Part shown: positions 1 to 64,000 of the stretch, in pieces
Layout: every line of letters starts with the position of its first letter
Numbering within the stretch: position 1 is the stretch's first letter
Origin: Natrononativus amylolyticus
GTDB lineage: Archaea; Halobacteriota; Halobacteria; Halobacteriales; Natrialbaceae
Length of the DNA stretch: 64,000 bases
Assembly (NCBI RefSeq): GCF_024362525.1
Contig: NZ_CP101458.1
Location: 248,001-312,000, forward strand
Direction: 5' to 3'
Made by a program: the position numbers and the translations under genes
The notes under the pieces: model-generated
Database searches by the model: none
What the model was told of the DNA's origin: nothing
What the model saw: the letters and a program-made list of their open reading frames with translations, nothing else

Positions 1-1032
1 CTCCGGAACGAGCCACTGGATCGCGCCGACGATCGACAGCGCGCCGGCGGCGATGCCGACGCCGACCCAGGTCGCTCGCCGGGCCCGCTCGGGGGCGTCG
101 GCACCGAGGTTCTGGCCGACGACGCTCTGGGCGGCCTGCTGGAGGCCGATCGCCGGGATGAACGCGACGCTGGCGACGCGAGCGCCGATCGCGTACGCCG
201 CGACGGCCGGCGCCCCGCCGACGGCGGCGACGATCGCGATGATCACGACGCGGACGGACTGGCTGGCGAGGTACTGGCCCGCGTTCGGCCAGCCGATGTC
301 GACGACCTGTCGCACGTCCCCGGCGTCGAAGACGACCACCTCCCGGTCGATGACGAACCCGTCGCGGCCGTGGACGGCCATCCCGATCGCGAGCAGGAGG
401 CCGCCGGTGTAGCCCAGCCCGGTCGCGAGCGCGGCACCTGCGACCCCCATCTCGGGGAACGGCCCCCAGCCAAAGATGAGGAACGGATCGAGGACGATGT
501 TGAGTCCCACCGCGAGGAGGTTGATGTACAGCGCCGCCCGCGAGTCACCCCAGCCGATGAACCCGGACTCGAGGGTGTCGCTCGCGGTGAGGATCGGGAG
601 TGCGAGCGCGTAGACGGCGAGATAGCTGGCGGCCATCTCCGCGACGTGGGCGTCGGTGCCGAACAGTCCGATGATGTCCCGAGCGAGCAGGAACGTCGCG
701 ACGCCGACGACGCCCCCGACGACGAAGCCGAGGACGGTGCCGTTGACCGCCGCCCGCCGCCCCGCGTCGGCGTCGTCAGCGCCGACGCGCTGTGAGACCA
801 GCACCTGCGTCCCGACCGCGGTCCCGATCGCGACGGAGACGAGCAGCCCCGTCAGCGGGAAGTTGAGGCCGACGGCGGCGACCGCGTCGGCGCTGTGTCG
901 ACCCAGCCAGAAGATGTCGACGAGCTGCTGGAGCACCTGAACGAGATTCTGGAGCAACAGCGGCGCCGCGAGGACGAGCAACGCCTTCGGAATCGACCCG
1001 GTAGTGATTTCGTCGCGCGATACGTCTACCAT
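1..1032 (-). CDS. MATE family efflux transporter (partial, C-terminus beyond left edge)
   Basis: The minus frame is open from an ATG at 1032 to the window edge (344 codons). It reads as a multi-antimicrobial extrusion (MATE) transporter, a cation- or proton-coupled drug/toxin exporter of the cytoplasmic membrane. Seen: an N-terminal stretch with VQQLVDIFWLGR and AVAAVGLNFPLTGL, typical of MATE TM1–TM2, an ALYINLLAVGLNIVLDPFLI segment in the middle and a second-half repeat GWPNAGQYLASQSVRVV. These are the two pseudo-symmetric MATE halves. The stop codon lies outside the window. It is divergent from lipA across an AT-rich gap (1033–1164). Substrate unknown. A second, only distantly similar MATE gene lies at 19960–21474. 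Confidence 0.88.
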   Translation of the reverse strand, partial: MVDVSRDEITTGSIPKALLVLAAPLLLQNLVQVLQQLVDIFWLGRHSADAVAAVGLNFPLTGLLVSVAIGTAVGTQVLVSQRVGADDADAGRRAAVNGTVLGFVVGGVVGVATFLLARDIIGLFGTDAHVAEMAASYLAVYALALPILTASDTLESGFIGWGDSRAALYINLLAVGLNIVLDPFLIFGWGPFPEMGVAGAALATGLGYTGGLLLAIGMAVHGRDGFVIDREVVVFDAGDVRQVVDIGWPNAGQYLASQSVRVVIIAIVAAVGGAPAVAAYAIGARVASVAFIPAIGLQQAAQSVVGQNLGADAPERARRATWVGVGIAAGALSIVGAIQWLVPE

Positions 1033-1164
1033 ACGATATATTGCCTACGACAATGGCTATCTGTTATATATATCTATCTCTTTTACGACAGCGCGATGGC
1101 CATCAGGGGGCTTCCCGTCCCCGGACCACCACGATTTTTCACCGGCGACCGCCAGAGTGACGGT
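1033..1164. promoter_or_regulatory. Divergent promoter region of MATE gene and lipA
   Basis: This 132-base gap contains the most AT-rich stretch near the left end, ctgttatatatatctatctc around 1071–1080, a good TATA element for the leftward MATE gene. A separate atttttc element at about 1131–1138 lies some 30 bases before the lipA ATG, the spacing expected for a leaderless haloarchaeal transcript. Start sites are inferred, not shown. Confidence 0.45.
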
Positions 1165-2100
1165 ATGAGTCGCTCGCGAAAACCCAACTGGCTGAAGATG
1201 CGACCGCCGTCGGGTCGGGAGTTCACCGGAATACGGGAAACACTGCGCGAGCACGACCTCAACACCGTCTGCGAGGAGGCGAACTGTCCGAACCTGGGGG
1301 AGTGCTGGAGCGGGCGCGGCGGCGACGGCGGCGGCACCGCGACGTTCATGCTAATGGGACACCGCTGCTCTCGAGGCTGCAACTTCTGCGACGTCGAAAC
1401 GGGCGGGATGGAGCCGCTCGATCCCGACGAGCCCGCAAACGTCGCGAGCGCGGTCGCCGAGATCGGACTCGACTACGTCGTGCTCACGAGCGTCGACCGG
1501 GACGACCTTCCGGATCAGGGCGCCGGCCACTTCGCCGAGACGATCCGGGAGATCAAACGCCGCCACCCCGATACGCTCGTCGAGGTGTTGATCCCAGACT
1601 TCCAGGGTGAACGACGCCTGGTGCGCAAGATCATCGAGGCCGACCCGGACGTCATCGCACACAACATCGAAACCGTCGAGCGACTGCAGTTTCCCGTCCG
1701 CGATCGCCGTGCCGGCTACGAACAGAGTCTGGGAGTGCTCGCACAGGTCGACCGGGAGTCAGAGACGTACACGAAATCCTCGATCATGCTCGGCCACGGC
1801 GAGTACGACCACGAGGTGTACCAGACGCTCGCGGATCTGCGCGAACACGGCGTCGACATCGTCACACTCGGCCAGTACCTCCAGCCCTCGCGCAGTCACC
1901 TCGAGGTCAGGCGCTACGACCACCCGGACAAGTACGAGACCTGGCGGCGGGTCGCCGAGGACGACCTCGAGTTCCTGTACTGTGCCAGCGGGCCGATGGT
2001 CCGCTCGTCGTACAAGGCGGGCGAGCTGTTCGTCGACGCCGTTCTTCGCGAGGGGCGGAGCCTCGAGGAGGCCAGAGAGCGCGCGCGAAGCGCGGCGTAG
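1165..2100 (+). CDS. lipA: Lipoyl synthase
   Basis: Radical-SAM enzyme that inserts two sulfurs into protein-bound octanoyl groups to make lipoyl groups on E2 and GcvH proteins. Seen: the auxiliary-cluster motif CEEANCPNLGEC (CX4CX5C) near residues 40–51 and the radical-SAM motif CSRGCNFC (CX3CX2C). Also seen are the DRDDLPDQGA and ETVERLQFPVRDRRAGYEQSL segments and the C-terminal RSSYKAGE typical of LipA. The open frame runs upstream to 895, but that part is antisense to the MATE gene. ATG 1165 gives 311 residues, the usual family length, and starts MSRSRKPNWLK. It lies just upstream of the lipoate-dependent 2-oxoacid dehydrogenase operon. No LipB or LplA partner is in the window. Confidence 0.95.
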   Translation: MSRSRKPNWLKMRPPSGREFTGIRETLREHDLNTVCEEANCPNLGECWSGRGGDGGGTATFMLMGHRCSRGCNFCDVETGGMEPLDPDEPANVASAVAEIGLDYVVLTSVDRDDLPDQGAGHFAETIREIKRRHPDTLVEVLIPDFQGERRLVRKIIEADPDVIAHNIETVERLQFPVRDRRAGYEQSLGVLAQVDRESETYTKSSIMLGHGEYDHEVYQTLADLREHGVDIVTLGQYLQPSRSHLEVRRYDHPDKYETWRRVAEDDLEFLYCASGPMVRSSYKAGELFVDAVLREGRSLEEARERARSAA

Positions 2101-2310
2101 CCGTCGGCGCGGCGGTGTGCGATGCGGTGCCGTGACCCGCCTGCGTATGACGTTCAGTATCACTGCGACCGTCCGTCCAGTATTGGGCCATAATTCGTGA
2201 TGATTCAAACTCATAGCGGATTTTCCCGCGTTTAGACGAACGATTGTTCGATTACCAGCCGTCTTACCGCAAAACCCTGTGAACGGGTGGCAAGAATCCC
2301 GACGATAGTA

Positions 2311-2340
2311 AACCTTTTACGAAAATCCTTTAACGCGAGC
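2311..2340 (+). promoter_or_regulatory. Probable promoter of the 2-oxoacid dehydrogenase operon
   Basis: The 276-base gap between lipA and the E1alpha gene holds two AT-rich elements, aaccttttacg (2311–2321) and tcctttaa (2326–2333). The second is about 45–50 bases before the chosen GTG start at 2377, consistent with TATA-directed transcription and a short leader. Inferred from sequence alone. Confidence 0.4.
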
Positions 2341-2376
2341 GATAGACCGTTAGGGTATGCGAAGGTGGGTATACAC

Positions 2377-3486
2377 GTGAGCACGCTTCAGCACGACCCC
2401 CGGGACCGCGTACAGGTTCTCGACGACGCCGGTCACGTCCTCGAGGGCGTGGAGGTACCGGATCTCTCCGAGGACGAACTCGTCGAGATGTACGAGCAGA
2501 TGCGCCTGGCCCGCCACTTCGACCAGCGCGCGGTGAGTCTCCAGCGCCAGGGTCGGATGGGGACGTACCCGCCGCTATCGGGACAGGAGGGCGCCCAGAT
2601 TGCGAGCGCCCACGCGCTCGACGACGACGACTGGCTGTTCCCCAGCTACCGGGAACACGGCGCCGGTCTGGTTCGCGGCCTGACGCTCAAGCGCACGCTG
2701 CTGTACTGGATGGGTCACGAACAGGGCAACGCCATCCCCGAGGACGTGAACATCTTCACCGTCGCGGTGCCGATCGCGACCCAGATCCCGCACGCGACCG
2801 GCGCGGCGTGGGCGTCGCGGTTGAAAGGCGAGGAGAACGCGTTCTTGTGTTACTTCGGTGACGGCGCGACGAGCGAGGGCGACTTCCACGAGGGGCTCAA
2901 CTTCGCGGGCGTTTTCGACACGCCGTCGGTGTTCTTCTGTAACAACAACCAGTGGGCGATCTCGGTTCCACGCGAGCGCCAGACCGCGAGCGAAACGATC
3001 GCCCAGAAGGCCGAAGCCTACGGCTTCGAAGGCGTGCAGGTCGACGGGATGGACCCGCTCGCAGTCTATAAAGTTACGCGGGACGCCATCGAGAAGGCGA
3101 AAAACCCCGACGAGGACGAACTCCGTCCGACGCTGATCGAGGCGGTCCAGTACCGCTTCGGCGCTCACACCACCGCCGACGATCCCTCGGTCTACCGGGA
3201 CGACGAGGAGGTCGAACGCTGGAAGCAGAAGGACCCCATCCCGCGCATGGAGACGTTCCTGCGCGAGCAGGGAATCCTCGACGACGAGCGCGTCGAGGTC
3301 ATCGAGAGCCGAATCGAAGGCGAGGTCGCGGACGCGATCGACGCCGCAGAGCAGGTCGAGCGACCCGACCCGCAGGAAATCTTCGCACACGTGTACGAGG
3401 GAATGCCACGACGGCTGCAAGAACAGCTCGAGTGGTTCGAATCGATTCGCGAACAGTACGGCGACGAAGCGCTTCTGGAGGACTAG
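2377..3486 (+). CDS. pdhA: 2-oxoacid (pyruvate-type) dehydrogenase E1 component, alpha subunit
   Basis: Thiamine-diphosphate-dependent E1alpha that decarboxylates a 2-oxoacid and hands the acyl group to E2 lipoamide. Seen: FFGDGA-type ThDP motif as [20 protein letters not shown], ending in [11 protein letters not shown] (the GDG…NN ThDP-binding motif), [16 protein letters not shown] near the phosphorylation-loop region and [10 protein letters not shown]. The frame is open back to 2287, but the segment before GTG 2377 has no family character. Starting there gives 369 residues beginning [17 protein letters not shown], typical of haloarchaeal homologues. First gene of a tight four-gene operon. 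True substrate unproven: haloarchaea generally oxidise pyruvate with a ferredoxin oxidoreductase, so a branched-chain or other 2-oxoacid is possible. Confidence 0.93.
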
Positions 3487-3489
3487 ACA

Positions 3490-4476
3490 ATGGCTGCAGA
3501 ATCTGAAAACCTGACGCTGGTACAGGCGGTCCGTGACGGACTGCACGGAGAGATGGAACGGGACGAGGACGTGCTCGTGATGGGCGAGGACGTCGGCAAG
3601 AACGGCGGCGTGTTCCGCGCGACCGAGGGGCTCTACGACGAGTTCGGCGAGGACCGCGTCATCGACACGCCGCTCGCCGAATCCGGGATCGCCGGCACCG
3701 CAATCGGCATGGCCGCCTACGGCCTGCGCCCGGTCGCCGAGATGCAGTTCATGGGCTTCATCTACCCCGCGTTCGACCAGATCGTCTCGCACGCGGCGCG
3801 ACTCCGAACGCGCTCGCGCGGACGCTTCACGTGCCCGCTCGTCGTCCGCGCCCCTTACGGCGGCGGCATCCGCGCGCCCGAACACCACTCCGAGTCGACG
3901 GAGGCGATGTTCGTCCACCAGCCCGGTCTCACGGTCGCGATCCCCTCGACCCCCTACGACGCGAAGGGGATGCTCGCGAGCGCGATCCGCTCGCCCGATC
4001 CGGTAATCTTCTTAGAGCCGAAGCTCATCTACCGGGCGTTCCGTGAGGAAGTGCCGAACGACTCCTACGAGGTTCCACTCGGCGAGGCGGCCGTCCGCCG
4101 CGAGGGCTCTGACATCTCGGTGTTCACCTACGGCGCGATGACTCGACCGACGATCGAGGCCGCCGAGAACCTCGAGGGAGAGATCGACGTCGAGGTCGTC
4201 GACCTCCGGACGGTGTCGCCGCTGGACGTCGACACCATCGTCGAGTCCTTCAAGAAGACCGGCCGCGGCGCGGTCGTCCACGAGGCCCCGAAGACGGGCG
4301 GGATGGGCGCCGAGATCACCGCGACGATCCAGGAGGAGGCGCTCATGTACCAGGAGGCGCCGATCAAGCGCATCAGCGGCTTCGACACGCCGTTCCCGCT
4401 GTACGCGCTCGAGGACTACTACCTGCCCGAGCCGGCTCGCATCGAGACGGGAATCCGGGAGGCGATGGATTTCTAA
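3490..4476 (+). CDS. pdhB: 2-oxoacid (pyruvate-type) dehydrogenase E1 component, beta subunit
   Basis: E1beta partner forming the alpha2beta2 ThDP enzyme. Seen: GEDVGKNGGVFRAT near residue 33, RVIDTPLAESGIAGTAIGMA and RPVAEMQFMGFIYPAFDQIV, all hallmark transketolase-family beta-subunit blocks. The C-terminal part has VEVVDLRTVSPLDVDTI and GFDTPFPLYALEDYYLPEPARI. Length 328 residues is normal. The ATG is 3 bases after the pdhA stop, and a ggagg at 3477–3481 inside the end of pdhA sits 8 bases upstream, a Shine–Dalgarno-like signal consistent with translation inside the operon. Confidence 0.95.
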   Translation: MAAESENLTLVQAVRDGLHGEMERDEDVLVMGEDVGKNGGVFRATEGLYDEFGEDRVIDTPLAESGIAGTAIGMAAYGLRPVAEMQFMGFIYPAFDQIVSHAARLRTRSRGRFTCPLVVRAPYGGGIRAPEHHSESTEAMFVHQPGLTVAIPSTPYDAKGMLASAIRSPDPVIFLEPKLIYRAFREEVPNDSYEVPLGEAAVRREGSDISVFTYGAMTRPTIEAAENLEGEIDVEVVDLRTVSPLDVDTIVESFKKTGRGAVVHEAPKTGGMGAEITATIQEEALMYQEAPIKRISGFDTPFPLYALEDYYLPEPARIETGIREAMDF

Positions 4477-4477
4477 C

Positions 4478-6016
4478 ATGGTCCGCGAGTTCAAACTCCC
4501 CGACGTCGGCGAGGGAGTCGCCGAGGGCGAACTGGTCTCCTGGCTCGTCGAGGAGGGCGAGGAGGTCAGCGAGGACCAGCCGGTCGCCGAGGTCGAGACG
4601 GACAAGGCGCTCGTTGAGGTCCCCTCGCCGGTCAACGGCACTGTCCGCGAGATCCTCGCGGAGGAAGGCGAGATGGTGCCCGTCGGGAACGTGATCATCA
4701 CGTTTAACGTCGAGGGCGAGGAGGCGGAGGAGACCGAGTCGCAGGCGGAACAGGCCAGCGAACCCGAGGGCGTCGACGAACCCGACGAGGCCGAGGGCGG
4801 CGTCGACGAAACCGAGGAGGTCTCGACGTCCGAGGGTCGCGTCTTCGCACCCCCGCGCGTACGGAAACTCGCTCGGGAAGAGGGCGTCGACCTCTCGAGC
4901 GTCCAGGGTAGCGGCCCCGGCGGTCGGATCACCGAAGGGGACGTTCAGGCCGCAGCCGAAGGCGACTCGAGCGAACCCGCCGACGCCGAGACCGCCGAAG
5001 CGGCCCCCGCGGAGCCGACCGAAGACACGGGTGGGGCGGACGCCGCCGCGGGAACCGCTGGCGGGGCTGCCGGTACGGCCGCCCCGTCGTCGGTCGAGTC
5101 CGCAGACCGCGAGAAGACCCTCGCGGCTCCCGCGACGCGCCAGCTCGCGAAGGAACAGGGAATCGACATCGACGCGGTGCCGACGACCGAGGAGCGCGAC
5201 GGCGAGGCGTTCGTCACGCCCGAGGCGGTGACGGAGTACGCCGAGGCCCAGCAGCGCGCCCAGGAGGCCGACGTTGCCGCGGCGGCGACCGGCGAGACCG
5301 GCCCGCGGGAGACCCGTGAGCCGTTCAAGGGAGTGCGCAAGACCATCGCCGACGCGATGCAGCGCTCGAAGTACACCGCTCCCCACGTCACCCACCACGA
5401 CGAGGTCGACGTGACGAAGCTCGTCGAGACTCGCGAGGATCTGAAACCCGTCGCCGAGGAGCAGGGGATCCGCCTCACCTACATGCCGTTCATCATGAAG
5501 GCGGTCATCGCGGCGCTGAAGGAGTACCCCGAGATGAACGCGATGATCGACGACGAGAACGAGGAGATCGTCCATCGCAACTACTACAACATCGGTGTCG
5601 CGGCGGCGACCGACGCCGGGCTGATGGTGCCGGTCGTCGACGACGCCGACCACAAGGGCATGCTCCAGCTCTCCTCGGAGATGAACGAGCTGGTCCAGAA
5701 GGCCCGCGAACGCACGATCTCGCCGGACGAACTCCGCGGTTCGACGTTCACGATCACGAACATCGGCGGCATCGGCGGCGAGTACGCCACCCCCATCCTC
5801 AACTACCCCGAGGCCGGCATTCTCGCGGTGGGCGAGATCAAGCGCAAGCCCCGCGTCGTCACCGACGCCGATGGCAACGAGTCGATCGAACCGCGCTCGG
5901 TCATGACCCTCTCGCTGTCGTTCGACCACCGGTTGATCGACGGGGCAGAAGGCGCAGCGTTTACGAACAAGGTGATGGAGTACCTCGAAAACCCCGAACT
6001 GCTACTACTCGAATAA
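4478..6016 (+). CDS. pdhC: Dihydrolipoamide acyltransferase (E2) of the 2-oxoacid dehydrogenase complex
   Basis: Core E2 enzyme that carries the lipoyl arm and transfers the acyl group to CoA. Domains seen: an N-terminal lipoyl domain (residues about 1–78) with the lipoylation site VETDKALVEVPS, then a very acidic linker. Two peripheral-subunit-binding domains follow, one near 120–152 (APPRVRKLAREEGVDLSSV) and a second near 210–250 (AAPATRQLAKEQGIDIDAV). The catalytic domain is C-terminal with the active-site motif SLSFDHRLIDGAEGA. Two E3/E1-binding domains is noteworthy, since many E2 proteins have one. Length 512. It starts one base after pdhB ends, and its stop directly precedes the lpdA ATG. 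Confidence 0.94.
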   Translation: MVREFKLPDVGEGVAEGELVSWLVEEGEEVSEDQPVAEVETDKALVEVPSPVNGTVREILAEEGEMVPVGNVIITFNVEGEEAEETESQAEQASEPEGVDEPDEAEGGVDETEEVSTSEGRVFAPPRVRKLAREEGVDLSSVQGSGPGGRITEGDVQAAAEGDSSEPADAETAEAAPAEPTEDTGGADAAAGTAGGAAGTAAPSSVESADREKTLAAPATRQLAKEQGIDIDAVPTTEERDGEAFVTPEAVTEYAEAQQRAQEADVAAAATGETGPRETREPFKGVRKTIADAMQRSKYTAPHVTHHDEVDVTKLVETREDLKPVAEEQGIRLTYMPFIMKAVIAALKEYPEMNAMIDDENEEIVHRNYYNIGVAAATDAGLMVPVVDDADHKGMLQLSSEMNELVQKARERTISPDELRGSTFTITNIGGIGGEYATPILNYPEAGILAVGEIKRKPRVVTDADGNESIEPRSVMTLSLSFDHRLIDGAEGAAFTNKVMEYLENPELLLLE

Positions 6017-7501
6017 ATGGTCGTCGGAGACATCGCAACCGGAACGGACGTGCTCGTCATCGGTGCCGGACCCGCAGGCTACGTGGCCGCGATCCGCGCC
6101 GGACAGCTCGATCTGGACGTAACGCTCGTCGAAAAGGAAGCCTACGGAGGCACCTGTCTGAACCACGGCTGCATCCCATCGAAGGCGCTGATCACGGCGA
6201 GCGGGCTCGCCCACGAAGCCGGCAACGCAGAGGAGATGGGGATCCACGCCGACCCCGCCGTCGACCTCTCCCAGATGGTCAACTGGAAGGACGGCGTCGT
6301 CGACCAGCTCACGAGCGGCGTCGAGAAGCTCTGTAAGGCGAACGGCGTCAACCTCCTCGAGGGAACCGCCCGCTTCGCCGACGAGAACACCGCCCGGATC
6401 TCCCACGGCGGCGAGGGGCAAGGTTCCGAATCCGTCGAGTTCGAACACGCCATCGTGGCGACCGGCTCGAGCCCCATCGAGATCCCGAACTTCGCCTACG
6501 AGGACGAGCCGGTGCTCAACTCCCGACAGGCGCTCGCTCTCGATTCGGTCCCCGATTCCCTCGTCGTCGTCGGCGCGGGCTACATCGGGATGGAACTGGC
6601 CGGCGTCTTCGCCAAGCTGGGAACCGACGTGACGGTGATCGAGATGCTCGAGGACGTCCTCCCCGGATACGAGGCCGACCTCGCCCGTCCCGTAAAGAAG
6701 CACGCGAAGGAACTCGGTATCGAGTTCCACTTCGGCTACAGCGCTTCGGAGTGGCACGAGGAGGACGACGGCATTCGCGTCGTCGCCGAGCCCGCGGCCG
6801 CGGCCGACGGTGGGAGCGAGGCGAGCGGCGACGCCGCGAGCACCGAGGCCGAACTCGCGGAGGAACCGCTCGAACTCGACGCCGAGAAGGTGCTCGTCGC
6901 CGTCGGTCGCGCACCGGTGTCGGACACGCTCGACCTCGAGTCGGCGGGCGTCGAGACCGACGAGCGCGGGTTCATCCCGACCGACGATCGCGCGCGCACG
7001 AACGTCGAGCACATCTTCGCGATCGGCGACGTCGCCGGCGAACCGATGCTCGCCCACAAGGGCTCGATGGAGGGTCAGGTCGCCGCGGAGGTGATCGCCG
7101 GCGAGCCGTCGGCGATCGACTACCAGGCGATGCCCGCCGCCGTCTTCACCGAACCCGAGATCGGAACCGTCGGACTGACGCAGTCGGAAGCCGAGGAGAT
7201 GGGATTCGAGACCGCAGTCGGCAAGTTCCCGTTCCAGGCGAGCGGACGCGCGCTGACGACGGGACACTCCGACGGTTTCGTGAAAATCGTCGCGGACGCC
7301 GACGCCGGGTTCATCCTCGGCGCACAGATCGTCGGCCCCGAAGCGTCGGAGCTGATCGCCGAACTCGGGTTGGCGATCGAGCTGGGGGCGACCCTCGAGG
7401 ACGTCGCCGCGACGATCCACGCCCACCCGACGCTCGCCGAGTCGGTGATGGAAGCAGCAGAGAACGCGCTCGGCCACGCGATCCACACGTTGAACCGATA
7501 A
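6017..7501 (+). CDS. lpdA: Dihydrolipoyl dehydrogenase (E3)
   Basis: FAD-dependent disulfide oxidoreductase that reoxidises dihydrolipoamide with NAD+. Seen: FAD fold VLVIGAGPAGYVAAIRAGQ, redox-active cysteines GGTCLNHGCIPSKAL (CX4C), NAD fold VVVGAGYIGMELAGVF, second FAD motif HIFAIGDVAGEPMLAHKG, and the C-terminal dimer-interface catalytic His–Glu IHAHPTLAESVMEAA. Length 494 is slightly above the norm because of an Ala/Glu-rich, low-complexity insertion around residues 257–287, just before the AEKVLVAVGR strand. The ATG abuts the E2 stop with no gap. E3 can also serve the glycine cleavage system. Confidence 0.95.
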   Translation: MVVGDIATGTDVLVIGAGPAGYVAAIRAGQLDLDVTLVEKEAYGGTCLNHGCIPSKALITASGLAHEAGNAEEMGIHADPAVDLSQMVNWKDGVVDQLTSGVEKLCKANGVNLLEGTARFADENTARISHGGEGQGSESVEFEHAIVATGSSPIEIPNFAYEDEPVLNSRQALALDSVPDSLVVVGAGYIGMELAGVFAKLGTDVTVIEMLEDVLPGYEADLARPVKKHAKELGIEFHFGYSASEWHEEDDGIRVVAEPAAAADGGSEASGDAASTEAELAEEPLELDAEKVLVAVGRAPVSDTLDLESAGVETDERGFIPTDDRARTNVEHIFAIGDVAGEPMLAHKGSMEGQVAAEVIAGEPSAIDYQAMPAAVFTEPEIGTVGLTQSEAEEMGFETAVGKFPFQASGRALTTGHSDGFVKIVADADAGFILGAQIVGPEASELIAELGLAIELGATLEDVAATIHAHPTLAESVMEAAENALGHAIHTLNR

Positions 7502-7508
7502 CCCTCGC

Positions 7509-7522
7509 AAAAACTCGTTTTT
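7509..7522. terminator. Short A/T stem between convergent genes, possible bidirectional terminator
   Basis: The 49-base gap between the convergent lpdA and halocyanin genes has an inverted repeat aaaaac–tc–gttttt, giving a T-run on either strand. Archaeal terminators are mainly T-runs, so this could end both transcripts. Inferred. Confidence 0.4.
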
Positions 7523-7550
7523 CGCCGCCGCCCTCGAGACGTCGTCGGTC

Positions 7551-8027
7551 TCAGACGACGTCGACTGCGCCCTTCATGTCCATGTTCTCGTGGGGAACGC
7601 AGACGTACGTGTAGACGCCGGTTTCGTCGAACGTGTGTTCGAACGTCTCGCCGGCGGCGGTCTTCATCTCGCTTTCGAAGGCACCGTCGGTGTCGACGAC
7701 GTCGTGACCGCCGCCGTCGCCGGTCCACTCCCAGACGACGGTCGTCCCCTCGTCGACCCGGATCGCGGCGGGATCGAACTGGAAGCCGTCGCCGGCGCCG
7801 ACGTCGACCGTCACCTCGTCTTCGCCGGTGTAATCGAGGGTTCCCTCGTAGTTCGGCGTGTCCTCGAGCCAGCCGTCGTACTCCGCCTCGTCGTCGACGT
7901 ACTCGGCGTCGTCGCTGCCGTCGCCGTTGTCGTCGTCACTCGTACAGCCGGCGACGGCGACCGGGAGGGCCGCGATGCCCGCCAGCCTCAGTGCCGTTCG
8001 CCTCGAGACGCCGTCGTTCGGTGTCAT
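7551..8027 (-). CDS. Halocyanin domain protein (Tat lipoprotein, type 1 copper)
   Basis: Blue copper electron carrier anchored to the outer face of the membrane. Seen: an N-terminal SRRTALRLAG twin-arginine signal followed by lipobox VAGC (Cys about residue 26), then an Asp-rich tether and a C-terminal plastocyanin/azurin-like domain. Type 1 copper ligands visible: His in GGGHDVV and the Cys/His/Met set YVCVPHENMDM at the end. ATG 8027 (MTPNDGVSRRTAL) places the RR motif correctly. An upstream ATG at 8066 adds 13 residues without signal character. 158 residues. Tandem paralogue of the next gene, close to a multicopper oxidase; likely electron donor or acceptor of a membrane oxidase, partner unproven. 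Confidence 0.9.
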   Translation of the reverse strand: MTPNDGVSRRTALRLAGIAALPVAVAGCTSDDDNGDGSDDAEYVDDEAEYDGWLEDTPNYEGTLDYTGEDEVTVDVGAGDGFQFDPAAIRVDEGTTVVWEWTGDGGGHDVVDTDGAFESEMKTAAGETFEHTFDETGVYTYVCVPHENMDMKGAVDVV

Positions 8028-8143
8028 CTGTAGTCGGTGGTTGGAATCTGGGCCGTATATGGACAACCCCGGTTCTCACTTTCTGGGAACCGGCTCGATC
8101 GACGGCTCGCTGGTTCGAACGGGCTGCGATCGGACGCTGCCGG

Positions 8144-8614
8144 TCACCGGACGTCGACGCCGCCTACCATCCCGCGGTGTTCGTGGGGAACGCAGACGTA
8201 GGTGTACGTGCCGGGCTCGTCGAACGCGTACTCGAAGGTGTGACCTTCGGCCGCGCTCTGGCCGCTGTCGAAGGCGCCGTCGGTGTCGACGACGTCGTGG
8301 CGGCCGCCGTCGCCGGTCCACTCCCAGACGACGGTCGTCCCCGCGTCGATCCGGATCGCACGCGGCGCGAACCCCATCCCCTCTCGGCCGGTGCCGACGG
8401 CGACGGTGACCTCGTCCTCGCCCGTCCAGTCGACGGTTCCCGGATGGTCGACGCTCTCGAGTGTGCCGTCGTACTCGGGTTCGTCGTCGACGAACTCCTC
8501 GCCCTCGTAGTAGCTGTCTTCGTCGTCGTCGCCGAGACAGCCCGCGAGCGTCCCGAGGGCGCCCGCTGCGACGCCGACGAGGACGGCTCGCCTCGGCTGC
8601 GTGTTCGCGTCCAT
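8144..8614 (-). CDS. Halocyanin domain protein, second tandem copy
   Basis: Same architecture as the neighbouring halocyanin: an N-terminal QPRRAVLVG signal with lipobox LAGC (Cys about 26), a Glu/Asp-rich tether and one type 1 copper domain. Ligands visible: His in GGRHDVVDTDGAF and Cys/His/Met in YVCVPHEHRGM. 156 residues. The two copies share the core VVWEWTGDGG…HDVVDTDGAF and the DEVTV strand but differ in tether and surface, so the duplication is not recent. Probably transcribed with or beside the 7551–8027 gene (116-base gap). Confidence 0.9.
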   Translation of the reverse strand: MDANTQPRRAVLVGVAAGALGTLAGCLGDDDEDSYYEGEEFVDDEPEYDGTLESVDHPGTVDWTGEDEVTVAVGTGREGMGFAPRAIRIDAGTTVVWEWTGDGGRHDVVDTDGAFDSGQSAAEGHTFEYAFDEPGTYTYVCVPHEHRGMVGGVDVR

Positions 8615-8722
8615 TCACCCGTTCGTCCGTTCCGTTCGAATTTATGCCTCCCTGTTTCGTTCCCACTGGCCGGGAACTGGCGTACCGGGTCTTATGGTTC
8701 CTGTCCGTAGATCCGGCTGTAC

Positions 8723-9895
8723 ATGACGACGCACCCATCGACTGGATCCGGCTTGCGACGCAGGGCGTTTCTCACGACCGCCGGGGCGGGCACCCTCGGC
8801 GTCCTCGCAGGCTGTGTCGCTCCGAGCGCCGACGAGGCGGCCGCGGCTGACGAAAACGACAGCGATGACGGCAGCGACGACGAGAGCGGTTCGGACGAGC
8901 CGCTGACGGATTACCCGTACACGGCGCCGCCGCAGCTGGTGGATCTCGCCGACCAGAACCACGAGTCCACGCTCCGAACCGTTCCCGCCCGCCACGAGGT
9001 CGTCACCAGTGAAGCGTCGGGCGGCCCCCTCGAGCTACCCGAGGTGTGGGCCTGGGAGGCCGACGACCTCGAGCCGAGCGTTCCCGGCCCGATCTACCGG
9101 ATGGACGAGGGCGAAACGTTCGAACTCACCTACGAGAACACGGGTCACAACCGCCCACACACGGTCCACGTCCACGCCGTCAGCAAGGCCTGGCACGACG
9201 ACGGCGCGCCCGTCACGACTCACGATCAGGTCGACCCCGACGAGAGCCACACCTACACCCTCGAGGGTGACGTCCCTGGAACGCACTTCTATCACTGCCA
9301 CTTCCAGACGCACAACCACCTCGACATGGGGATGTACGGTATCCTCCGGGTCGACCCCGAGGACTACCAGCCGCCGGACCGCGAGTACTTCTTCACCATT
9401 CGGGACTGGGACACGCGCCTGCACGAGCAGAACGCGGGCGGCGACGTCGACTACGACCCCGCGGACCGGTCGCCGAACATCTACACGCTCAACGGTCGCG
9501 GCGCGCCCTCGACGTTCCACCCGGAGCTCGGCACGCCGCTGATCGTGAGCGAGGGCGACACCGTTCGCCTGCACATCGTCAACGCAGGCTACGAGTCACA
9601 CCCGTTCCACACCCACGGCCACCGCTTCCGGGTGGTCGAGAAGGACGGCGGGCGGATTCCGGAGGCCGCCCAGTACGAGGAAGACGTCATCAGCATCGCC
9701 CCGGCCGAGCGCTATACCCTCGAGTTCGAGGCCACCGCCGACCCGGGTCTCTACCCGGCACACTGTCACAAGGTTCACCACGTTACGAACGAGGGGAGCT
9801 ACCCAGGCGGGATGGCCACCGCCATCGTCTACGAGTCGGTGATGGACTCCGAGGAGTTCGGCCACACGATGGCTGACGCCGGATACGACGGATAA
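8723..9895 (+). CDS. Two-domain multicopper oxidase, Tat lipoprotein
   Basis: Likely extracytoplasmic copper oxidase or nitrite-reductase-like enzyme. Seen: RRRAFLTTAG signal, lipobox LAGC (Cys31), acidic tether to about residue 60, then two cupredoxin domains. Domain 1 has HTVHVH and HCHFQTHNHLDMGM, a complete HCHX3HX4M set for type 1 plus shared-cluster copper. Domain 2 has HPFHTHGH and HCHKVHHV but lacks Met or Leu at the expected axial position; GGM follows later. 390 residues, much shorter than three-domain laccases. Divergent from the halocyanins (108-base gap), which could donate electrons. Substrate unknown: laccase-like, metal oxidase or NirK-like roles remain open. Confidence 0.87.
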   Translation: MTTHPSTGSGLRRRAFLTTAGAGTLGVLAGCVAPSADEAAAADENDSDDGSDDESGSDEPLTDYPYTAPPQLVDLADQNHESTLRTVPARHEVVTSEASGGPLELPEVWAWEADDLEPSVPGPIYRMDEGETFELTYENTGHNRPHTVHVHAVSKAWHDDGAPVTTHDQVDPDESHTYTLEGDVPGTHFYHCHFQTHNHLDMGMYGILRVDPEDYQPPDREYFFTIRDWDTRLHEQNAGGDVDYDPADRSPNIYTLNGRGAPSTFHPELGTPLIVSEGDTVRLHIVNAGYESHPFHTHGHRFRVVEKDGGRIPEAAQYEEDVISIAPAERYTLEFEATADPGLYPAHCHKVHHVTNEGSYPGGMATAIVYESVMDSEEFGHTMADAGYDG

Positions 9896-9929
9896 CGCCC
9901 TCGAGGGCGGTCGCTTCGACCTCGCGAGA

Positions 9930-10226
9930 TCACTGGGCGTACAGCGAGTACGCGATGATCGCGAATCCGATGAGCACGAGCAGACTCTCGAGTAAGATCC
10001 CCGTCGCCAGGTCGACCTGGAGGAGCTGGTGTAACACTCCCGCGAGGACGAACCCGAGCGTGACGATCCCGAACCCGAGCGCCAGCAGCCCGAGCGCCCG
10101 CTGTTGCGTCCGGCGATAGGCCTTGAACGCGAAGTAGGTGATCACGCTTCCCACGAGCAGGACGAGCGTCTTTACAACAGCGAGTGCGACCGTAACCTCG
10201 GTTTCCGCGGTAGCTTGTAGGATCAT
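9930..10226 (-). CDS. Small haloarchaeal integral membrane protein
   Basis: 98 residues with three predicted membrane helices: ALAVVKTLVLLVGSVITYFAF, ALGLLALGFGIVTLGFVLAG and GILLESLLVLIGFAIIAYSLY. An amphipathic basic segment KAYRRTQQR follows the first helix. Similar proteins in haloarchaea are usually paired with a small winged-helix regulator (the DUF7521 group, from memory). ATG 10226 is chosen because it overlaps the stop of the upstream regulator (ATGA), implying translational coupling. The longer start at 10250 would overlap 8 codons of that gene. Function unknown. Confidence 0.8.
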   Translation of the reverse strand: MILQATAETEVTVALAVVKTLVLLVGSVITYFAFKAYRRTQQRALGLLALGFGIVTLGFVLAGVLHQLLQVDLATGILLESLLVLIGFAIIAYSLYAQ

Positions 10227-10600
10227 GTCTCTTTTCGCACCTCCGACCACAGCTCCGCCAGCCGTTCGTCGGCCGTCCGGCTCGGCCGGTCGATCGTCAC
10301 CGACAGCGACCGGTCGTCCTCGAGTTCGAGCCCGATATTCGTGAAGTCGATCGCGTATCTGGTCGCGTGGTGGCCGTCACGCCGAATATCGGTCGACTCC
10401 TCGAGCAGCGTCGCCTCGGTGAGCACCTCGAGCTTTCGGTAGAGCGTCGACTGGGGGATCTCACAGCGGTCGGTGAGTTCGGCGACCGTCATCGGCTCCG
10501 CTAGCTGGCGGATGATCTCTCGACAGTCGGGGTCGTCGAGAGCGGCGCAGATCTCTGCGGCGGACGGCTCGTTCGCAGATTCACGGCGGTCCCGAACCAT
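10223..10600 (-). CDS. Winged helix-turn-helix transcriptional regulator
   Basis: 125 residues. The N-terminal half carries an ArsR-like winged helix: SAAEICAALDDPDCREIIRQLAEPMTVAELTDRCEIPQSTLYRKLEVLTEATLLEES, with DDPDCREII as helix 1 and the recognition helix at IPQSTLYRKL. The C-terminal half is a short beta-rich segment. It precedes and overlaps the small membrane-protein gene by ATGA, so the two act together, perhaps as a membrane-linked sensor pair. The single Cys in the HTH domain does not resemble an ArsR metal site, so metal sensing is not shown. Confidence 0.82.
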   Translation of the reverse strand: MVRDRRESANEPSAAEICAALDDPDCREIIRQLAEPMTVAELTDRCEIPQSTLYRKLEVLTEATLLEESTDIRRDGHHATRYAIDFTNIGLELEDDRSLSVTIDRPSRTADERLAELWSEVRKET

Positions 10601-10710
10601 TCACCTGGTCGTTCTCCCGCCGTGGATTTATCAACGTCGATGGACGAGCGTCGCCCCCGAGGGACTCGTCGACTCCCCGCCGCGGCCGAGAGGCCGACTC
10701 TGTCGTGACA

Positions 10711-10851
10711 CTACGCGTACTCGCCGGTGTTCTCGACGAACTCTTCCCGGCAGTCGATCGAACAGAAGTAGTACATCTCTCCGTCCTGTTCCGACTGTAT
10801 CTCGGTGTCCTGGGGATTGACGTCGGTTCCGCACACTGGATCGGTGACCAT
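10711..10851 (-). CDS. YHS-domain mini protein
   Basis: 46 residues from ATG 10851 (MVTDPVCGTDV); an upstream start at 10899 only adds a hydrophobic run unlike the family. Seen: DPVCG, then YYFCSIDCREEF, the YHS/TRASH pattern whose cysteines bind metal (Cys in DPVCG plus CX3C). YHS domains occur in copper ATPases, metal chaperones and monooxygenases. It sits between the copper redox genes and the rRNA operon, so a role in copper handling is an attractive inference only. Confidence 0.75.
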   Translation of the reverse strand: MVTDPVCGTDVNPQDTEIQSEQDGEMYYFCSIDCREEFVENTGEYA

Positions 10852-10899
10852 AGCGGGCAGGGCTACCACGGTGACTGCCACAGGCGTTTCCCCGGCCAC

Positions 10900-11114
10900 T
10901 GCTGGCCGACGAAAACGTAGCTTCTTACGCGTGCACGCTCGAGTCGGAGGTGCGCGGGTATCATTCGATCAGACCGGGTCTACGACGGACGGGATGACCG
11001 ATCGTCCTCCGCCCGCGCGACACCACGACCGCGAGCGGCGGCACTTTATTAGTGTCACTCGAGTGATCGTCAGGTGAAAAATCGTGCCATGGTAGCGACT
11101 TTCGGAGGGAGAGT
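10900..11114 (+). promoter_or_regulatory. Upstream region of rRNA promoters with a 12-base palindrome
   Basis: No gene is seen. A TATA-like cactttattag (11042–11052) is followed at once by the perfect palindrome tcactcgagtga (11055–11066). This could be a further upstream promoter with an operator, or part of the promoter of the YHS gene in the other direction. Confidence 0.35.
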
Positions 11115-11134
11115 CGTTCGACGGCCTTATATAC
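11115..11134 (+). promoter_or_regulatory. rRNA promoter P1
   Basis: Upstream box gttcgacgg followed by TATA element cttatata (11126–11133). It matches the haloarchaeal rRNA promoter pattern of a TCGA-type box just ahead of a TATA sequence, and recurs almost exactly in P2. Confidence 0.75.
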
Positions 11135-11246
11135 ACACCCACTCCTCGTAACTACTGCGAACGACGTGGCGCACGCCGCCACGTCCCCTCTGGCCGGTTT
11201 CCGGCACGGAGGTAGGCACTGCATCCCCCTCGACACAGGGCGTCGG

Positions 11247-11270
11247 TCCGATCCAACGGCCTTATATACT
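11247..11270 (+). promoter_or_regulatory. rRNA promoter P2
   Basis: tccgatccaacgg box followed by cttatata (11261–11268), shared with P1. 135 bases separate the two TATA elements. Confidence 0.75.
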
Positions 11271-11327
11271 CGGCTCGATTTGGATTGGAACGCAACTGAC
11301 TCGCCGGAAGTCGCATCCGGCGAGTAC

Positions 11328-11350
11328 CGATCCGATGCCCTTAAGTGTAC
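11328..11350 (+). promoter_or_regulatory. rRNA promoter P3
   Basis: gatccgatgcc box followed by cttaagtg (11340–11347). It lies just after a 9-base inverted repeat (actcgccgg at 11299–11307 and its complement at 11317–11325), which could form a hairpin in transcripts from P1 and P2. Confidence 0.65.
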
Positions 11351-11420
11351 GAGGGAACTCGGATGTAAACGCAAAGAACGCGTGATTGACCGGGCGTTGG
11401 ATCCGCTCGGTCGTCTCGGA

Positions 11421-11449
11421 CGAACGGTTCGAAGGGGTTAAGTACCCCA
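11421..11449 (+). promoter_or_regulatory. rRNA promoter P4 (promoter proximal to 16S)
   Basis: acggttcgaagg box followed by gttaagta (11438–11445), the same layout as P3. About 200 bases upstream of mature 16S. Promoter identity is inferred from the repeated box-plus-TATA pattern. Confidence 0.65.
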
Positions 11450-11523
11450 GATGGCCTATAAAGTAGTCCGAAGGAGATGAGGATTCCACCCCTGCGGTCC
11501 GCCGTCAAGATGGGATCTGATGT

Positions 11524-11549
11524 GAGCCATGATAGTTCGGTGACGCTCG
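11524..11549 (+). other. 5' arm of pre-16S processing stem (bulge-helix-bulge)
   Basis: gagccatgatagttc (11524–11538) is the exact complement of 13208–13222 downstream of 16S. Next, ggtg (11539–11542) pairs with cacc (13201–13204), acg (11543–11545) is a three-base bulge and ctcg (11546–11549) pairs with cgag (13197–13200). This is the canonical 3-base bulge, 4-bp helix, 3-base bulge cut by archaeal splicing endonuclease. Confidence 0.9.
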
Positions 11550-11644
11550 ATCGGTCGACACGATCGTCGTCATCGAACGGACCAAGTTACGTGTGAGAAT
11601 CAAGCGAGATTCTCCGCCAACCTTCCCCTTCACGGGGGAATAGC

Positions 11645-13118
<1,474 letters not shown>

Positions 13119-13196
13119 ACAGACCGGGACCACTCCGACGGAGTGGCCCATCGAAACCTATTCGGTCCGTTCGACACCGACGCCGCGTCGGCCGAG

Positions 13197-13222
13197 CGAG
13201 CACCTCAGAACTATCATGGCTC
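13197..13222 (+). other. 3' arm of pre-16S processing stem (bulge-helix-bulge)
   Basis: cgag, cacc, the three-base bulge tca (13205–13207) and gaactatcatggctc pair with the arm at 11524–11549. All outer-stem bases match without mismatch. Confidence 0.9.
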
Positions 13223-13246
13223 TTGACACCCCGCGAGAGGCGGGGT

Positions 13247-13318
13247 GGGCCCATAGCTCAGTGGTAGAGTGCCTCCTTTGCAAGGAGGATGCCCAGGGTT
13301 CGAATCCCTGTGGGTCCA
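13247..13318 (+). tRNA. tRNA-Ala (anticodon TGC)
   Basis: A 72-base tRNA in the 16S–23S spacer. Acceptor arm gggccca pairs with tgggtcc, with one G–T pair. Anticodon stem cctcc/ggagg has loop tttgcaa, giving anticodon TGC at 13279–13281. The T-loop is ggttcgaatcc. The CCA end is not encoded. Spacer tRNA-Ala(UGC) is usual in haloarchaeal rRNA operons. Confidence 0.97.
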
Positions 13319-13469
13319 TGTCTTGGAGGCGATCGGAATCGCTCCCCTTATACGGGTGGCGCGATTCAGATCAAATCCGACTAACCGATGCACCAGTCCG
13401 CGCAAGTGTGACTGGGAAGGGTCAATGCAGGCCGGCCGTCTACCGGCGTGCAGATGAGACCGTGTGTAC

Positions 13470-13499
13470 GTGTAGTCCAGGCGTCCACTGGACCCGTTC
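13470..13499 (+). other. 5' arm of pre-23S processing stem (bulge-helix-bulge)
   Basis: gtgtagtccag (13470–13480) pairs with 16509–16519, gcgt (13481–13484) pairs with acgc (16502–16505), cca (13485–13487) is the bulge, and ctggacccgttc (13488–13499) pairs with 16490–16501. All pairs are perfect. Confidence 0.9.
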
Positions 13500-13525
13500 C
13501 CGGGTCACATTACCGATCCGAAGAA

Positions 13526-16437
<2,912 letters not shown>

Positions 16438-16489
16438 CTCATATCCTCGACACCAGTCGAGGCCGCATAACGGATTGGAATGGACCCAC

Positions 16490-16519
16490 GAACGGGTCCA
16501 GACGCAAACTGGACTACAC
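16490..16519 (+). other. 3' arm of pre-23S processing stem (bulge-helix-bulge)
   Basis: gaacgggtccag, acgc, the three-base bulge aaa (16506–16508) and ctggactacac pair with the arm at 13470–13499. This completes the pre-23S splicing motif. Confidence 0.9.
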
Positions 16520-16580
16520 ATACACACGGTCGGAGACCACCGATACTGGCCCGCGGACGGTTCGATTCCGTCGATCGGCG

Positions 16581-16702
16581 TTAAGGCGGCCACAGCGGCG
16601 AGGTTCCACCCGTACCCATCCCGAACACGGACGTTAAGCTCGCCTGCGTACCAGTGAGTACTGGAGTGGGAGACCCTCTGGGAGACCTGGTTCGCCGCCG
16701 AC
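16581..16702 (+). rRNA. rrf: 5S ribosomal RNA
   Basis: About 122 bases. It begins ttaaggcggccacagcgg and ends gttcgccgccgacc, with terminal helix ggcggc/gccgcc. Internal cccatcccgaacacgg is the conserved 5S block. No tRNA-Cys is visible after it, unlike several other haloarchaeal operons. Confidence 0.95.
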
Positions 16703-17166
16703 CACTCATACTACATCCACTACACTCGTGAGCCACCGCACCACCCAAGGCTCACACCCACACCCATACACACACACACACACACACTACCCCGAAGAGT
16801 GACAACACACGCGTTCCCCCCGCACGCTCGAAGAACGTCGTTACGGGTACTCGTCGAGAAGCGTCCCGCCCGAGTAAGCCGCGCTTACCGGCCGTAACGT
16901 GAACCAGCAGGTCACGCGTTTTCGACCCGCGGCTCGGTACGAAAGGTGTCGCCCGGAACACTAACGACCAACCTCATCCCGTGGCGGCGTGCCGCGTCGG
17001 TTGGATAACCCTCGTGCCAGGCGAGTGATTCGACAGGAATCACCAACTGTGTCGCGTGCCCGGGTTCGCCGGACGGTCATCGCACCCGGATGGGTCGGCT
17101 CGGCCGGGGACTAAAGGCACGCACTCGAGTGTAGGCGCCGAAGGGCTGAAAACGCTTTCCCGTTGG
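16703..17166. other. Intergenic region after the rRNA operon
   Basis: 464 bases with no coding or tRNA signal that I can support. It contains a run of ten AC dinucleotides at 16768–16787, flanked by other CA-rich sequence. No clear T-run terminator is seen after 5S. Confidence 0.5.
16768..16787 (+). repeat. AC dinucleotide microsatellite (10 units)
   Basis: Ten consecutive AC units about 65 bases after 5S, extended upstream by an imperfect cacacccacaccc run. Such a run is uncommon in this GC-rich genome and may be length-variable. Confidence 0.9.
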
Positions 17167-17871
17167 CTACCCGTCAGCGGTCGGTGCGGTTGCGTTCGTC
17201 GTCCCTTCGTGTTCCGTGAGCCACGACTCGTAGTCGTCGGGCTCGAGCACCACGACGGTCATCCCCATCCGGGAGTGGCCGGCGCCGCAGAACTCGACGC
17301 ACTGGGCGTCGTACTCGCCCGCCTCGTAGGCGCTGGTTCGAAGCTGGGTGTACTCGCCGGGGAAGGCGTCCTGTTTGACCCCGAGTTCCGGAACGAACAG
17401 CGAGTGGGTCACGTCGTCCGTCGTGAGCCAGAGCGTCACGTCCTCGTCGGCCGGGATCACGAGTTCGTTCCGTGTCGTCGCGTCTGCCTCGGGGTAGGTC
17501 ACCTCCCACCCCCACTGGAACCCCCGGACGTGGAATTCCTCGTCGTCGGTGTCGGGGAGATCCGCGACGTCCTCGATCGGGCCGTCGCCGGCGAGGTCTG
17601 TCGGCTGGCCGGGAGAGACGTAGGGGCTGACGAGGACGGTGTAGCCGGAGACGCCGACGAACAGGAGGATCAGCGCCGTCGCGGCCGTCCACGTGACCTC
17701 GAGCGAGGGGTCCTCTGTCGTCGGCACCGGGTCGTCGTTGTCGTGAAACTTGATCGTCGCGTAAAACAGGATCAGGAGCACGAACAGCGAGAGGGGGAGG
17801 GTGACGTAGAGGAGTTGGTAGTTCGAGATCTTCGGCGGTCGCCACGGTCGTCCCGGTTTCCTCCGAAACGG
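17167..17871 (-). pseudogene. coxB: Cytochrome c oxidase subunit II, apparently 5'-truncated
   Basis: The frame gives a CoxB core: a TM stretch LLYVTLPLSLFVLLILFYATI, a second helix TAATALILLFVGVSGYTVL and a C-terminal cupredoxin. The CuA site is complete: THSLFVPE, then CVEFCGAGHSRM (CX3CX3HX2M). The frame is open only from 17871 and has no ATG upstream. The sole plausible start is GTG 17781, which falls inside the first helix and leaves 204 residues. No signal peptide is encoded and no coxA is adjacent. The region just upstream belongs to a different lipoprotein gene, so the 5' end was probably lost in a rearrangement. It might still be translated from GTG. An assembly or indel error is an alternative. 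Confidence 0.7.
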
Positions 17872-18334
17872 TCACGGTGAGCGTGAGCGTGCTGTCGGTC
17901 GTGTTGACGAACCGGAGTTCGACCTGTCCTCGCGACGGAACCGTTTCTTCGAGTCGGAGACTCGCGGCCGTCGAATCGAGTTCGATCGTACTGTCGTAGT
18001 ACTGATTTCCCTTCCTGAGGATCGAACTCGAGCCGACCGCGTACGAGTACCAGAGTTCGTCCGCGGTTTCGTAGACGCCGTCCTCGAGTGCGGCGTCGAC
18101 CTCCGACTGAACGCGATCGGGGAGGAAGGAATAGGGAACGATTCGATCGGAACACGATCCGATGTCGGCGGGACTCGAATCGGTGTCGTCACGCCCGCTC
18201 TCGGAGCCGTCCGAGCGGTTCTCGGAGTCGTTCGAGTACTGACGGCTGTCGGTACTGCTCCCGAACGCGTCGAGACACCCCGAAAAAACGCCGAGTGAAC
18301 CGGCAACGCCACCGAGAACTGTCCGCCTGTCCAT
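17840..18334 (-). pseudogene. Haloarchaeal lipoprotein gene, 3' end lost into coxB
   Basis: From ATG 18334 the protein has a Tat-like MDRRTVLGGVAG signal, lipobox FSGC (Cys about 20), a Ser/Asp/Gly tether and a domain containing SDRIVPYSFLPDRVQSEVDAAL and a beta-rich VELRFVNTTDSTLTLTVTVSEETGTTV. Around 17840 the family-like sequence stops. The frame stays open to 17174 only because it then reads coxB out of frame, giving Pro/Arg-rich shadow sequence. The genuine part is about 165 residues and appears truncated. Domain function unknown. The end coordinate is approximate. Confidence 0.6.
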
Positions 18335-18407
18335 ACACTCCTGCGCTCCAACATAAGGAAATACTTTCTGATCGACAGACACTAACACGAACCGAAACGG
18401 CCAGCGG

Positions 18408-19781
18408 TTAGTAGACGTACTCGTCTTCCCGAAGCTGGACGTACCGCCCGTCCCGGTACCGGAACTTGCGCTTCTTGTAGGTGCCGACGATCTTCGTCGC
18501 GCCGAGGCCGGCGGAGTACTTCTTCGAGATCAGCGCGCCGCCGTCGGTCGAGTCCTTCATCCTGCTGACGACGTCGAACGCCCGGTCCCAGTCGTCGGGC
18601 TCGTAGTCAGCGACGACGTCGGCGAAGGAGACGTTCCGTAGAATCTCGTCGCCGATCGCCCGTTTCCAGACCTCGTTGTAGTGCTCGAGCGAGTCCGTCG
18701 CCGCGAGGCGACCGGCGATCTTGCCGGTGCGGACGGCGACGTGGTAGCCGCCCTCGTGGAACGCCGAGGTGGTCCCCATCGCGCCGCCGGCCACGGCGAC
18801 GTTCGCGCCGACGGGCGACTCGATCGGCCGCGTCGAGGAGATCGGGTACGTCTCGGTTCCCTTCGACTTCCCGCGATCCTCGACGATCGGGATCTCTTCT
18901 TCGATATCGTACTCGTCGCCGTACAGGTGCTCGAGCAGCCGGCGGATGTACTCCGAGCCGGAGGGAATCCGGTCGTCGGTCGGTTTGAGCAGCGCGTAGG
19001 ATTCGGGGTGGGCGACGTCCTCGAGGGTCATCCCGATGGGCATCGTCAGGCCGACGCGGGCGACGGTGCCGTCGTTGGGGAAGATCCAGGGGTAGGCGGT
19101 TTCGCCGGGGATGTACCCCCACCAGAACTTCAGGCGATCCCGATCGAACAGCTCCTCGGGGAACTCGCGGTACTCCTGGTAGGCGATGTGGTTCGCCCGC
19201 GGGGGCGAGAGGTACTCCGAGACGCTCCGATCCGCGGGGAGGAACTGGTCGAGGGCGTCCAGGGTGATCCGGCGCTGAGGGCCGTCCGCGAGGATAACGT
19301 ACTCGGCCTCGAACTCGTCGCCGTTGGCCAGCGTCAGGGTGTGCGTCGGCGTCGGAGAGAGGTCGGTCTCGAGGTCTTTCACGCTCCTGCCGACGCGGAC
19401 GTCCGCGCCGGCGTCCGTCGCGCGCTCGTGGAGCCAGTCGTCCATCCGCGCCCGGTGGAAGGTGTAGCCGAACTTCGGATACGACGCCTCGATTCCGGTC
19501 GTTCGCATCTCGAAGCGGGTGCTCGGCCCGAAGAAGTCGACCGCCGAGAGCTCCTGTAGGATCACCTCGTCGGGGATCTCCCGGTAGTCGAAGTCCATGA
19601 TGTCGACCCAGTAGTCGAGCATCCCGGCGGCGTCGGTCGAGTCGGGTCCCAGCCCGTCCCGGTCCTCCCGTGGGACGCCCTGTTCGAACAGCACGGTTTC
19701 GGCGCCGTGGGCTGCGGCTCGTTCGGCCGCCGCGGCACCCGCCGGCCCACCGCCGACGATTGCGACGTCAACGCGTTCCAT
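18408..19781 (-). CDS. Geranylgeranyl reductase family FAD-dependent oxidoreductase
   Basis: 457 residues. Seen: N-terminal dinucleotide fold VDVAIVGGGPAGAAAAERAA, a GYTFHRARMDDWL segment, the YVILADGP motif and PVGANVAVAGGAMGTTSAFHEGGYHVAVRTGKIAG. This is the usual FAD-contacting block of geranylgeranyl/digeranylgeranyl reductases. Members reduce isoprenoid chains of archaeal lipids or menaquinone side chains, or act as ETF-type flavoproteins. The PxxYxWxFP-type motif is visible as AYPWIFPNDG. The C-terminus is basic and aromatic (GTYKKRKFRYRDGRYVQLR). A TATA-like catattaaa about 25 bases upstream suggests a leaderless transcript. Exact substrate unresolved. Confidence 0.82.
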   Translation of the reverse strand: MERVDVAIVGGGPAGAAAAERAAAHGAETVLFEQGVPREDRDGLGPDSTDAAGMLDYWVDIMDFDYREIPDEVILQELSAVDFFGPSTRFEMRTTGIEASYPKFGYTFHRARMDDWLHERATDAGADVRVGRSVKDLETDLSPTPTHTLTLANGDEFEAEYVILADGPQRRITLDALDQFLPADRSVSEYLSPPRANHIAYQEYREFPEELFDRDRLKFWWGYIPGETAYPWIFPNDGTVARVGLTMPIGMTLEDVAHPESYALLKPTDDRIPSGSEYIRRLLEHLYGDEYDIEEEIPIVEDRGKSKGTETYPISSTRPIESPVGANVAVAGGAMGTTSAFHEGGYHVAVRTGKIAGRLAATDSLEHYNEVWKRAIGDEILRNVSFADVVADYEPDDWDRAFDVVSRMKDSTDGGALISKKYSAGLGATKIVGTYKKRKFRYRDGRYVQLREDEYVY

Positions 19782-19959
19782 ACTCCGTGGGGACTCAGCG
19801 GCGCATATTAAACTGCCTGAAACTCCCGGCGACGGACCGGTATCGACGACGGCGTGGGTCTCGAGACCGTGGCTAACGGTATCGAACCGTAATGATATTT
19901 CGAATCGTAATGCCTAAACGAGGGCGAAGCGAGGGTACGAGAGAGCCCGTTAGAACCCG

Positions 19960-21474
19960 ATGCGTCAGTCCCTCCACACCCTCCTGTCCGCCCTGTTGTC
20001 AGTCCTCACGAGAACCCTGCGAAACCCGATCGAAGCGGCCCTCTGGTACGCCGGCGTCACGCTCGCCAGGTTCGGCTACGTCGACCGCCACCGCGTCGAC
20101 CGAACCACCGAACTCGCCTGGCCCCGGATCGTCACCGGCATCGCTCGAATGTCGAAGTCGGTCGCCGACCTCGCGATGGTCGGGGCCGTCCTCGGCTCCG
20201 GCGCCGTCGCCGGCATCGGCCTCGCGACGCCGTTCGCCTTCCTCGCCGGCACTCTCGGCGGCGGCATCGCCGGCGGGACGATCGCGCTCGTCTCCCAGCG
20301 CTACGGCGCCGGCCGCTACGACGAACTCGACCTCGTCGTCAAACAGAGCGTCTGGCTGACGGCGCTGGTCACACTCCCGCTCATGGTCGTCTTTCTGGTC
20401 TTCCCCTCCGAACTGATCGGCCTCATCGCAACGGACCCCGAGATGCACACCTACGGCACGATCTACCTCCAGGTGATGAGCGTCGGCACGATCTTCATGG
20501 GCCTCAACCTCATCGGAAGCCGCACGCTCGTCGGCGCCGACGACTCCTACGCGGCGATGGTCGTCCGGGGCAGCGGCGCAATCGCGAACATCGCACTGAA
20601 CGTCGTGTTCATCTTCGGCCTCGGGCTGGGCGTCGCCGGCGCGGCGCTCGGCTCCGTCCTCGCGAACGTCCTCGTCACCGGGCTGTTCGTCTACGGCTTC
20701 CTCGGCGGCCGGGTGCCGTTCGCCGGTCACTTCCCCGTCACCGTCTCGCTGTCGGGGCCGTACGTCGACCGCGACCTGATCCGAGACCTCGTCGAGATTT
20801 CGACGCCGATCACCCTCACCAACCTCACCTGGTCGACCGCGCAGTTCCCGATCCTCGCCGTGATCGCCGTCTTCGGCGCCGAGGTCGTCGCCGCGTTCAT
20901 CATCGCCCAGCGCGTCCGCGGCCTGATGGACACCCCCAGCTGGGGGCTCGGACTGGCCTCCTCGAGTCTGGTCGGCCAGGAACTCGGCCGAGCGCGGGAA
21001 CTCGAGGCAGACGCCTACGGCCAGGACATCTTGCGTATCACGGTCGCGGTCTACCTGGTCGTCGCGGCGGTCGTCTTCGTCTTCGCCGAACCCGTCGCCG
21101 CGGTGTTCGTCGCCGAAGGCGACTCGCTCTCGCTGACGACCGTCTTCGTCCAGGTTGCGGCCCTCAGCGTCATCTTCAACGGCCTCAACGGGGCAGCATC
21201 GGGCCCGCTCACCGCGAGCGGCGATACTCGCTGGCCGTTCTACGGCCGCGTGCTCGGCCTCTACGGGGCGGCGCTGCCGGCGGCCTACCTCGCGGGCACC
21301 GCGCTCACGATCCCCGGTCTCGGAACGATCCCCGCGCTCGGGATCGGTGCGCTGTACGCGGCGCTGGTCCTCGAGACGCTGGTCCCGGCGGCTGTGACCT
21401 GTCACCGATTCTCGACCGGCAAGTGGCGGGTGATCAGCCGCTCCTACCGGCCCGAAGGTGTGGCAGCCGACTGA
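19960..21474 (+). CDS. MATE family efflux transporter
   Basis: 504-residue membrane protein with about 12 helices. Seen: MSKSVADLAMVGAVLGSGAVAGIGLATPFAFL (TM1–2), GTIALVSQRYGAG, FMGLNLIGSRTLVGADDSY, then the second half ISTPITLTNLTWSTAQFPIL and GLGLASSSLVGQELGRA. The matching half-repeat blocks support a full MATE fold. A roughly 60-residue N-terminal extension before TM1 is mostly amphipathic and could be trimmed if translation begins later. Substrate unknown. It is divergent from the reductase gene. Confidence 0.9.
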   Translation: MRQSLHTLLSALLSVLTRTLRNPIEAALWYAGVTLARFGYVDRHRVDRTTELAWPRIVTGIARMSKSVADLAMVGAVLGSGAVAGIGLATPFAFLAGTLGGGIAGGTIALVSQRYGAGRYDELDLVVKQSVWLTALVTLPLMVVFLVFPSELIGLIATDPEMHTYGTIYLQVMSVGTIFMGLNLIGSRTLVGADDSYAAMVVRGSGAIANIALNVVFIFGLGLGVAGAALGSVLANVLVTGLFVYGFLGGRVPFAGHFPVTVSLSGPYVDRDLIRDLVEISTPITLTNLTWSTAQFPILAVIAVFGAEVVAAFIIAQRVRGLMDTPSWGLGLASSSLVGQELGRARELEADAYGQDILRITVAVYLVVAAVVFVFAEPVAAVFVAEGDSLSLTTVFVQVAALSVIFNGLNGAASGPLTASGDTRWPFYGRVLGLYGAALPAAYLAGTALTIPGLGTIPALGIGALYAALVLETLVPAAVTCHRFSTGKWRVISRSYRPEGVAAD

Positions 21475-21843
21475 GTCGCGGCTCTCGAGACTCGTGTCGC
21501 TGGTACAACCGGTAAGCGGCTATTGGGCTCTGAAATAGCTAATTTCGATTACCCGAGCAGCGACGACCTGCCGTCGTCCGTTGGTACGATCCTCACATTC
21601 CGCTCGCGTTCGCAGGTGACTCGAGTCGCAGTTCCGAAACGAGAGCGAGTTCTCGGGTGAAGTGGCCCGAAAGGGCGTGATGGGAGTGAGCAAACCCGAA
21701 GGGTTTGCGAGCTACGTTACGCTCGCGAGCCACGGAGTGGCGAGCGGGCGTAACGGAATTCGAACCACGGTCGGAGCGAAGCTCCTCCCTGATTCGAATC
21801 ACGCACGATCCGTTATCGGCCTCGCTGGTGCTCGGCACGATAA
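21475..21843. other. Intergenic region with partial tRNA-like repeat
   Basis: No gene is visible. At 21746–21769 the sequence closely repeats the 3' end of the tRNA-Arg gene found at 21845–21868 (gggcgtaacggaattcgaac against gggcgtgacgggattcgaac). Around it are small inverted repeats such as ggagcgaagctcc and attcgaa…attcgaat. It resembles short dispersed elements common near haloarchaeal tRNA genes, or a relict attachment site. Confidence 0.5.
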
Positions 21844-21916
21844 CGGGCGTGACGGGATTCGAACCCGCGATCAGAAGGTTAGGAACCTCCTGCCCTCTCC
21901 GCTAGGCCACACGCCC
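21844..21916 (-). tRNA. tRNA-Arg (anticodon CCT)
   Basis: On the minus strand, acceptor gggcgtg pairs with cacgccc. The anticodon stem ggagg/ccttc has loop ttcctaa, giving anticodon CCT at 21881–21883 (decodes AGG). The T-arm carries ggttcgaatcc. 73 bases including the discriminator. No intron is seen. Confidence 0.95.
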
Positions 21917-21936
21917 CGGCGTCAAAACCAGCTGTC

Positions 21937-22242
21937 TCAGTTCGTTTCCGTTTCGGTTTCCGTCTCCTCTTCCGAGGCGAGCGAATCCGTGTCGACGAAC
22001 TCGTCGTCCTCGGCTGCGACGTCGTCGTCGGCGTCGTAGTTGCCCGTCTCGCGCATCTCCTCGAGTTCGGTCTCGACCTTTTCACGACCCTTCTGGAACT
22101 CGCCCATCGCCTCGCCGGTCGATCGTGCCAGTTTCGGAATCTTGTTCGCTCCGAACAGCAAGATCGCGATGAAGAGGATAATGAGCAGTTCCGGCCCCCC
22201 GGGTGCGCCGGGGATGAACAGCGGTGCAATTTCGGCTACCAT
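21937..22242 (-). CDS. tatA: Sec-independent protein translocase TatA/E subunit
   Basis: 101 residues from ATG 22242. Seen: one N-terminal helix PELLIILFIAILLFGANKIPKLARSTG containing the FG hinge and the following amphipathic helix, the classic TatA/E signature. A long acidic tail rich in Asp, Glu and Thr follows. TatA oligomers form the translocation channel with TatC for folded Tat substrates, which dominate haloarchaeal export; several Tat proteins are in this window. An upstream start at 22269 would add nine residues. A TATA-like ttataatt lies about 25 bases before 22242, supporting the shorter form. Confidence 0.93.
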   Translation of the reverse strand: MVAEIAPLFIPGAPGGPELLIILFIAILLFGANKIPKLARSTGEAMGEFQKGREKVETELEEMRETGNYDADDDVAAEDDEFVDTDSLASEEETETETETN

Positions 22243-22374
22243 CTCTATGCGTGGCTTACCCGCTGGCAATTATAACCTTTTTGGACCGCTTAGCTAGGGC
22301 GGAAGTCACGCCACCCGCGTTCCTGCGCCTCGAGAGGGGCTCCCGCCAGCGACGGATCGTCGCGTCGGGGCCGA

Positions 22375-23040
22375 TCACCGGTGCTCTTCGGGGCGGCCGA
22401 TGATGATCGTGTTCTCGACGAGGGTGCCGTGCGCCCGTCGCAGGCGTTCGGAGAGCGCCTGGTGGGAGATGTCGAACTCCGCCGCGAGCTCGTCCATCAG
22501 CGTCTCCCGCGGGATCTCGTAGTAGCCGAGTTCGAACGCCGCCTCGAGCGTGTCCTGCTGGTCGTCGGTCAGCCCGAACCGCCCCTCTCGACCGTCGTCG
22601 AGGTTGTAGATGCTGTGAATGTCCATCGAGAACTCGTTCTCCCGGCAGTACTCGTACGTCCGCGAGAGCGCATCGCGCTCGGGAACGAGGATTCGAAGCG
22701 TCCACCCGTCGCTGTTGCCCTGCGCGGAGAGGACCGTTCCGTCCTCCTGGACGAGGATCTGGACGAGCGTCTCGATCCGGCTCACCCAGTCCATCTGATA
22801 CAGTCGTTCGCCCTCGAGGTCTGCCAGCAATTCGACGCTCTCGACGCTCTCGTCCGCCTCGAGCACCGCGTCGATCTCGTCGAACTGCTCGCTCTCGACC
22901 CAGATGTACGGCATCACGTGATCCGAGTTGCTGGCGACGATTCGCTCGATATCGAACTGTACATCGTCCAGTCGTTCCATCGTCCCCGCCAGTGCGAACT
23001 CGTCTGCGGCGAGCCCGATTTCGGCGACAGTGCCTCCCAT
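22375..23040 (-). CDS. HTH-10 (bacterio-opsin activator type) transcriptional regulator
   Basis: 221 residues. The C-terminal HTH-10 domain is clear: LTDDQQDTLEAAFELGYYEIPRETLMDELAAEFDISHQALSERLRRAHGTLVENTII. The N-terminal part is a ligand-sensor-like domain with alternating strands (DGWTLRILVPERDALSRTYEYC). Haloarchaea have many such Bat-like regulators, most without known targets. It is divergent from the peroxiredoxin gene (120-base gap), which may be one target. Two cysteine residues do not form an obvious metal site. Confidence 0.88.
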   Translation of the reverse strand: MGGTVAEIGLAADEFALAGTMERLDDVQFDIERIVASNSDHVMPYIWVESEQFDEIDAVLEADESVESVELLADLEGERLYQMDWVSRIETLVQILVQEDGTVLSAQGNSDGWTLRILVPERDALSRTYEYCRENEFSMDIHSIYNLDDGREGRFGLTDDQQDTLEAAFELGYYEIPRETLMDELAAEFDISHQALSERLRRAHGTLVENTIIIGRPEEHR

Positions 23041-23160
23041 ACGGCCGCAACATCGCCGGCGTGTAATAGTCTGTCGCCACGCTCTCGGCGTCTTCGGGCC
23101 TTATGCCGGGACTGTTCGGCGAACGAAACCGTCTTTTCTGCGAGGACCAAAACGGGGCCG

Positions 23161-23640
23161 ATGCCAACGACTGGCGACTCAGCACCCGACTTCACCGCAC
23201 CGCTCGCGACCGGCGACGTCGAGTCGATCACGCTCTCGGAGCGACTCGAGGAGGAGGCGCCGGTCGTCCTCGCCTTCTTCCCCGGCGCGTTCACGAGCGT
23301 CTGTACGGCCGAGATGTGTGCGTTCGACGACCGCCTCGAGGCGTTCGAAGACCTCGAGGCGACCGTTTACGGCGTCAGCGTCGACTCGCCGTTCGCGCTC
23401 AACGAGTTCCGCGCACGGAACGACCTCTCGTTCGACCTGATCAGCGACTTCGAAAAGGAGATCGTCGACGCCTACGACGTCCGGACGGACTTCGAGAACC
23501 TCGGCGTGTACGGACTGGCAAAGCGCGCGGTGTTCGTCGTCGACGGCGACGGCGAACTCACCTACGCCTGGATCAGCGACGACGCCGGCGTCGAACCCGA
23601 CTACGACGAGGTCGAAGCCGCCGTCGCCGAGACGGCATAA
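23161..23640 (+). CDS. Peroxiredoxin (AhpC/TSA, Bcp-like redoxin)
   Basis: 159 residues. Thiol peroxidase motif PGAFTSVC (PX3TX2C) with the peroxidatic Cys and a second Cys three residues on (TAEMC). Also SVDSPFALNEFRARNDLSFDLISDFEKEI and FVVDGDGELTYAW, as in Bcp/AhpE proteins. The open frame continues upstream to 22381, but there it is antisense to the HTH-10 gene. ATG 23161 starts MPTTGDSAPDFTAP, the canonical N-terminus. Reduces peroxides using thiol donors. Confidence 0.92.
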   Translation: MPTTGDSAPDFTAPLATGDVESITLSERLEEEAPVVLAFFPGAFTSVCTAEMCAFDDRLEAFEDLEATVYGVSVDSPFALNEFRARNDLSFDLISDFEKEIVDAYDVRTDFENLGVYGLAKRAVFVVDGDGELTYAWISDDAGVEPDYDEVEAAVAETA

Positions 23641-23700
23641 CGACCGCACGCCGACAGCCGCCGGCGGAGAACTTTTTTGTCCGGCACGCGACGGTGAGGT

Positions 23701-24528
23701 ATGAGCGATGCCGATACGAGTTCGGAGCCCGGCGACGACGCTCGCCGCATCTACTCCCCCGATGACGAGCACAACTTTCCCGACGCGAAGCTCAACGAGG
23801 TGCTCGCGTACGTCGACGCCGACGAGGAGATTCAGGCCTACCTCGAGGCCCAGAACGTCAACGCCGTCGACCGCAAGCGCTACAACGACCACGGCGCGAA
23901 ACACATCTCGATCGTCCGCAACCGGGCGCTGTGTCTGTACGACCTGCTGAAAGCCGGCGACGTCGACTTCAACGGCGCCCGTCAGCAGGGACTCGAGGAG
24001 GAAGACGAGTCGGTGATCATCGCGCTCGCGGCGACGCTCCACGACGTCGGTCACACCGTCCACCGGGACCAGCACGCCTACTACTCCATCCCCCTCGCCG
24101 CGGACATCCTCGACCGCGTTCTCCCCGAGTTCTACGACGTCACGGACACCGTCAGAATGAAAGGAGAGGTGCTCCACGCGATCCTCTGTCACCACACCGC
24201 CGAGACGCCGCTGACGACCGAGGCGGGGGTCATCCGGGTCGCCGACGCCCTCGACATGGAGCGCGGGCGCTCGAGAATCCCCTACGAGCAGGGCGGTCGC
24301 GGCATCAACACCCTCTCGAGTCAGGCCATCCGGCGCGTCTCCCTCCACGAGGGCGAAACCCGACCGGTGATGGTCGAGATCGCGATGACCAACGCCGCGG
24401 GCGTCTATCAGGTCGACAACCTCCTCAAGTCGAAGCTCCGTGGCTCGGGACTCGAGGACGAGATTCGAATCGTCGCGGTGAACACGAACGAGAACCACGA
24501 ACAGTTGGTCGAGCGGATCGAACTGTAG
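23701..24528 (+). CDS. HD-domain metal-dependent phosphohydrolase
   Basis: 275 residues. The HD superfamily motif set is seen: YNDHGAKHISIV (first His), LAATLHDVGHTVHRD (HD pair), LCHHTAE and ADALDMERGR (final Asp). HD domains hydrolyse phosphate esters or nucleotides with a bound divalent metal. The C-terminal 70 residues form a separate small domain, EIAMTNAAGVYQVDNLL, that may bind a ligand. Substrate unknown. Genes 23161 to 24847 run in the same direction with short gaps. Confidence 0.85.
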   Translation: MSDADTSSEPGDDARRIYSPDDEHNFPDAKLNEVLAYVDADEEIQAYLEAQNVNAVDRKRYNDHGAKHISIVRNRALCLYDLLKAGDVDFNGARQQGLEEEDESVIIALAATLHDVGHTVHRDQHAYYSIPLAADILDRVLPEFYDVTDTVRMKGEVLHAILCHHTAETPLTTEAGVIRVADALDMERGRSRIPYEQGGRGINTLSSQAIRRVSLHEGETRPVMVEIAMTNAAGVYQVDNLLKSKLRGSGLEDEIRIVAVNTNENHEQLVERIEL

Positions 24529-24574
24529 CCTGCGAGTCGAACCGTTCAAGCGCCGCGACTTCTTCTCTCGACTC

Positions 24575-24847
24575 ATGACCGACGAGGAGTGGAACGATCC
24601 CGAGCCCGGTGTGGGGCTCGACCGACGACGACTCAAAATTCGCCTGGGCTGTGCGGCGGTCGCGCTGTTCGTGCTCGTCGTCGCCACCTGGTCCTTCCTG
24701 GTCGACGCCCTGCCGCTACTGTGGCCGCCGACGGAGCCGCTCGCACAGTGGTCGACGCTCGTCCTCCTGTCCGCCTTCGGCTACGTCCTGGTGCCGCTGA
24801 TGATCGGCTCGCTCGTCGCCGACGTGCTCCTCGAGCGACTCGAGTAA
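24575..24847 (+). CDS. Small two-helix membrane protein
   Basis: 90 residues. An acidic N-terminus is followed by a helix at CAAVALFVLVVATWSFLVDAL and another at WSTLVLLSAFGYVLVPLMIGSLVA. I do not recognise a family. It follows the HD gene by 46 bases and may be cotranscribed. Confidence 0.7.
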   Translation: MTDEEWNDPEPGVGLDRRRLKIRLGCAAVALFVLVVATWSFLVDALPLLWPPTEPLAQWSTLVLLSAFGYVLVPLMIGSLVADVLLERLE

Positions 24848-25072
24848 TCAGACCAGCCCGTAGGCCCCGTTGACGCGCTCGACGTGGCCGCGCTCGCGCA
24901 GCGTGCCGGTGATCGAGAGCACCGATCCCTTGTCGACGTCGAGCGTCGCGCAGAGTTCGTCCGCCGTCGCCCGCTCGCGAACGGCGAGGTAGAGGTAGAT
25001 CAGCTTCGCCTGCGGCGATTCGAGATCCGCGGGTATCGACACGTCCGGCGTAGAGCGCGCTTCCAATTTCAT
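24848..25072 (-). CDS. Small winged-helix DNA-binding protein (TrmB N-domain type)
   Basis: 74 residues from ATG 25072. Seen: SPQAKLIYLYLAVRERATADELCATLDVDKGSVLSITGTLRERGHVERVNGAYGL, a complete winged helix with little else. The longer frame to 25357 lacks coding character. It ends directly at the stop of the convergent membrane-protein gene (no gap). Target unknown; autonomous small winged helices are frequent in haloarchaea. Confidence 0.8.
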   Translation of the reverse strand: MKLEARSTPDVSIPADLESPQAKLIYLYLAVRERATADELCATLDVDKGSVLSITGTLRERGHVERVNGAYGLV

Positions 25073-25232
25073 ACTCGGCCTCGAGTAGTTCGACGATATT
25101 AAAACTAGCTGTCGTCGATCGTCGAAATCGACTGGTCGCCACGATCGCACCGGCGTAACCCGCGTCTGCCCGTCCATCGTCGCTTCGCACCGAGTCAGAG
25201 CCCTTTTATCGCTTCCGTTCCCCCTCACCGCT

Positions 25233-25427
25233 ATGGATCTGAAGTTCATCGCACTGGGGCTGCTGACCGGCTTTCTCACCGGTGCGTTCTTCGCGCTGGT
25301 CGACGTCCCGATCCCCGCACCGCCGGAGCTACCGGGACTGATGGGGATCGTCGGCATCTACCTGGGGTACAAACTAGTCGACGGAATGGACGTCAGCCTC
25401 AACGTCCTCGAGTCGCTCGGCTTCTAG
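25233..25427 (+). CDS. XapX domain membrane protein
   Basis: 64 residues with two hydrophobic segments: FIALGLLTGFLTGAFFALVDV and GLMGIVGIYLGYKLV, separated by the Pro-rich PIPAPPELPG loop typical of XapX proteins. Function of XapX is unknown. Its TAG stop overlaps the stop of the convergent deaminase gene through a shared CTAG. Confidence 0.8.
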   Translation: MDLKFIALGLLTGFLTGAFFALVDVPIPAPPELPGLMGIVGIYLGYKLVDGMDVSLNVLESLGF

Positions 25428-26725
25428 CTGGCCTCGAGTCCGCTCGCGATCTCCCGTGCCCGCTTCCTGATCGCTTCGGGGTCGGCGACTTCGACCTCGC
25501 CGTCGCGCATCAGCACCTCGCCGTCGACCATCGTGAACGTCACGTCGTCGCCGTGAGCGACGAACGTGAGGTGTGAGAGCACGTCGTGGATCGGCGTCCC
25601 GCGAGTGATGTCGGTTCGCAGGCCGACGATATCGGCCGCCCACCCCTCGCGGAGCGCGCCGACGCGGTCGAACCCCGCCGCGCGCGCGCCGTTTCGCGTC
25701 GCCATCTCGAACACCGTTTTCGCCGGAAGGGCCTGTGGCTCTAACCGATCTACCTTCTGTAACAGCGAGGCCTGGCGCATCTCGGTGAACGGATCGAGCG
25801 TGTTGTTACACGGCGGTCCGTCGTTGCCGAGTGCGACGTTGATTCCTCGATCCAGGTAGTCGAGCACCGGCGCGACGCCGCTTGCGAGTTTCATGTTCGA
25901 GGACGGGCAGTAGGTGACGTGCGTGCCCGTCTCCGCGAGCACCGCTCGCTCGGACTCGTCGGTCCAGACGCAGTGAGCGAGGACGACGTCCTCCCCGGTG
26001 AGCCCCACCTCGTCGAGCCAGTGGATGTTCCGCTTTCCGGTGTCCGACTCCACGGCGGCGATTTCGCCGCGGTTCTCGCTCGCGTGCGTGTGGATCGTCA
26101 CCCCGTCGTGGGCGTTTGCGAGTTCGCGACTTCCTCGAAGACAGGCCTCGGTACAGCTCACGGCAAAGCGCGGCGTGACGGCGTACTTGATGCGTCCGCC
26201 GGCCGTGTCGTGATACCGTTCGATCAGTCGCTCGCTTTCCGCCAGCGCCTCGTCGGTGCCCTCGAGCAGCCCCTCGGGCGCCTCCTTGTCCATCATCACC
26301 TTCCCGAGTCGGCCGCGGATGCCGAGCTCGGTGGCGGCCTCGAACGCCTCCCCCGCGTGGGCGACCGAGAGGTGGTCGACGCAGGTCGTCGTCCCGCTCT
26401 CGATCATCTCGAGGTAGCCCAACTCGGCGGCGACGCGCATCTCCTCGGCGGAGAGCGACGCCTCCATCGGAAGCACGTACTCGAACAGCCAGTCGAGTAG
26501 TTCGGTGTCGTCGGCGATCCCCCGGCCCAGGCTCTGGACCGAGTGGACGTGTGCGCCCACCGTTCCGGGCATCAACACGTCGCAGGCGTGCCGTTCGTGC
26601 TCGGGATACCGCTCGAGACAGTCCCCTCGGTCCCCTATCGCGACGATCGTATCGTCCTCGACGACGACCGCACCGTCGTGAATCACGGTCTCGGCGTCGG
26701 CGACGACCGTACCCGACAACAACAT
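25424..26725 (-). CDS. Amidohydrolase (5'-deoxyadenosine/S-adenosylhomocysteine deaminase type)
   Basis: 433 residues from ATG 26725. Cytosine-deaminase-like TIM-barrel hydrolase. Seen: PGTVGAHVHSVQ (variant of the PGxxxxHxH metal motif), THASENRGEIAAVE (metal His and substrate Glu), VLAHCVWTDESE (metal His) and ALGNDGPPCNNTLD (metal Asp). Related enzymes deaminate S-adenosylhomocysteine, methylthioadenosine or 5'-deoxyadenosine, recycling radical-SAM by-products. It may therefore support enzymes like lipA, which release deoxyadenosine. The exact substrate cannot be read from sequence. An upstream GTG at 26776 gives a longer but less typical N-terminus. Confidence 0.85.
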   Translation of the reverse strand: MLLSGTVVADAETVIHDGAVVVEDDTIVAIGDRGDCLERYPEHERHACDVLMPGTVGAHVHSVQSLGRGIADDTELLDWLFEYVLPMEASLSAEEMRVAAELGYLEMIESGTTTCVDHLSVAHAGEAFEAATELGIRGRLGKVMMDKEAPEGLLEGTDEALAESERLIERYHDTAGGRIKYAVTPRFAVSCTEACLRGSRELANAHDGVTIHTHASENRGEIAAVESDTGKRNIHWLDEVGLTGEDVVLAHCVWTDESERAVLAETGTHVTYCPSSNMKLASGVAPVLDYLDRGINVALGNDGPPCNNTLDPFTEMRQASLLQKVDRLEPQALPAKTVFEMATRNGARAAGFDRVGALREGWAADIVGLRTDITRGTPIHDVLSHLTFVAHGDDVTFTMVDGEVLMRDGEVEVADPEAIRKRAREIASGLEAS

Positions 26726-26874
26726 ACCGGAAAACGATAGCCGAGCGCCGCCCTTAGCTCTGCTGATCCGAGTCACACCGTCGAACAGCAGTCATGAGAC
26801 ATCGACCGCGAATTCGCGGCTGTCGGAGACTGTCGCGCTCGAGTGGCCGGCCTTCGAATAGTTCTCCGACAGTA

Positions 26875-28722
26875 TCAGTAGCTGCGGATCTTCGGCTCGT
26901 AGGTCTTCTCCTCGCCCTCGAGGATCACCGGCCGGTACCAGATCGACGGCTTGCCGCCGTTCCAGGAGATCATGGTGTGTTTGAGCCAGTTCTCGTCGTC
27001 GCGCTCCTGGTTCTCCTGGCGCCAGTGGGCGCCGCGGAACTCGTTTCGCACGAGTGCGCCGAGGGCGATCGTCTCGGCGACGTCGATCAGGTTGCGCGTC
27101 TCGTAGGTCATCTGCAGGTCCGTGTTGAACGTCCGCGAGGGGTCGGCGACGTAGACGTCGCGGTACTCCTCGCGACACTCCCGGATCGTCCGCAGCGCGC
27201 GCTTGATTCCCTCCTCGTTGCGGAAGACGTTGACGTCGGCGGTCATCGCCTTCTGAAGCTTCGCGCGGATCTCGGCGTGCGGGACGCCGTCGTCTTTCTC
27301 CATCAGTCGCTCGACGCGGTCGCGCTCGGCCTCGACGGCGCGCGCTAAGACGCCGTCGACGTCCGCAACCTGGCCGGAGCCGTCGGCCGCGACGTCGTCC
27401 GCTCCGGTGGGCTCGATCCCCGCTTCGCCGGGCGTGATCGGGAGGTCGACGTCGGTTTCCTCCTCGACGCCCTCTGCGTAGCCGGTCTCGATCTCGGCCT
27501 CGCCCAGGTCCTCGCCGGCGGCGTGGCGCCCGGCGCGCTTGCCGAAGACGACCAGTTCGGGGAGGGCGTTCCCGCCCAGGCGGTTCGCGCCGTGGACGGA
27601 GACGCAGGCGCACTCGCCGGCGGCGTACAGCCCGGAGATGCAGGTCTCGCCGTTCTCGTCGGTCTCGATGCCGCCCATCTCGTAGTGCTGGCCGGGCTTG
27701 ACCGGCATCGGCTCGACGAGGCCGTCGACGCCCTCGAAGTCCTCCGCGAGGTGGAGGATGTTCTCGAGGCGGTCGAGGATGCGCTCGGCGCCGAGGTGGC
27801 GCATGTCGAGGTGGACGTACTCGTCCTCGACGCCCCGTCCCTGGTTGACCTCCGTCAGCTCGGCCCGCGAGACGACGTCTCGGGAGGCGAGTTCGCCCGC
27901 GTTGTTGGCGTAGCCGTGTTCGAACATGAACCGCTCGCCGAGTTCGTTGTACAGGATACCGCCCTCGCCGCGGACCCCTTCGGAGATGAGGACGCCCGTG
28001 CTGGGGAGGGTCGTCGGGTGGAACTGGACGAACTCCATGTCCTCCATCGGCACGCCCGCCCGGTAGGCCATCGCGTTCCCGTCGCCGGTACAGGAGACGG
28101 CGTTGGTGGTGTGGTCGAACGCCTGGCCGGGGCCGCCGGTCGCGAGGATGACTCCCTTGTTCGCCTTGAAGCCCTCGACGACGCCGCTCTGGACGTCGTA
28201 GGCGACCACGCCGTGGCAGGTCCGGTCGTTCGGGTCCGGCTCGTCAGTGACGGCGAGGTTCATCACGTACCACTCGTCGTACACCTGGATGCCGCGTTTG
28301 ACGACCTGTTCGTAGAGGACGTGCAGCAGGTGGTGGCCGGTCTCGGCCCCGGCGTAGGTCGTTCGCGGGAACGAGAGGCCGCCGAAGGGCCGCTGGGAGA
28401 CGGTGCCGTCCTCCTCGCGGGAGAACGGCATCCCCCAGTGCTCTAGGGTGATCGTGTCCTCGGGGGCGTCCTTGGCGAGGGTCTCGATCGCGGGGGCGTC
28501 GCCCAGGTAGTCCGAGCCCTTCATCGTGTCGTAGGCGTGGAGTTCCCAGTCGTCACCGTCTCTGAGCGCCGCGTTGATTCCCCCCTCCGCCGCGCCGGTG
28601 TGGCTGCGGACCGGGTGGAGTTTCGTTACCATCGCCACGTCGGCGCCCGCTTCGTGGGCGCCGATCGCAGCCCGGAGGCCGGCGCCGCCGGCGCCGACCA
28701 CGATGACGTCGTGTTCGTACAT
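26875..28722 (-). CDS. sdhA: Succinate dehydrogenase flavoprotein subunit
   Basis: 615 residues from ATG 28722 (MYEHDVIVVGAGGAGLRAAIGA). The longer frame to 28836 overlaps sdhB. Seen: FAD fold, SHTGAAEGGINAAL with the His that binds FAD covalently, EFVQFHPTTL, SEGVRGEGGILYN with the catalytic Arg, GGIETDENGET and VHGANRLGGNALPE. Oxidises succinate to fumarate in the citric-acid cycle at the inner membrane face. Last gene of the sdhCDBA operon, starting two bases after sdhB. Confidence 0.97.
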   Translation of the reverse strand: MYEHDVIVVGAGGAGLRAAIGAHEAGADVAMVTKLHPVRSHTGAAEGGINAALRDGDDWELHAYDTMKGSDYLGDAPAIETLAKDAPEDTITLEHWGMPFSREEDGTVSQRPFGGLSFPRTTYAGAETGHHLLHVLYEQVVKRGIQVYDEWYVMNLAVTDEPDPNDRTCHGVVAYDVQSGVVEGFKANKGVILATGGPGQAFDHTTNAVSCTGDGNAMAYRAGVPMEDMEFVQFHPTTLPSTGVLISEGVRGEGGILYNELGERFMFEHGYANNAGELASRDVVSRAELTEVNQGRGVEDEYVHLDMRHLGAERILDRLENILHLAEDFEGVDGLVEPMPVKPGQHYEMGGIETDENGETCISGLYAAGECACVSVHGANRLGGNALPELVVFGKRAGRHAAGEDLGEAEIETGYAEGVEEETDVDLPITPGEAGIEPTGADDVAADGSGQVADVDGVLARAVEAERDRVERLMEKDDGVPHAEIRAKLQKAMTADVNVFRNEEGIKRALRTIRECREEYRDVYVADPSRTFNTDLQMTYETRNLIDVAETIALGALVRNEFRGAHWRQENQERDDENWLKHTMISWNGGKPSIWYRPVILEGEEKTYEPKIRSY

Positions 28723-28724
28723 GG

Positions 28725-29615
28725 TTACCAGAATTTCAGGTTCTTCTTGACCGCCTCCCGCTTGAGCTCCTGAATGTGCTCGGTCAGCGGGATGTCCTTC
28801 GGACACACCTCGGTACAGGAGAACTGGGTCTGACACCGCCAGACGCCGTGTTCCTGCTCTAAGATGCGGAGTCGGTGCTCCTTGATGTCCTCGCCCTCGC
28901 GGTCGTCCATCGCGAACCGGTAGGCCTTGTTGATCGCCGCCGGGCCGAGGTACTCGTTGTCGCCCGCCGCGATGTTACACGAGGACATACACGCCGCACA
29001 CCAGATACACCGGGTCGACATCTTCACCTTCTCGCGGTTCTCGCGGGTCTGGCGCTGCTCCTCCAGGTCGCCCGCCGGCAGGTCCTCCTCCTGGAAGTAC
29101 GGCTCAACGGAGTGCATCTGGTCGTAGAAGTGTTCCATGTCGACGACCAGGTCCTTGACGACCTCCTGGTGGGGGAGCGGTTCGACGCGGATCGGCTGGT
29201 CGAGTTCCGACAGCTGCGTCTTACAGCCCAGACGTTGGGAGCCGTTGACGAAGAACGCATCCGAACCGCAGATCGCCTGCCGGCAGGAGTGTCGGAACGT
29301 CAGCGATGGGTCGAACTCGTCGCGGGCGTAGATCAGCGCGTCGAGGACGGTCATCCCGCGCTCGAGGGGGACGTGGAAGTCGTCGAAGCGCGGTTCCTGT
29401 TTCCCCTCGACCTCGGGGTCGTAGCGAAAGACCTTGAGGTGGGCCGTCTCCTCCTCGGGCTCTGCGTCCCTGGCAGCCTGCTCGCGCTGTGCGAGGCCCT
29501 CCTGTTTGCGCTGGAGTCGGGTCTGCTGGGGCGAGGAGAGGCCGCTCATCTCCTGTTCGGTCGGTGCCTCCTGTGATTCGGGTTCCTCGGGTTGTTCTTG
29601 CTGTTGAGTACTCAT
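28725..29615 (-). CDS. sdhB: Succinate dehydrogenase iron-sulfur subunit
   Basis: 296 residues. Seen: plant-type [2Fe-2S] site SCRQAICGSDAF…LGC, then the bacterial-type ferredoxin half CIWCAACMSSCN and CQTQFSCTEVCPKDIPL for the [4Fe-4S] and [3Fe-4S] clusters. The N-terminal 60 residues are a Gln/Glu-rich extension (MSTQQQEQPEEPESQ…) not present in bacterial SdhB. Transfers electrons from SdhA to the membrane subunits. Confidence 0.97.
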   Translation of the reverse strand: MSTQQQEQPEEPESQEAPTEQEMSGLSSPQQTRLQRKQEGLAQREQAARDAEPEEETAHLKVFRYDPEVEGKQEPRFDDFHVPLERGMTVLDALIYARDEFDPSLTFRHSCRQAICGSDAFFVNGSQRLGCKTQLSELDQPIRVEPLPHQEVVKDLVVDMEHFYDQMHSVEPYFQEEDLPAGDLEEQRQTRENREKVKMSTRCIWCAACMSSCNIAAGDNEYLGPAAINKAYRFAMDDREGEDIKEHRLRILEQEHGVWRCQTQFSCTEVCPKDIPLTEHIQELKREAVKKNLKFW

Positions 29616-29616
29616 A

Positions 29617-29982
29617 TTAGATCCACCCTGCCATTACGAGTGCGACCCAGGTTCCCTGGGCGATCAGCGCTGTGCCTGCGATCACCAGTACGGCGAGGAC
29701 GACCTTCTTTTGCGTGCCTTTGAGTCCCTGGTTGACGAGGGCGTTGTAGACGCCGTTGACGCCGTGGAACGTCGCCGTCACCAGGAACAGCACCATCGTC
29801 AGGAAGTAGCCGACGTTCTCCATCCGGGCCTGCGTTCCGGCGAACGTGATGTCCGCCGCGTGGTTGACGAAGTGCAAGAGGAAGAAGTGGAAGGCGAGCA
29901 CCACGATCAGGAACGCGGCCGTGACTCGCTGGAGCAGCCACGCGGTTCCGCCCGGCGCGAACGAGGAGTAGCGTTCCGCCAT
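29617..29982 (-). CDS. sdhD: Succinate dehydrogenase membrane anchor subunit
   Basis: 121 residues with three helices: LLQRVTAAFLIVVLAFHFFLLHFV, VGYFLTMVLFLVTATFHGVNGVYNAL and KVVLAVLVIAGTALIAQGTWVAL. The FHGVNGVYN block has the likely haem or quinone-site His. Directly abuts sdhC upstream and sdhB downstream (one-base gap). Confidence 0.93.
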   Translation of the reverse strand: MAERYSSFAPGGTAWLLQRVTAAFLIVVLAFHFFLLHFVNHAADITFAGTQARMENVGYFLTMVLFLVTATFHGVNGVYNALVNQGLKGTQKKVVLAVLVIAGTALIAQGTWVALVMAGWI

Positions 29983-30414
29983 CTAGAAGCCCACCCCCTG
30001 GAGAAACGTCGGCACGCTCGCGACGGTGATGACGCCCGTCAGGATTAGCGACGCGTAGAAGCTCTTGTCCTGGGCCTCGAGACCGATTCCCAGGTCGACC
30101 ATCAGCAGGCGCGTCCCGTTCAGGATGTGGAAGACGGCGACCGCGAGGAGGCCGACCTCGAGCACCCGGATGATGAACAGGCTCTCGAGTCCCTGGATCG
30201 TGCCGGTGTAGGCGTCGACCTGTTCCCCGGCGAGAACCATCGTCTGACCGTCGGCCGCCGCTATGGCGCTACTCAACACGGCGATGTGGGTAAACAGGTA
30301 GCCGATGAGCATCCACCCCGTGAACTTGTGAAAGATCCACGCCCACATCCCGGCCGAGAACTCCTTCCAGCGACCGAAGTCCTCGATGAGACCGCGATTG
30401 TAAGACTGACTCAT
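29983..30414 (-). CDS. sdhC: Succinate dehydrogenase cytochrome b556 subunit
   Basis: 143 residues with three helices. [20 protein letters not shown] and [15 protein letters not shown] contain the SdhC-type His residues for haem b and quinone binding. First gene of the operon. A TATA-like gataaaag lies about 48 bases upstream of its ATG (around 30455–30465), which fits a promoter for the whole operon. Confidence 0.94.
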
Positions 30415-30449
30415 ACTCTCACTCCGACCGTTAGGGCGCGGGGGTATAG

Positions 30450-30470
30450 AAGTTACTTTTATCGCTGCCC
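30450..30470 (-). promoter_or_regulatory. Probable promoter of the sdh operon
   Basis: Read leftward, agcgataaaagtaac forms a good purine-rich BRE plus TATA element upstream of sdhC. Inferred from position only. Confidence 0.45.
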
Positions 30471-30550
30471 GTCAGTCTCTCGGTCTGTGAGCGATTCCGG
30501 AGGACAGCCGGGCCGCCACTGCGGACGACCCGGATCTCGAGACCGAGTGC

Positions 30551-31657
30551 TCACTCGGGGACGTCGATGTACGTGCCGTCGCTCGACAGCTCGCGCTCGA
30601 GGGCGATGAGCGTGTCGTCGCTCAGCCCCACCAGGTGACAGAGCGGATTCCCCGGGTAGACGACGGGGTTCTCGAGGACGCCCACGAGCAGCCCCGTGAA
30701 GGGAGCCTCGACGGTGTCGATGTCGTCTTCTTCCTTGAACGGGTTCGTGATCGTACAGATCACGTCGCCCTCGTGGACGAGTTCGCCGCGGCCGTGTTTC
30801 ATGTCGACGATCCCGCCGACGTCGGCGCGCAGCCAGGTCTTCTCGTCGGCGTCGTCGATGACGGTCCGCCAGCCGGGCCAGTGCACCGACGACTCCCGGT
30901 GTAAGCCGAACTCGGCAAGGACGCTCGCGACGCCGGTGAGCCCCCGGTCGATCAGTTTTCGCTGGAACCGGTGGGCTTCGCCCATCTCGATGGTGATCGT
31001 CGGCACGCCGGCCTCGGTCGCCTCCCGGCGGAGCGTTCCCGACGGCCCCTCGCCGGCGATGATCACGTTCGAACTGAACGCGTTCGCGAGGCGGGCGACC
31101 TCCGGGCGTTCCATGTTCGCTCGGACGTGGAGCATGTTGGTCCGACCCCGCGTCGAGGTGTGAAAGTCGAGGCCGATGTCGCAGGGTTCGATGAAGTTCG
31201 TGAAGATCCGGTGGGCCATCCGCCGCGCGCTCGTGCTGTCCTCCCGGCCCGGAAACGATCGGTTCAGGTCCCGGTCGTAGATCGGGAGGTACCGCTCCTG
31301 GGCGAGAAAGCCGGGGACGTTCATCACGGGAAGGCAGACGAGCGTGCCGTGGAGGTCGGCGTGATCCCAGTCGTGAGCGACCTCGCGGACGACCTCGATC
31401 CCGTTGAGTTCGTCGCCGTGGGCCGCCGCCGAGAGGAACACCGTGGGGCCGGGGTGCTCGCCGTTGATCACCGTCACGGGAATTCGGACGGGATCGCCGA
31501 GATACGTCTCGCTGATGCCGTAGCGGATGTTCGCCGACTCGCCCGGATCGACGCGGCCGCCGTTGTACGTGAAGGCCTCGTCGAGTCCGTCGGGATCCGC
31601 GTCGGCGCCGGTAGCCTCGTCCACGGAGGCCGCGGGAGGAGAGGCGTCGTCGGTCAT
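30551..31657 (-). CDS. Succinylglutamate desuccinylase/aspartoacylase family metallohydrolase
   Basis: 368 residues. M14-like zinc deacylase fold: AAAHGDELNGIE has His and Glu zinc ligands, IYDRDLNRSFPG and IGLDFHTSTRG supply the third ligand, and ITIEMGEAHRF has the catalytic Glu. The C-terminal domain, ELVHEGDVICTITNPFKEEDDIDTVEAPFTGLLVG, is a lipoyl/biotinyl-like beta-hammerhead common in this subfamily. Hydrolyses an amide such as an N-acyl amino acid. Some homologues are involved in ectoine derivative use; that is untested here. Confidence 0.88.
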   Translation of the reverse strand: MTDDASPPAASVDEATGADADPDGLDEAFTYNGGRVDPGESANIRYGISETYLGDPVRIPVTVINGEHPGPTVFLSAAAHGDELNGIEVVREVAHDWDHADLHGTLVCLPVMNVPGFLAQERYLPIYDRDLNRSFPGREDSTSARRMAHRIFTNFIEPCDIGLDFHTSTRGRTNMLHVRANMERPEVARLANAFSSNVIIAGEGPSGTLRREATEAGVPTITIEMGEAHRFQRKLIDRGLTGVASVLAEFGLHRESSVHWPGWRTVIDDADEKTWLRADVGGIVDMKHGRGELVHEGDVICTITNPFKEEDDIDTVEAPFTGLLVGVLENPVVYPGNPLCHLVGLSDDTLIALERELSSDGTYIDVPE

Positions 31658-31768
31658 ACCGCGTTCTATGCAGGCGAGGGTATAAAACCGTGCGACACGG
31701 CGACGGCGTCGCCGGCAAAATCGCGGTCCGGGACAGAGATTTAGTAGCAGGCCGTCGTAGCCGGCGCC

Positions 31769-32521
31769 ATGGACATCCGCAGGGCAACTGCCGACGACGT
31801 CGACGCCATCCGTTCGATCGCTCGCGACTCGCTCTCGAGTTCCTACACCGACTTCCTCGAGGGGGAGACGATCGAAAACGCGGTCGAACAGTGGTACGGC
31901 GACGACATCACCGAGGAGTTCGAGGCGGACGACGTCCTGTTTCTCGTCGTCGAAACCGACGAGGGCGTCGTCGGCTTCTCACAGAGCGAGCTGATCGGTG
32001 AGAACCACGACATCGGCCAGATCCTCTGGCTGCACGTCCACCCCGACCACCGCGGTGGCGGCACCGGCGTCCGCCTGCTCGTCCGCACCCGCGAGGAGTT
32101 GCTCGACTTCGGCGCCGACCAGCTCCGGAGCGTCGTCCTCGCGGACAACGAACTCGGCAACGAGTTCTACGCGACCCACGGCTTCGAGCGCGCCGGCACC
32201 CGCGAGGTCGACGTCGGTGAGAAGACCTACACCGAGAACGTCTTCGTCGGCAGCGACCTCGAGACCGACGACCAGTGGCGCTCGCTCGAGGAGATCGAGT
32301 CCGACGGCGAGACGCTGTTCGTGAGCTACGGCGAGGCCGCCAGGGGATCGAAAGCGCCGTTTTACACCGCCTACGAGACTGACTCGGGCGAGGAGCGCTA
32401 CGGCTGGTTCTGTGGTAACTGCAACTCGCTGGACAACGCGATGGACTCGATGGGACGCATTGAGTGTAACGCCTGTGGAAACCGCCGGAAGGCGACCCGC
32501 TGGGACGCCTCCTACCTCTGA
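31769..32521 (+). CDS. GNAT acetyltransferase fused to a C-terminal zinc-ribbon (DUF5816-like)
   Basis: 250 residues. Residues about 1–150 are a GNAT fold: LWLHVHPDHRGGGTGVRLLVRTREELL is the acetyl-CoA motif A (R/Q-X2-G-X-G/A as HRGGGTG) and NEFYATHGFERAGTREVDVG is motif B. The last 85 residues form a separate domain: GSKAPFYTAYETDSGEERYGWFCGNCNSLDNAMDSMGRIECNACGNRRK, a CX2C…CX2C zinc ribbon that I recognise as the haloarchaeal DUF5816 type. The fusion suggests the ribbon directs the acetyltransferase to a partner. Target unknown. Confidence 0.85.
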   Translation: MDIRRATADDVDAIRSIARDSLSSSYTDFLEGETIENAVEQWYGDDITEEFEADDVLFLVVETDEGVVGFSQSELIGENHDIGQILWLHVHPDHRGGGTGVRLLVRTREELLDFGADQLRSVVLADNELGNEFYATHGFERAGTREVDVGEKTYTENVFVGSDLETDDQWRSLEEIESDGETLFVSYGEAARGSKAPFYTAYETDSGEERYGWFCGNCNSLDNAMDSMGRIECNACGNRRKATRWDASYL

Positions 32522-32838
32522 TTCTGCCGTCGCGTTTCGTCGGTCGGTTCCGCGAGCTCCGCGTTCTGTCGTCTGTTCGGTACCACTACTCGTCCCTGTA
32601 AGGCGACGCTACGCGCTCGAGCCCGGACCGCACCGTCGGCGCTGTCCGATACACGGGCGCCACGGCGGCGCGTTTCGGCCTCTCGGGTCCCCGCGTGTTG
32701 TCGCCGCTCTCACCCAGTTTCGCACCCCCCGCGGCTGTAGTGTCGACGTTCGTCCCGACAGCGACCGCATTACAAATGGGCGAGGCGCCGACGGAGTGAC
32801 TCGGTGTCTGTTGCCGAACGGCTGCCAGCTTTCACGAC
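32522..32838. other. Intergenic region upstream of the flippase gene
   Basis: 317 bases with no coding signal. gcattacaaatg (32768–32779) is the best AT-rich promoter element, some 60–70 bases before the flippase ATG. Otherwise nothing distinctive. Confidence 0.4.
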
Positions 32839-34308
32839 ATGAGTACACTGGACCACATCGTTCGCGGTTTCAAAGCAACGCTCGTCGCTCGAGCCATCTA
32901 CATGGTCTCGAGCGCGCTTCTGATGGTCGTTCTCGCCCGCTATCTGCTCGAGCCCGACGCCTACGGCGCGCTGTTCTGGGCGATCGGCATCCTGGCGGTG
33001 ATCCAGCTGTTCGCCGACGTCGGACTCGGAAAGTCCGCGGCGCGGTACTTCGCGGAGTACCAGGAGAAAGACCCCGGTCAGATCCCGTACCTGATCCAGT
33101 CGACGGTCGCCTACAAACTGATCGTCATCACGCTGGTGGCGTTCTTCCTGCTCGTCTTCCACGAACAGCTCGCGATCACGCTCGGCGATCCGGAGATCGC
33201 CCCGTTCCTCGCCGCCGGCGTCGTCTACATCTTCGTCAACTCCTTCAACGGCTTCACGCAGGTCGCCTTCCAGGGGTTCAACCACCTCGTCTACAGCGCG
33301 GCCGTCCAGGCGATCGGCGGCGCGACCCGGCTTCTCTTCGCGGTGGTGTTCGTCCTCGCCGGCTTCGGCGCGCTCGGCGCTTTCTTCGGCTACGTCGTCG
33401 GCTACGCGATCGCCGCCGTCTTCGGCGTCACCGTGCTCTACTTCCAGTTCTACCGCACCTACGAGCGAGCCCCGCAGTTCGAACCCGGCCTCCCCAGGCG
33501 GCTGCTCGAGTACAGCGTTCCGCTGACGGCGACCCGGAGCGCCAACGTCGTCGACAAGCAGATCGACATCGTCCTCGTCGGCGTCTTCCTCACCTCGCCG
33601 GCCGTCGCGTTCTACACGCTTGCAAAGCAGATCACCGACTTCGTCCTCGCGCCCGTCGAGTCGCTCGGCTTTACGATCTCGCCGAACTTCGGCGAGCAGA
33701 AGGCCGCAGGCCAGCTCGAGCACGCCCGGACGATCTACGAAACGGCGCTGACCAACGCGCTGTTGCTGTACGTCCCCGCGGCCGTCGGCCTCGCGCTCGT
33801 CGCCGACCCGTTCATCACGCTGGTGTTCACCGAGGAGTACGCCGCCGCCGTCCCCGTCTTACAGATTCTCTGTCTGTTCATCGTCCTCCAGGCGATCACG
33901 AACCTCACCAGCGACAGCCTCGACTACCTCGGCCGGGCCCGTGCCCGCGCGATCGCCAAGGGCGGAACCGCCGCCGCGAACTTCGGGCTGAACATCGTGC
34001 TCATTCCGACCATCGGCGTCATCGGCGCGGCGATCGCGACGATCGTCACCCACACCGTCTACGTGGCGGTGAACCTCTACATCGTCCACAGCGAACTGAA
34101 CCTCCGCCTCGAGCGCCTCGGTCGGTCGGTCGCGCTCATCTGTGGGATCTCGCTCGTGATGGCGCTCGCGGTGGTCGTCGTGGCGCCGTTTGCCTCGAGT
34201 CTCCCAATGCTGGCGGTCGTCATCGCGCTCGGCGCGCTCACCTGGGCCGTTCTCGCGGTCGTGAGCGGGTTGCTCGATCCCCGCGAGGTCAGAGCGGTGC
34301 TCGCGTGA
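32839..34308 (+). CDS. Polysaccharide flippase (MVF/Wzx family)
   Basis: 489 residues with about 14 hydrophobic helices. Seen: GFKATLVARAIYMVSSALLMVVLARYLLEPDAYGALFWAI at the N-terminus, SVPLTATRSANVVDKQIDIVLVGVF in the middle and DYLGRARARAIAKGGTAAANFGLNIVLIPTIGVIGAAIATI near the end, the usual Wzx blocks. It probably moves lipid-linked sugars across the membrane for N-glycosylation or exopolysaccharide, but no glycosyltransferase cluster is adjacent. The RimK fusion follows 171 bases downstream. Confidence 0.87.
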   Translation: MSTLDHIVRGFKATLVARAIYMVSSALLMVVLARYLLEPDAYGALFWAIGILAVIQLFADVGLGKSAARYFAEYQEKDPGQIPYLIQSTVAYKLIVITLVAFFLLVFHEQLAITLGDPEIAPFLAAGVVYIFVNSFNGFTQVAFQGFNHLVYSAAVQAIGGATRLLFAVVFVLAGFGALGAFFGYVVGYAIAAVFGVTVLYFQFYRTYERAPQFEPGLPRRLLEYSVPLTATRSANVVDKQIDIVLVGVFLTSPAVAFYTLAKQITDFVLAPVESLGFTISPNFGEQKAAGQLEHARTIYETALTNALLLYVPAAVGLALVADPFITLVFTEEYAAAVPVLQILCLFIVLQAITNLTSDSLDYLGRARARAIAKGGTAAANFGLNIVLIPTIGVIGAAIATIVTHTVYVAVNLYIVHSELNLRLERLGRSVALICGISLVMALAVVVVAPFASSLPMLAVVIALGALTWAVLAVVSGLLDPREVRAVLA

Positions 34309-34407
34309 ACCGGCACGGCACACTGGTAGTCGAGGCTGACAGTTACCGGAGAATACGAGAATTTCGTGATCTGTCTCGGACGACAGTTCGGTGAGCAGAC
34401 GGGACGA

Positions 34408-34424
34408 AGCGGTTGAAAACCGCT
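34408..34424 (+). terminator. Seven-base-pair hairpin after the flippase gene
   Basis: agcggtt–gaa–aaccgct forms a perfect stem with a three-base loop in the 171-base gap. It could be a transcript end or part of a leader for the next gene. A T-rich tttttc follows some 30 bases later. Confidence 0.35.
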
Positions 34425-34479
34425 GTCATGGCAGTTTCGACTAACAACGTTTTTCCGGTGGGCAGACGTTTTTCGTATC

Positions 34480-35838
34480 ATGACCGTCGAGAATCCTGTC
34501 AGGGCGGGGGTACTCAGCTTGCACACGAGCAAAGAGACGAAGGCGATCTGCAACGCAATCGAGGATCTCGGCCACGACGCGCGGTGGCTTCGCAGCGAGA
34601 ACACGAGCGTCCGGATCCGGGACGGCACCGTCTCGATCGAACCCGAAGTCGACGTCATCGCCAACCGAATGCTGCTCTCGAACACGGAACAGCCGTGTGA
34701 GGAACTGGGCCTCGCGAACACGCTCGCGAAGCTCGTGCCGATGTTGAACGAACCGGAGACGACGCTGACCGCGGCGCACAAGCTCTCGACGGCGACCGCG
34801 CTCGCGTCGAACGACGTCCGCGTTCCCGACGTCCTGCTCGCGCTGAGCAGCGACCGACTCAACGCCGCCCGCGACGAGTTCGGCGAGGAGGCGGTGTACA
34901 AGACCGCGATCGGAACCCACGGCGGCGGTACCTGGAAAGTCGGCCCCGACGACCCGATCAACGCCAAAGTCGGTAACCGCTACGCCTTCCTCCAGAAGCT
35001 CATCGACCGCGACGGCGAGCGCCACCGCGACGTCCGCGTCTACGTCGTCGGCGACGAAGTCGTCGGCGCGATGTACCGCTACGCGCCCGACAACGACTGG
35101 CGGACGAACGTCGCCCTCGGCGGCGCCGTCGAGGACGCGACCGGGGACCTCCCCGAGGAGGTCCGCGAGATGGCGCTTCGCTCGACGGAGGTCATCGGCC
35201 TCGACTACGCCGGCGTCGACCTCGTCGAGGGCGAGGACGGCTGGTTCGTCCTCGAGGTCAACCCCACGGCCGGCTTCAAGGGGCTGTACGAGGCGACCCG
35301 CGTGAGCCCCGCTCCCTACATCGCGAAGCTCGCGATCGAACGCGGCGGCGGCGAGGTCGACGAACGTCGCGTCGAGGAGCTCTCGGCGACGCTCGACGAC
35401 TCCGATCCTGCGGCGATGCCCGCCGCCGCCCGCGTCGCTGCGGACGCGGAGCCGGCGGACATCGGCTACACGGAAGAGGTCGTCCTCTCGGGTACCAGCG
35501 GGTCGAAGTCCGTCTACGCCAAGTCCGACACCGGCGCCACCCGGACGAGCATCGACACCCGCCTGGCAGCCGACATCGGCGCCGGGCCGATCAAGTCGAT
35601 CACCCGCGTGAAATCGGGGAGCCGCAAGACCTCGAAGAGCCGCCCGGTCGTCGACGTCGTCGTCGGCGTCGGCGGCAACCAGCACACTGTCACCGCGAGC
35701 GTCGAGGACCGCAGCCACATGGACTACCCCGTCATCCTCGGTCGGGACATCCTCGAGAACTACCGCGTCGACGTCAGCAAGCGCGTCGACCGCGACGCGC
35801 CCGACAGCCCCGAGGAAGAAGAGGAGTCCGTCGAGTAA
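34480..35838 (+). CDS. RimK-type ATP-grasp ligase fused to RimK-associated aspartyl protease-like domain
   Basis: 452 residues. Residues about 1–300 are an ATP-grasp fold: VYKTAIGTHGGGTWKV (glycine-rich loop), RDVRVYVVGDEVVGAMYRYA and FVLEVNPTAGFKGL (metal-binding ExNP block), with VDLVEGEDG preceding it. The last 120 residues are a retropepsin-like domain: SVYAKSDTGATRTSIDT with the catalytic DTGA and YPVILGRDIL near the end. Separate RimK and the so-called ATP-dependent zinc protease occur together in many bacteria. Here they are one protein. It probably adds amino acids such as Glu to a protein or peptide, and may remove or process them. Substrate unknown. Confidence 0.88.
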   Translation: MTVENPVRAGVLSLHTSKETKAICNAIEDLGHDARWLRSENTSVRIRDGTVSIEPEVDVIANRMLLSNTEQPCEELGLANTLAKLVPMLNEPETTLTAAHKLSTATALASNDVRVPDVLLALSSDRLNAARDEFGEEAVYKTAIGTHGGGTWKVGPDDPINAKVGNRYAFLQKLIDRDGERHRDVRVYVVGDEVVGAMYRYAPDNDWRTNVALGGAVEDATGDLPEEVREMALRSTEVIGLDYAGVDLVEGEDGWFVLEVNPTAGFKGLYEATRVSPAPYIAKLAIERGGGEVDERRVEELSATLDDSDPAAMPAAARVAADAEPADIGYTEEVVLSGTSGSKSVYAKSDTGATRTSIDTRLAADIGAGPIKSITRVKSGSRKTSKSRPVVDVVVGVGGNQHTVTASVEDRSHMDYPVILGRDILENYRVDVSKRVDRDAPDSPEEEEESVE

Positions 35839-35860
35839 CTCGAGTTCGGCGCCCGCTCCG

Positions 35861-36454
35861 TCAGTCCGCCGACTCGTACTCCGCCCAGAGATACAGGGTG
35901 GCGACCGACCGGTAGGGCCGCCACGCCTCCGCGATTTCGCGCATTTCGGCCCGCGTCAGCTCCGTACCGTTTCCGTACAGCTGTTCGATGCTCCGGCGGA
36001 CAGCGAGGTCGCCGAGCGGCAGGACGTCGGGGCGCTCGAGGACGAACAGGAGGTACATCCGGGCGGTCCACTCGCCGACGCCCCGGATCTCCGTCAGCGC
36101 CTCCATCACCTCCTCGTTCGTGTGATCTGCGAGCCCCTCACGCGAGAAATCGCGTTTCTGAAACGCGCGAGCGGCGTTCTGCAGGTACTCGAGTTTCATC
36201 CCCGAGAGCCCTGCCGCGAGCAGCGCCTCCTCGTCGGCCGCCAGCACGCGCTCGGGCGTGATCTCGTCGTCGAGCACCTCGAACACCCGCCCCCGCACGG
36301 CGGTCGCGCTCGCCGTCGAGAGCTGCTGGTTGATGATCGAGATACACAGGCGCTCGTACTCCGACCAGTCGGGTTCGCTGTAGGGGTCGTGGCGCTCGAG
36401 GAGCCGTTCCATCACCGGGTCCCGGCGCAACACGGGTTTCGCCTCGTCTATCAT
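35861..36454 (-). CDS. alkA: DNA-3-methyladenine glycosylase (AlkA family, HhH-GPD)
   Basis: 197 residues. Helix-hairpin-helix plus Gly/Pro/Asp loop: LTEIRGVGEWTARMYLLFVLERPDVLPLGDLAVRR, with catalytic Asp in PLGDLAV. Upstream IINQQLSTASATAVRGRV is the other conserved block. Excises alkylated purines. Lacks the N-terminal AlkA subdomain, as archaeal and Mag-type members do. Confidence 0.93.
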   Translation of the reverse strand: MIDEAKPVLRRDPVMERLLERHDPYSEPDWSEYERLCISIINQQLSTASATAVRGRVFEVLDDEITPERVLAADEEALLAAGLSGMKLEYLQNAARAFQKRDFSREGLADHTNEEVMEALTEIRGVGEWTARMYLLFVLERPDVLPLGDLAVRRSIEQLYGNGTELTRAEMREIAEAWRPYRSVATLYLWAEYESAD

Positions 36455-36529
36455 GCTGTGGTCGACGTAGGAGACACCAGGGCCGAGCGAAACAAATGCC
36501 TCTCGGTCGCGATCGCGAGACGGCGGCGG

Positions 36530-36694
36530 CTATCGCGCGGCGGCGGCGTCGTACCACCGCGACGACCAGATCCAGGCCGATTCCGACGGCTCCCCGCCGT
36601 CGGCGTCGGCGATCTGGACGCCGATCACGCCGTCGACCGCCAGCGTGTACCACCGCTCGTCGACAGGGTGGTGGCGCGGATCGCTCGAGTCCAT
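36530..36694 (-). CDS. Small unannotated ORF, acidic and Trp-rich
   Basis: 54 residues, ATG 36694 to TAG at 36530. It reads MDSSDPRHHPVDERWYTLAV, then DGVIGVQIADADGG and AWIWSSRWYDAAAAR. The composition (acidic, with a VDGVIGVQIADADG core) and codon use look like a genuine haloarchaeal mini protein rather than noise. The surrounding longer frames are Arg/Pro-rich shadows. I do not recognise the family. It lies between alkA and the Tat-exported protein gene, both away from it. Existence is inferred. Confidence 0.5.
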   Translation of the reverse strand: MDSSDPRHHPVDERWYTLAVDGVIGVQIADADGGEPSESAWIWSSRWYDAAAAR

Positions 36695-36859
36695 GGGCTA
36701 TCGGGACGAGCCGAACCGGTATTGGTATGTCGCGATTGATCGCCTCGACGAGACGGTTCGACTCGATCGAACTGACGCGCTGCCCGCGTCCGGTATGGAC
36801 GACGTACAGTCGGTTCACCGCCCGCTTCGTGCGCCCGTCAGTTAATTCAGCGCGATCAA

Positions 36860-36889
36860 TTTGACGCGATTGTCAAAATCCCTTATTAA
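36860..36889 (+). promoter_or_regulatory. Promoter with inverted-repeat operator for the LVIVD-repeat gene
   Basis: tttgac–gcgatt–gtcaaa (36860–36877), an 18-base inverted repeat, sits directly against the BRE/TATA-like tcccttattaac (36879–36890). The ATG is at 36920, about 32 bases after the TATA. The placement suggests a dimeric activator or repressor site. Confidence 0.55.
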
Positions 36890-36919
36890 CGCTCTCGAGA
36901 ATTTACGACCGGGTCGACT

Positions 36920-38998
36920 ATGAGCGACGACAGCATACAGCAAACGACGAGACGTACCGTCCTGAAAGCGACGGCGGGCGCGCTGGGGGTGGTCGGCGTC
37001 GGCGGTGTCGCGAGCGGACACAAAACGACCACCGACGGCGACTACGGCGACCAGTTCGACGGCGTCCGTGCGAACGCCGCGGCGAACACCGAGGTCGTCG
37101 GCTACCACAGCGCCGGCGGCATCGGGTCGGCGGCGTTCGCGGGCAGTCCCGACGACCCCCACTACGGGGCGTTCACCGAACTGCGGGTTCACGACGATCT
37201 GGCGGTCGTCTCGGCGTTCTCCTCGCGCGACGAGACGCCGGGACGCGGCATGGCCGTTCTCGACGTCGGCCAGTTCACTCGCGCGGAGAGCCGCGAGGAA
37301 CTCGAGGACGCCGACCTCACGGTCCTCTCGTTCTACGGTAACGAGAACGACGGAGCGGCCTGCATGGACGTCAAGCTCTCGGACGACGGCCAGTACGCCT
37401 TCGTCTCGAAACAGCCGTTGACCGCGCTGTTCGACGAAACCGAACTCGACCTCGAGGACGACGACGCGGACAGCGGCGGCGCCGACGGGGCGGCACTCGA
37501 GGTCGTCGACATCTCCGATCCGGGCAACCCCGAGTTCGTCACGCAGACCTCGCTGTCGGTGTGGGCGCTCGGGCCGCACAACGCTTGGTACCACCAGATC
37601 GGCGGCCGGGAGTACGTCTTCACGACCCACGGCGAGGACGGCGTCACCGGCGGCATCAACGTCTTCGAGTTCGACCGCGACCTCGGGACGCTGGAGTTCG
37701 TCAACTGGTGGAACTACTCGGCGGAACTCGCCCAGCCGGGAGCCGAGACGGACACCGACGGCGGGGAGGCCTACGCCCACGACATCGTCGTCCAGGACGA
37801 CCCCCGGTTCGGAACGCCCGTCGCCTACCTGGCGAACTGGAACGCGGGCACCCGCCTGCTCGACGTGAGCGATCCGACCGATATCGAGGAACTCGGCGTT
37901 TTCGAGCAGGACCGCGCTCACCACACCGTGCCGGCACCGACGCTGCAAAACGGCAAGCGCGTGTTCGTCGCCGGCCACGAGAACCCCTCGAGCCACGAGG
38001 ACCTCGGCGACGTCCGCACCGACGGCGAAACCGGTCACTACTACCTCGTCGACGCCGATCCGATCGACGAGGTTCTCGCCGGAGAGCGCGACGAACCGGT
38101 GTACCTGGGCGCCTCGAGCACCCTCCGAGAGGACGGCGTCGAGGCCGCCAGCCGGACGGCGTTCGAGATGTACGAGGACAACGGAAAGACGGAACTCGAC
38201 TACTGGATCCTCTTCGAGTCGACGGACCAGACGTTCGACGAGACGCCCGGCTTCGAGGCCGAAGCGGAGGACGGCGACCACGAGTACGAAGGGTTCGACG
38301 ACTTCAACCTGAGCGCGCACAACCTCGACATCGACGCCGACGGAAACGTCGTCGCCGGCCACTACCACGCCGGCACCCGATTCATGGAGATCACCGACGA
38401 GTTCGCCCTCGAGGCGACGGGCTACAGCCGCGTCGGCCCCGCCGTTCCCGAGGACGCCACGCTCGAGGCGCTCTCCTCGGGAACGCCCTTCCACTGGTCG
38501 TCGGTGATGCGAAACGGCGTCGCGTTCTCGAGCGGGATCAACGAGGGGCCACAGGCCATCGCTCACGACGACATTCCGGTCGGCGAGGATACGCCGATCG
38601 ACCTCGACGTAGAGCGCGAGGCCGACGCCTCGCTCTTTACGGCGGGCCAGACCAGCCAGGTACGGATCCACGTCGACAGCGACGAACCAGTCCAGATCAG
38701 GGATCGGATTCCCGGCGAGTGGGAGGTCGTCGGCGGCGATGTAAGCGTCGCGGAAATCAGCGACGGCGACCGGAAAGTCGTCACCGCAGACGAACCGCTC
38801 GAGTCGGGCACGGTCCGGTACTTCGTCGAGGTGCCGTCGGATCTCCTCGACACCGGGAGCTACACGGTCGGCCCGGTCGAGTACGCCCGCCCGGACGTCG
38901 AAAGCGAGTACGGCGGCGGCGTCAGCGTCACCAACTTCCTCTGGCGCAAGGAGAACGGGGAAACGGTGACGAAGACGGTGGCCGGCCTCGATCTCTGA
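36920..38998 (+). CDS. Tat-exported LVIVD-repeat beta-propeller-like protein
   Basis: 692 residues. A Tat signal TTRRTVLKATAGALGVVGVGG ends in VASGH, with no lipobox Cys, so it is probably released or membrane-retained. The body has LVIVD-type repeats: ELRVHDDLAVVSAFSS, GAALEVVDISDPGNPEFVTQ and GTRLLDVSDPTDIEELGVF, blades of a propeller. Residues near 560–690 form a separate beta-sandwich-like end, SLFTAGQTSQVRIHVDSDEPVQIRD. Strongly acidic. Function of LVIVD proteins is unknown; they are often extracellular binding modules. Confidence 0.8.
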   Translation: MSDDSIQQTTRRTVLKATAGALGVVGVGGVASGHKTTTDGDYGDQFDGVRANAAANTEVVGYHSAGGIGSAAFAGSPDDPHYGAFTELRVHDDLAVVSAFSSRDETPGRGMAVLDVGQFTRAESREELEDADLTVLSFYGNENDGAACMDVKLSDDGQYAFVSKQPLTALFDETELDLEDDDADSGGADGAALEVVDISDPGNPEFVTQTSLSVWALGPHNAWYHQIGGREYVFTTHGEDGVTGGINVFEFDRDLGTLEFVNWWNYSAELAQPGAETDTDGGEAYAHDIVVQDDPRFGTPVAYLANWNAGTRLLDVSDPTDIEELGVFEQDRAHHTVPAPTLQNGKRVFVAGHENPSSHEDLGDVRTDGETGHYYLVDADPIDEVLAGERDEPVYLGASSTLREDGVEAASRTAFEMYEDNGKTELDYWILFESTDQTFDETPGFEAEAEDGDHEYEGFDDFNLSAHNLDIDADGNVVAGHYHAGTRFMEITDEFALEATGYSRVGPAVPEDATLEALSSGTPFHWSSVMRNGVAFSSGINEGPQAIAHDDIPVGEDTPIDLDVEREADASLFTAGQTSQVRIHVDSDEPVQIRDRIPGEWEVVGGDVSVAEISDGDRKVVTADEPLESGTVRYFVEVPSDLLDTGSYTVGPVEYARPDVESEYGGGVSVTNFLWRKENGETVTKTVAGLDL

Positions 38999-39072
38999 GC
39001 GGGTACGGGGGCTCGAGAGAGGTCAGGCCTCGAGTCCGCCGTCCACGTTCTGGCCCCCTCGATCACGGGACC

Positions 39073-39519
39073 TCACTCGGGACACTCGCCTGCAGAATCG
39101 TCAGCGGCCCACAGCTGTAACGACGCAGCACCCCGGTGTAGTTCGATAGCAGGGATCGTACAGTCACCATCTACAGCGTCTTCTCGGGTGAGTGTCTCCG
39201 TTTGCGTTTCGGAATCCACCTCCGGGCCGGAGACCGCGTACGACACCTCGTACGTTTTCGGTTCGGCGGACCACGTCGATTCGATCACCTCGTACTCGTC
39301 GCCGGCCAGTTCAACCGTTTCGTTACTGAGGGATGTTCCGTCGCTCTCTACGTCCACCTGAATCGTGTGTGCCTCTTGGTGAGTGTTCGACACGATCAGA
39401 TCGCCCATCTCGAGTCCTTCTTCATCGGACGTGCGCGAACTGCAACCAGCACTCAACACGACTGCCGATGCTATGCCACCTGTTTTGAGAATCGACCGCC
39501 TGGTTCGAAGAAGGACCAT
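39073..39519 (-). CDS. Tat lipoprotein of unknown function
   Basis: 148 residues from ATG 39519 (MVLLRTRRSILK); ATG 39543 adds eight residues. Seen: RTRRSILKTGGIASAVVLSAGCSS, a Tat signal with lipobox SAGC, then one small beta-rich domain with DLIVSNTHQEAHTIQVDVES. Cysteines near the C-terminus (DGDCTIPAI and GECPE) could form a disulfide. I do not recognise a named family. Convergent with the LVIVD gene (74-base gap). Confidence 0.7.
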   Translation of the reverse strand: MVLLRTRRSILKTGGIASAVVLSAGCSSRTSDEEGLEMGDLIVSNTHQEAHTIQVDVESDGTSLSNETVELAGDEYEVIESTWSAEPKTYEVSYAVSGPEVDSETQTETLTREDAVDGDCTIPAIELHRGAASLQLWAADDSAGECPE

Positions 39520-39543
39520 GCGGGAAACTGGAATCTCAGTCAC

Positions 39544-39841
39544 AAGTATTTTCTCTTTTGGTAAACAACCTGAGGATTCAACGTTGTTTGACCGCGTAGT
39601 GAGAGTGCGGTAGCGGATGGACGCGACAGTTTCACGGTATCGGTTGTTTTTCGCGGGAACTTCCGATCGATTCAGATCCGGTCTTCGTATCTAACACCCC
39701 GTTCCGGCTCGGCGGCGCTTTTCGGCGTTTGAAACTGGGATCGCGTAACTGACGGCATGATACGACACGAAGGAGTCGCCACGTCCGCTGCTCCGGTCGG
39801 TCGTGGCGTTCGAAATCTGATGTACGTCACCCGCGGCGACC
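39544..39841. other. Intergenic region, nothing specific
   Basis: About 300 bases between the lipoprotein gene's upstream side and the end of the FrdA-like gene. AT-rich gtattttctcttttgg (39545–39560) may be the lipoprotein promoter. No other signal is seen. Confidence 0.4.
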
Positions 39842-41698
39842 TCACTCGAGGTGGTGATAATCGAGTTCGTACCCCTCCTTGAGGGCCTCCTGTACCGGCT
39901 TGCTGGGTTCGCCGACGTCGCGCCGGCGGAGGGCGAGCTCGCCCTCCTCGACCGACAGCACGAGGTTGACTCGCCAGTCCGACTCCTCGTCGTCGTGGTC
40001 GGCCCGGTAGTGTGCGCCGCGAGACTCCGTTCGCTCGAGAGCCGCCCGGAGCAGCAGTTCGGCGACGGTGAGGCTCACGGAGAGGTCGACGGCGTACTCG
40101 AACGACCGCGACGTGAGGTCGCCGTCGACCCGGAGGTCCGCGGTTCGCTCGCGCAGCGCCGCAAGCTTCGCCAGCCCCTCTCGGAGGCCTGCCTCATCCC
40201 GGAGGATGCCCGCGTGCTCCCACAGCAGGTCGCCCAGGTCCTCGAGGAGCTCCTGGGGGGTTACGTCCCCGTCGGCGGCCGCGAGCGCCTCGAGGGCCGC
40301 GAACTCTCGCTCGGCCAGCGCCCGCTGGTCGTCGCTCACTTCGGGGTCGCGGTCGTCGTTCGCCACGGCGTCGGCGACGTGCTCGCCGACGAGTTTTCCG
40401 ATCGCCACGGTTTCAGCAAGCGAGTTGCCGCCGAGGCGGTTCGCGCCGTGGACGCCCGCGACGGACTCTCCGACGGCGTACAGCCCGTCGACGCCGGTTT
40501 CGCCGGTCTGGAAGTCGATGTCGACGCCGCCCATCGTGTAGTGAGCCGTCGGCGCGATCTCCATCGGTTCCTCGGTGATGTCGACGCCGAGCGACTCGAA
40601 GCGCTCGACCATCGACGGCAGCCGGTCGCGGACGTACTCGGCGTCTCGGTGAGTGATGTCGAGGTAGACGCCGCCGTTATCGGTGCCGCGGCCCTCCCGG
40701 ACCTCTCGAGCGATCGCCCGCGCGACGACGTCCCGGGCGTCGAGTTCCATCTGGTCGGGCGAGTAGCGCTCCATGAACCGCTCGTCCTCCGCGTTGTAGA
40801 AGCGCCCACCCTCGCCGCGAACCGCCTCGGTGACGAGCCGGCCGTCCCACTCCTCGCCGTAGCGGTCGCCGACCATCCCGGTCGGGTGGAACTGGACGAA
40901 TTCGCAGTCGAGCAGCCGCGCCCCGGCCTCGAGCGCGAGCGCCTGGGCGTCGCCGTTGTTCTCCTCGTCCCGCGAGGAGTGACGATCGTAGACCGCCGAA
41001 AAGCCGCCCGCGGCGAGCACGACGTGGTCGCTCCGGAATAGGAGCCCGCCACCGGTCTCCATATCGAAGCCGACCGCGCCGGAGACGCGCTCGCCGTCCG
41101 AGAGCAGTCGCGTGATCATGGCGTTTTCGCGGTGGGGAATCTCGAGTTCGCGGGCCGTCTCGATCAACGTCTCGAGCATCGCCTCTCCGGTCCGATCGCC
41201 GACGAAGCAAGTGCGGCGGTAGGACTGGGCGCCGAAGTAGCGCTGGTTGATCCTCCCGTCGTCGGTGCGATCGAACGGGGTCCCCCAGGCGTCGAGTTCG
41301 CGGATCCGGTCGGGCATGTGTTCGGCGACCAGTTCGACCGCCTCCGGATCGTTCAGGTGGTGGCCCTCGGTCAGCGTGTCCGCCGCGTGGATCGTCCAGT
41401 CGTCTTCGGGATCGAGCGATCCGAGCGCCGCGTTGACGCCGCCTGCCGCCCACGTCGTGTGCGCGTCGCCGTGATCGCGCTTGCCGATCACCAGCGGCTC
41501 GAGCCCTGCCTCGGCGAGCGAAATGGCGACGCGCGCACCCGCCGCGCCCGCCCCGATCACGAGCGCCGGCGTCGTGACGACCTCGTACTCGAGTCCGTCG
41601 GTGGCGTCCGTATCGCCGTCGTCGATTCGGCTCTCGACGCCCGCGCCGTCCGCGACGGCCGCCGGTACCCGACGGTCGTCGGTCGCTGTTTCTGTCAT
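39842..41698 (-). CDS. SdhA/FrdA-family flavoprotein (orphan)
   Basis: 618 residues from ATG 41698 (MTETATDDRRVPAAV); an earlier start has no family character. Seen: FAD fold PALVIGAGAAGARVAISLAEAG, AHTTWAAGGVNAALG with a His at the covalent-FAD position, EFVQFHPTG, TEAVRGEGGRFYN with catalytic Arg, HYTMGGVDIDFQTGETGVDGLYAVGE and VHGANRLGGNSLAE. This is the succinate dehydrogenase/fumarate reductase/aspartate oxidase superfamily. No iron-sulfur or membrane partner is adjacent, unlike sdhCDBA elsewhere in the window. It could be a soluble fumarate reductase, an L-aspartate oxidase (NadB lacks the His) or the A subunit of an unlinked complex. Confidence 0.85.
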   Translation of the reverse strand: MTETATDDRRVPAAVADGAGVESRIDDGDTDATDGLEYEVVTTPALVIGAGAAGARVAISLAEAGLEPLVIGKRDHGDAHTTWAAGGVNAALGSLDPEDDWTIHAADTLTEGHHLNDPEAVELVAEHMPDRIRELDAWGTPFDRTDDGRINQRYFGAQSYRRTCFVGDRTGEAMLETLIETARELEIPHRENAMITRLLSDGERVSGAVGFDMETGGGLLFRSDHVVLAAGGFSAVYDRHSSRDEENNGDAQALALEAGARLLDCEFVQFHPTGMVGDRYGEEWDGRLVTEAVRGEGGRFYNAEDERFMERYSPDQMELDARDVVARAIAREVREGRGTDNGGVYLDITHRDAEYVRDRLPSMVERFESLGVDITEEPMEIAPTAHYTMGGVDIDFQTGETGVDGLYAVGESVAGVHGANRLGGNSLAETVAIGKLVGEHVADAVANDDRDPEVSDDQRALAEREFAALEALAAADGDVTPQELLEDLGDLLWEHAGILRDEAGLREGLAKLAALRERTADLRVDGDLTSRSFEYAVDLSVSLTVAELLLRAALERTESRGAHYRADHDDEESDWRVNLVLSVEEGELALRRRDVGEPSKPVQEALKEGYELDYHHLE

Positions 41699-41822
41699 CG
41701 GTGTGAACTCAGGGCCGAACGAATTTAGGTGTCTCTCCAAACGCGATCGGGACGTTCGCGCGGCTCGATCCAGCGCCGCCACCACGGCATTTAGGGGGAG
41801 CGTTATCGTAGCGCAGACCGAG

Positions 41823-42356
41823 ATGCAGCCGGTCGTCCACCTCGCCGTCGGCTACCTCTGTTATGCGGCCTACAGCCGCTGGCGTCGCGGCAAACCGCCC
41901 GGAGAGGCGCCGGCGCTCGCCGCGATCGCGGGCGCGGCGCTTCCCGACTTGCTCGACCAGTCGCTGTACCACGGGGGGCTCACCCCCGTCGGACGAACGA
42001 TCGGCCACTCGCTGCTGTTCGCGGTTCCGGTGATCGCGGTCGTCTGGCTGGTCGCGAGCGGTAGAAATCGGCGGCTCCTCGGACCGGCCTTCGCCATCGG
42101 CTACCTCTCGCACCTCGCGACGGACGTCCCCTGGCACGTCCTCTCGGGGGATTACGACGAACTCGGCTTTCTCCTCTGGCCGATCACCCACATGCCCGAG
42201 TACTCCGGCGTCAAAACGCTCGGCCACGTCGGCGGTCTCGAGGTCACGACGCTCTGGCTCGAGGCACCGATCCTCGTCGCCGGAATCGCCCTCTGGTGGC
42301 ACGACGGCCGTCCCGGTACCGAGGCGATTCGGCGAGCGGTCAGCCGGTGGACGTAG
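41823..42356 (+). CDS. Membrane metal-dependent hydrolase (YdjM/DUF457-like)
   Basis: 177 residues from ATG 41823. The frame extends upstream antisense to the FrdA-like gene. Seen: VVHLAVGYLCYAAY with His, AALPDLLDQSLYH, RTIGHSLLFAVPVIAVV and GYLSHLATDVPWHVLSG, the spaced His/Asp residues of the inner-membrane metal-dependent hydrolase family, plus about four helices. Substrate unknown. Confidence 0.82.
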   Translation: MQPVVHLAVGYLCYAAYSRWRRGKPPGEAPALAAIAGAALPDLLDQSLYHGGLTPVGRTIGHSLLFAVPVIAVVWLVASGRNRRLLGPAFAIGYLSHLATDVPWHVLSGDYDELGFLLWPITHMPEYSGVKTLGHVGGLEVTTLWLEAPILVAGIALWWHDGRPGTEAIRRAVSRWT

Positions 42357-42417
42357 CGCCTCGCCGAAACACGAGCAGTGATGCCGGTGGAGGCCGAACC
42401 CGCCCGCTGATGAGCTG

Positions 42418-43629
42418 GTGGCCGTGAGCGACCTCGGGACGATCCGTCGCGGGCTCGAGACGCTGTGGACCGACGACCGAGGCGCCGTCCTGCTCGCGAT
42501 CGCGGCGGGCTGGTTTCTCTCGATCGGCGTCCGCCTCGTCTACCCCGTCTTACTCCCCGCGCTCCGGACGGAGTACGGCCTCTCGCTCTCCCAGGCGGGG
42601 CTCCTGTTGAGCGTGCTCTGGGTAGCGTACGCCCTCGGCCAGCTTCCCGGCGGAATGTTCGCCGATCGGTTCGGCGAAGGGCGGATCCTCGTCGTCAGCA
42701 CGACCCTCTCGGCGGTGACGATCGCCCTCGTCGCGACGGCTGCGACGGTGTCCGTCCTGTTCGCCGCGACGGCCCTGTTCGGGCTGGCGACGGCGCTGTA
42801 CGGCGTCGCCCGCTACACCGCGCTCTCGGATCTCTTTCCGGACAACGACGGAGCGGCCGTCGGAATCACCCTGGCGGCAGGAGAAGTCGGAAACGCCCTG
42901 CTGCCGCCGCTGGCCGGCTTTATCGCGGCGGCGCTCGCCTGGCAGTACGGCTTCGGCTTCACCGTGCCGCTGTTTCTCGGCGTCTCGCTCTACCTCTGGC
43001 TCGCCCTCCCCGCGCGGACCTCCGGGCCGACGAGCGCCGTCGACTCGCTGAGCCTCGAGACCGGCCGGTACGTCCTCGTCGCGCTCGCAAAGCCCGCGAT
43101 CGTGATCGCGACGCTCGTTCAACTGCTCGGCTTTGCCGTCTGGCAGGTGTACACCGGCTTTTACCCGACGTATCTGATCGAGGTCAAGGGACTCCCGACG
43201 GCGTTCGTCACGGTGATGTTCGGGCTGTTCTTCGCGCTCGGGGTCGTCGTTCAGCCGCTGTCGGGGGCGGCCTACGACCGGTTCGGCATCCGCCGCTCGC
43301 TGCCCGCCGTGATGGGCTGTGCAGCGGTCGGCCTCGCGCTGTTTCCGCTGCTCGAGGGGCTCGTCCCGATCCTGCTGATCACGATGCTCTCGAGCACCCT
43401 TCTGGGAGTGACCGTCATGACGATGCCGTACCTGACCGGCGCGCTCCCGACGGATATGCAGGGAACCGGTCTGGGCACCATCCGCACGACGTTCATGCTG
43501 ATCGGTGCCGGGGCGCCGGCCGTCGCGGGCGTGCTCGCGGACCTGGACCTCTTCGACGAGGTGTTCTTCCTGCTGGCCGGCCTCGCGGTGGTCGCACTCG
43601 CACTCTCGCAGTTGCTCCCCGATCAGTGA
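42418..43629 (+). CDS. MFS transporter
   Basis: 403 residues with about 12 helices. Seen: the motif-A-like loop GGMFADRFGEGRIL between helices 2 and 3, GLSLSQAGLLLSVLWVAYALGQLPGG, and a second-half counterpart SGAAYDRFGIRRSLPAVMG. The start is GTG 42418 or the GTG six bases on, with no ATG nearby. Substrate unknown. Confidence 0.88.
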   Translation: MAVSDLGTIRRGLETLWTDDRGAVLLAIAAGWFLSIGVRLVYPVLLPALRTEYGLSLSQAGLLLSVLWVAYALGQLPGGMFADRFGEGRILVVSTTLSAVTIALVATAATVSVLFAATALFGLATALYGVARYTALSDLFPDNDGAAVGITLAAGEVGNALLPPLAGFIAAALAWQYGFGFTVPLFLGVSLYLWLALPARTSGPTSAVDSLSLETGRYVLVALAKPAIVIATLVQLLGFAVWQVYTGFYPTYLIEVKGLPTAFVTVMFGLFFALGVVVQPLSGAAYDRFGIRRSLPAVMGCAAVGLALFPLLEGLVPILLITMLSSTLLGVTVMTMPYLTGALPTDMQGTGLGTIRTTFMLIGAGAPAVAGVLADLDLFDEVFFLLAGLAVVALALSQLLPDQ

Positions 43630-43638
43630 TCTGTTCGG

Positions 43639-46167
43639 TCACTCCGTACCCGCCGCGTCGGGGGTTTCGGGCTCGACTCCCGAGAGGCGCATCGCGTTGC
43701 CGGTGACGCCGAGGCTCATCCCCATGTCGCCGATAACCACCGCGTGAATCACCGTCACGACTCCGAACGGCGCGCCGGCCGCGAGCACCGCTTTCACGGC
43801 CAGACTCGACCAGATGTTCTGGCGGATCACGCCGTTGGCCTTCCGCGAGAGCCGGTAGAGGTACGGAAGCCGGGTGAGATCGTCGCCCATCAGCGCCACG
43901 TCCGCCGTCTCGAGCGCCGTGTCCGTCCCCGCCGCCCCCATCGCGATTCCCACGTCCGCCGTCGCGAGCGCGGGCGCGTCGTTGATCCCGTCGCCGACCA
44001 TGGCGACGCGGTGGCGGGGTTCTCCTACCCCGTCTTCCCCTTCCAGTCGGCGAATCCACTCGAGTTTCTCCTCGGGGAGCAGTTCGGCGTGGTACTCCTC
44101 GATGCCGACGTCTTCGGCGATCGCCCGCGCGGTTCCCTCGTTGTCGCCGGTGAGCATCACGACGCGAACGCCCTGCTCTTGCAGCCGCGAGACGGCCCAG
44201 GCCGCGTCCGGACGAACCCGGTCTGCCACGCCGACGACGCCGATCGGGCCGTCCTCGGTGCCGACGATCACGACGGTCTTCCCCTGGGCTTGAAGCTCTG
44301 GGACGATCTCTGCGAGCACGTCGAGACACGCCTCTCGGTCGCACTGGGACTCGGCCTCGTAGCCCATCGACGCCAGGCTCACTCCGCCGTCGGTCGTCGC
44401 GTGTACGTGTCCCAGGTCCGCAAGCCCGTCGAAGAGTTCCGGCTTGCCCACGTAGTGAGTGGTGCCGTCGACCTCGGCGCGGACGCCCTTTCCGGTTAGC
44501 GCCTCGAACTCCGAAACGTCGGGATCGTCGGGCTCGAGACCCCGTTCCTCGGCGTAGCCGACGATCGCTCGCCCGATCGGGTGTTCGCTCCGGTATTCCG
44601 CGGCGCCAGCCCGGCGGAGCACCTCGTCCTCGCTCGTCCCCTCGAGCGGAACGACGTCAGTCACCGAGAGATCGCCGGTCGTGAGCGTCCCCGTTTTGTC
44701 CATCGCGAGGACGTCGCTCTCGCCGACGGCCTCGAGGTGGCGCCCGCCCTTGATCAGCACGCCGTTTTTCGCCGCGCTCGTGATCCCGGAGACGACGCTC
44801 ACGGGCGTCGAGATGACAAACGCGCAGGGACAGGCGATGACCAGCAGCGTCAGCCCGCGGAGGAACCAGGTGTCCCAGGACGCGCCGACGAGAAGCGGCG
44901 GAGCCACGGCGACCGCCACCGCGATGGTCACCACGACCGGCGTGTAAACGTTCGCGAAGCGGTCGACGAACTGCTCCCGTTTCGTCTTCTCGCGTTCTGC
45001 GTCCTCGACCAGGTGAACGATTCGGGCGAGCGTCGAGTCGTCCACTTCGCTCGTAACCTCCACCTCGAGGTAGCCCGCTTCCGAGATGGTGCCCGCATAG
45101 ACCTCGTCGCCCGTACTGCGGTCGACGGGGACGCTCTCGCCGGTGATCGGCGACTGATCGACCGCGCTCTGGCCTTCGAGGACGACCCCGTCGGTCGGGA
45201 TCTTCTCGCCCGGCCGGACGACGACGATGTCGCCCACCTCGACCGCCTTCGCGGGAACCGTCTCTTCGCTGCCGTCCGGTCGCAGCACGGTCGCCGTCTC
45301 CGGCGAGAGGCTCATCAGTTCCCGCAGGGAGTCCCGCGCCCGGTCCATCGAGAACCGCTCGAGCAGCTCCGCGACGCTGAACAGCACCGCGAGCATCGCT
45401 CCCTCCTTGGGGTGGTGGGCCGCAACGCTGGCGACGATACCCGCGGCCATCAGGAAGTCGATGTCGAGGCTCCGGTTTCGCGCCGAGTAGTAGCCGTTGC
45501 GGACGATCGGCGCGCCAGCGATCGCCGCGGCCGCGACGAACAGCGCGTGCGAGAGCTCGTAGGGTCGGCCGCCGAGGGTGGCGAGAACCGGATCGAGGCC
45601 GGGGAGAACGAACTCGAGGACGAGTCCGACGACCACGAGGACGGCGCCGACGGCGGTTCCGGCGGCTCGAGGCGTTCGCCACACCCGCTTCGCCTCCTGA
45701 ACGCGATCTCGGTTACCGTCGGGCGTCGCCTCGTAGCCCGCGCGCTCGATGGCTCGAACGACGGCCTCCTCCTCGAGGCCGCTCCCGGAGACCGTCACGC
45801 GCCCCGACGCCGGCTGTGCGGCGATCGAGGTGACGGACTCGAGGCCCTCGAGGGCGTTCTCGACCTTGCTCGCACAGGAGGCGCAGTCCATCTCGGGAAC
45901 GGCGAGGGTGAGTTCCCGTCCGCCTTCGTTGCCGTCGACGGCGTAGCCCGCCGCCTCGACGCGCTCGCGGATCGCCGCCTCGCTCGTCTGCGCGGAGTCG
46001 TACTCGACGACGAGCGTTCCGCTGGTCACGCGGGCGTCGATCTCTTCGATTCCCTCGAGGCGCTCGACGCTGTTCTCGACTTTGCCGGCACACGACGGAC
46101 AGTCCATCGACGGAACCCGTAGCTCGAGGCGTCTCGAGCGGGTCGCGTCGGCGGAGGGCTCGCTCAT
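43639..46167 (-). CDS. Heavy-metal-translocating P-type ATPase, Zn/Cd/Pb type (P1B-2)
   Basis: 842 residues from ATG 46167; a GTG at 46188 would add seven. Two N-terminal heavy-metal-associated domains each have an MDCXXC site (MDCPSC, MDCASC). Core motifs: ITGESVPVD, CPC in the membrane (VIACPCAFVIS), DKTGTLTTG with the phosphorylated Asp and VGDGINDAPAL. In the last two helices NIWSSLAVKAVL and IGDMGMSLGVTGNAMRL carry the Lys and Asp typical of Zn/Cd/Pb exporters rather than Cu ATPases. Exports divalent soft metals. Convergent with the MFS gene (9-base gap). Confidence 0.9.
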   Translation of the reverse strand: MSEPSADATRSRRLELRVPSMDCPSCAGKVENSVERLEGIEEIDARVTSGTLVVEYDSAQTSEAAIRERVEAAGYAVDGNEGGRELTLAVPEMDCASCASKVENALEGLESVTSIAAQPASGRVTVSGSGLEEEAVVRAIERAGYEATPDGNRDRVQEAKRVWRTPRAAGTAVGAVLVVVGLVLEFVLPGLDPVLATLGGRPYELSHALFVAAAAIAGAPIVRNGYYSARNRSLDIDFLMAAGIVASVAAHHPKEGAMLAVLFSVAELLERFSMDRARDSLRELMSLSPETATVLRPDGSEETVPAKAVEVGDIVVVRPGEKIPTDGVVLEGQSAVDQSPITGESVPVDRSTGDEVYAGTISEAGYLEVEVTSEVDDSTLARIVHLVEDAEREKTKREQFVDRFANVYTPVVVTIAVAVAVAPPLLVGASWDTWFLRGLTLLVIACPCAFVISTPVSVVSGITSAAKNGVLIKGGRHLEAVGESDVLAMDKTGTLTTGDLSVTDVVPLEGTSEDEVLRRAGAAEYRSEHPIGRAIVGYAEERGLEPDDPDVSEFEALTGKGVRAEVDGTTHYVGKPELFDGLADLGHVHATTDGGVSLASMGYEAESQCDREACLDVLAEIVPELQAQGKTVVIVGTEDGPIGVVGVADRVRPDAAWAVSRLQEQGVRVVMLTGDNEGTARAIAEDVGIEEYHAELLPEEKLEWIRRLEGEDGVGEPRHRVAMVGDGINDAPALATADVGIAMGAAGTDTALETADVALMGDDLTRLPYLYRLSRKANGVIRQNIWSSLAVKAVLAAGAPFGVVTVIHAVVIGDMGMSLGVTGNAMRLSGVEPETPDAAGTE

Positions 46168-46310
46168 TGCATATCCGTACTCGGTCACGTCGGATACGGG
46201 TTATTTGGCGCACGCCAACTACGGTAGGATCTGACGGTAGAGTCTATCCGTCGAATTTCTTTACCCGGGTTTCGGCGTGACGCTCGCGATCAATACAGCA
46301 ACCTCTTTTA

Positions 46311-46355
46311 CCGGGGGTTGAGGCTGGCGTCGGAGACGCCAGCCGACGCCCCCGG
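46311..46355 (+). repeat. Composite 45-base hairpin
   Basis: Outer arms ccggggg (46311–46317) and cccccgg (46349–46355). Inner 10-bp perfect stem 46322–46331 / 46335–46344 closes on the loop gga. It can fold in RNA or single-stranded DNA, as IS200/IS605-like ends do. Confidence 0.8.
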
Positions 46356-46449
46356 CAAAACCCGTTGATGCCAAAAAGCCGCCGTCGCGGACTTCGTCCG
46401 CTTCGGCGGGGAAACGCCTCGCTTCGCTCGGCGTATGCTCCAGGATGAA

Positions 46450-46497
46450 TGAACGTTCACTAAGCAAACGCACTTAGCAAACTCCGTGTTTATATTA
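46450..46497 (+). promoter_or_regulatory. Operator-like palindrome, repeats and TATA without an obvious gene
   Basis: tgaatgaac/gttcactaa is an imperfect 18-base palindrome (46447–46464) with core tgaacgttca. It is followed by two gcaaac copies and a TATA-like tttatatta. The strand of transcription and target are unclear. The P1B ATPase lies 280 bases to the left, so this could be a distal control region of it. Confidence 0.4.
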
Positions 46498-46901
46498 TCT
46501 TCGTTAATCTGGTATTTTCGGCGTGTACAGGAGAACTGCGTATCACTTCGGGCTGCCCAACCTCCCTGCGGTGGCACACGCTGTCGAGCGCTCGAGCGCC
46601 AGCGAGGGCGGTCGACGACGCCGTGCGAGGGCGAGCGAGCGGAGCGAGTGAGTCGGCTGGGGAGGGTGTGGCCATTCCGTGTGGTCGTGCGAGCAGGACG
46701 TGATCTCACAGGTATCACTGCGAAAGCCCCCGGCCCCTTTCAGTCCCACCCGGTTGCGGTTGATCGGCGCTGCAGTCTCACCGTCGGATGATTGGCACCG
46801 CAGACTCGGCGGCGGTTGTTCGGTACGCGGACAACCGTTGCACGGGGTTGAACCACCCGAGAAAAAGGGGGCACCGTCAGCTCCCGATCCGTCGAGATCG
46901 G

Positions 46902-47654
46902 TCAGTTCGTCGGTGCGATCGCCTCGAGCGAGTCGTCCTCGGCGACGAACTCGGTCGCGAGCGCGGCTTCGGCCCGCCGGAGCCGGTAGGAGAGCGTCGA
47001 ACGCGGAACCTCGAGTTCGTCGGCGAGTTTCGAGAGGTCGATCTTCCGTGGCGTTTCGTAGTAGCCTGACTCGACGGCGGCCCGGAGCGCGCGGCGCTGT
47101 TCGTCGGGGAGCGTGCCGTCATCGTCGGCTCCTTCGAGTCCCCGATCCGGGTCGAGATCCGTCAGCCGGAGCATCTCCATCCCCGCACACTCGCCGACCT
47201 CGGTTCCGAGAGCGTCGAAGAAGTCGTGAATCGGGGCGTCCTCGGAGAGGACGATCCGCCAGCGGTAGCGCCGGCCCTCCCGGTAGGTCTCGAACAGCAG
47301 CCCCTCGCCGAGGTACTCGAGGGCGACGTGGGGAACCGAAGTGCAAACGTCGGTGCGGTCCCAGTAGGTGTAGACGACCAGCGTGTCCCGCGAGCGGTCG
47401 AGCACCTGCGTCTCGCAATCGGCCCCGCAGTCGTCGCGCACGAGACAGTCGGCGCAGTAGGCCGAGTCGCGGTAGGCCGCCTCGAGCGCCTCGAGGGCCT
47501 CCGGCGAGCCCGTCGCGTGGTCGACCCGCCAGAGGCTCTGTGGGGTGACGTGACACGACAGCGACCGGATCGTCGTGTCCGGGTGGGCCTCGAGCACGTC
47601 CGCCACCGGGTTGGTTCCGGGGTCGTACTCGAGGGCGAAGACGAACTCTCTCAT
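46902..47654 (-). CDS. HTH-10 regulator with cysteine cluster
   Basis: 250 residues. The C-terminal HTH-10 domain, LPDEQRRALRAAVESGYYETPRKIDLSKLADELEVPRSTLSYRLRRAEAAL, is complete. The N-terminal sensor half has CADCLVRDDCGADC near residues 66–80 (CX2CX5CX3C), plus other Cys. Such a cluster could bind Fe-S or soft metal. It is near the Zn/Cd ATPase in the same direction, but across 735 bases of noncoding DNA. Regulation of that ATPase is an inference. Confidence 0.85.
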   Translation of the reverse strand: MREFVFALEYDPGTNPVADVLEAHPDTTIRSLSCHVTPQSLWRVDHATGSPEALEALEAAYRDSAYCADCLVRDDCGADCETQVLDRSRDTLVVYTYWDRTDVCTSVPHVALEYLGEGLLFETYREGRRYRWRIVLSEDAPIHDFFDALGTEVGECAGMEMLRLTDLDPDRGLEGADDDGTLPDEQRRALRAAVESGYYETPRKIDLSKLADELEVPRSTLSYRLRRAEAALATEFVAEDDSLEAIAPTN

Positions 47655-47724
47655 GCTCGGTCGTACGGGCCGACACGAAAAAGGGTTCCCGGTCGTTCGC
47701 GTAGGGTGACTCGAGGAACCCCAC

Positions 47725-48228
47725 GTGATCCACTGGCTCCGCGGGCTGTGGCGGTACTATCTGGCGTACACGAAGCGCCCGCTCCACACGGCGACGGCGG
47801 CCGCGTTCGCCATCTTCGCCCTGCTGGTGTTCGTCGATCCGCTGTTCGCGGCACTGGCGGTCGGCTCCTACGTCCTGCCACCCGTCGTGTTGTACGTCCT
47901 CGAAGGTGAACCGATGCCCGAACCCGCATCCCGAAGCCACTCGATACTCACCGAAGACCCCGAAAGTGCCACGACGCAGGCACGCCGCTGGGATCACCCG
48001 GAAGAGACGGATCGCTCGAGAGTGGACACCGCCAATGGCGACACCGATTCCGATAGCGACGACGATGACACCGATTCAGACAGCGACGACGGTGACACCG
48101 ATTCAGACAGCGATGACGGTGACACCGATTCAGACAGCGACGACGGTGACACCGATTCAGACAGCGATGACGGTGACACGGACACGGATCGCGTCGGCAC
48201 TGATACCGATTCGGATCGAAGCGGCTGA
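47725..48228 (+). CDS. Membrane protein with Asp/Ser repeat tail
   Basis: 167 residues, GTG start at 47725. Residues about 22–58 are a helical hairpin, AAAFAIFALLVFVDPLFAALAVGSYVLPPVVLYVLEG. The tail is very acidic: residues 105–149 are five copies of a nine-residue GDTDSDSDD-like unit (27-base DNA repeat, 48037–48171), ending in TDTDRVGTDTDSDRSG. The tail may be a calcium or cation-binding spacer. Repeat number could vary between strains. I do not know its function. Confidence 0.75.
   Translation: MIHWLRGLWRYYLAYTKRPLHTATAAAFAIFALLVFVDPLFAALAVGSYVLPPVVLYVLEGEPMPEPASRSHSILTEDPESATTQARRWDHPEETDRSRVDTANGDTDSDSDDDDTDSDSDDGDTDSDSDDGDTDSDSDDGDTDSDSDDGDTDTDRVGTDTDSDRSG
48037..48171 (+). repeat. 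Five tandem 27-base units (DTDSDSDD-coding), with 54-base periodicity
   Basis: Units 2–5 alternate gcgacgac and gcgatgac near their ends, so the array is really pairs of 27-base units (54 bases) and probably arose by a doubling event. Unit 1 is diverged. Confidence 0.85.
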
Positions 48229-48689
48229 CTCGAGAGTCCCGAAACCTGGTGGCCGGGAGTGTGCGCGGCGAAACTCGCCGCGCACGCGACTCGGGGGAGG
48301 GTAGGCGGTCCTGCCTCGATTCACCGCGAGCGAACAACGTGAGCGAGCGGGCCGGCGGCCGACGTGGAGAGCGCGGCGCTACGCGCCGCGGTTGGCGAAC
48401 GGCGAAGCCGTGAGCCGGGTCGCCACGCGACGGAACTGAGGCCGGCGTGCTTTTGGTCCAGCCTGAGCGGAAGCGGAGCTTCCGCGAGGTCGTCGGCGCG
48501 AAGTCGTTCGAAACGGCTCCGCCGTTTCGTGATGCCAAAAATCTTCGATTTTGAGCACGCTGACTGCAAGCGATTTCTTCGGAATCGCCCAGTCCAAAAG
48601 AGCAGAGCTCTTTTGAAGATTTTGCCGAGGGACGCTGCGCTGACGGCTGCGCCGCACAGCGCAGCAGACTGCAGAGTAAAAGGTGGGTT
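48229..48689. other. Noncoding region dominated by a hairpin array
   Basis: 461 bases between the DSD-repeat gene and the acyl-CoA dehydrogenase stop, with no gene seen. From 48467 to 48665 it is nearly all short perfect stem-loops (listed separately). Upstream are further GC-rich palindromes around 48267–48415, such as gcgcggcgaaactcgccgcgc. Confidence 0.6.
48467..48665 (+). repeat. Array of six tandem stem-loops with mostly three-base loops
   Basis: Stems: 48467–48485 (8 bp, loop gga); 48509–48529 (9 bp, loop tcc); 48538–48552 (6 bp, loop ttc); 48570–48588 (6 bp plus a G–T pair, loop cttc-like); 48595–48615 (9 bp, loop aga); 48634–48665 (9 bp outer stem, inner small hairpin). All in 200 bases, mostly perfect. 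The gatgccaaaaa stretch before stem 3 also occurs at 46368–46378 next to another hairpin. Function unknown: transcript end, structured RNA or repeat-derived DNA. Confidence 0.75.
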
Positions 48690-49841
48690 CTAGAACCCTT
48701 TGCCGAGCAGCTCTCGAGCGATGATGTTCTTCTGGATCTCGGTCGTTCCCTCGTAGATCTGGGTGATCTTGGCGTCGCGGTAGAGCCGTTCGACGGGGAA
48801 GTCGTTGACGTAGCCCGCGCCGCCGTGGATTTGGACGGCCTCGTCGGCGACGTCGACGGCAATCCTCGAGGCGTACTCTTTGGCCATCGACGCGAGCGTG
48901 GTGATGTCGTTGCCCTCGTCGACGTTCCAGGAGGCCTTGTAGGTCAGGTTGCGGGCGGCCTCGGTCTTCGTGTGCATATCCGCCAGCTTGTGCTGGATCG
49001 CCTGGAACTCCGAGATCGGCTTCCCGAACTGTTCGCGGTCCTGGGCGTACTCGAGGGCCGCCTCGCAGGCGCCCTTCGCGATGCCGACGCCCTGGGCCGC
49101 AACGGCGGTTCGGGTCTGGTCGAAGAAGTGCATCTGCTGCATGAACGCGGCGTCCTGGGTGCCGACGAGGTTCTCCTCGGGGACGCGAACGTCGTCGAAG
49201 ATGAGTTCGGCGGTGTCGGAGGCTCGGATACCCAGCTTGCCGGTGATCTTCTCGGCGCTGAAGCCGTCGCGGTCGGACTCGACGATGATCTGGGAGAAGC
49301 CGTTGTAGCGGCCGGGGGCGTCCTCGTTGGTCTTACAGAGCACGACGAAGAAGTCCCCGACGGTGCCGTTGGTGATCCACATCTTGGTCCCGTTGACCAC
49401 CCACTCGTCGCCGTCTTTCTCGGCGCTCGTCGAGACCGACGAGACGTCCGAACCGGTGTCGGGTTCCGAGATCGCCGCACCCGAGATCTTCTCGCCGAGG
49501 GCGACCGGCTCTAAGAACTCCTCTTTCTGCTCTTCGGTACCGAACTCCATGATCGCCTCGCAGCCGAACGAAGAGGCGACGATCGAGAGGGCAATTCCTG
49601 GATCGACCGCAAAGAGTTCCTCGACGATGATCGAGGTGTCGAGGATCGAGTAACCCGCACCGCCGTACTCGATCGGGATGTACGCACCGGTGAGCCCCAT
49701 CTCGGCGGCCTTGTCGACGATCTCGTGGGGGTACTTCTCCTCGACGTCGTACTCGGAGGCGACGGGGCGAATCTCGTTGTCCGCGAAGCGGCGAACCTCC
49801 TCGCGGATCTGTTGTTGCTCGTCGGAGAGTCCGAAATCCAT
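48690..49841 (-). CDS. Acyl-CoA dehydrogenase
   Basis: 383 residues from ATG 49841 ([20 protein letters not shown]). The longer frame to 50006 lacks coding character. FAD enzyme that removes two hydrogens from acyl-CoA in beta-oxidation. Seen: [48 protein letters not shown]-type block as [15 protein letters not shown], and [19 protein letters not shown], which carries the catalytic Glu near the C-terminus. Divergent from the fused hydroxyacyl-CoA dehydrogenase gene, so the two probably act together. Confidence 0.94.
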
Positions 49842-49956
49842 ACCGGTCGATTCTGTCCTGAACGATAAAGAGCTTTGTAACCCGAAGTAAACCGAGACGG
49901 AGTTTCCTTCTCGACGGAGGGAAACGTTCAAACGGGTCGCAGTTGGATAGCCGTCC

Positions 49957-51933
49957 ATGGAACTCGAGGATATCAACACCGTCGCAGTTCTGGGAGCGGG
50001 CAACATGGGCCACGGTATCGCCGAGGTCGCAGCCCTCGCGGGCTACGACGTGACGATGCGGGACATCAAAGAGGAGTTCGTCCAGGACGGCTACGACCAG
50101 ATCGAGTGGTCACTCGGCAAGCTCGCCGAGAACGACCAGATCACAGAGGAGAAAGCCGACGACACCTTAGCGCGGATCACGCCGCTGGTCGACATGGAGG
50201 AGGCCGTCGGCGACGCCGACTTCGTCATCGAGGCCGTCCCGGAGAAGATGGAGATCAAAAAGGACGTCTACGGCGAACTCGAGGAGCACGCCCCCGACCG
50301 GGCGATCTTCGCGACGAACACCTCGAGCCTCTCGATCACGGAACTCTCCGAGGTCACCGAACGGCCCGAGAGGTTCTGCGGGATGCACTTTTTCAACCCG
50401 CCGATCCGGATGCCGCTGGTCGAGGTCATCACCGGCGAGCACACCGACGAGGGGGTCCTCGAGCTCACCGAGGCGCTCGCCGACGACTTCGGCAAGTCCC
50501 CCGTTCGCGTCCACCGCGACGCGCCCGGTTTCATCGTGAACCGGGTGCTCGTCCCGCTGATGAACGAGGCGTCCTGGCTCGTCTCGAACGACGAGGCCAC
50601 GATCGCGGAGGTCGACTCGACCACGAAGTTCGACATGGGGCTCCCGATGGGCGCGTTCGAACTCGGCGACCAGGTCGGCAACGACGTCAGCCTCCACGTC
50701 CTCGAGTACCTCCACGAGGTGCTCGGCGAGGCCTACGAGCCGGCGCCGCTGCTCGTCAAAAAGGTCGAGAACGAGGAGCTGGGCAAGAAGACCGGGAAGG
50801 GATTCTACGACTACGAGGACGGCGACGGCGCGGAGGTCCCCAGCGACGAGGGCTCGGAGTTCGTGAAGGAACGGCTGCTCGCCGCGACCGCCAACGAGGC
50901 CGCCAAGCTGATCGGCGGCGACGTCGCCCCGCCCGAATCGATCGACGAGGCGGTGATGCTCGGCGGCGGCTGGCCCGAGGGGCCGGTCGCGCTGGCGGAC
51001 GATCACGGCCTCGAGTCACTGCTCGAGGTCCTGGAGGAGGCCCACGAGGAGACGGGCCACGCTCGCTACGAGCCCGACGAGTACCTGCGCGAGCGCGCCG
51101 AGGCGGGCGGGTTCTACGACGCCGATAGCGACAATGGCGACGGCGAGCGCTTCGATTACGACGTGATTTCCGTCGAAATCGACGACAGCGTGGGCCACCT
51201 CGAGATCGACCGCGCCCACCGGATGAACACGATCACGACGGACATGATCGAGGAGGTAGACGACGCGATCGACAAGCTCGTCGAGGACGACGAGGTTCGC
51301 GCGCTACTCGTCACCGGTGCGGGCGACCGCGCCTTCTCGGCCGGCTTCGACGCCTCGACGGCCTCCGTCGCCAACGGCCTCCAGGCCGCCGAGATGTCCC
51401 GCCTGGGCCAGCGCGTCTTCGGGCGCCTCGAGGAGATTCCGATGCCCGTCCTCGCCGCCATCGACGGCTACTGTCTCGGCGGCGGCATGGAGTTCGCCAC
51501 CTGCGCCGACATGCGGATCTCGAGCCGTCGCTCGAAGTTCGGCCAGCCCGAACACAACCTCGGCCTCTTACCTGGGTGGGGCGGCACCCAGCGCCTCTCC
51601 CGGATCGTCGGCGAGGGCCGCGCCAAGGAGATCATCTTCACCGCGCGAAACGACTACGACCCCGAGACGATGGCCGACTACGGCTTCGTCAACGAGGTCG
51701 TCGACAACGACGAGTTCGAAGACCGCGCCTGGGAACTCGCCCGCGACCTCGCCGCCGGCCCACCGATCGCCCAGGAGTTCACCAAGAAGACGATGCTCGC
51801 CGGGCGGACGGATCTCGAGGCGGGGCTCGAACTCGAGGCCTCCTCCTTCGGCCACCTGTTCACCACGGACGACCTCTGGGAGGGACTCGCCGCCTTCCAG
51901 CAGGATCGCGAGCCGGAGTTCGAAGGGAAGTAG
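49957..51933 (+). CDS. 3-hydroxyacyl-CoA dehydrogenase / enoyl-CoA hydratase fusion
   Basis: 658 residues. N-terminal 3-hydroxyacyl-CoA dehydrogenase: NAD fold [45 protein letters not shown] with the catalytic His, and [19 protein letters not shown]-terminal enoyl-CoA hydratase (from about 410): [14 protein letters not shown] oxyanion loop and [22 protein letters not shown], followed by [17 protein letters not shown] with Glu and Gly landmarks. This dehydrogenase-first order is the archaeal/bacterial alternative to FadB. Both steps of beta-oxidation between the acyl-CoA dehydrogenase and thiolase are covered; no thiolase is in the window. Confidence 0.95.
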
Positions 51934-51962
51934 AGACTCCGCGCCTCTCTCGAGGAGCCGTT

Positions 51963-52376
51963 TTAGCGCCGACCGGTGAGTAGCTCTCGAAGCGCGTCGT
52001 TCATCGGCGCGTTCGCGATCTCCGCGGGCTCGAGCCAGCCGTACTCCGTGATCGGCTCCTCCGGACACGGGTTCGCCTCGAGGTCCACCGCGTCCCTGCT
52101 ATCGAGCAGGTCGCAGTCGAAGACGACCGAAACGGTCCCCTTCTCCCCGTCGGCCCAGGTGTAGGCGTAGGCCTCGAGCGGGTCTCTCGCTCGCACTCGG
52201 AGCCCGGTTTCCTCGAGGACCTCCCGCTCGACCGTCTCTCGGGGACTCTCGCCGATCTCCGCGCGCCCACCGGGGATGCCCCAGATCGGCCCGGCTGGCA
52301 TCTCGTGTTTCAAAAACAGGTACGTGCCCTCGGATTCGATCAGCCCGCGGAGAGAGGCGTGGGCGAACTGCGACAT
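51963..52376 (-). CDS. Nudix hydrolase
   Basis: 137 residues from ATG 52376. The Nudix box is complete: GGRAEIGESPRETVEREVLEETGL (GX5EX7REVXEEXG). Hydrolyses nucleoside diphosphate derivatives. Substrate not predictable. The longer frame to 52478 is not needed. Confidence 0.9.
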   Translation of the reverse strand: MSQFAHASLRGLIESEGTYLFLKHEMPAGPIWGIPGGRAEIGESPRETVEREVLEETGLRVRARDPLEAYAYTWADGEKGTVSVVFDCDLLDSRDAVDLEANPCPEEPITEYGWLEPAEIANAPMNDALRELLTGRR

Positions 52377-52547
52377 ACTCGAGGGCTCGCCGGATGGAAA
52401 ATAGCGGTTGCGGTCTCCGCCGGCGCGACTGCGCCTGAAATCGCTCGAGGTGTGCCGGCAGCGGTATCCGGATTCCACTCGATCTATCCACGAACGCTGT
52501 TCAGCGCGCCCATATTGTTACATAACTTGACGGCTTCGTGATGAACG

Positions 52548-52880
52548 ATGACCAGTGGGACGGACGGTGGATCGGAACGGATCTTCGGCTACCCGCGCCG
52601 GACTGTACTACTCGAAGCGGTCCGGATATCCTACGCGATAGGGATTACCGGTGTGATAACGCTTCTCGTAATACTCGGCCTGTTCTTGCTCAATTCAGGG
52701 GCGATAGAGGGCATCGAATCACTCATGCTGCTGTTATTTGCGTCTCAGATCGCGCTCGCTCTGGGGCTGTACATCTACGATCGCCGCCACGAACGTGATC
52801 TGATTATCGCCGACGCGGCGGTACGGGTGGTCCGCCCCGTCGCTGCACTGATCCGCCTGCTCCGGGGTGGGGGACCGTAA
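52548..52880 (+). CDS. Small two-helix membrane protein
   Basis: 110 residues. Helices at YAIGITGVITLLVILGLFLL and LMLLLFASQIALALGLYIY, with a basic C-terminal amphipathic segment RPVAALIRLLRGG. Family not recognised. An ATG at 52541 opens a different frame lacking this character. Confidence 0.65.
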   Translation: MTSGTDGGSERIFGYPRRTVLLEAVRISYAIGITGVITLLVILGLFLLNSGAIEGIESLMLLLFASQIALALGLYIYDRRHERDLIIADAAVRVVRPVAALIRLLRGGGP

Positions 52881-52998
52881 TCGTACTCCGTATTCATCTC
52901 GCAGTGAACGCGCGAAATCCTGTGGCAACCGGCTCACCGGTACTGCACACGAGCTTCACAGACGCGTTGGAAGACGGCGCTAGCGGTACTCCCAACCG

Positions 52999-54342
52999 TT
53001 ACTCGTCGTAGGGCCACCGGCCACCGATCTTCAGCTCCTGAATATACCCCTCGTCGATCATCTCCTTGGTCTCCTCGCGAGAGCGCTGGGGGAACTCGCG
53101 ATCTGCCTCCGCCGCGGTGTACGCCACGGAAGCGATGATCGGCGACAGCTCACGAAAATCCCGCACGTCCAGCTTGTCGAGGGTGTCTGCGTGGGTGTGG
53201 CCGTAACCCCGCCCGCTCGAGCCCGACGTCGAGGCCGTCATCGACGCCGGTACCCCCTCCTGGACGAACGCCCACTGGTCGCCGTGGGGGCTGATCGTGC
53301 TGCTCGTCGACAGCGGGACGTCGAACTCGTCGGTGACCTCCTCGAACAGATCCTCGAGTTCGTCGAATTCGTTGGCGTTGATCCACAGGTTCCGGGAGTT
53401 ACCCGCACCGTCGACGTTGATGACGCACTTCACGTTCGAGAGCTCCAGGTTCTCGGCAGCGTGATAGGCGCCCTTCAGTCCGATCTCCTCGGAGCCGAAC
53501 GGAACGAACCGGACGCGAGTCTCGAGGTCGTCTTCGACCTGCTTCAACAGCCGCGCAATTTCGCAGACGAGGGCGGTTCCAGCGCCGTTGTCGTTCGCTC
53601 CCTCGGCGATGTCGTGGGCGTCGACGTGGGCGGTCACCATCACCACCTCCTCCGTGTCGGGGCCGACCTCGCCGACGACGTTCACGGAGTCGGTGGGCTC
53701 GTTTCTGGCCTCGACTGCGAGTTCGACGGTCAGCGAGCCGTCCTCGCCGTGGCGCAACAGCCGCTGGCCGACCTCCTTCGAAACGCCCACCGCCGGAATG
53801 GGGCCGGGGCGGTTGTCGTAGCCGATCTCGCCCGTTGCGGGCAGACAGCCCTCGACGTGATTCCGGAAGACGAAGCCGACGGCACCGGCGTCGACCGCGC
53901 TCGCGTACTTCTCCATCCGGTGGAGCCGCCGGTCGGAGTCGGCGGGGCTCTCGCTCGAGGCCATCGCCACCTTCCCCTCGAGATCCGCCTCGTCGAAGTC
54001 CTCGAGGCGGCCGTAGCCCACGTCGACGAGTTCGGCCTCGACGATGCCGCTGGGCGTTCCCGGCAGCGCGATCACCTGGTAGTCCGCCTCGTAGCGCTCC
54101 TCGCGGGCACCGCTCGTCGAGAGCGTGGAGGAGCCGCGCCACCAGCCCTCGATCTCGAACGCCTCTACGTGGACGTTCCGGAGCCCGATCTCCTCGAAGG
54201 CCTCCCGAACCCGCTCTGCGCCCTCGCGCTCGCCCGTCTGGCCGGCCATCCGGTTACCGACGTCGACCAGGTCCTCGAGTACCTCCCAGTGGAACGTGCT
54301 CGTGTGGGCGTCGCCGACGACCTCGTTCGGCAGTTTCGTCAT
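52999..54342 (-). CDS. M28 family metallopeptidase with PA domain
   Basis: 447 residues. Zinc aminopeptidase-type active site: MVTAHVDAHDIAEGANDNGAGT (His ligand, catalytic Asp region, bridging Asp), PFGSEEIGLKGA (Glu pair) and SGRGYGHTHADTLDKL (final His). A PA-like insert around residues 80–200 includes AELVDVGYGRLEDFDEADLEGKVAMAS. No signal peptide is visible, so it may be cytosolic. It cleaves N-terminal or unblocked amino acids from peptides. Confidence 0.9.
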   Translation of the reverse strand: MTKLPNEVVGDAHTSTFHWEVLEDLVDVGNRMAGQTGEREGAERVREAFEEIGLRNVHVEAFEIEGWWRGSSTLSTSGAREERYEADYQVIALPGTPSGIVEAELVDVGYGRLEDFDEADLEGKVAMASSESPADSDRRLHRMEKYASAVDAGAVGFVFRNHVEGCLPATGEIGYDNRPGPIPAVGVSKEVGQRLLRHGEDGSLTVELAVEARNEPTDSVNVVGEVGPDTEEVVMVTAHVDAHDIAEGANDNGAGTALVCEIARLLKQVEDDLETRVRFVPFGSEEIGLKGAYHAAENLELSNVKCVINVDGAGNSRNLWINANEFDELEDLFEEVTDEFDVPLSTSSTISPHGDQWAFVQEGVPASMTASTSGSSGRGYGHTHADTLDKLDVRDFRELSPIIASVAYTAAEADREFPQRSREETKEMIDEGYIQELKIGGRWPYDE

Positions 54343-54420
54343 AGACGGAACGGTGGCAGGCTACCCAAAGAAGCTACGGAAAGCGGAAACCGGCTCGGGA
54401 TCGCCTCTCGATCCGCTGGG

Positions 54421-55089
54421 TCAGTAGCCGTCCGTGGCGATTTCCGCGACCGCCCGGAGATCAGCCACGTCGTAGGTCGGCTCCGTCGAGAGCTCGACGT
54501 CCCGGCAGTGTTCTCGACGGACGAACACCGAATCCATGCCGGCTCGATGGGCCGCGAGCACGTCGCTCTCGCTGTCGCCGACGTACAGCGCCGACTTCCC
54601 CTCGAGATCGGCGAGCGCTCGCTCCAGGTAGTGCGTGTTCGGCTTCTTCAATCGTAGACTCTCGATGGTCTTCTCGCGGCCGTAGTAGGTGTCGAACAGA
54701 GAGTCGAGGTCGAAGTACTCGAGGACGAACTCGATGGTGCTGTGGTGGTTGTTGCTCACGACCCCACGTGGCTGCGGAAGCTCGGCGATAACGGTAACGT
54801 CGTCGTAGCGCTCTCGAGTGCCGGCCTCGAACGCTTCGAACTGGGACTCCTCGTCGCAGCGTTCGCGGGCCGCCCAGAGGGGTGACGCCTCGAGGTCGTA
54901 CCGTCGGCAGATCTCGTGAAGTCTGTCCACGGTGACTCCGCCGACGATCTCGTCGACGTGCTCTCGAGCGATCTCGCGCTCGCACACCTCGCGAAACGCG
55001 GCTCGCGTGGCCGCCGCCTGCGTCTCGTAGGCGGGCGGCTCGACCAGTATCCCGTCGCTGTCGAAGAGAACGGTATCGTATCCTGTCAC
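54421..55089 (-). CDS. HAD family hydrolase
   Basis: 222 residues, GTG start at 55089 chosen because VTGYDTVLFDSDGILV begins just before the DXD nucleophile motif. The open frame continues to 55380 with no family character. Seen: FDSDG (motif I), GVVSNNHHSTIEF (motif II), LKKPNTHYL (motif III Lys) and LYVGDSESDVLAA (motif IV). Phosphatase or phosphoglycolate-like, substrate unknown. Confidence 0.85.
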   Translation of the reverse strand: MTGYDTVLFDSDGILVEPPAYETQAAATRAAFREVCEREIAREHVDEIVGGVTVDRLHEICRRYDLEASPLWAARERCDEESQFEAFEAGTRERYDDVTVIAELPQPRGVVSNNHHSTIEFVLEYFDLDSLFDTYYGREKTIESLRLKKPNTHYLERALADLEGKSALYVGDSESDVLAAHRAGMDSVFVRREHCRDVELSTEPTYDVADLRAVAEIATDGY

Positions 55090-55273
55090 GTTCGCCGATA
55101 CAGAGTACAACGAGGTGTCTGTTGTGGTAGATCCATTTCCTGTATCAAACAGTGACACATCTTGCTGGCTGTACAGGGCGCGAATGTGGCACGAGATCTG
55201 GCTCAATTTGTGAAGATAGTGCTCGGTCAGTACAGGGGAAGAAGGGCACAGTTCTCTCCTGGCGATCTGAGAG

Positions 55274-55732
55274 CTACCAGATATTCTGAGAGTCAATACC
55301 GCCACTGACGTGCCTCTCCCCGGTAGAGAGGTCCTCGTGATGGGCGGCCAGCAGTTCCAAAGCTGGTCTGATGTCGTCAAACTGAGCCCCCCGTTCGACG
55401 CGATCGGTACCGGAAGTCCACTCGATGAACCCCTTGTCGGCTAATTTGGGTAGATGAATGTGGTGGTAATCGACGCGAGCCGTACCATCGACTGTTCCAG
55501 TATCGGGCGGCGTGTCGAGGTCACCCGGTAACTCCGTTTGCGGGTTCTTCTCCAGCAAGGCGAATAACAGGTGCCGTTGGTGTGGGTTCGACAGCACCTC
55601 GTATAAACCATCATGAATTTTAGTCATGTTCTGATGTATATACAGTCGGTAGCCGCTTATATCCTCGAGTATTTCACTCAGAGGAGAGTTTTGATTAACT
55701 GGGTGAATTGAATCGGTGCTCACTTCATTCAT
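55274..55732 (-). CDS. Winged-helix regulator (DUF7344-like)
   Basis: 152 residues. HTH region: YEVLSNPHQRHLLFALLEKNP and VDYHHIHLPKLADKGFIEWTSGTDRVERGAQFDDIRPALELLAAH. NPHQRHLLFALLE is helix 1, VDYHHIHLPKL is the recognition helix, and the wing follows. Such single-domain regulators are very common in haloarchaea. ATG 55732 is chosen; MTKIHDGLY is an alternative start. Target unknown. Confidence 0.8.
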   Translation of the reverse strand: MNEVSTDSIHPVNQNSPLSEILEDISGYRLYIHQNMTKIHDGLYEVLSNPHQRHLLFALLEKNPQTELPGDLDTPPDTGTVDGTARVDYHHIHLPKLADKGFIEWTSGTDRVERGAQFDDIRPALELLAAHHEDLSTGERHVSGGIDSQNIW

Positions 55733-55868
55733 TCAGTACAGGTCGTAGAAAACTCGGGATCGTCTGCTACATAGGCCCTCTGTAGTCAGCACGATATTCA
55801 TGGCAGTTATTGGGTAGTTGGGTTCCTGCTCCGTTACTTGCTCGACCTGCACAGAACGCCGGTGTCAG

Positions 55869-56705
55869 TTATTGTCCGTTGGACAGTTTGGGATCATCGA
55901 CTGTATCCAATCCCGTCGCCATTAGCCGCCGGGCGATCACGACTAATCCGTTGTCGAAACCCCTGCCGAATACTGCTTTCTCAGATTCCGCAGTGTCCGC
56001 CGTGGCCTCGTGCACTGAACTGACCAGAATCGTGTTCCGATCGACCAGGAGTAACCGACTGATCGTCGTTTCGTCAGTGACGTCAGCTGGAGTACTGCTC
56101 AACCATTCCAACCCAGAGACGAATACTTCAGCACCGGGGAGTGCCTCCTGAACGGTCTCACGAAGCTTGTCGGAGACGGTTCCGACGACGACCGTGATGC
56201 CCGTCTCCTGAGCATCTTGGAGATTGGCGACCAACTCCTCCGTGAGGACTTCCTCACGGCCCACGACGAACACGATCTCCCGCCCAGCGGCCTCGATGAG
56301 TTGCTGTGTTCGGTTTGCGATCGCCGCTTGCCCCATCAATGCCCAGACCTCGTGTGACACTTCCTGCTCGTCGCCTACTGGTGCTGGTTCGATCCCCTCA
56401 ACCGCCTCGACAAGTGTCTCCGTCCGCGATTCGTACTCCTGGCGAAGCGTCTCGGCCCCCTCGTCGATCGGGACGGCCCGAAACTGCTGGGGATTCGAGT
56501 GCTGGATTTCCACGAGTCCTTTCGTTTCCAGCACCCGGACCGCATCGTACACACGCGTGCGAGGAACGTCGGAGGTCTCGCTGATCTCTTTGGCCGTTCC
56601 TTTCGGTATTCGTGATAACGCGACGAAGCACTTCGCCTCGTACTCCTTCAAACCCAGTTGCTGAAGCAATTCGACCGCTCGTTGATGATTAGATAACTCG
56701 TTCAT
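55869..56705 (-). CDS. TrmB family transcriptional regulator
   Basis: 278 residues from ATG 56705 (MNELSNHQRAVELLQQLGLKE). N-terminal winged helix: YEAKCFVALSRIPKGTAKEISETSDVPRTRVYDAVRVLETKGLVEI. A coiled-coil-like linker then leads into a TrmB effector domain (EIVFVVGREEVLTEELVANLQDAQETGITVVVG). TrmB proteins bind sugars or other small molecules. Target unknown. An inverted repeat 118 bases or more upstream may be its own operator. Confidence 0.87.
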   Translation of the reverse strand: MNELSNHQRAVELLQQLGLKEYEAKCFVALSRIPKGTAKEISETSDVPRTRVYDAVRVLETKGLVEIQHSNPQQFRAVPIDEGAETLRQEYESRTETLVEAVEGIEPAPVGDEQEVSHEVWALMGQAAIANRTQQLIEAAGREIVFVVGREEVLTEELVANLQDAQETGITVVVGTVSDKLRETVQEALPGAEVFVSGLEWLSSTPADVTDETTISRLLLVDRNTILVSSVHEATADTAESEKAVFGRGFDNGLVVIARRLMATGLDTVDDPKLSNGQ

Positions 56706-56831
56706 GGGTCCCAACCATGTTACCGGCGTGTCCGGTACCGCTTCTATTGTTAATTCGGCACGCACAAGAGAGTTCCTGTCGGGCCGCCCAACCTTGCCTG
56801 TGGTCCATACTGGCTTTGAGTAGCTCAGTAC

Positions 56832-56850
56832 GTATGAACGCTATTCATAC
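56832..56850 (+). promoter_or_regulatory. Inverted repeat gtatgaa–cgcta–ttcatac
   Basis: A perfect 7-base inverted repeat with a 5-base spacer in the 395-base gap upstream of the TrmB gene. Its size fits an HTH dimer site. Link to the TrmB or Lrp genes is inferred. Confidence 0.45.
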
Positions 56851-56996
56851 TATTTCAAGCAGTTTGCGTATTTAGCAATCACACCACAGATAGATCTCGA
56901 AAGCCGAATTCGGTGGTGTGGATAACGGAGATACAGAGATAGTAATTGCGGATTTAACACCTGGTTGCTCGTCAGTGGAGTCGGTTGTTCCCTCGT

Positions 56997-57109
56997 CTAT
57001 AGTAATTGTTGAAACGATTTACGCACCGGTCGCACGGGAGCGGCCAGCGGGCACGCGCTGGCCGCACAATCGCGATCGGGAGTGCAATGACGTTCAACGA
57101 CTACTGTAA
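56997..57109 (+). mobile_element. MITE-like element with imperfect terminal inverted repeats
   Basis: tagtaattgttgaa near 57000–57013 and ttcaacgactactg near 57092–57105 are near-complementary ends (11 of 13). They surround about 80 bases with a ggccagcgggcacgcgctggcc inverted repeat and no coding content. Its right end supplies the stop codon of the Lrp-type gene. I recall similar agtag-gttgaaacgatt sequences as dispersed haloarchaeal repeats, but cannot verify. Confidence 0.5.
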
Positions 57110-57570
57110 CTCAGTGAACTGGAAATGGGTGAACGGCTGCATCTGTCGTCGTTTCATGAGTTCGGAACTCTCAATCTCGAGCTCCAGTTCGTGGATTGCA
57201 TCCGAAATACGGGAGATATCGGTCGTATCCGTTGCAGTGACCTCGACGTGGATGTTTCGTCGTCCCGTCACCATCTCACGGAGATCAACCACCCCTGGAT
57301 GTTCATGACCTTGTCAGCTAATTCCGACCGTCTAGTTGCGGGGGCGGTACAGACGAAGAGCACGCATAAGGGGAGGTTCGCCGCCTCGTAATCGAGTTTT
57401 GGATGATACCCTCGGATGACGCCGTCGGATTCGAGTTGGTCGATTCGATTGCGAACGGTGCTGGGTGAGACACCGACCGTCTCGCCGATCTCTTGTGCGG
57501 TTGTGTTCCGAGCTTCCCGTTGCAGCATATATAGAACGCCTTTGTCGATCTCGTCCAGTTCTCGGCCCAT
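57101..57570 (-). pseudogene. Lrp/AsnC-type regulator, frameshifted
   Basis: The first part from ATG 57570 has the HTH: DEIDKGVLYMLQREARNTTAQEIGETVGVSPSTVRNRIDQLESDGVIRGY, then the beginning of the RAM domain ending KVMNIQG, where the frame reaches W and stops at 57268. The rest of the RAM domain (VVDLREMVTGRRNIHVEVTATDTTDISRISDAIHELELEI) continues in another frame from 57292. A single missing G in a GGGG run (about 57291–57294) would restore the frame. The C-terminus FTHFQFTELQ is changed by the adjacent MITE-like end. Sequencing error remains possible. Confidence 0.75.
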
Positions 57571-58054
57571 CGCCCCCCTACGGTGCTACGAGCGATGTAC
57601 CTCGGGTTCTACCGGTTCGACGCCGGCCAGCCATACAGTCCTATCGCCGCTAACTAATTCACCCGGATAATCACAGTAAGGTTATACCTGACTAGCTCGA
57701 ACGCTCATGTGGCACGGAGTTTAGTAGGGTCCCAACCGCTTATTCTCCGTGCCACCGCTGCACAACCACCTTGACGGCTATCCGACTCGAAAACGACTTC
57801 TCAGTGGCTCCTCTGTACCGAAGACAAAGACTGACGAGTCCGGTGTGAGCGGCTGTGCTGCGCGAACAGCCTGATTGATCTCCGCTTTATTAGAGCACGT
57901 TCTTCGTGAACCTTATGGCGCACGGCTTCTCGAATGAGAACGTCACGCGCTGCTACACACCGTTTTGTCGGGCGGCGACTCGTTGATTTCCCCAGTTCGA
58001 CCTACCAACTCGTCTGCAAGTCCGATCCGGTGTAATCGGGATGCCGTCGATCGG
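57571..58054. other. Intergenic region with inverted repeat and possible gene remnant
   Basis: 484 bases, lower GC than the average window. A perfect 11-base inverted repeat gtggcacggag (57709–57719) / ctccgtgccac (57745–57755) could form a hairpin with a 25-base loop. On the minus strand around 57800–57910 a short in-frame stretch ends AQPLTPDSSVFVFGTEEPL, with no start or family I can support, perhaps a relict. Confidence 0.4.
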
Positions 58055-58486
58055 TTAGCCGTCTTCGTCCCCTGCGTAGATTTCTTCCCACGTCACGTCT
58101 TCAGATCGCTGCACGGGTTCGAGGTAAATCCGTCCCCAGTCGATCTGCTCGCCAGAGATACCCTTGATGACAACGCCACGAACGTCTAGTTCGTCGCCGT
58201 TGGTTTGCGTGCCGTGCATCCGCATCTCGATCCAGGCCGTATCGTCGTCGATCGTCGTTCGCGGAAACTCGACCGCCAGATCAGGAGTCGTCTCGAACAT
58301 TTGTATCCAGTTCTTTCGAACCTGCGGTCGTCCAGTAAACGATCGGTCGGGATGGGCCGGCGTTTCGCTCCGGTACTCCTCGTGGAAACACGAAAGCAGT
58401 GCCTCGAGATCGTGGTCGTTCATCGCCTGCCGAAACCGATCCGCGACACGTCTGGTATGTTGTGACACATCGGCCTCAACCACCAC
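58055..58486 (-). CDS. NTF2-like/SnoaL-type protein
   Basis: 143 residues. ADRFRQAMNDHDLEALLSCFHEEYRSETPAHPDRSFTGRPQVRKNW, then a beta sheet, DDDTAWIEMRMHGTQTNGDELDVRGVVI, the cone-shaped alpha+beta fold of the NTF2 superfamily (SnoaL-like). Function may be enzymatic or binding; unknown. Beyond its start (58487–58746) is a 260-base gap with no gene. Confidence 0.82.
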   Translation of the reverse strand: MVVEADVSQHTRRVADRFRQAMNDHDLEALLSCFHEEYRSETPAHPDRSFTGRPQVRKNWIQMFETTPDLAVEFPRTTIDDDTAWIEMRMHGTQTNGDELDVRGVVIKGISGEQIDWGRIYLEPVQRSEDVTWEEIYAGDEDG

Positions 58487-58746
58487 TGGGCTGATAAACC
58501 CGGAGCGATGAGCAGCGAACGGGTTAGATTAACCAAACTGAACGCGATCGAACTCCCTCACTGCGGAGCTATTGTCCGAACCCATGGTGTTCAGTTCGCA
58601 GGTTCTCTTTCGGGTATCTCTCCGTTAGATGGGTGAAATCAAGCCAACCGTTGTGCTGCACTAATACCTCTATTCAACACGCCCGCACTGTCAGATTATG
58701 AGGGTTTCAGCGGGCCGAGATGGTCAGAACGCTCGAGCCGGAACGG
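58487..58746. other. Intergenic gap before the molybdenum hydroxylase operon end
   Basis: No gene is seen. The stretch ccaaccgttgtgctgcacta (58638–58657), followed by ctctattcaacacg, resembles insertion-sequence end sequences that I recall from haloarchaea, but no transposase is present. Could be a relict. Confidence 0.35.
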
Positions 58747-61098
58747 CTACTCCGTCGACGGCTCGCCGTGAATCGCCCGCCAGAGCCGCTCGTCGGTGAG
58801 CGGCATGTCGACGTGGTCGACGCTGACCGGCTCGAGCGCATCCACGACCGCATTCACCAGCGCCGGCGGCGCCGCGATCGTCCCCGCTTCGCCGATTCCT
58901 TTCACGCCGAGCGGATTCCGCGGGCTCGGCGTCACCGTCGCGTCGGTTTCGATCTCGGGAAGATCCTCGGCCCGCGGAACCGCGTACGTCTCGAGCGAAT
59001 CCGTCAACAGTGTCCCGTCGTCGTCGTAGACCGCTTCCTCGTACCGGGCCTGGCCGAGCCCCTGGGCGACGCCCCCGTGGACCTGCCCCTCGACGATCGT
59101 GGGATTGATCCGCTCGCCGCAGTCGTCGACGGCGACGTAGCGCTCGATCTCGAGTTCCCCCGTTCTGGAGTCGATCGAGACGACCGCGACGTGGGTGCCG
59201 AACGTGTAGGCAGTCCCGTCGGGCTCGTAGAACGTCGTCGCCTCAAGGCCCGGCTCGACGCCGTCGGGTAGCCCGCGGCCGTAGGCCGCGCTCGCGACGT
59301 CGGCAAAGGGGATGGTGCGCTCGGCGTCGCCCTCGAGCCGGAACTCCCCGCTCTCGTAGGCGAGTTCGTCGGGATTGGCCTCGAGCTCGTGCGCCGCAAC
59401 CCGTCTGGCCTTCTCGAGCACCATCTCGGCGCTCTCGACCACCGCGTTGCCGCCGGTGATCGTGCTCCGACTACCGAACGTGCCGGTTCCCTTCGGCACG
59501 CGGTCGGTGTCGCCCTCGTGGACGTCGATCTCCGCCATCGGGAGCTCGAGGACGTCGGCGACGAGCTGGGCGTAGGTCGTCCCGTGGCCCTGGCCGTGGG
59601 AGTGTGTGCCCGCGGAGACGGTGACGCCGCCGTCGGGGTGGACCCGAACGACGCCGCTCTCGAAGCCGCCGCCAGTCGACTCGACGTAGTTCGCGACGCC
59701 GACGCCGCGCAGCGTTTGGGGGAGTTCGTCGTCCCGTCCCTCGCGCTCCGCGTCGATCTCCGCCCGCAGGTCGTCGTAGCTAACGGCGTCGAGGGCCGCC
59801 TCGAGCGCCCGCGCGTAATCGCCGCTGTCGTACTCCGAACCGACGGGCGTCTCGTGGGGGAACGCGTCGGACGGGAGCTGGTTTCGCCGGCGAAGTTCGA
59901 CGGGGTCGATTCCGAGTTCCCGCGCCGCGACGTCGACCAGCCGTTCCGTGACGTAGATCGCCTCCGGCCGCCCCGCGCCGCGGTAGGAGTGAACCGGCGC
60001 GGTGTTCGTGAAGACGGCGCGGGTCTCGCAGTGGATCGCCGGAATCTCGTACTGACTCGAGAGCAGGCGGCCGTACCAGCCGGGCATCGCCGGCCCGCCA
60101 CCGAGGCCGTAGCCACCGACGCCGGCGTGGGTTTCGACGCGCAGCCCCCGAAGACTTCCGTCGTCGTCGACCGCGAGCTCGCCGCGGGTGACGTGATCGC
60201 GGCCGTGGGCGCCCTCGAGATAGTTTCCGGAACGGGTGGCGACCCACTTGACGGGCCGCTCGAGCTCGCGGGCGGCCCAGGCGGCCATCGCCTCGCCGGG
60301 GTGGTGGTGACCCTTGTGGCCGAAGCCGCCGCCGACGCGCGGCGCGATCACCCGCAGCTCGCGCTCGGGAACGCCGAGGGTGTGCGAGAGGTCCCTGCGG
60401 TGGCCGTGGGGCGACTGGCTCGTCATCTCGACGGTGAACCGTCTCTCCGCGGGGTCGTAGCTCGCGAGCGCCGCCCGCGGCTCGATCGCCGAGGAGATCA
60501 GCCGATTGTTGACGAGTTCGATATCGACGACGCGGTCCGCCGCCTCGAACGCCCGGTCGGTCTCTCCGCGGTCGCCGAGTTCCGCCGTGAGCGCGACGTT
60601 GTCCGGCGCTTCCTCGAAGATCGTGGGCGCGCCGTCGTCGGTCGCCCCGACGGGATCGACGACGGCCTCGAGCGGTTCGTACTCGATCTCGACCGCCTCA
60701 GCGGCGTCCCGTGCGATGTAGCGGTCCTCGGCGACCACCGCGGCGATCGGCTGGCCCTGATACCGAACCCGGTCGCGCGCGAGTACCGGATGCCCCGGCG
60801 GCTCGCAGTCGAGCGCCGACGACGAGATCGAGAGCACGCAGGGGCTCTCCGAGGCCTCGAGGTCCGCCCAGGTGTAGGCGCCGAGAACGCCCTCGAGTTC
60901 CGCTGCCGCCTCGGTGTCGATCCCCTCGATCCGGGCGTGGCCGTGGTCGCTGCGCACGAACACCAGGTGGACGGTACCGGGTCGATCGAGGTCGTCCGTA
61001 TACTCGGCGCGACCCGTGAGCAGCGCCTCGTCCTCGCGGCGTGCGACCGGCTCACCGGCGGTTTTTCTGACTCGGTCGCCGCTGTCGCCGTCTGTCAT
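58747..61098 (-). CDS. Molybdenum hydroxylase large (molybdopterin-binding) subunit
   Basis: 783 residues of the xanthine/aerobic CO dehydrogenase family. Seen: N-terminal GEPVARREDEALLTGRAEYTDD, GGGFGHKGHHHPGEAMAAW (cofactor-binding glycine loop), VHSYRGAGRPEAIYVTERL, GTGTFGSRSTITGGNAVV and LGVKGIGEAGTIAAPPALVNAV with the catalytic Glu. True CO dehydrogenases of form I carry AYXCSFR; here it is SYRGAGR, the form II or other-substrate type. Substrate may be an aldehyde, heterocycle or carboxylate, not necessarily CO. The ATG overlaps the FAD subunit stop (ATGA). Confidence 0.9.
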   Translation of the reverse strand: MTDGDSGDRVRKTAGEPVARREDEALLTGRAEYTDDLDRPGTVHLVFVRSDHGHARIEGIDTEAAAELEGVLGAYTWADLEASESPCVLSISSSALDCEPPGHPVLARDRVRYQGQPIAAVVAEDRYIARDAAEAVEIEYEPLEAVVDPVGATDDGAPTIFEEAPDNVALTAELGDRGETDRAFEAADRVVDIELVNNRLISSAIEPRAALASYDPAERRFTVEMTSQSPHGHRRDLSHTLGVPERELRVIAPRVGGGFGHKGHHHPGEAMAAWAARELERPVKWVATRSGNYLEGAHGRDHVTRGELAVDDDGSLRGLRVETHAGVGGYGLGGGPAMPGWYGRLLSSQYEIPAIHCETRAVFTNTAPVHSYRGAGRPEAIYVTERLVDVAARELGIDPVELRRRNQLPSDAFPHETPVGSEYDSGDYARALEAALDAVSYDDLRAEIDAEREGRDDELPQTLRGVGVANYVESTGGGFESGVVRVHPDGGVTVSAGTHSHGQGHGTTYAQLVADVLELPMAEIDVHEGDTDRVPKGTGTFGSRSTITGGNAVVESAEMVLEKARRVAAHELEANPDELAYESGEFRLEGDAERTIPFADVASAAYGRGLPDGVEPGLEATTFYEPDGTAYTFGTHVAVVSIDSRTGELEIERYVAVDDCGERINPTIVEGQVHGGVAQGLGQARYEEAVYDDDGTLLTDSLETYAVPRAEDLPEIETDATVTPSPRNPLGVKGIGEAGTIAAPPALVNAVVDALEPVSVDHVDMPLTDERLWRAIHGEPSTE

Positions 61099-62009
61099 CG
61101 CGGCTCACCCCCGTTCCCGCTTGCGTCTATCCGCTTTGCCGCCCGCTCGAGCGCCCGCTCGACGTATACCGGTACCAGCCCCGCCCGGTACTCACCGGAG
61201 ACGTGGAGGTCCGAACGGAGTTCGTCGGGCTCGATCCCGACGGCGGCACGCTCGGCGGCGGCCGCGACCGTCGCCGACTCGAGGGGCTCGCCCGCGAGTG
61301 CGTCCTCGACGGACTCGAGCCGGATCGCGCGGTCGGTGACGCCGGTCGCCGCGAGTCGCGCCTCGCGAACGCTCTCGCCCTCGCACTCGAGGACGACCGC
61401 GACGCCGAGGCTGGCCCACCCCGAGGCGGGATGGGTCTTCCGAACGTACGCGCCCGCCGTGCGGTCGGCATCCGAAGCTGGGGCGGCGGGCAGGCGCACT
61501 CGAGTCAGCACCTCCCCGGTTTCGAGCGCCGTCTCCCGCTCCCCGCGGAAGAACTCGTCGGCGCGGATCTCGCGCTCGCCACCCGAACCGTGTGCCACGA
61601 TCGTCGCGTTCGCGGCGAGGACTGCGGCCGGAAGATCGGCCGCGGGTTCGGCCTGCGCGAGGTTTCCCCCGAGCGTGCCGCGATTTCGCACTTGCAGGTC
61701 GCCGACTTCGGCCAGCGCGTCGGTGAGAACCGGGTGGCGTTCGGCCAGCTCCGACGCCTCGAGCAGGTCGGCGTACGTGGTGAGCGCGCCGACGATCGTT
61801 TCGTTTGGCTCCGTCGTCACCCCCTCGAGGTCGTCGATCCCGCCGAGGTCGACGAGCACGTCGGCGGTCGTCCGGTCGGTTTTCAGCGCCGGAATCAGGC
61901 TGTGGCCACCCGCGAGCAGCCGCGGGTCGCGGTCGGCGTGTTCCGCGAGCAGCGATCGGGCCTCCTCGAGGCTCGTCGCGCGGTGGTAGTCGAACCGTGG
62001 CGGGTACAT
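61095..62009 (-). CDS. Molybdenum hydroxylase medium (FAD-binding) subunit
   Basis: 304 residues from ATG 62009. FAD-binding signature: LLAGGHSLIPALK near residue 31 and RNRGTLGGNLAQAEPAADLPAAVLA, which contact FAD, plus EVGDLQVRNRG. A C-terminal CO-dehydrogenase-flavoprotein domain follows (residues about 175–290). Overlaps both neighbours by one to four bases. Confidence 0.92.
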   Translation of the reverse strand: MYPPRFDYHRATSLEEARSLLAEHADRDPRLLAGGHSLIPALKTDRTTADVLVDLGGIDDLEGVTTEPNETIVGALTTYADLLEASELAERHPVLTDALAEVGDLQVRNRGTLGGNLAQAEPAADLPAAVLAANATIVAHGSGGEREIRADEFFRGERETALETGEVLTRVRLPAAPASDADRTAGAYVRKTHPASGWASLGVAVVLECEGESVREARLAATGVTDRAIRLESVEDALAGEPLESATVAAAAERAAVGIEPDELRSDLHVSGEYRAGLVPVYVERALERAAKRIDASGNGGEPR

Positions 62010-62494
62010 CAGCGGTCCTCCTCGGCCCGGCTCGCGGCCGTCTCGACGGCGTCGACGACGTTCTGGTAGCCGGTGCACCGACAGCGGTTGCCCTTCAGTC
62101 CCGCGCGAATCTCGTCTCTGGTGGGAGCGGAGTCGTCCGCGAGCAGCTGGGCGGTCGTCATCACCATTCCGGGGGTGCAGTAGCCACACTGCAGGCCGTG
62201 TTCGGCGTGAAAGCTCTCCTGGATCGGATGGAGGGCGTCCTCGGGACCGCCCTCGAGTCCCTCGACCGTCGTGATCTCGGCGCCGTCGGCCTGCACCGCG
62301 AGGAGCGCGCAGGATTTGACCGCGTCGCCGTCGACGTGGACCGTACACGCCCCGCAGGCGCTCGTCTCGCAGCCGACCTTCGGCCCCGTGTAGCCGAGTT
62401 CGTCCCGGAGCGCGTGAATCAGCAGCGTTCGTGACTCGACGGTGAGCCGTTCGTCCGTCCCGTTGACCGTGAGTGTGATGTCGTGCTCGCCCAT
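62009..62494 (-). CDS. Molybdenum hydroxylase small ([2Fe-2S]) subunit
   Basis: 161 residues from ATG 62494. Two [2Fe-2S] clusters: plant-type CETSACGAC…C (residues about 42–62) and the helical one CGYCTPG…CRCTGY (CX2C…CXC, about 103–140). First gene of the operon. The longer upstream frame is antisense-like and ignored. Electrons pass from the Mo subunit through these clusters to FAD. Confidence 0.94.
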   Translation of the reverse strand: MGEHDITLTVNGTDERLTVESRTLLIHALRDELGYTGPKVGCETSACGACTVHVDGDAVKSCALLAVQADGAEITTVEGLEGGPEDALHPIQESFHAEHGLQCGYCTPGMVMTTAQLLADDSAPTRDEIRAGLKGNRCRCTGYQNVVDAVETAASRAEEDR

Positions 62495-62631
62495 GACTGG
62501 TCCGGCGGGGCCGACCTCGAGTCCCGCGACGTCGGTCGGGTCACCGACTCGAGCGGCCCCGCGCGTTCGTGGTGGCACACAGCCGCCAGCCACATGAGCG
62601 TTCGGTAGCCGGCAGCCTCGAGCGGGCGACC

Positions 62632-63810
62632 TCAGCCGGACAGGTCGTCCGGCCTCGGCCGGTCGTGAATCGGCCCGCCGCGGTCGCGCAGGTGGCCCGG
62701 CCGCCGGTCGCGCGAAACAGCGAGGAGTTCGGCGACGACGCTCTGGGCGATCCCCGCGGGCGTCCCCAGCCCCAGGTCGAGCCCGATCGGCGCGTAGATG
62801 CGCTCGAGGTCGCCTTCGCTCACCGGGCGGCCGTCGGCCGCGAGCTCCGCGCGCAGTTCCTCGAAGCGTTTTCGCGGCCCCATGATCCCGACGTAGGGGG
62901 CGGGGGAATCGAGCAGCGTCTCGAGGACGAGCCGGTCGTCGACGAAGTTGTGGGTCATCACGACGGCGTGGGTCCGCTCGTCGATCGCCACGGCGTCCTG
63001 GAGATCCCGCGGCGACGTCGTCACGGTCCGATCCGCCCCGGGGAACCGCCCCTCGAGGTCGACGGCACCCCGGAACCCGACGACGACGACCCGGAAGTCC
63101 GCACGCGAGGCGAGGTCGACGACCGGCGCGACGTCGGGGCCGCTTCCGAACACCAGACACGTCGGCGGCGCGGGGATGGCCTCGACGAACACGTCGAGTC
63201 GCCGTCCCCCGACGGAGAGTTCGACCACGCCGGAGCGACCTTCGCTCGTCATCTCGCCCGCCGGTCCGGAGACGGCAGCCGTCGGCCAGCCCGTCGCTGT
63301 CACGTCAGTTCCGGGCGTTTCGAACAGTCCCTCGTCCGGCAGGTAGTAGGCCCTGTCTCCGCGCTCGAGCGGTCCCTCGGCGGCGAGCACCGTACAGACG
63401 GCCACGTCCCGGCGGGTTCGAACCGGCTCGACGGCCCGCCGGTAGTGCGCCTCGAGGGGCTCGAGGAGGACGGTGACGACGCCGTTGCAGCCGAGACCGA
63501 GCCCCCAGACGCCGTCTTCGGCGGTGAGATCGTAGGTTTCGATGCGAGGGGCGCCGGTCGCCCGCACGCGCGCCGTCGCCCGGCGGAGGTCGTCCTCGAG
63601 ACAGCCAGCCGTGATCGCGCCGATCCCGTCGCCGCCGGCTTCGAACAGCGCCTTCGCGCCGGGGCGTCGGTAGGCGGCGCCCTCGACGGCGACGACGGTT
63701 GCGACGACGTCGGGTGGCCCCGTGGCGTCGGCCGCGTCGGCCGAGTCGAGCCGGTCGCCGATCCGCTCGAGCAGCGCCGTCTCCGGGAGTGGGTGGTTGT
63801 CGTGGGACAT
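62632..63810 (-). CDS. XdhC/CoxI family molybdenum cofactor maturation protein
   Basis: 392 residues. N-terminal XdhC block: VVAVEGAAYRRPGAKALFEAGGDGIGAITAGCLEDDL. The C-terminal Rossmann-like domain has CLVFGSGPDVAPVVDLASRADFRVVVVGFRG and VVMTHNFVDDRLVLETLLDSPAPYVGIMGPRKR. XdhC proteins bind sulfurated Mo cofactor and insert it into xanthine-dehydrogenase-type enzymes. Upstream of the three structural genes by 138 bases in the same direction. Confidence 0.92.
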   Translation of the reverse strand: MSHDNHPLPETALLERIGDRLDSADAADATGPPDVVATVVAVEGAAYRRPGAKALFEAGGDGIGAITAGCLEDDLRRATARVRATGAPRIETYDLTAEDGVWGLGLGCNGVVTVLLEPLEAHYRRAVEPVRTRRDVAVCTVLAAEGPLERGDRAYYLPDEGLFETPGTDVTATGWPTAAVSGPAGEMTSEGRSGVVELSVGGRRLDVFVEAIPAPPTCLVFGSGPDVAPVVDLASRADFRVVVVGFRGAVDLEGRFPGADRTVTTSPRDLQDAVAIDERTHAVVMTHNFVDDRLVLETLLDSPAPYVGIMGPRKRFEELRAELAADGRPVSEGDLERIYAPIGLDLGLGTPAGIAQSVVAELLAVSRDRRPGHLRDRGGPIHDRPRPDDLSG

Positions 63811-63879
63811 CGTGTCGTCGTGCCGTGTCTCGGCGATCTTCGATGTACCCTTGTGGCTGGCCCCACTAAGAGGATCCGA

Positions 63880-64000
63880 ATGCAGCCGTCCCGGCAGCTT
63901 CCCGTCGTCGCGTTCGACGCCCCTCGAAACGACGACCCTCGAGAGACGACGGTCGCCGCGGTGGTGCTCGCCGGCGGCACCAGTTCGCGCTTCGGCGCCG
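63880..64000 (+). CDS. MobA/MocA-like nucleotidyltransferase (partial, continues past right edge)
   Basis: Only 40 codons are inside the window. MQPSRQLPVVAFDAPRNDD is followed by TTVAAVVLAGGTSSRFGA, the NTP-transferase signature LAGGXSXRXG of molybdenum cofactor cytidylyl/guanylyltransferases. Divergent from xdhC and next to a molybdenum enzyme, so a role in cofactor nucleotide attachment is likely. An unusually long N-terminal segment precedes the signature. Confidence 0.75.
   Translation, partial: MQPSRQLPVVAFDAPRNDDPRETTVAAVVLAGGTSSRFGA

Follow-up and report, generated by a model that had tools for sequence, protein, structure and literature searches.

What are the six short stem-loops that lie end to end between 48467 and 48665 of the window (the whole stretch of Natrononativus amylolyticus DNA analysed, 64,000 nucleotides long), and how do stems of differing sequence stay paired? 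All six, which a sequence-only reading had described, are present within this interval, and the four three-base loops that it named (gga, tcc, ttc and aga) are correct.

A longer element behind an acyl-CoA dehydrogenase gene

On the + strand, the stem-loops of the array occupy 48467–48485 (8 bp, loop GGA), 48509–48529 (9 bp, loop TCC), 48538–48552 (6 bp, loop TTC), 48570–48588 (8 bp including one T·G wobble, loop TTC), 48595–48615 (9 bp, loop AGA), and 48634–48665 (9 bp plus an inner CGGC-TGC-GCCG). The stems had been called perfect, which is slightly generous for the third, in which pairing extends to 48533–48557 only with two mismatches, and for the fourth, with its wobble pair. The array is the 3′ half of a longer + strand element at ∼48251–48683, so the interval first marked contains the array and is too narrow for the element, which begins near 48251 and has at least four more hairpins.

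The element runs from a GGCCGGGAG linker to an AAAAGG end, and its anchors follow the same canonical order as those of other copies. Module 1 (48251–48305) consists of GGCCGGGAG, a variable stem-loop at 48261–48285 (11 bp, loop AAC) and a CGGGGGAGGGTAGG linker. Module 2 (48322–48366), delimited by alignment and consensus structure, is a CACCGCGAGCGA...GAGCGGGCC helix with tandem G·A mismatches. It is followed by three stem-loops (48372–48431), at 48372–48390 (8 bp, loop TAC), 48399–48411 (5 bp, loop GAA) and 48419–48431 (5 bp, loop CAC), and by a linker at 48437–48460 containing GTGCTTTTGGTCCA, the conserved anchor A5. Within the six-stem-loop array, the hairpins at 48509–48529 and 48538–48552 form an extra multibranch, whose place is taken by a simple hairpin in other copies. 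The terminal module (48620–48683) comprises TTTTGCCGAGGGAC, a stem-loop and AGACTGCAGAGTAAAAGG, and is also found solo elsewhere (C1:2230031). The element ends 6 nt away from the TAG stop codon (48690–48692) of a gene on the − strand (48690–50006) that Pfam matches identify as an acyl-CoA dehydrogenase.

Chance and base composition can be rejected as the source of the hairpins. One 450-bp stretch holds five triloop hairpins whose stems pair perfectly over 7 bp or more, compared with a maximum of three in 60 order-2 Markov shuffles of the window, and the RNAfold z-scores are −5.1 on either strand, with no shuffle equally stable. Triloop stems of at least 8 bp are in just ∼1.3-fold excess across 1.2 Mb of the own genome, and the hairpin signal is therefore that of the repeat family described below. 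Tandem duplication was also rejected, as the sequence-only reading had rightly anticipated: the sole strong tandem array nearby is a 27-bp coding repeat in the neighboring upstream gene (47725–48228), where it encodes an acidic tail (DSDSDDGDT; window 48040–48212). Comparable acidic tails are found ahead of the element, or of the same gene, in L234, L239, L246, L247, L251 and L252.

A dispersed repeat family with conserved fold

The element matches ten places in its own genome by BLASTN, itself and nine others, and when these copies are set side by side the linkers are common and in the same order while the stems between them differ. Within the family Natrialbaceae, 96 of 101 sampled genomes have a BLASTN match. 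A covariance model built from the middle module (R1) matches 108 of 146 Halobacteriales genomes from ten families, with up to 22 matches per genome, and none of 69 sampled genomes outside Halobacteriales. In the own genome it gives ten matches at E ≤ 0.01, including one of E 0.006, which is weak, and one that covers a short fragment within a gene. All ten are on C1 and none on the other 1.0 Mb (C2 and C3), a distribution that is not significant at n = 10. Copy number was taken from the covariance model because approximate counting of terminal modules over 1.2 Mb gave 9, below the 26 in a reversed-sequence control. A contig scan with too loose a pattern returned mostly chance matches in unrelated bacteria. 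Short matches occur in four haloarchaeal plasmid records. The named ones are plasmids of Halostagnicola larsenii, Haloterrigena sp. KLK7 and Natronosalvus rutilus, which have no annotation beneath the match. Phage sequences gave no match to the element.

Full copies measure 200–458 nt. One copy (L012, G000:C1:131200–132000) is flanked by a ∼64-bp direct duplication of the 3′ end of the preceding gene. At L014/L403 (G000:C1:1025213–1025986), the family-like hairpins CGCGGCCC-AAC-GGGCCGCG and GCGAACGGC-GAA-GCCGTGAGC lie in frame in a nucleoside phosphorylase-like gene; this insertion of ∼16 extra codons is found in the own genome and G019, and most of 26 family members are without it.

The fold is what the copies share. 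Stems differ almost freely among copies with pairing kept, and the linkers are common. In module 1 (22 copies), 95.7% of cells are paired and both-sided changes occur in 11 of 16 pairs; in the long form of the terminal module (12 copies), the corresponding values are 90.6% and 17 of 30 pairs. In both modules the observed covariation score is reached by none of 500 shuffles, and covariation is lost when partners are slid by one to three columns. Two of the outcomes on which the sequence-only reading had staked its proposal of a structured repeat, recurrence elsewhere and compensatory changes in relatives, were thus found. Tandem G·A separators recur between stems (CCGC-GA-GC...GC-GA-GCGG). Among 140 hairpins from 40 element sequences (pooled copies, hence non-independent), 106 have three-base loops, with GNA or the complementary TNC in 75 of these 106, and a C-G pair closes 108 of the 140. 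GNA triloops closed by C-G are very stable DNA mini-hairpins.

Together, these data provide good support for placing the element in a repeat family of Halobacteriales that is dispersed, mosaic and conserved in fold. As far as the tools used reach, the family is apparently new as a family: Rfam gave no covariance-model match to the element up to E = 1, and among open-licence PMC papers we found no description of it and no match to its literal linker sequences.

Such covariation, together with the conserved linkers, would also be expected of a functional structured RNA, free or within a 3′-UTR, transcribed from the + strand and with stems selected through ordinary compensatory mutations. A strand bias points the same way. 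With paired positions picked by Watson-Crick pairs only, G·T exceeds A·C by 50 to 20 on the + strand (p = 4e-4; the cells are non-independent, and one set gives 21 of the 50), an excess that weakly favors folding of the + strand, that is, the strand opposite the abutting gene. When distinct helices alone are counted, however, the numbers are 18 to 9 (p = 0.12), against a genome background of 141 to 124. Furthermore, the strand favored is not that of the abutting gene but its opposite, copies are missing or decayed at many orthologous sites, Rfam offers no match, and the exact loop inversions and two-base arm corrections described below are footprints left in DNA. We therefore regard a structured RNA as a doubtful explanation for the family.

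Placement directly behind stop codons

Copies usually lie directly behind the stop codon of a gene. Read in the sense of the abutting gene, the junction is typically T-AA-CGA-A[AC]TTTTGC or TAG-AACCGA-ACTTTTGC. The stops adjoining elements, in copies from several genomes, are TAA in 40 cases, TAG in 18 and TGA in 4, compared with 78, 127 and 287, respectively, for long-ORF stops in 1.2 Mb of the own genome (crude ORF filter). A composition-filtered gene model kept the abutting gene in 41 of 57 copies, in 38 of these 41 at a distance of ≤7 nt. On their other flank the 57 copies vary more: 23 face a converging stop and 11 the start of a gene, 11 show nothing clear there, and 12 are too short to judge. 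What stays constant is therefore the relation to the gene with the adjoining stop codon, at the present locus the acyl-CoA dehydrogenase.

The location behind stop codons, and the T4 tracts on both strands, raise the question of whether the element terminates transcription in both directions, or acts as an insulator, where genes end. Passages of a study on Haloferax volcanii, also a haloarchaeon, report termination at T stretches and sometimes at hairpins at gene ends (PMC7237163). The hairpins in those passages, however, are single ones upstream of the 3′ end, and no family with shared linkers is described there (PMC7237163). In our element the T4 run comes before the hairpin on either strand, what lies on the other flank is the start of a gene in 11 copies, against 23 with a converging stop, and a short T tract would not require a mosaic structure of 200–450 nt. 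We consider a terminator or insulator rather unlikely as the main explanation.

The same precise abutment to TAA or TAG could instead result from transposition, with the element being non-autonomous and mobilized in trans by an enzyme, a transposase or recombinase, that would recognize the fold and be directed to stop codons. The dispersed copies, the inverted repeat formed by the terminal module, the family-like fragment in frame within a gene and the single copy with a ∼64-bp flanking direct duplication would all fit. Against this, the junctions examined show no constant short target-site duplication, an enzyme would find no constant stem to read, and Y1_Tnp, the only transposase surveyed, is absent from G006, G105 and G107 despite 9, 12 and 3 model matches, respectively. 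A Y1 transposase was accordingly rejected as the driver, as its presence does not track copies, and we hold transposition in trans to be improbable overall. The comparison with MITEs is similarly mixed: the terminal module is an inverted repeat, whereas a constant duplication is lacking at the junctions examined, one copy having the ∼64-bp direct duplication.

Among known systems, bacterial REP/BIME sequences are among the closest, being dispersed, repeated, palindromic, mostly extragenic and arranged in mosaic arrays, as is the family here. A share of Escherichia coli REPs lie ≤15 nt from a stop codon and are reported, in a passage that cites earlier work, to stall ribosomes (PMC12306157). 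REPs are, however, 20–40 bp long with a conserved stem, whereas full copies of the present family span 200–458 nt and have freely varying stems, composite folds and conserved linkers. The Y1 (RAYT-type) transposase PF01797 associated with REP/BIME was not found in G006, G105 and G107, all of which carry copies. Because the family lacks both the short conserved stem and the association with a Y1 transposase, we do not class the element as REP/BIME. Integron attC sites, folded sites directly behind a stop codon, can be likened to it by analogy alone. By analogy with what has been proposed for bacterial REP, and with less confidence, copies may persist behind stops because genes tolerate, or benefit from, a folded boundary at their end.

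Turnover of copies and proposed renewal of stems

Orthologous sites differ in what they carry. Behind the acyl-CoA dehydrogenase gene, the element is present in some genera and absent in others. Two further sites, behind genes that from their sequence resemble IF-1A and an amidophosphoribosyltransferase, were compared in all species of one genus (29 genomes), and at both of them stems, modules and presence all vary. The sequence-only reading had suggested a structured mobile repeat family; a dispersed structured repeat is well supported by the many copies, the order-wide recurrence, the covariation and these differences in presence and absence at orthologous sites, with mobility itself a putative trait. 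At the amidophosphoribosyltransferase-like site, the whole terminal module is inverted in L381; in L383 it is absent, with the arms joined as CGAAATTTCG. In two sister genomes with the element behind acyl-CoA dehydrogenase (L230 in G047 and L233 in G025), the terminal stem is GGGCTCACGA...TCGTGAGCCC and the inner parts, CAGGTTCTA and CAGAACCTG, are approximately reverse complements of each other.

The changes within hairpins are of a particular kind. Over ∼190 nt, L358 and L361, two sister copies from this genus, differ by TGG→CCA, TTC→GAA and two point changes, and the two triplet changes are exact loop inversions. Among hairpins with the same inner arm, the loops are reverse complements in 16 of 174 loop pairs (9.2%; pooled copies), compared with a mean of 5.7% and a maximum of 8.3% under 500 permutations. 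Reverse complements account for 5 of 15 changed loop pairs at the IF-1A-like site (pairs non-independent). As to the arms, the module 2 helix has the usual GA·GA mismatch in 67 copies, and perfect complements in its place in others (GA/TC in six, TC/GA in two and AA/TT in one); a one-sided change, AA·GA, is seen in two copies. Arm mismatches have thus been replaced two bases at once, in either direction, by perfect complements.

Exact loop inversions and two-way arm homogenization are footprints of template switching, a templated process at the level of DNA, and selection, which the sequence-only reading had offered as one implication of the array's order, is therefore not needed for perfect stems that differ among copies. 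From these footprints, template switching between inverted repeats is probably behind the stem changes. During replication or repair, a single strand would fold into hairpins, and DNA synthesis would switch template inside them, re-copying one arm from the other and flipping loops. Stems could in this way stay perfect while their sequence drifts, with no separately selected compensatory step. In coding repeats of yeast, arm homogenization and spacer inversion have been attributed to template switching (PMC8604942). The process has also been put forward as the origin of hairpins in rRNA and microRNA genes and as the means by which these are maintained (PMC8794818). Those cases resemble ours in arm homogenization and exact short-spacer inversion, even in TTC/GAA and TCC/GGA flips (PMC8604942, PMC8794818), but are single and scattered, whereas here a repeat family is involved and many hairpins per copy appear affected.

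Three observations count against template switching. The excess of G·T over A·C on one strand weakly suggests selection on a folded strand; conservation of the linkers extends over several families within the order, for which a purely mutational process gives no explanation; and the second orthologous site has no loop inversions, with 0 of 11 comparable hairpin pairs inverted and reverse complements in 0 of 9 changed loop pairs. Selection may still be acting on linkers, strand and position. We nevertheless favor, with some confidence, a dispersed mosaic palindromic element of Halobacteriales whose stems are renewed by template switching inside hairpins. A version in which a mobile element is recognized through its fold and linkers, is placed precisely at stops and renews its stems by hairpin-templated DNA synthesis would also be conceivable, though we think it unlikely.

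Covariation is the usual proof of selected structure. The family seems to offer a natural example of perfect, covarying stems being generated largely by a mutational process, with many copies comparable within one genus. Furthermore, our data suggest that an archaeal order carries a REP-like layer behind many of its genes, unannotated by the resources used, and they make a concrete question testable, namely how a repeat ends up a few nucleotides from stop codons.
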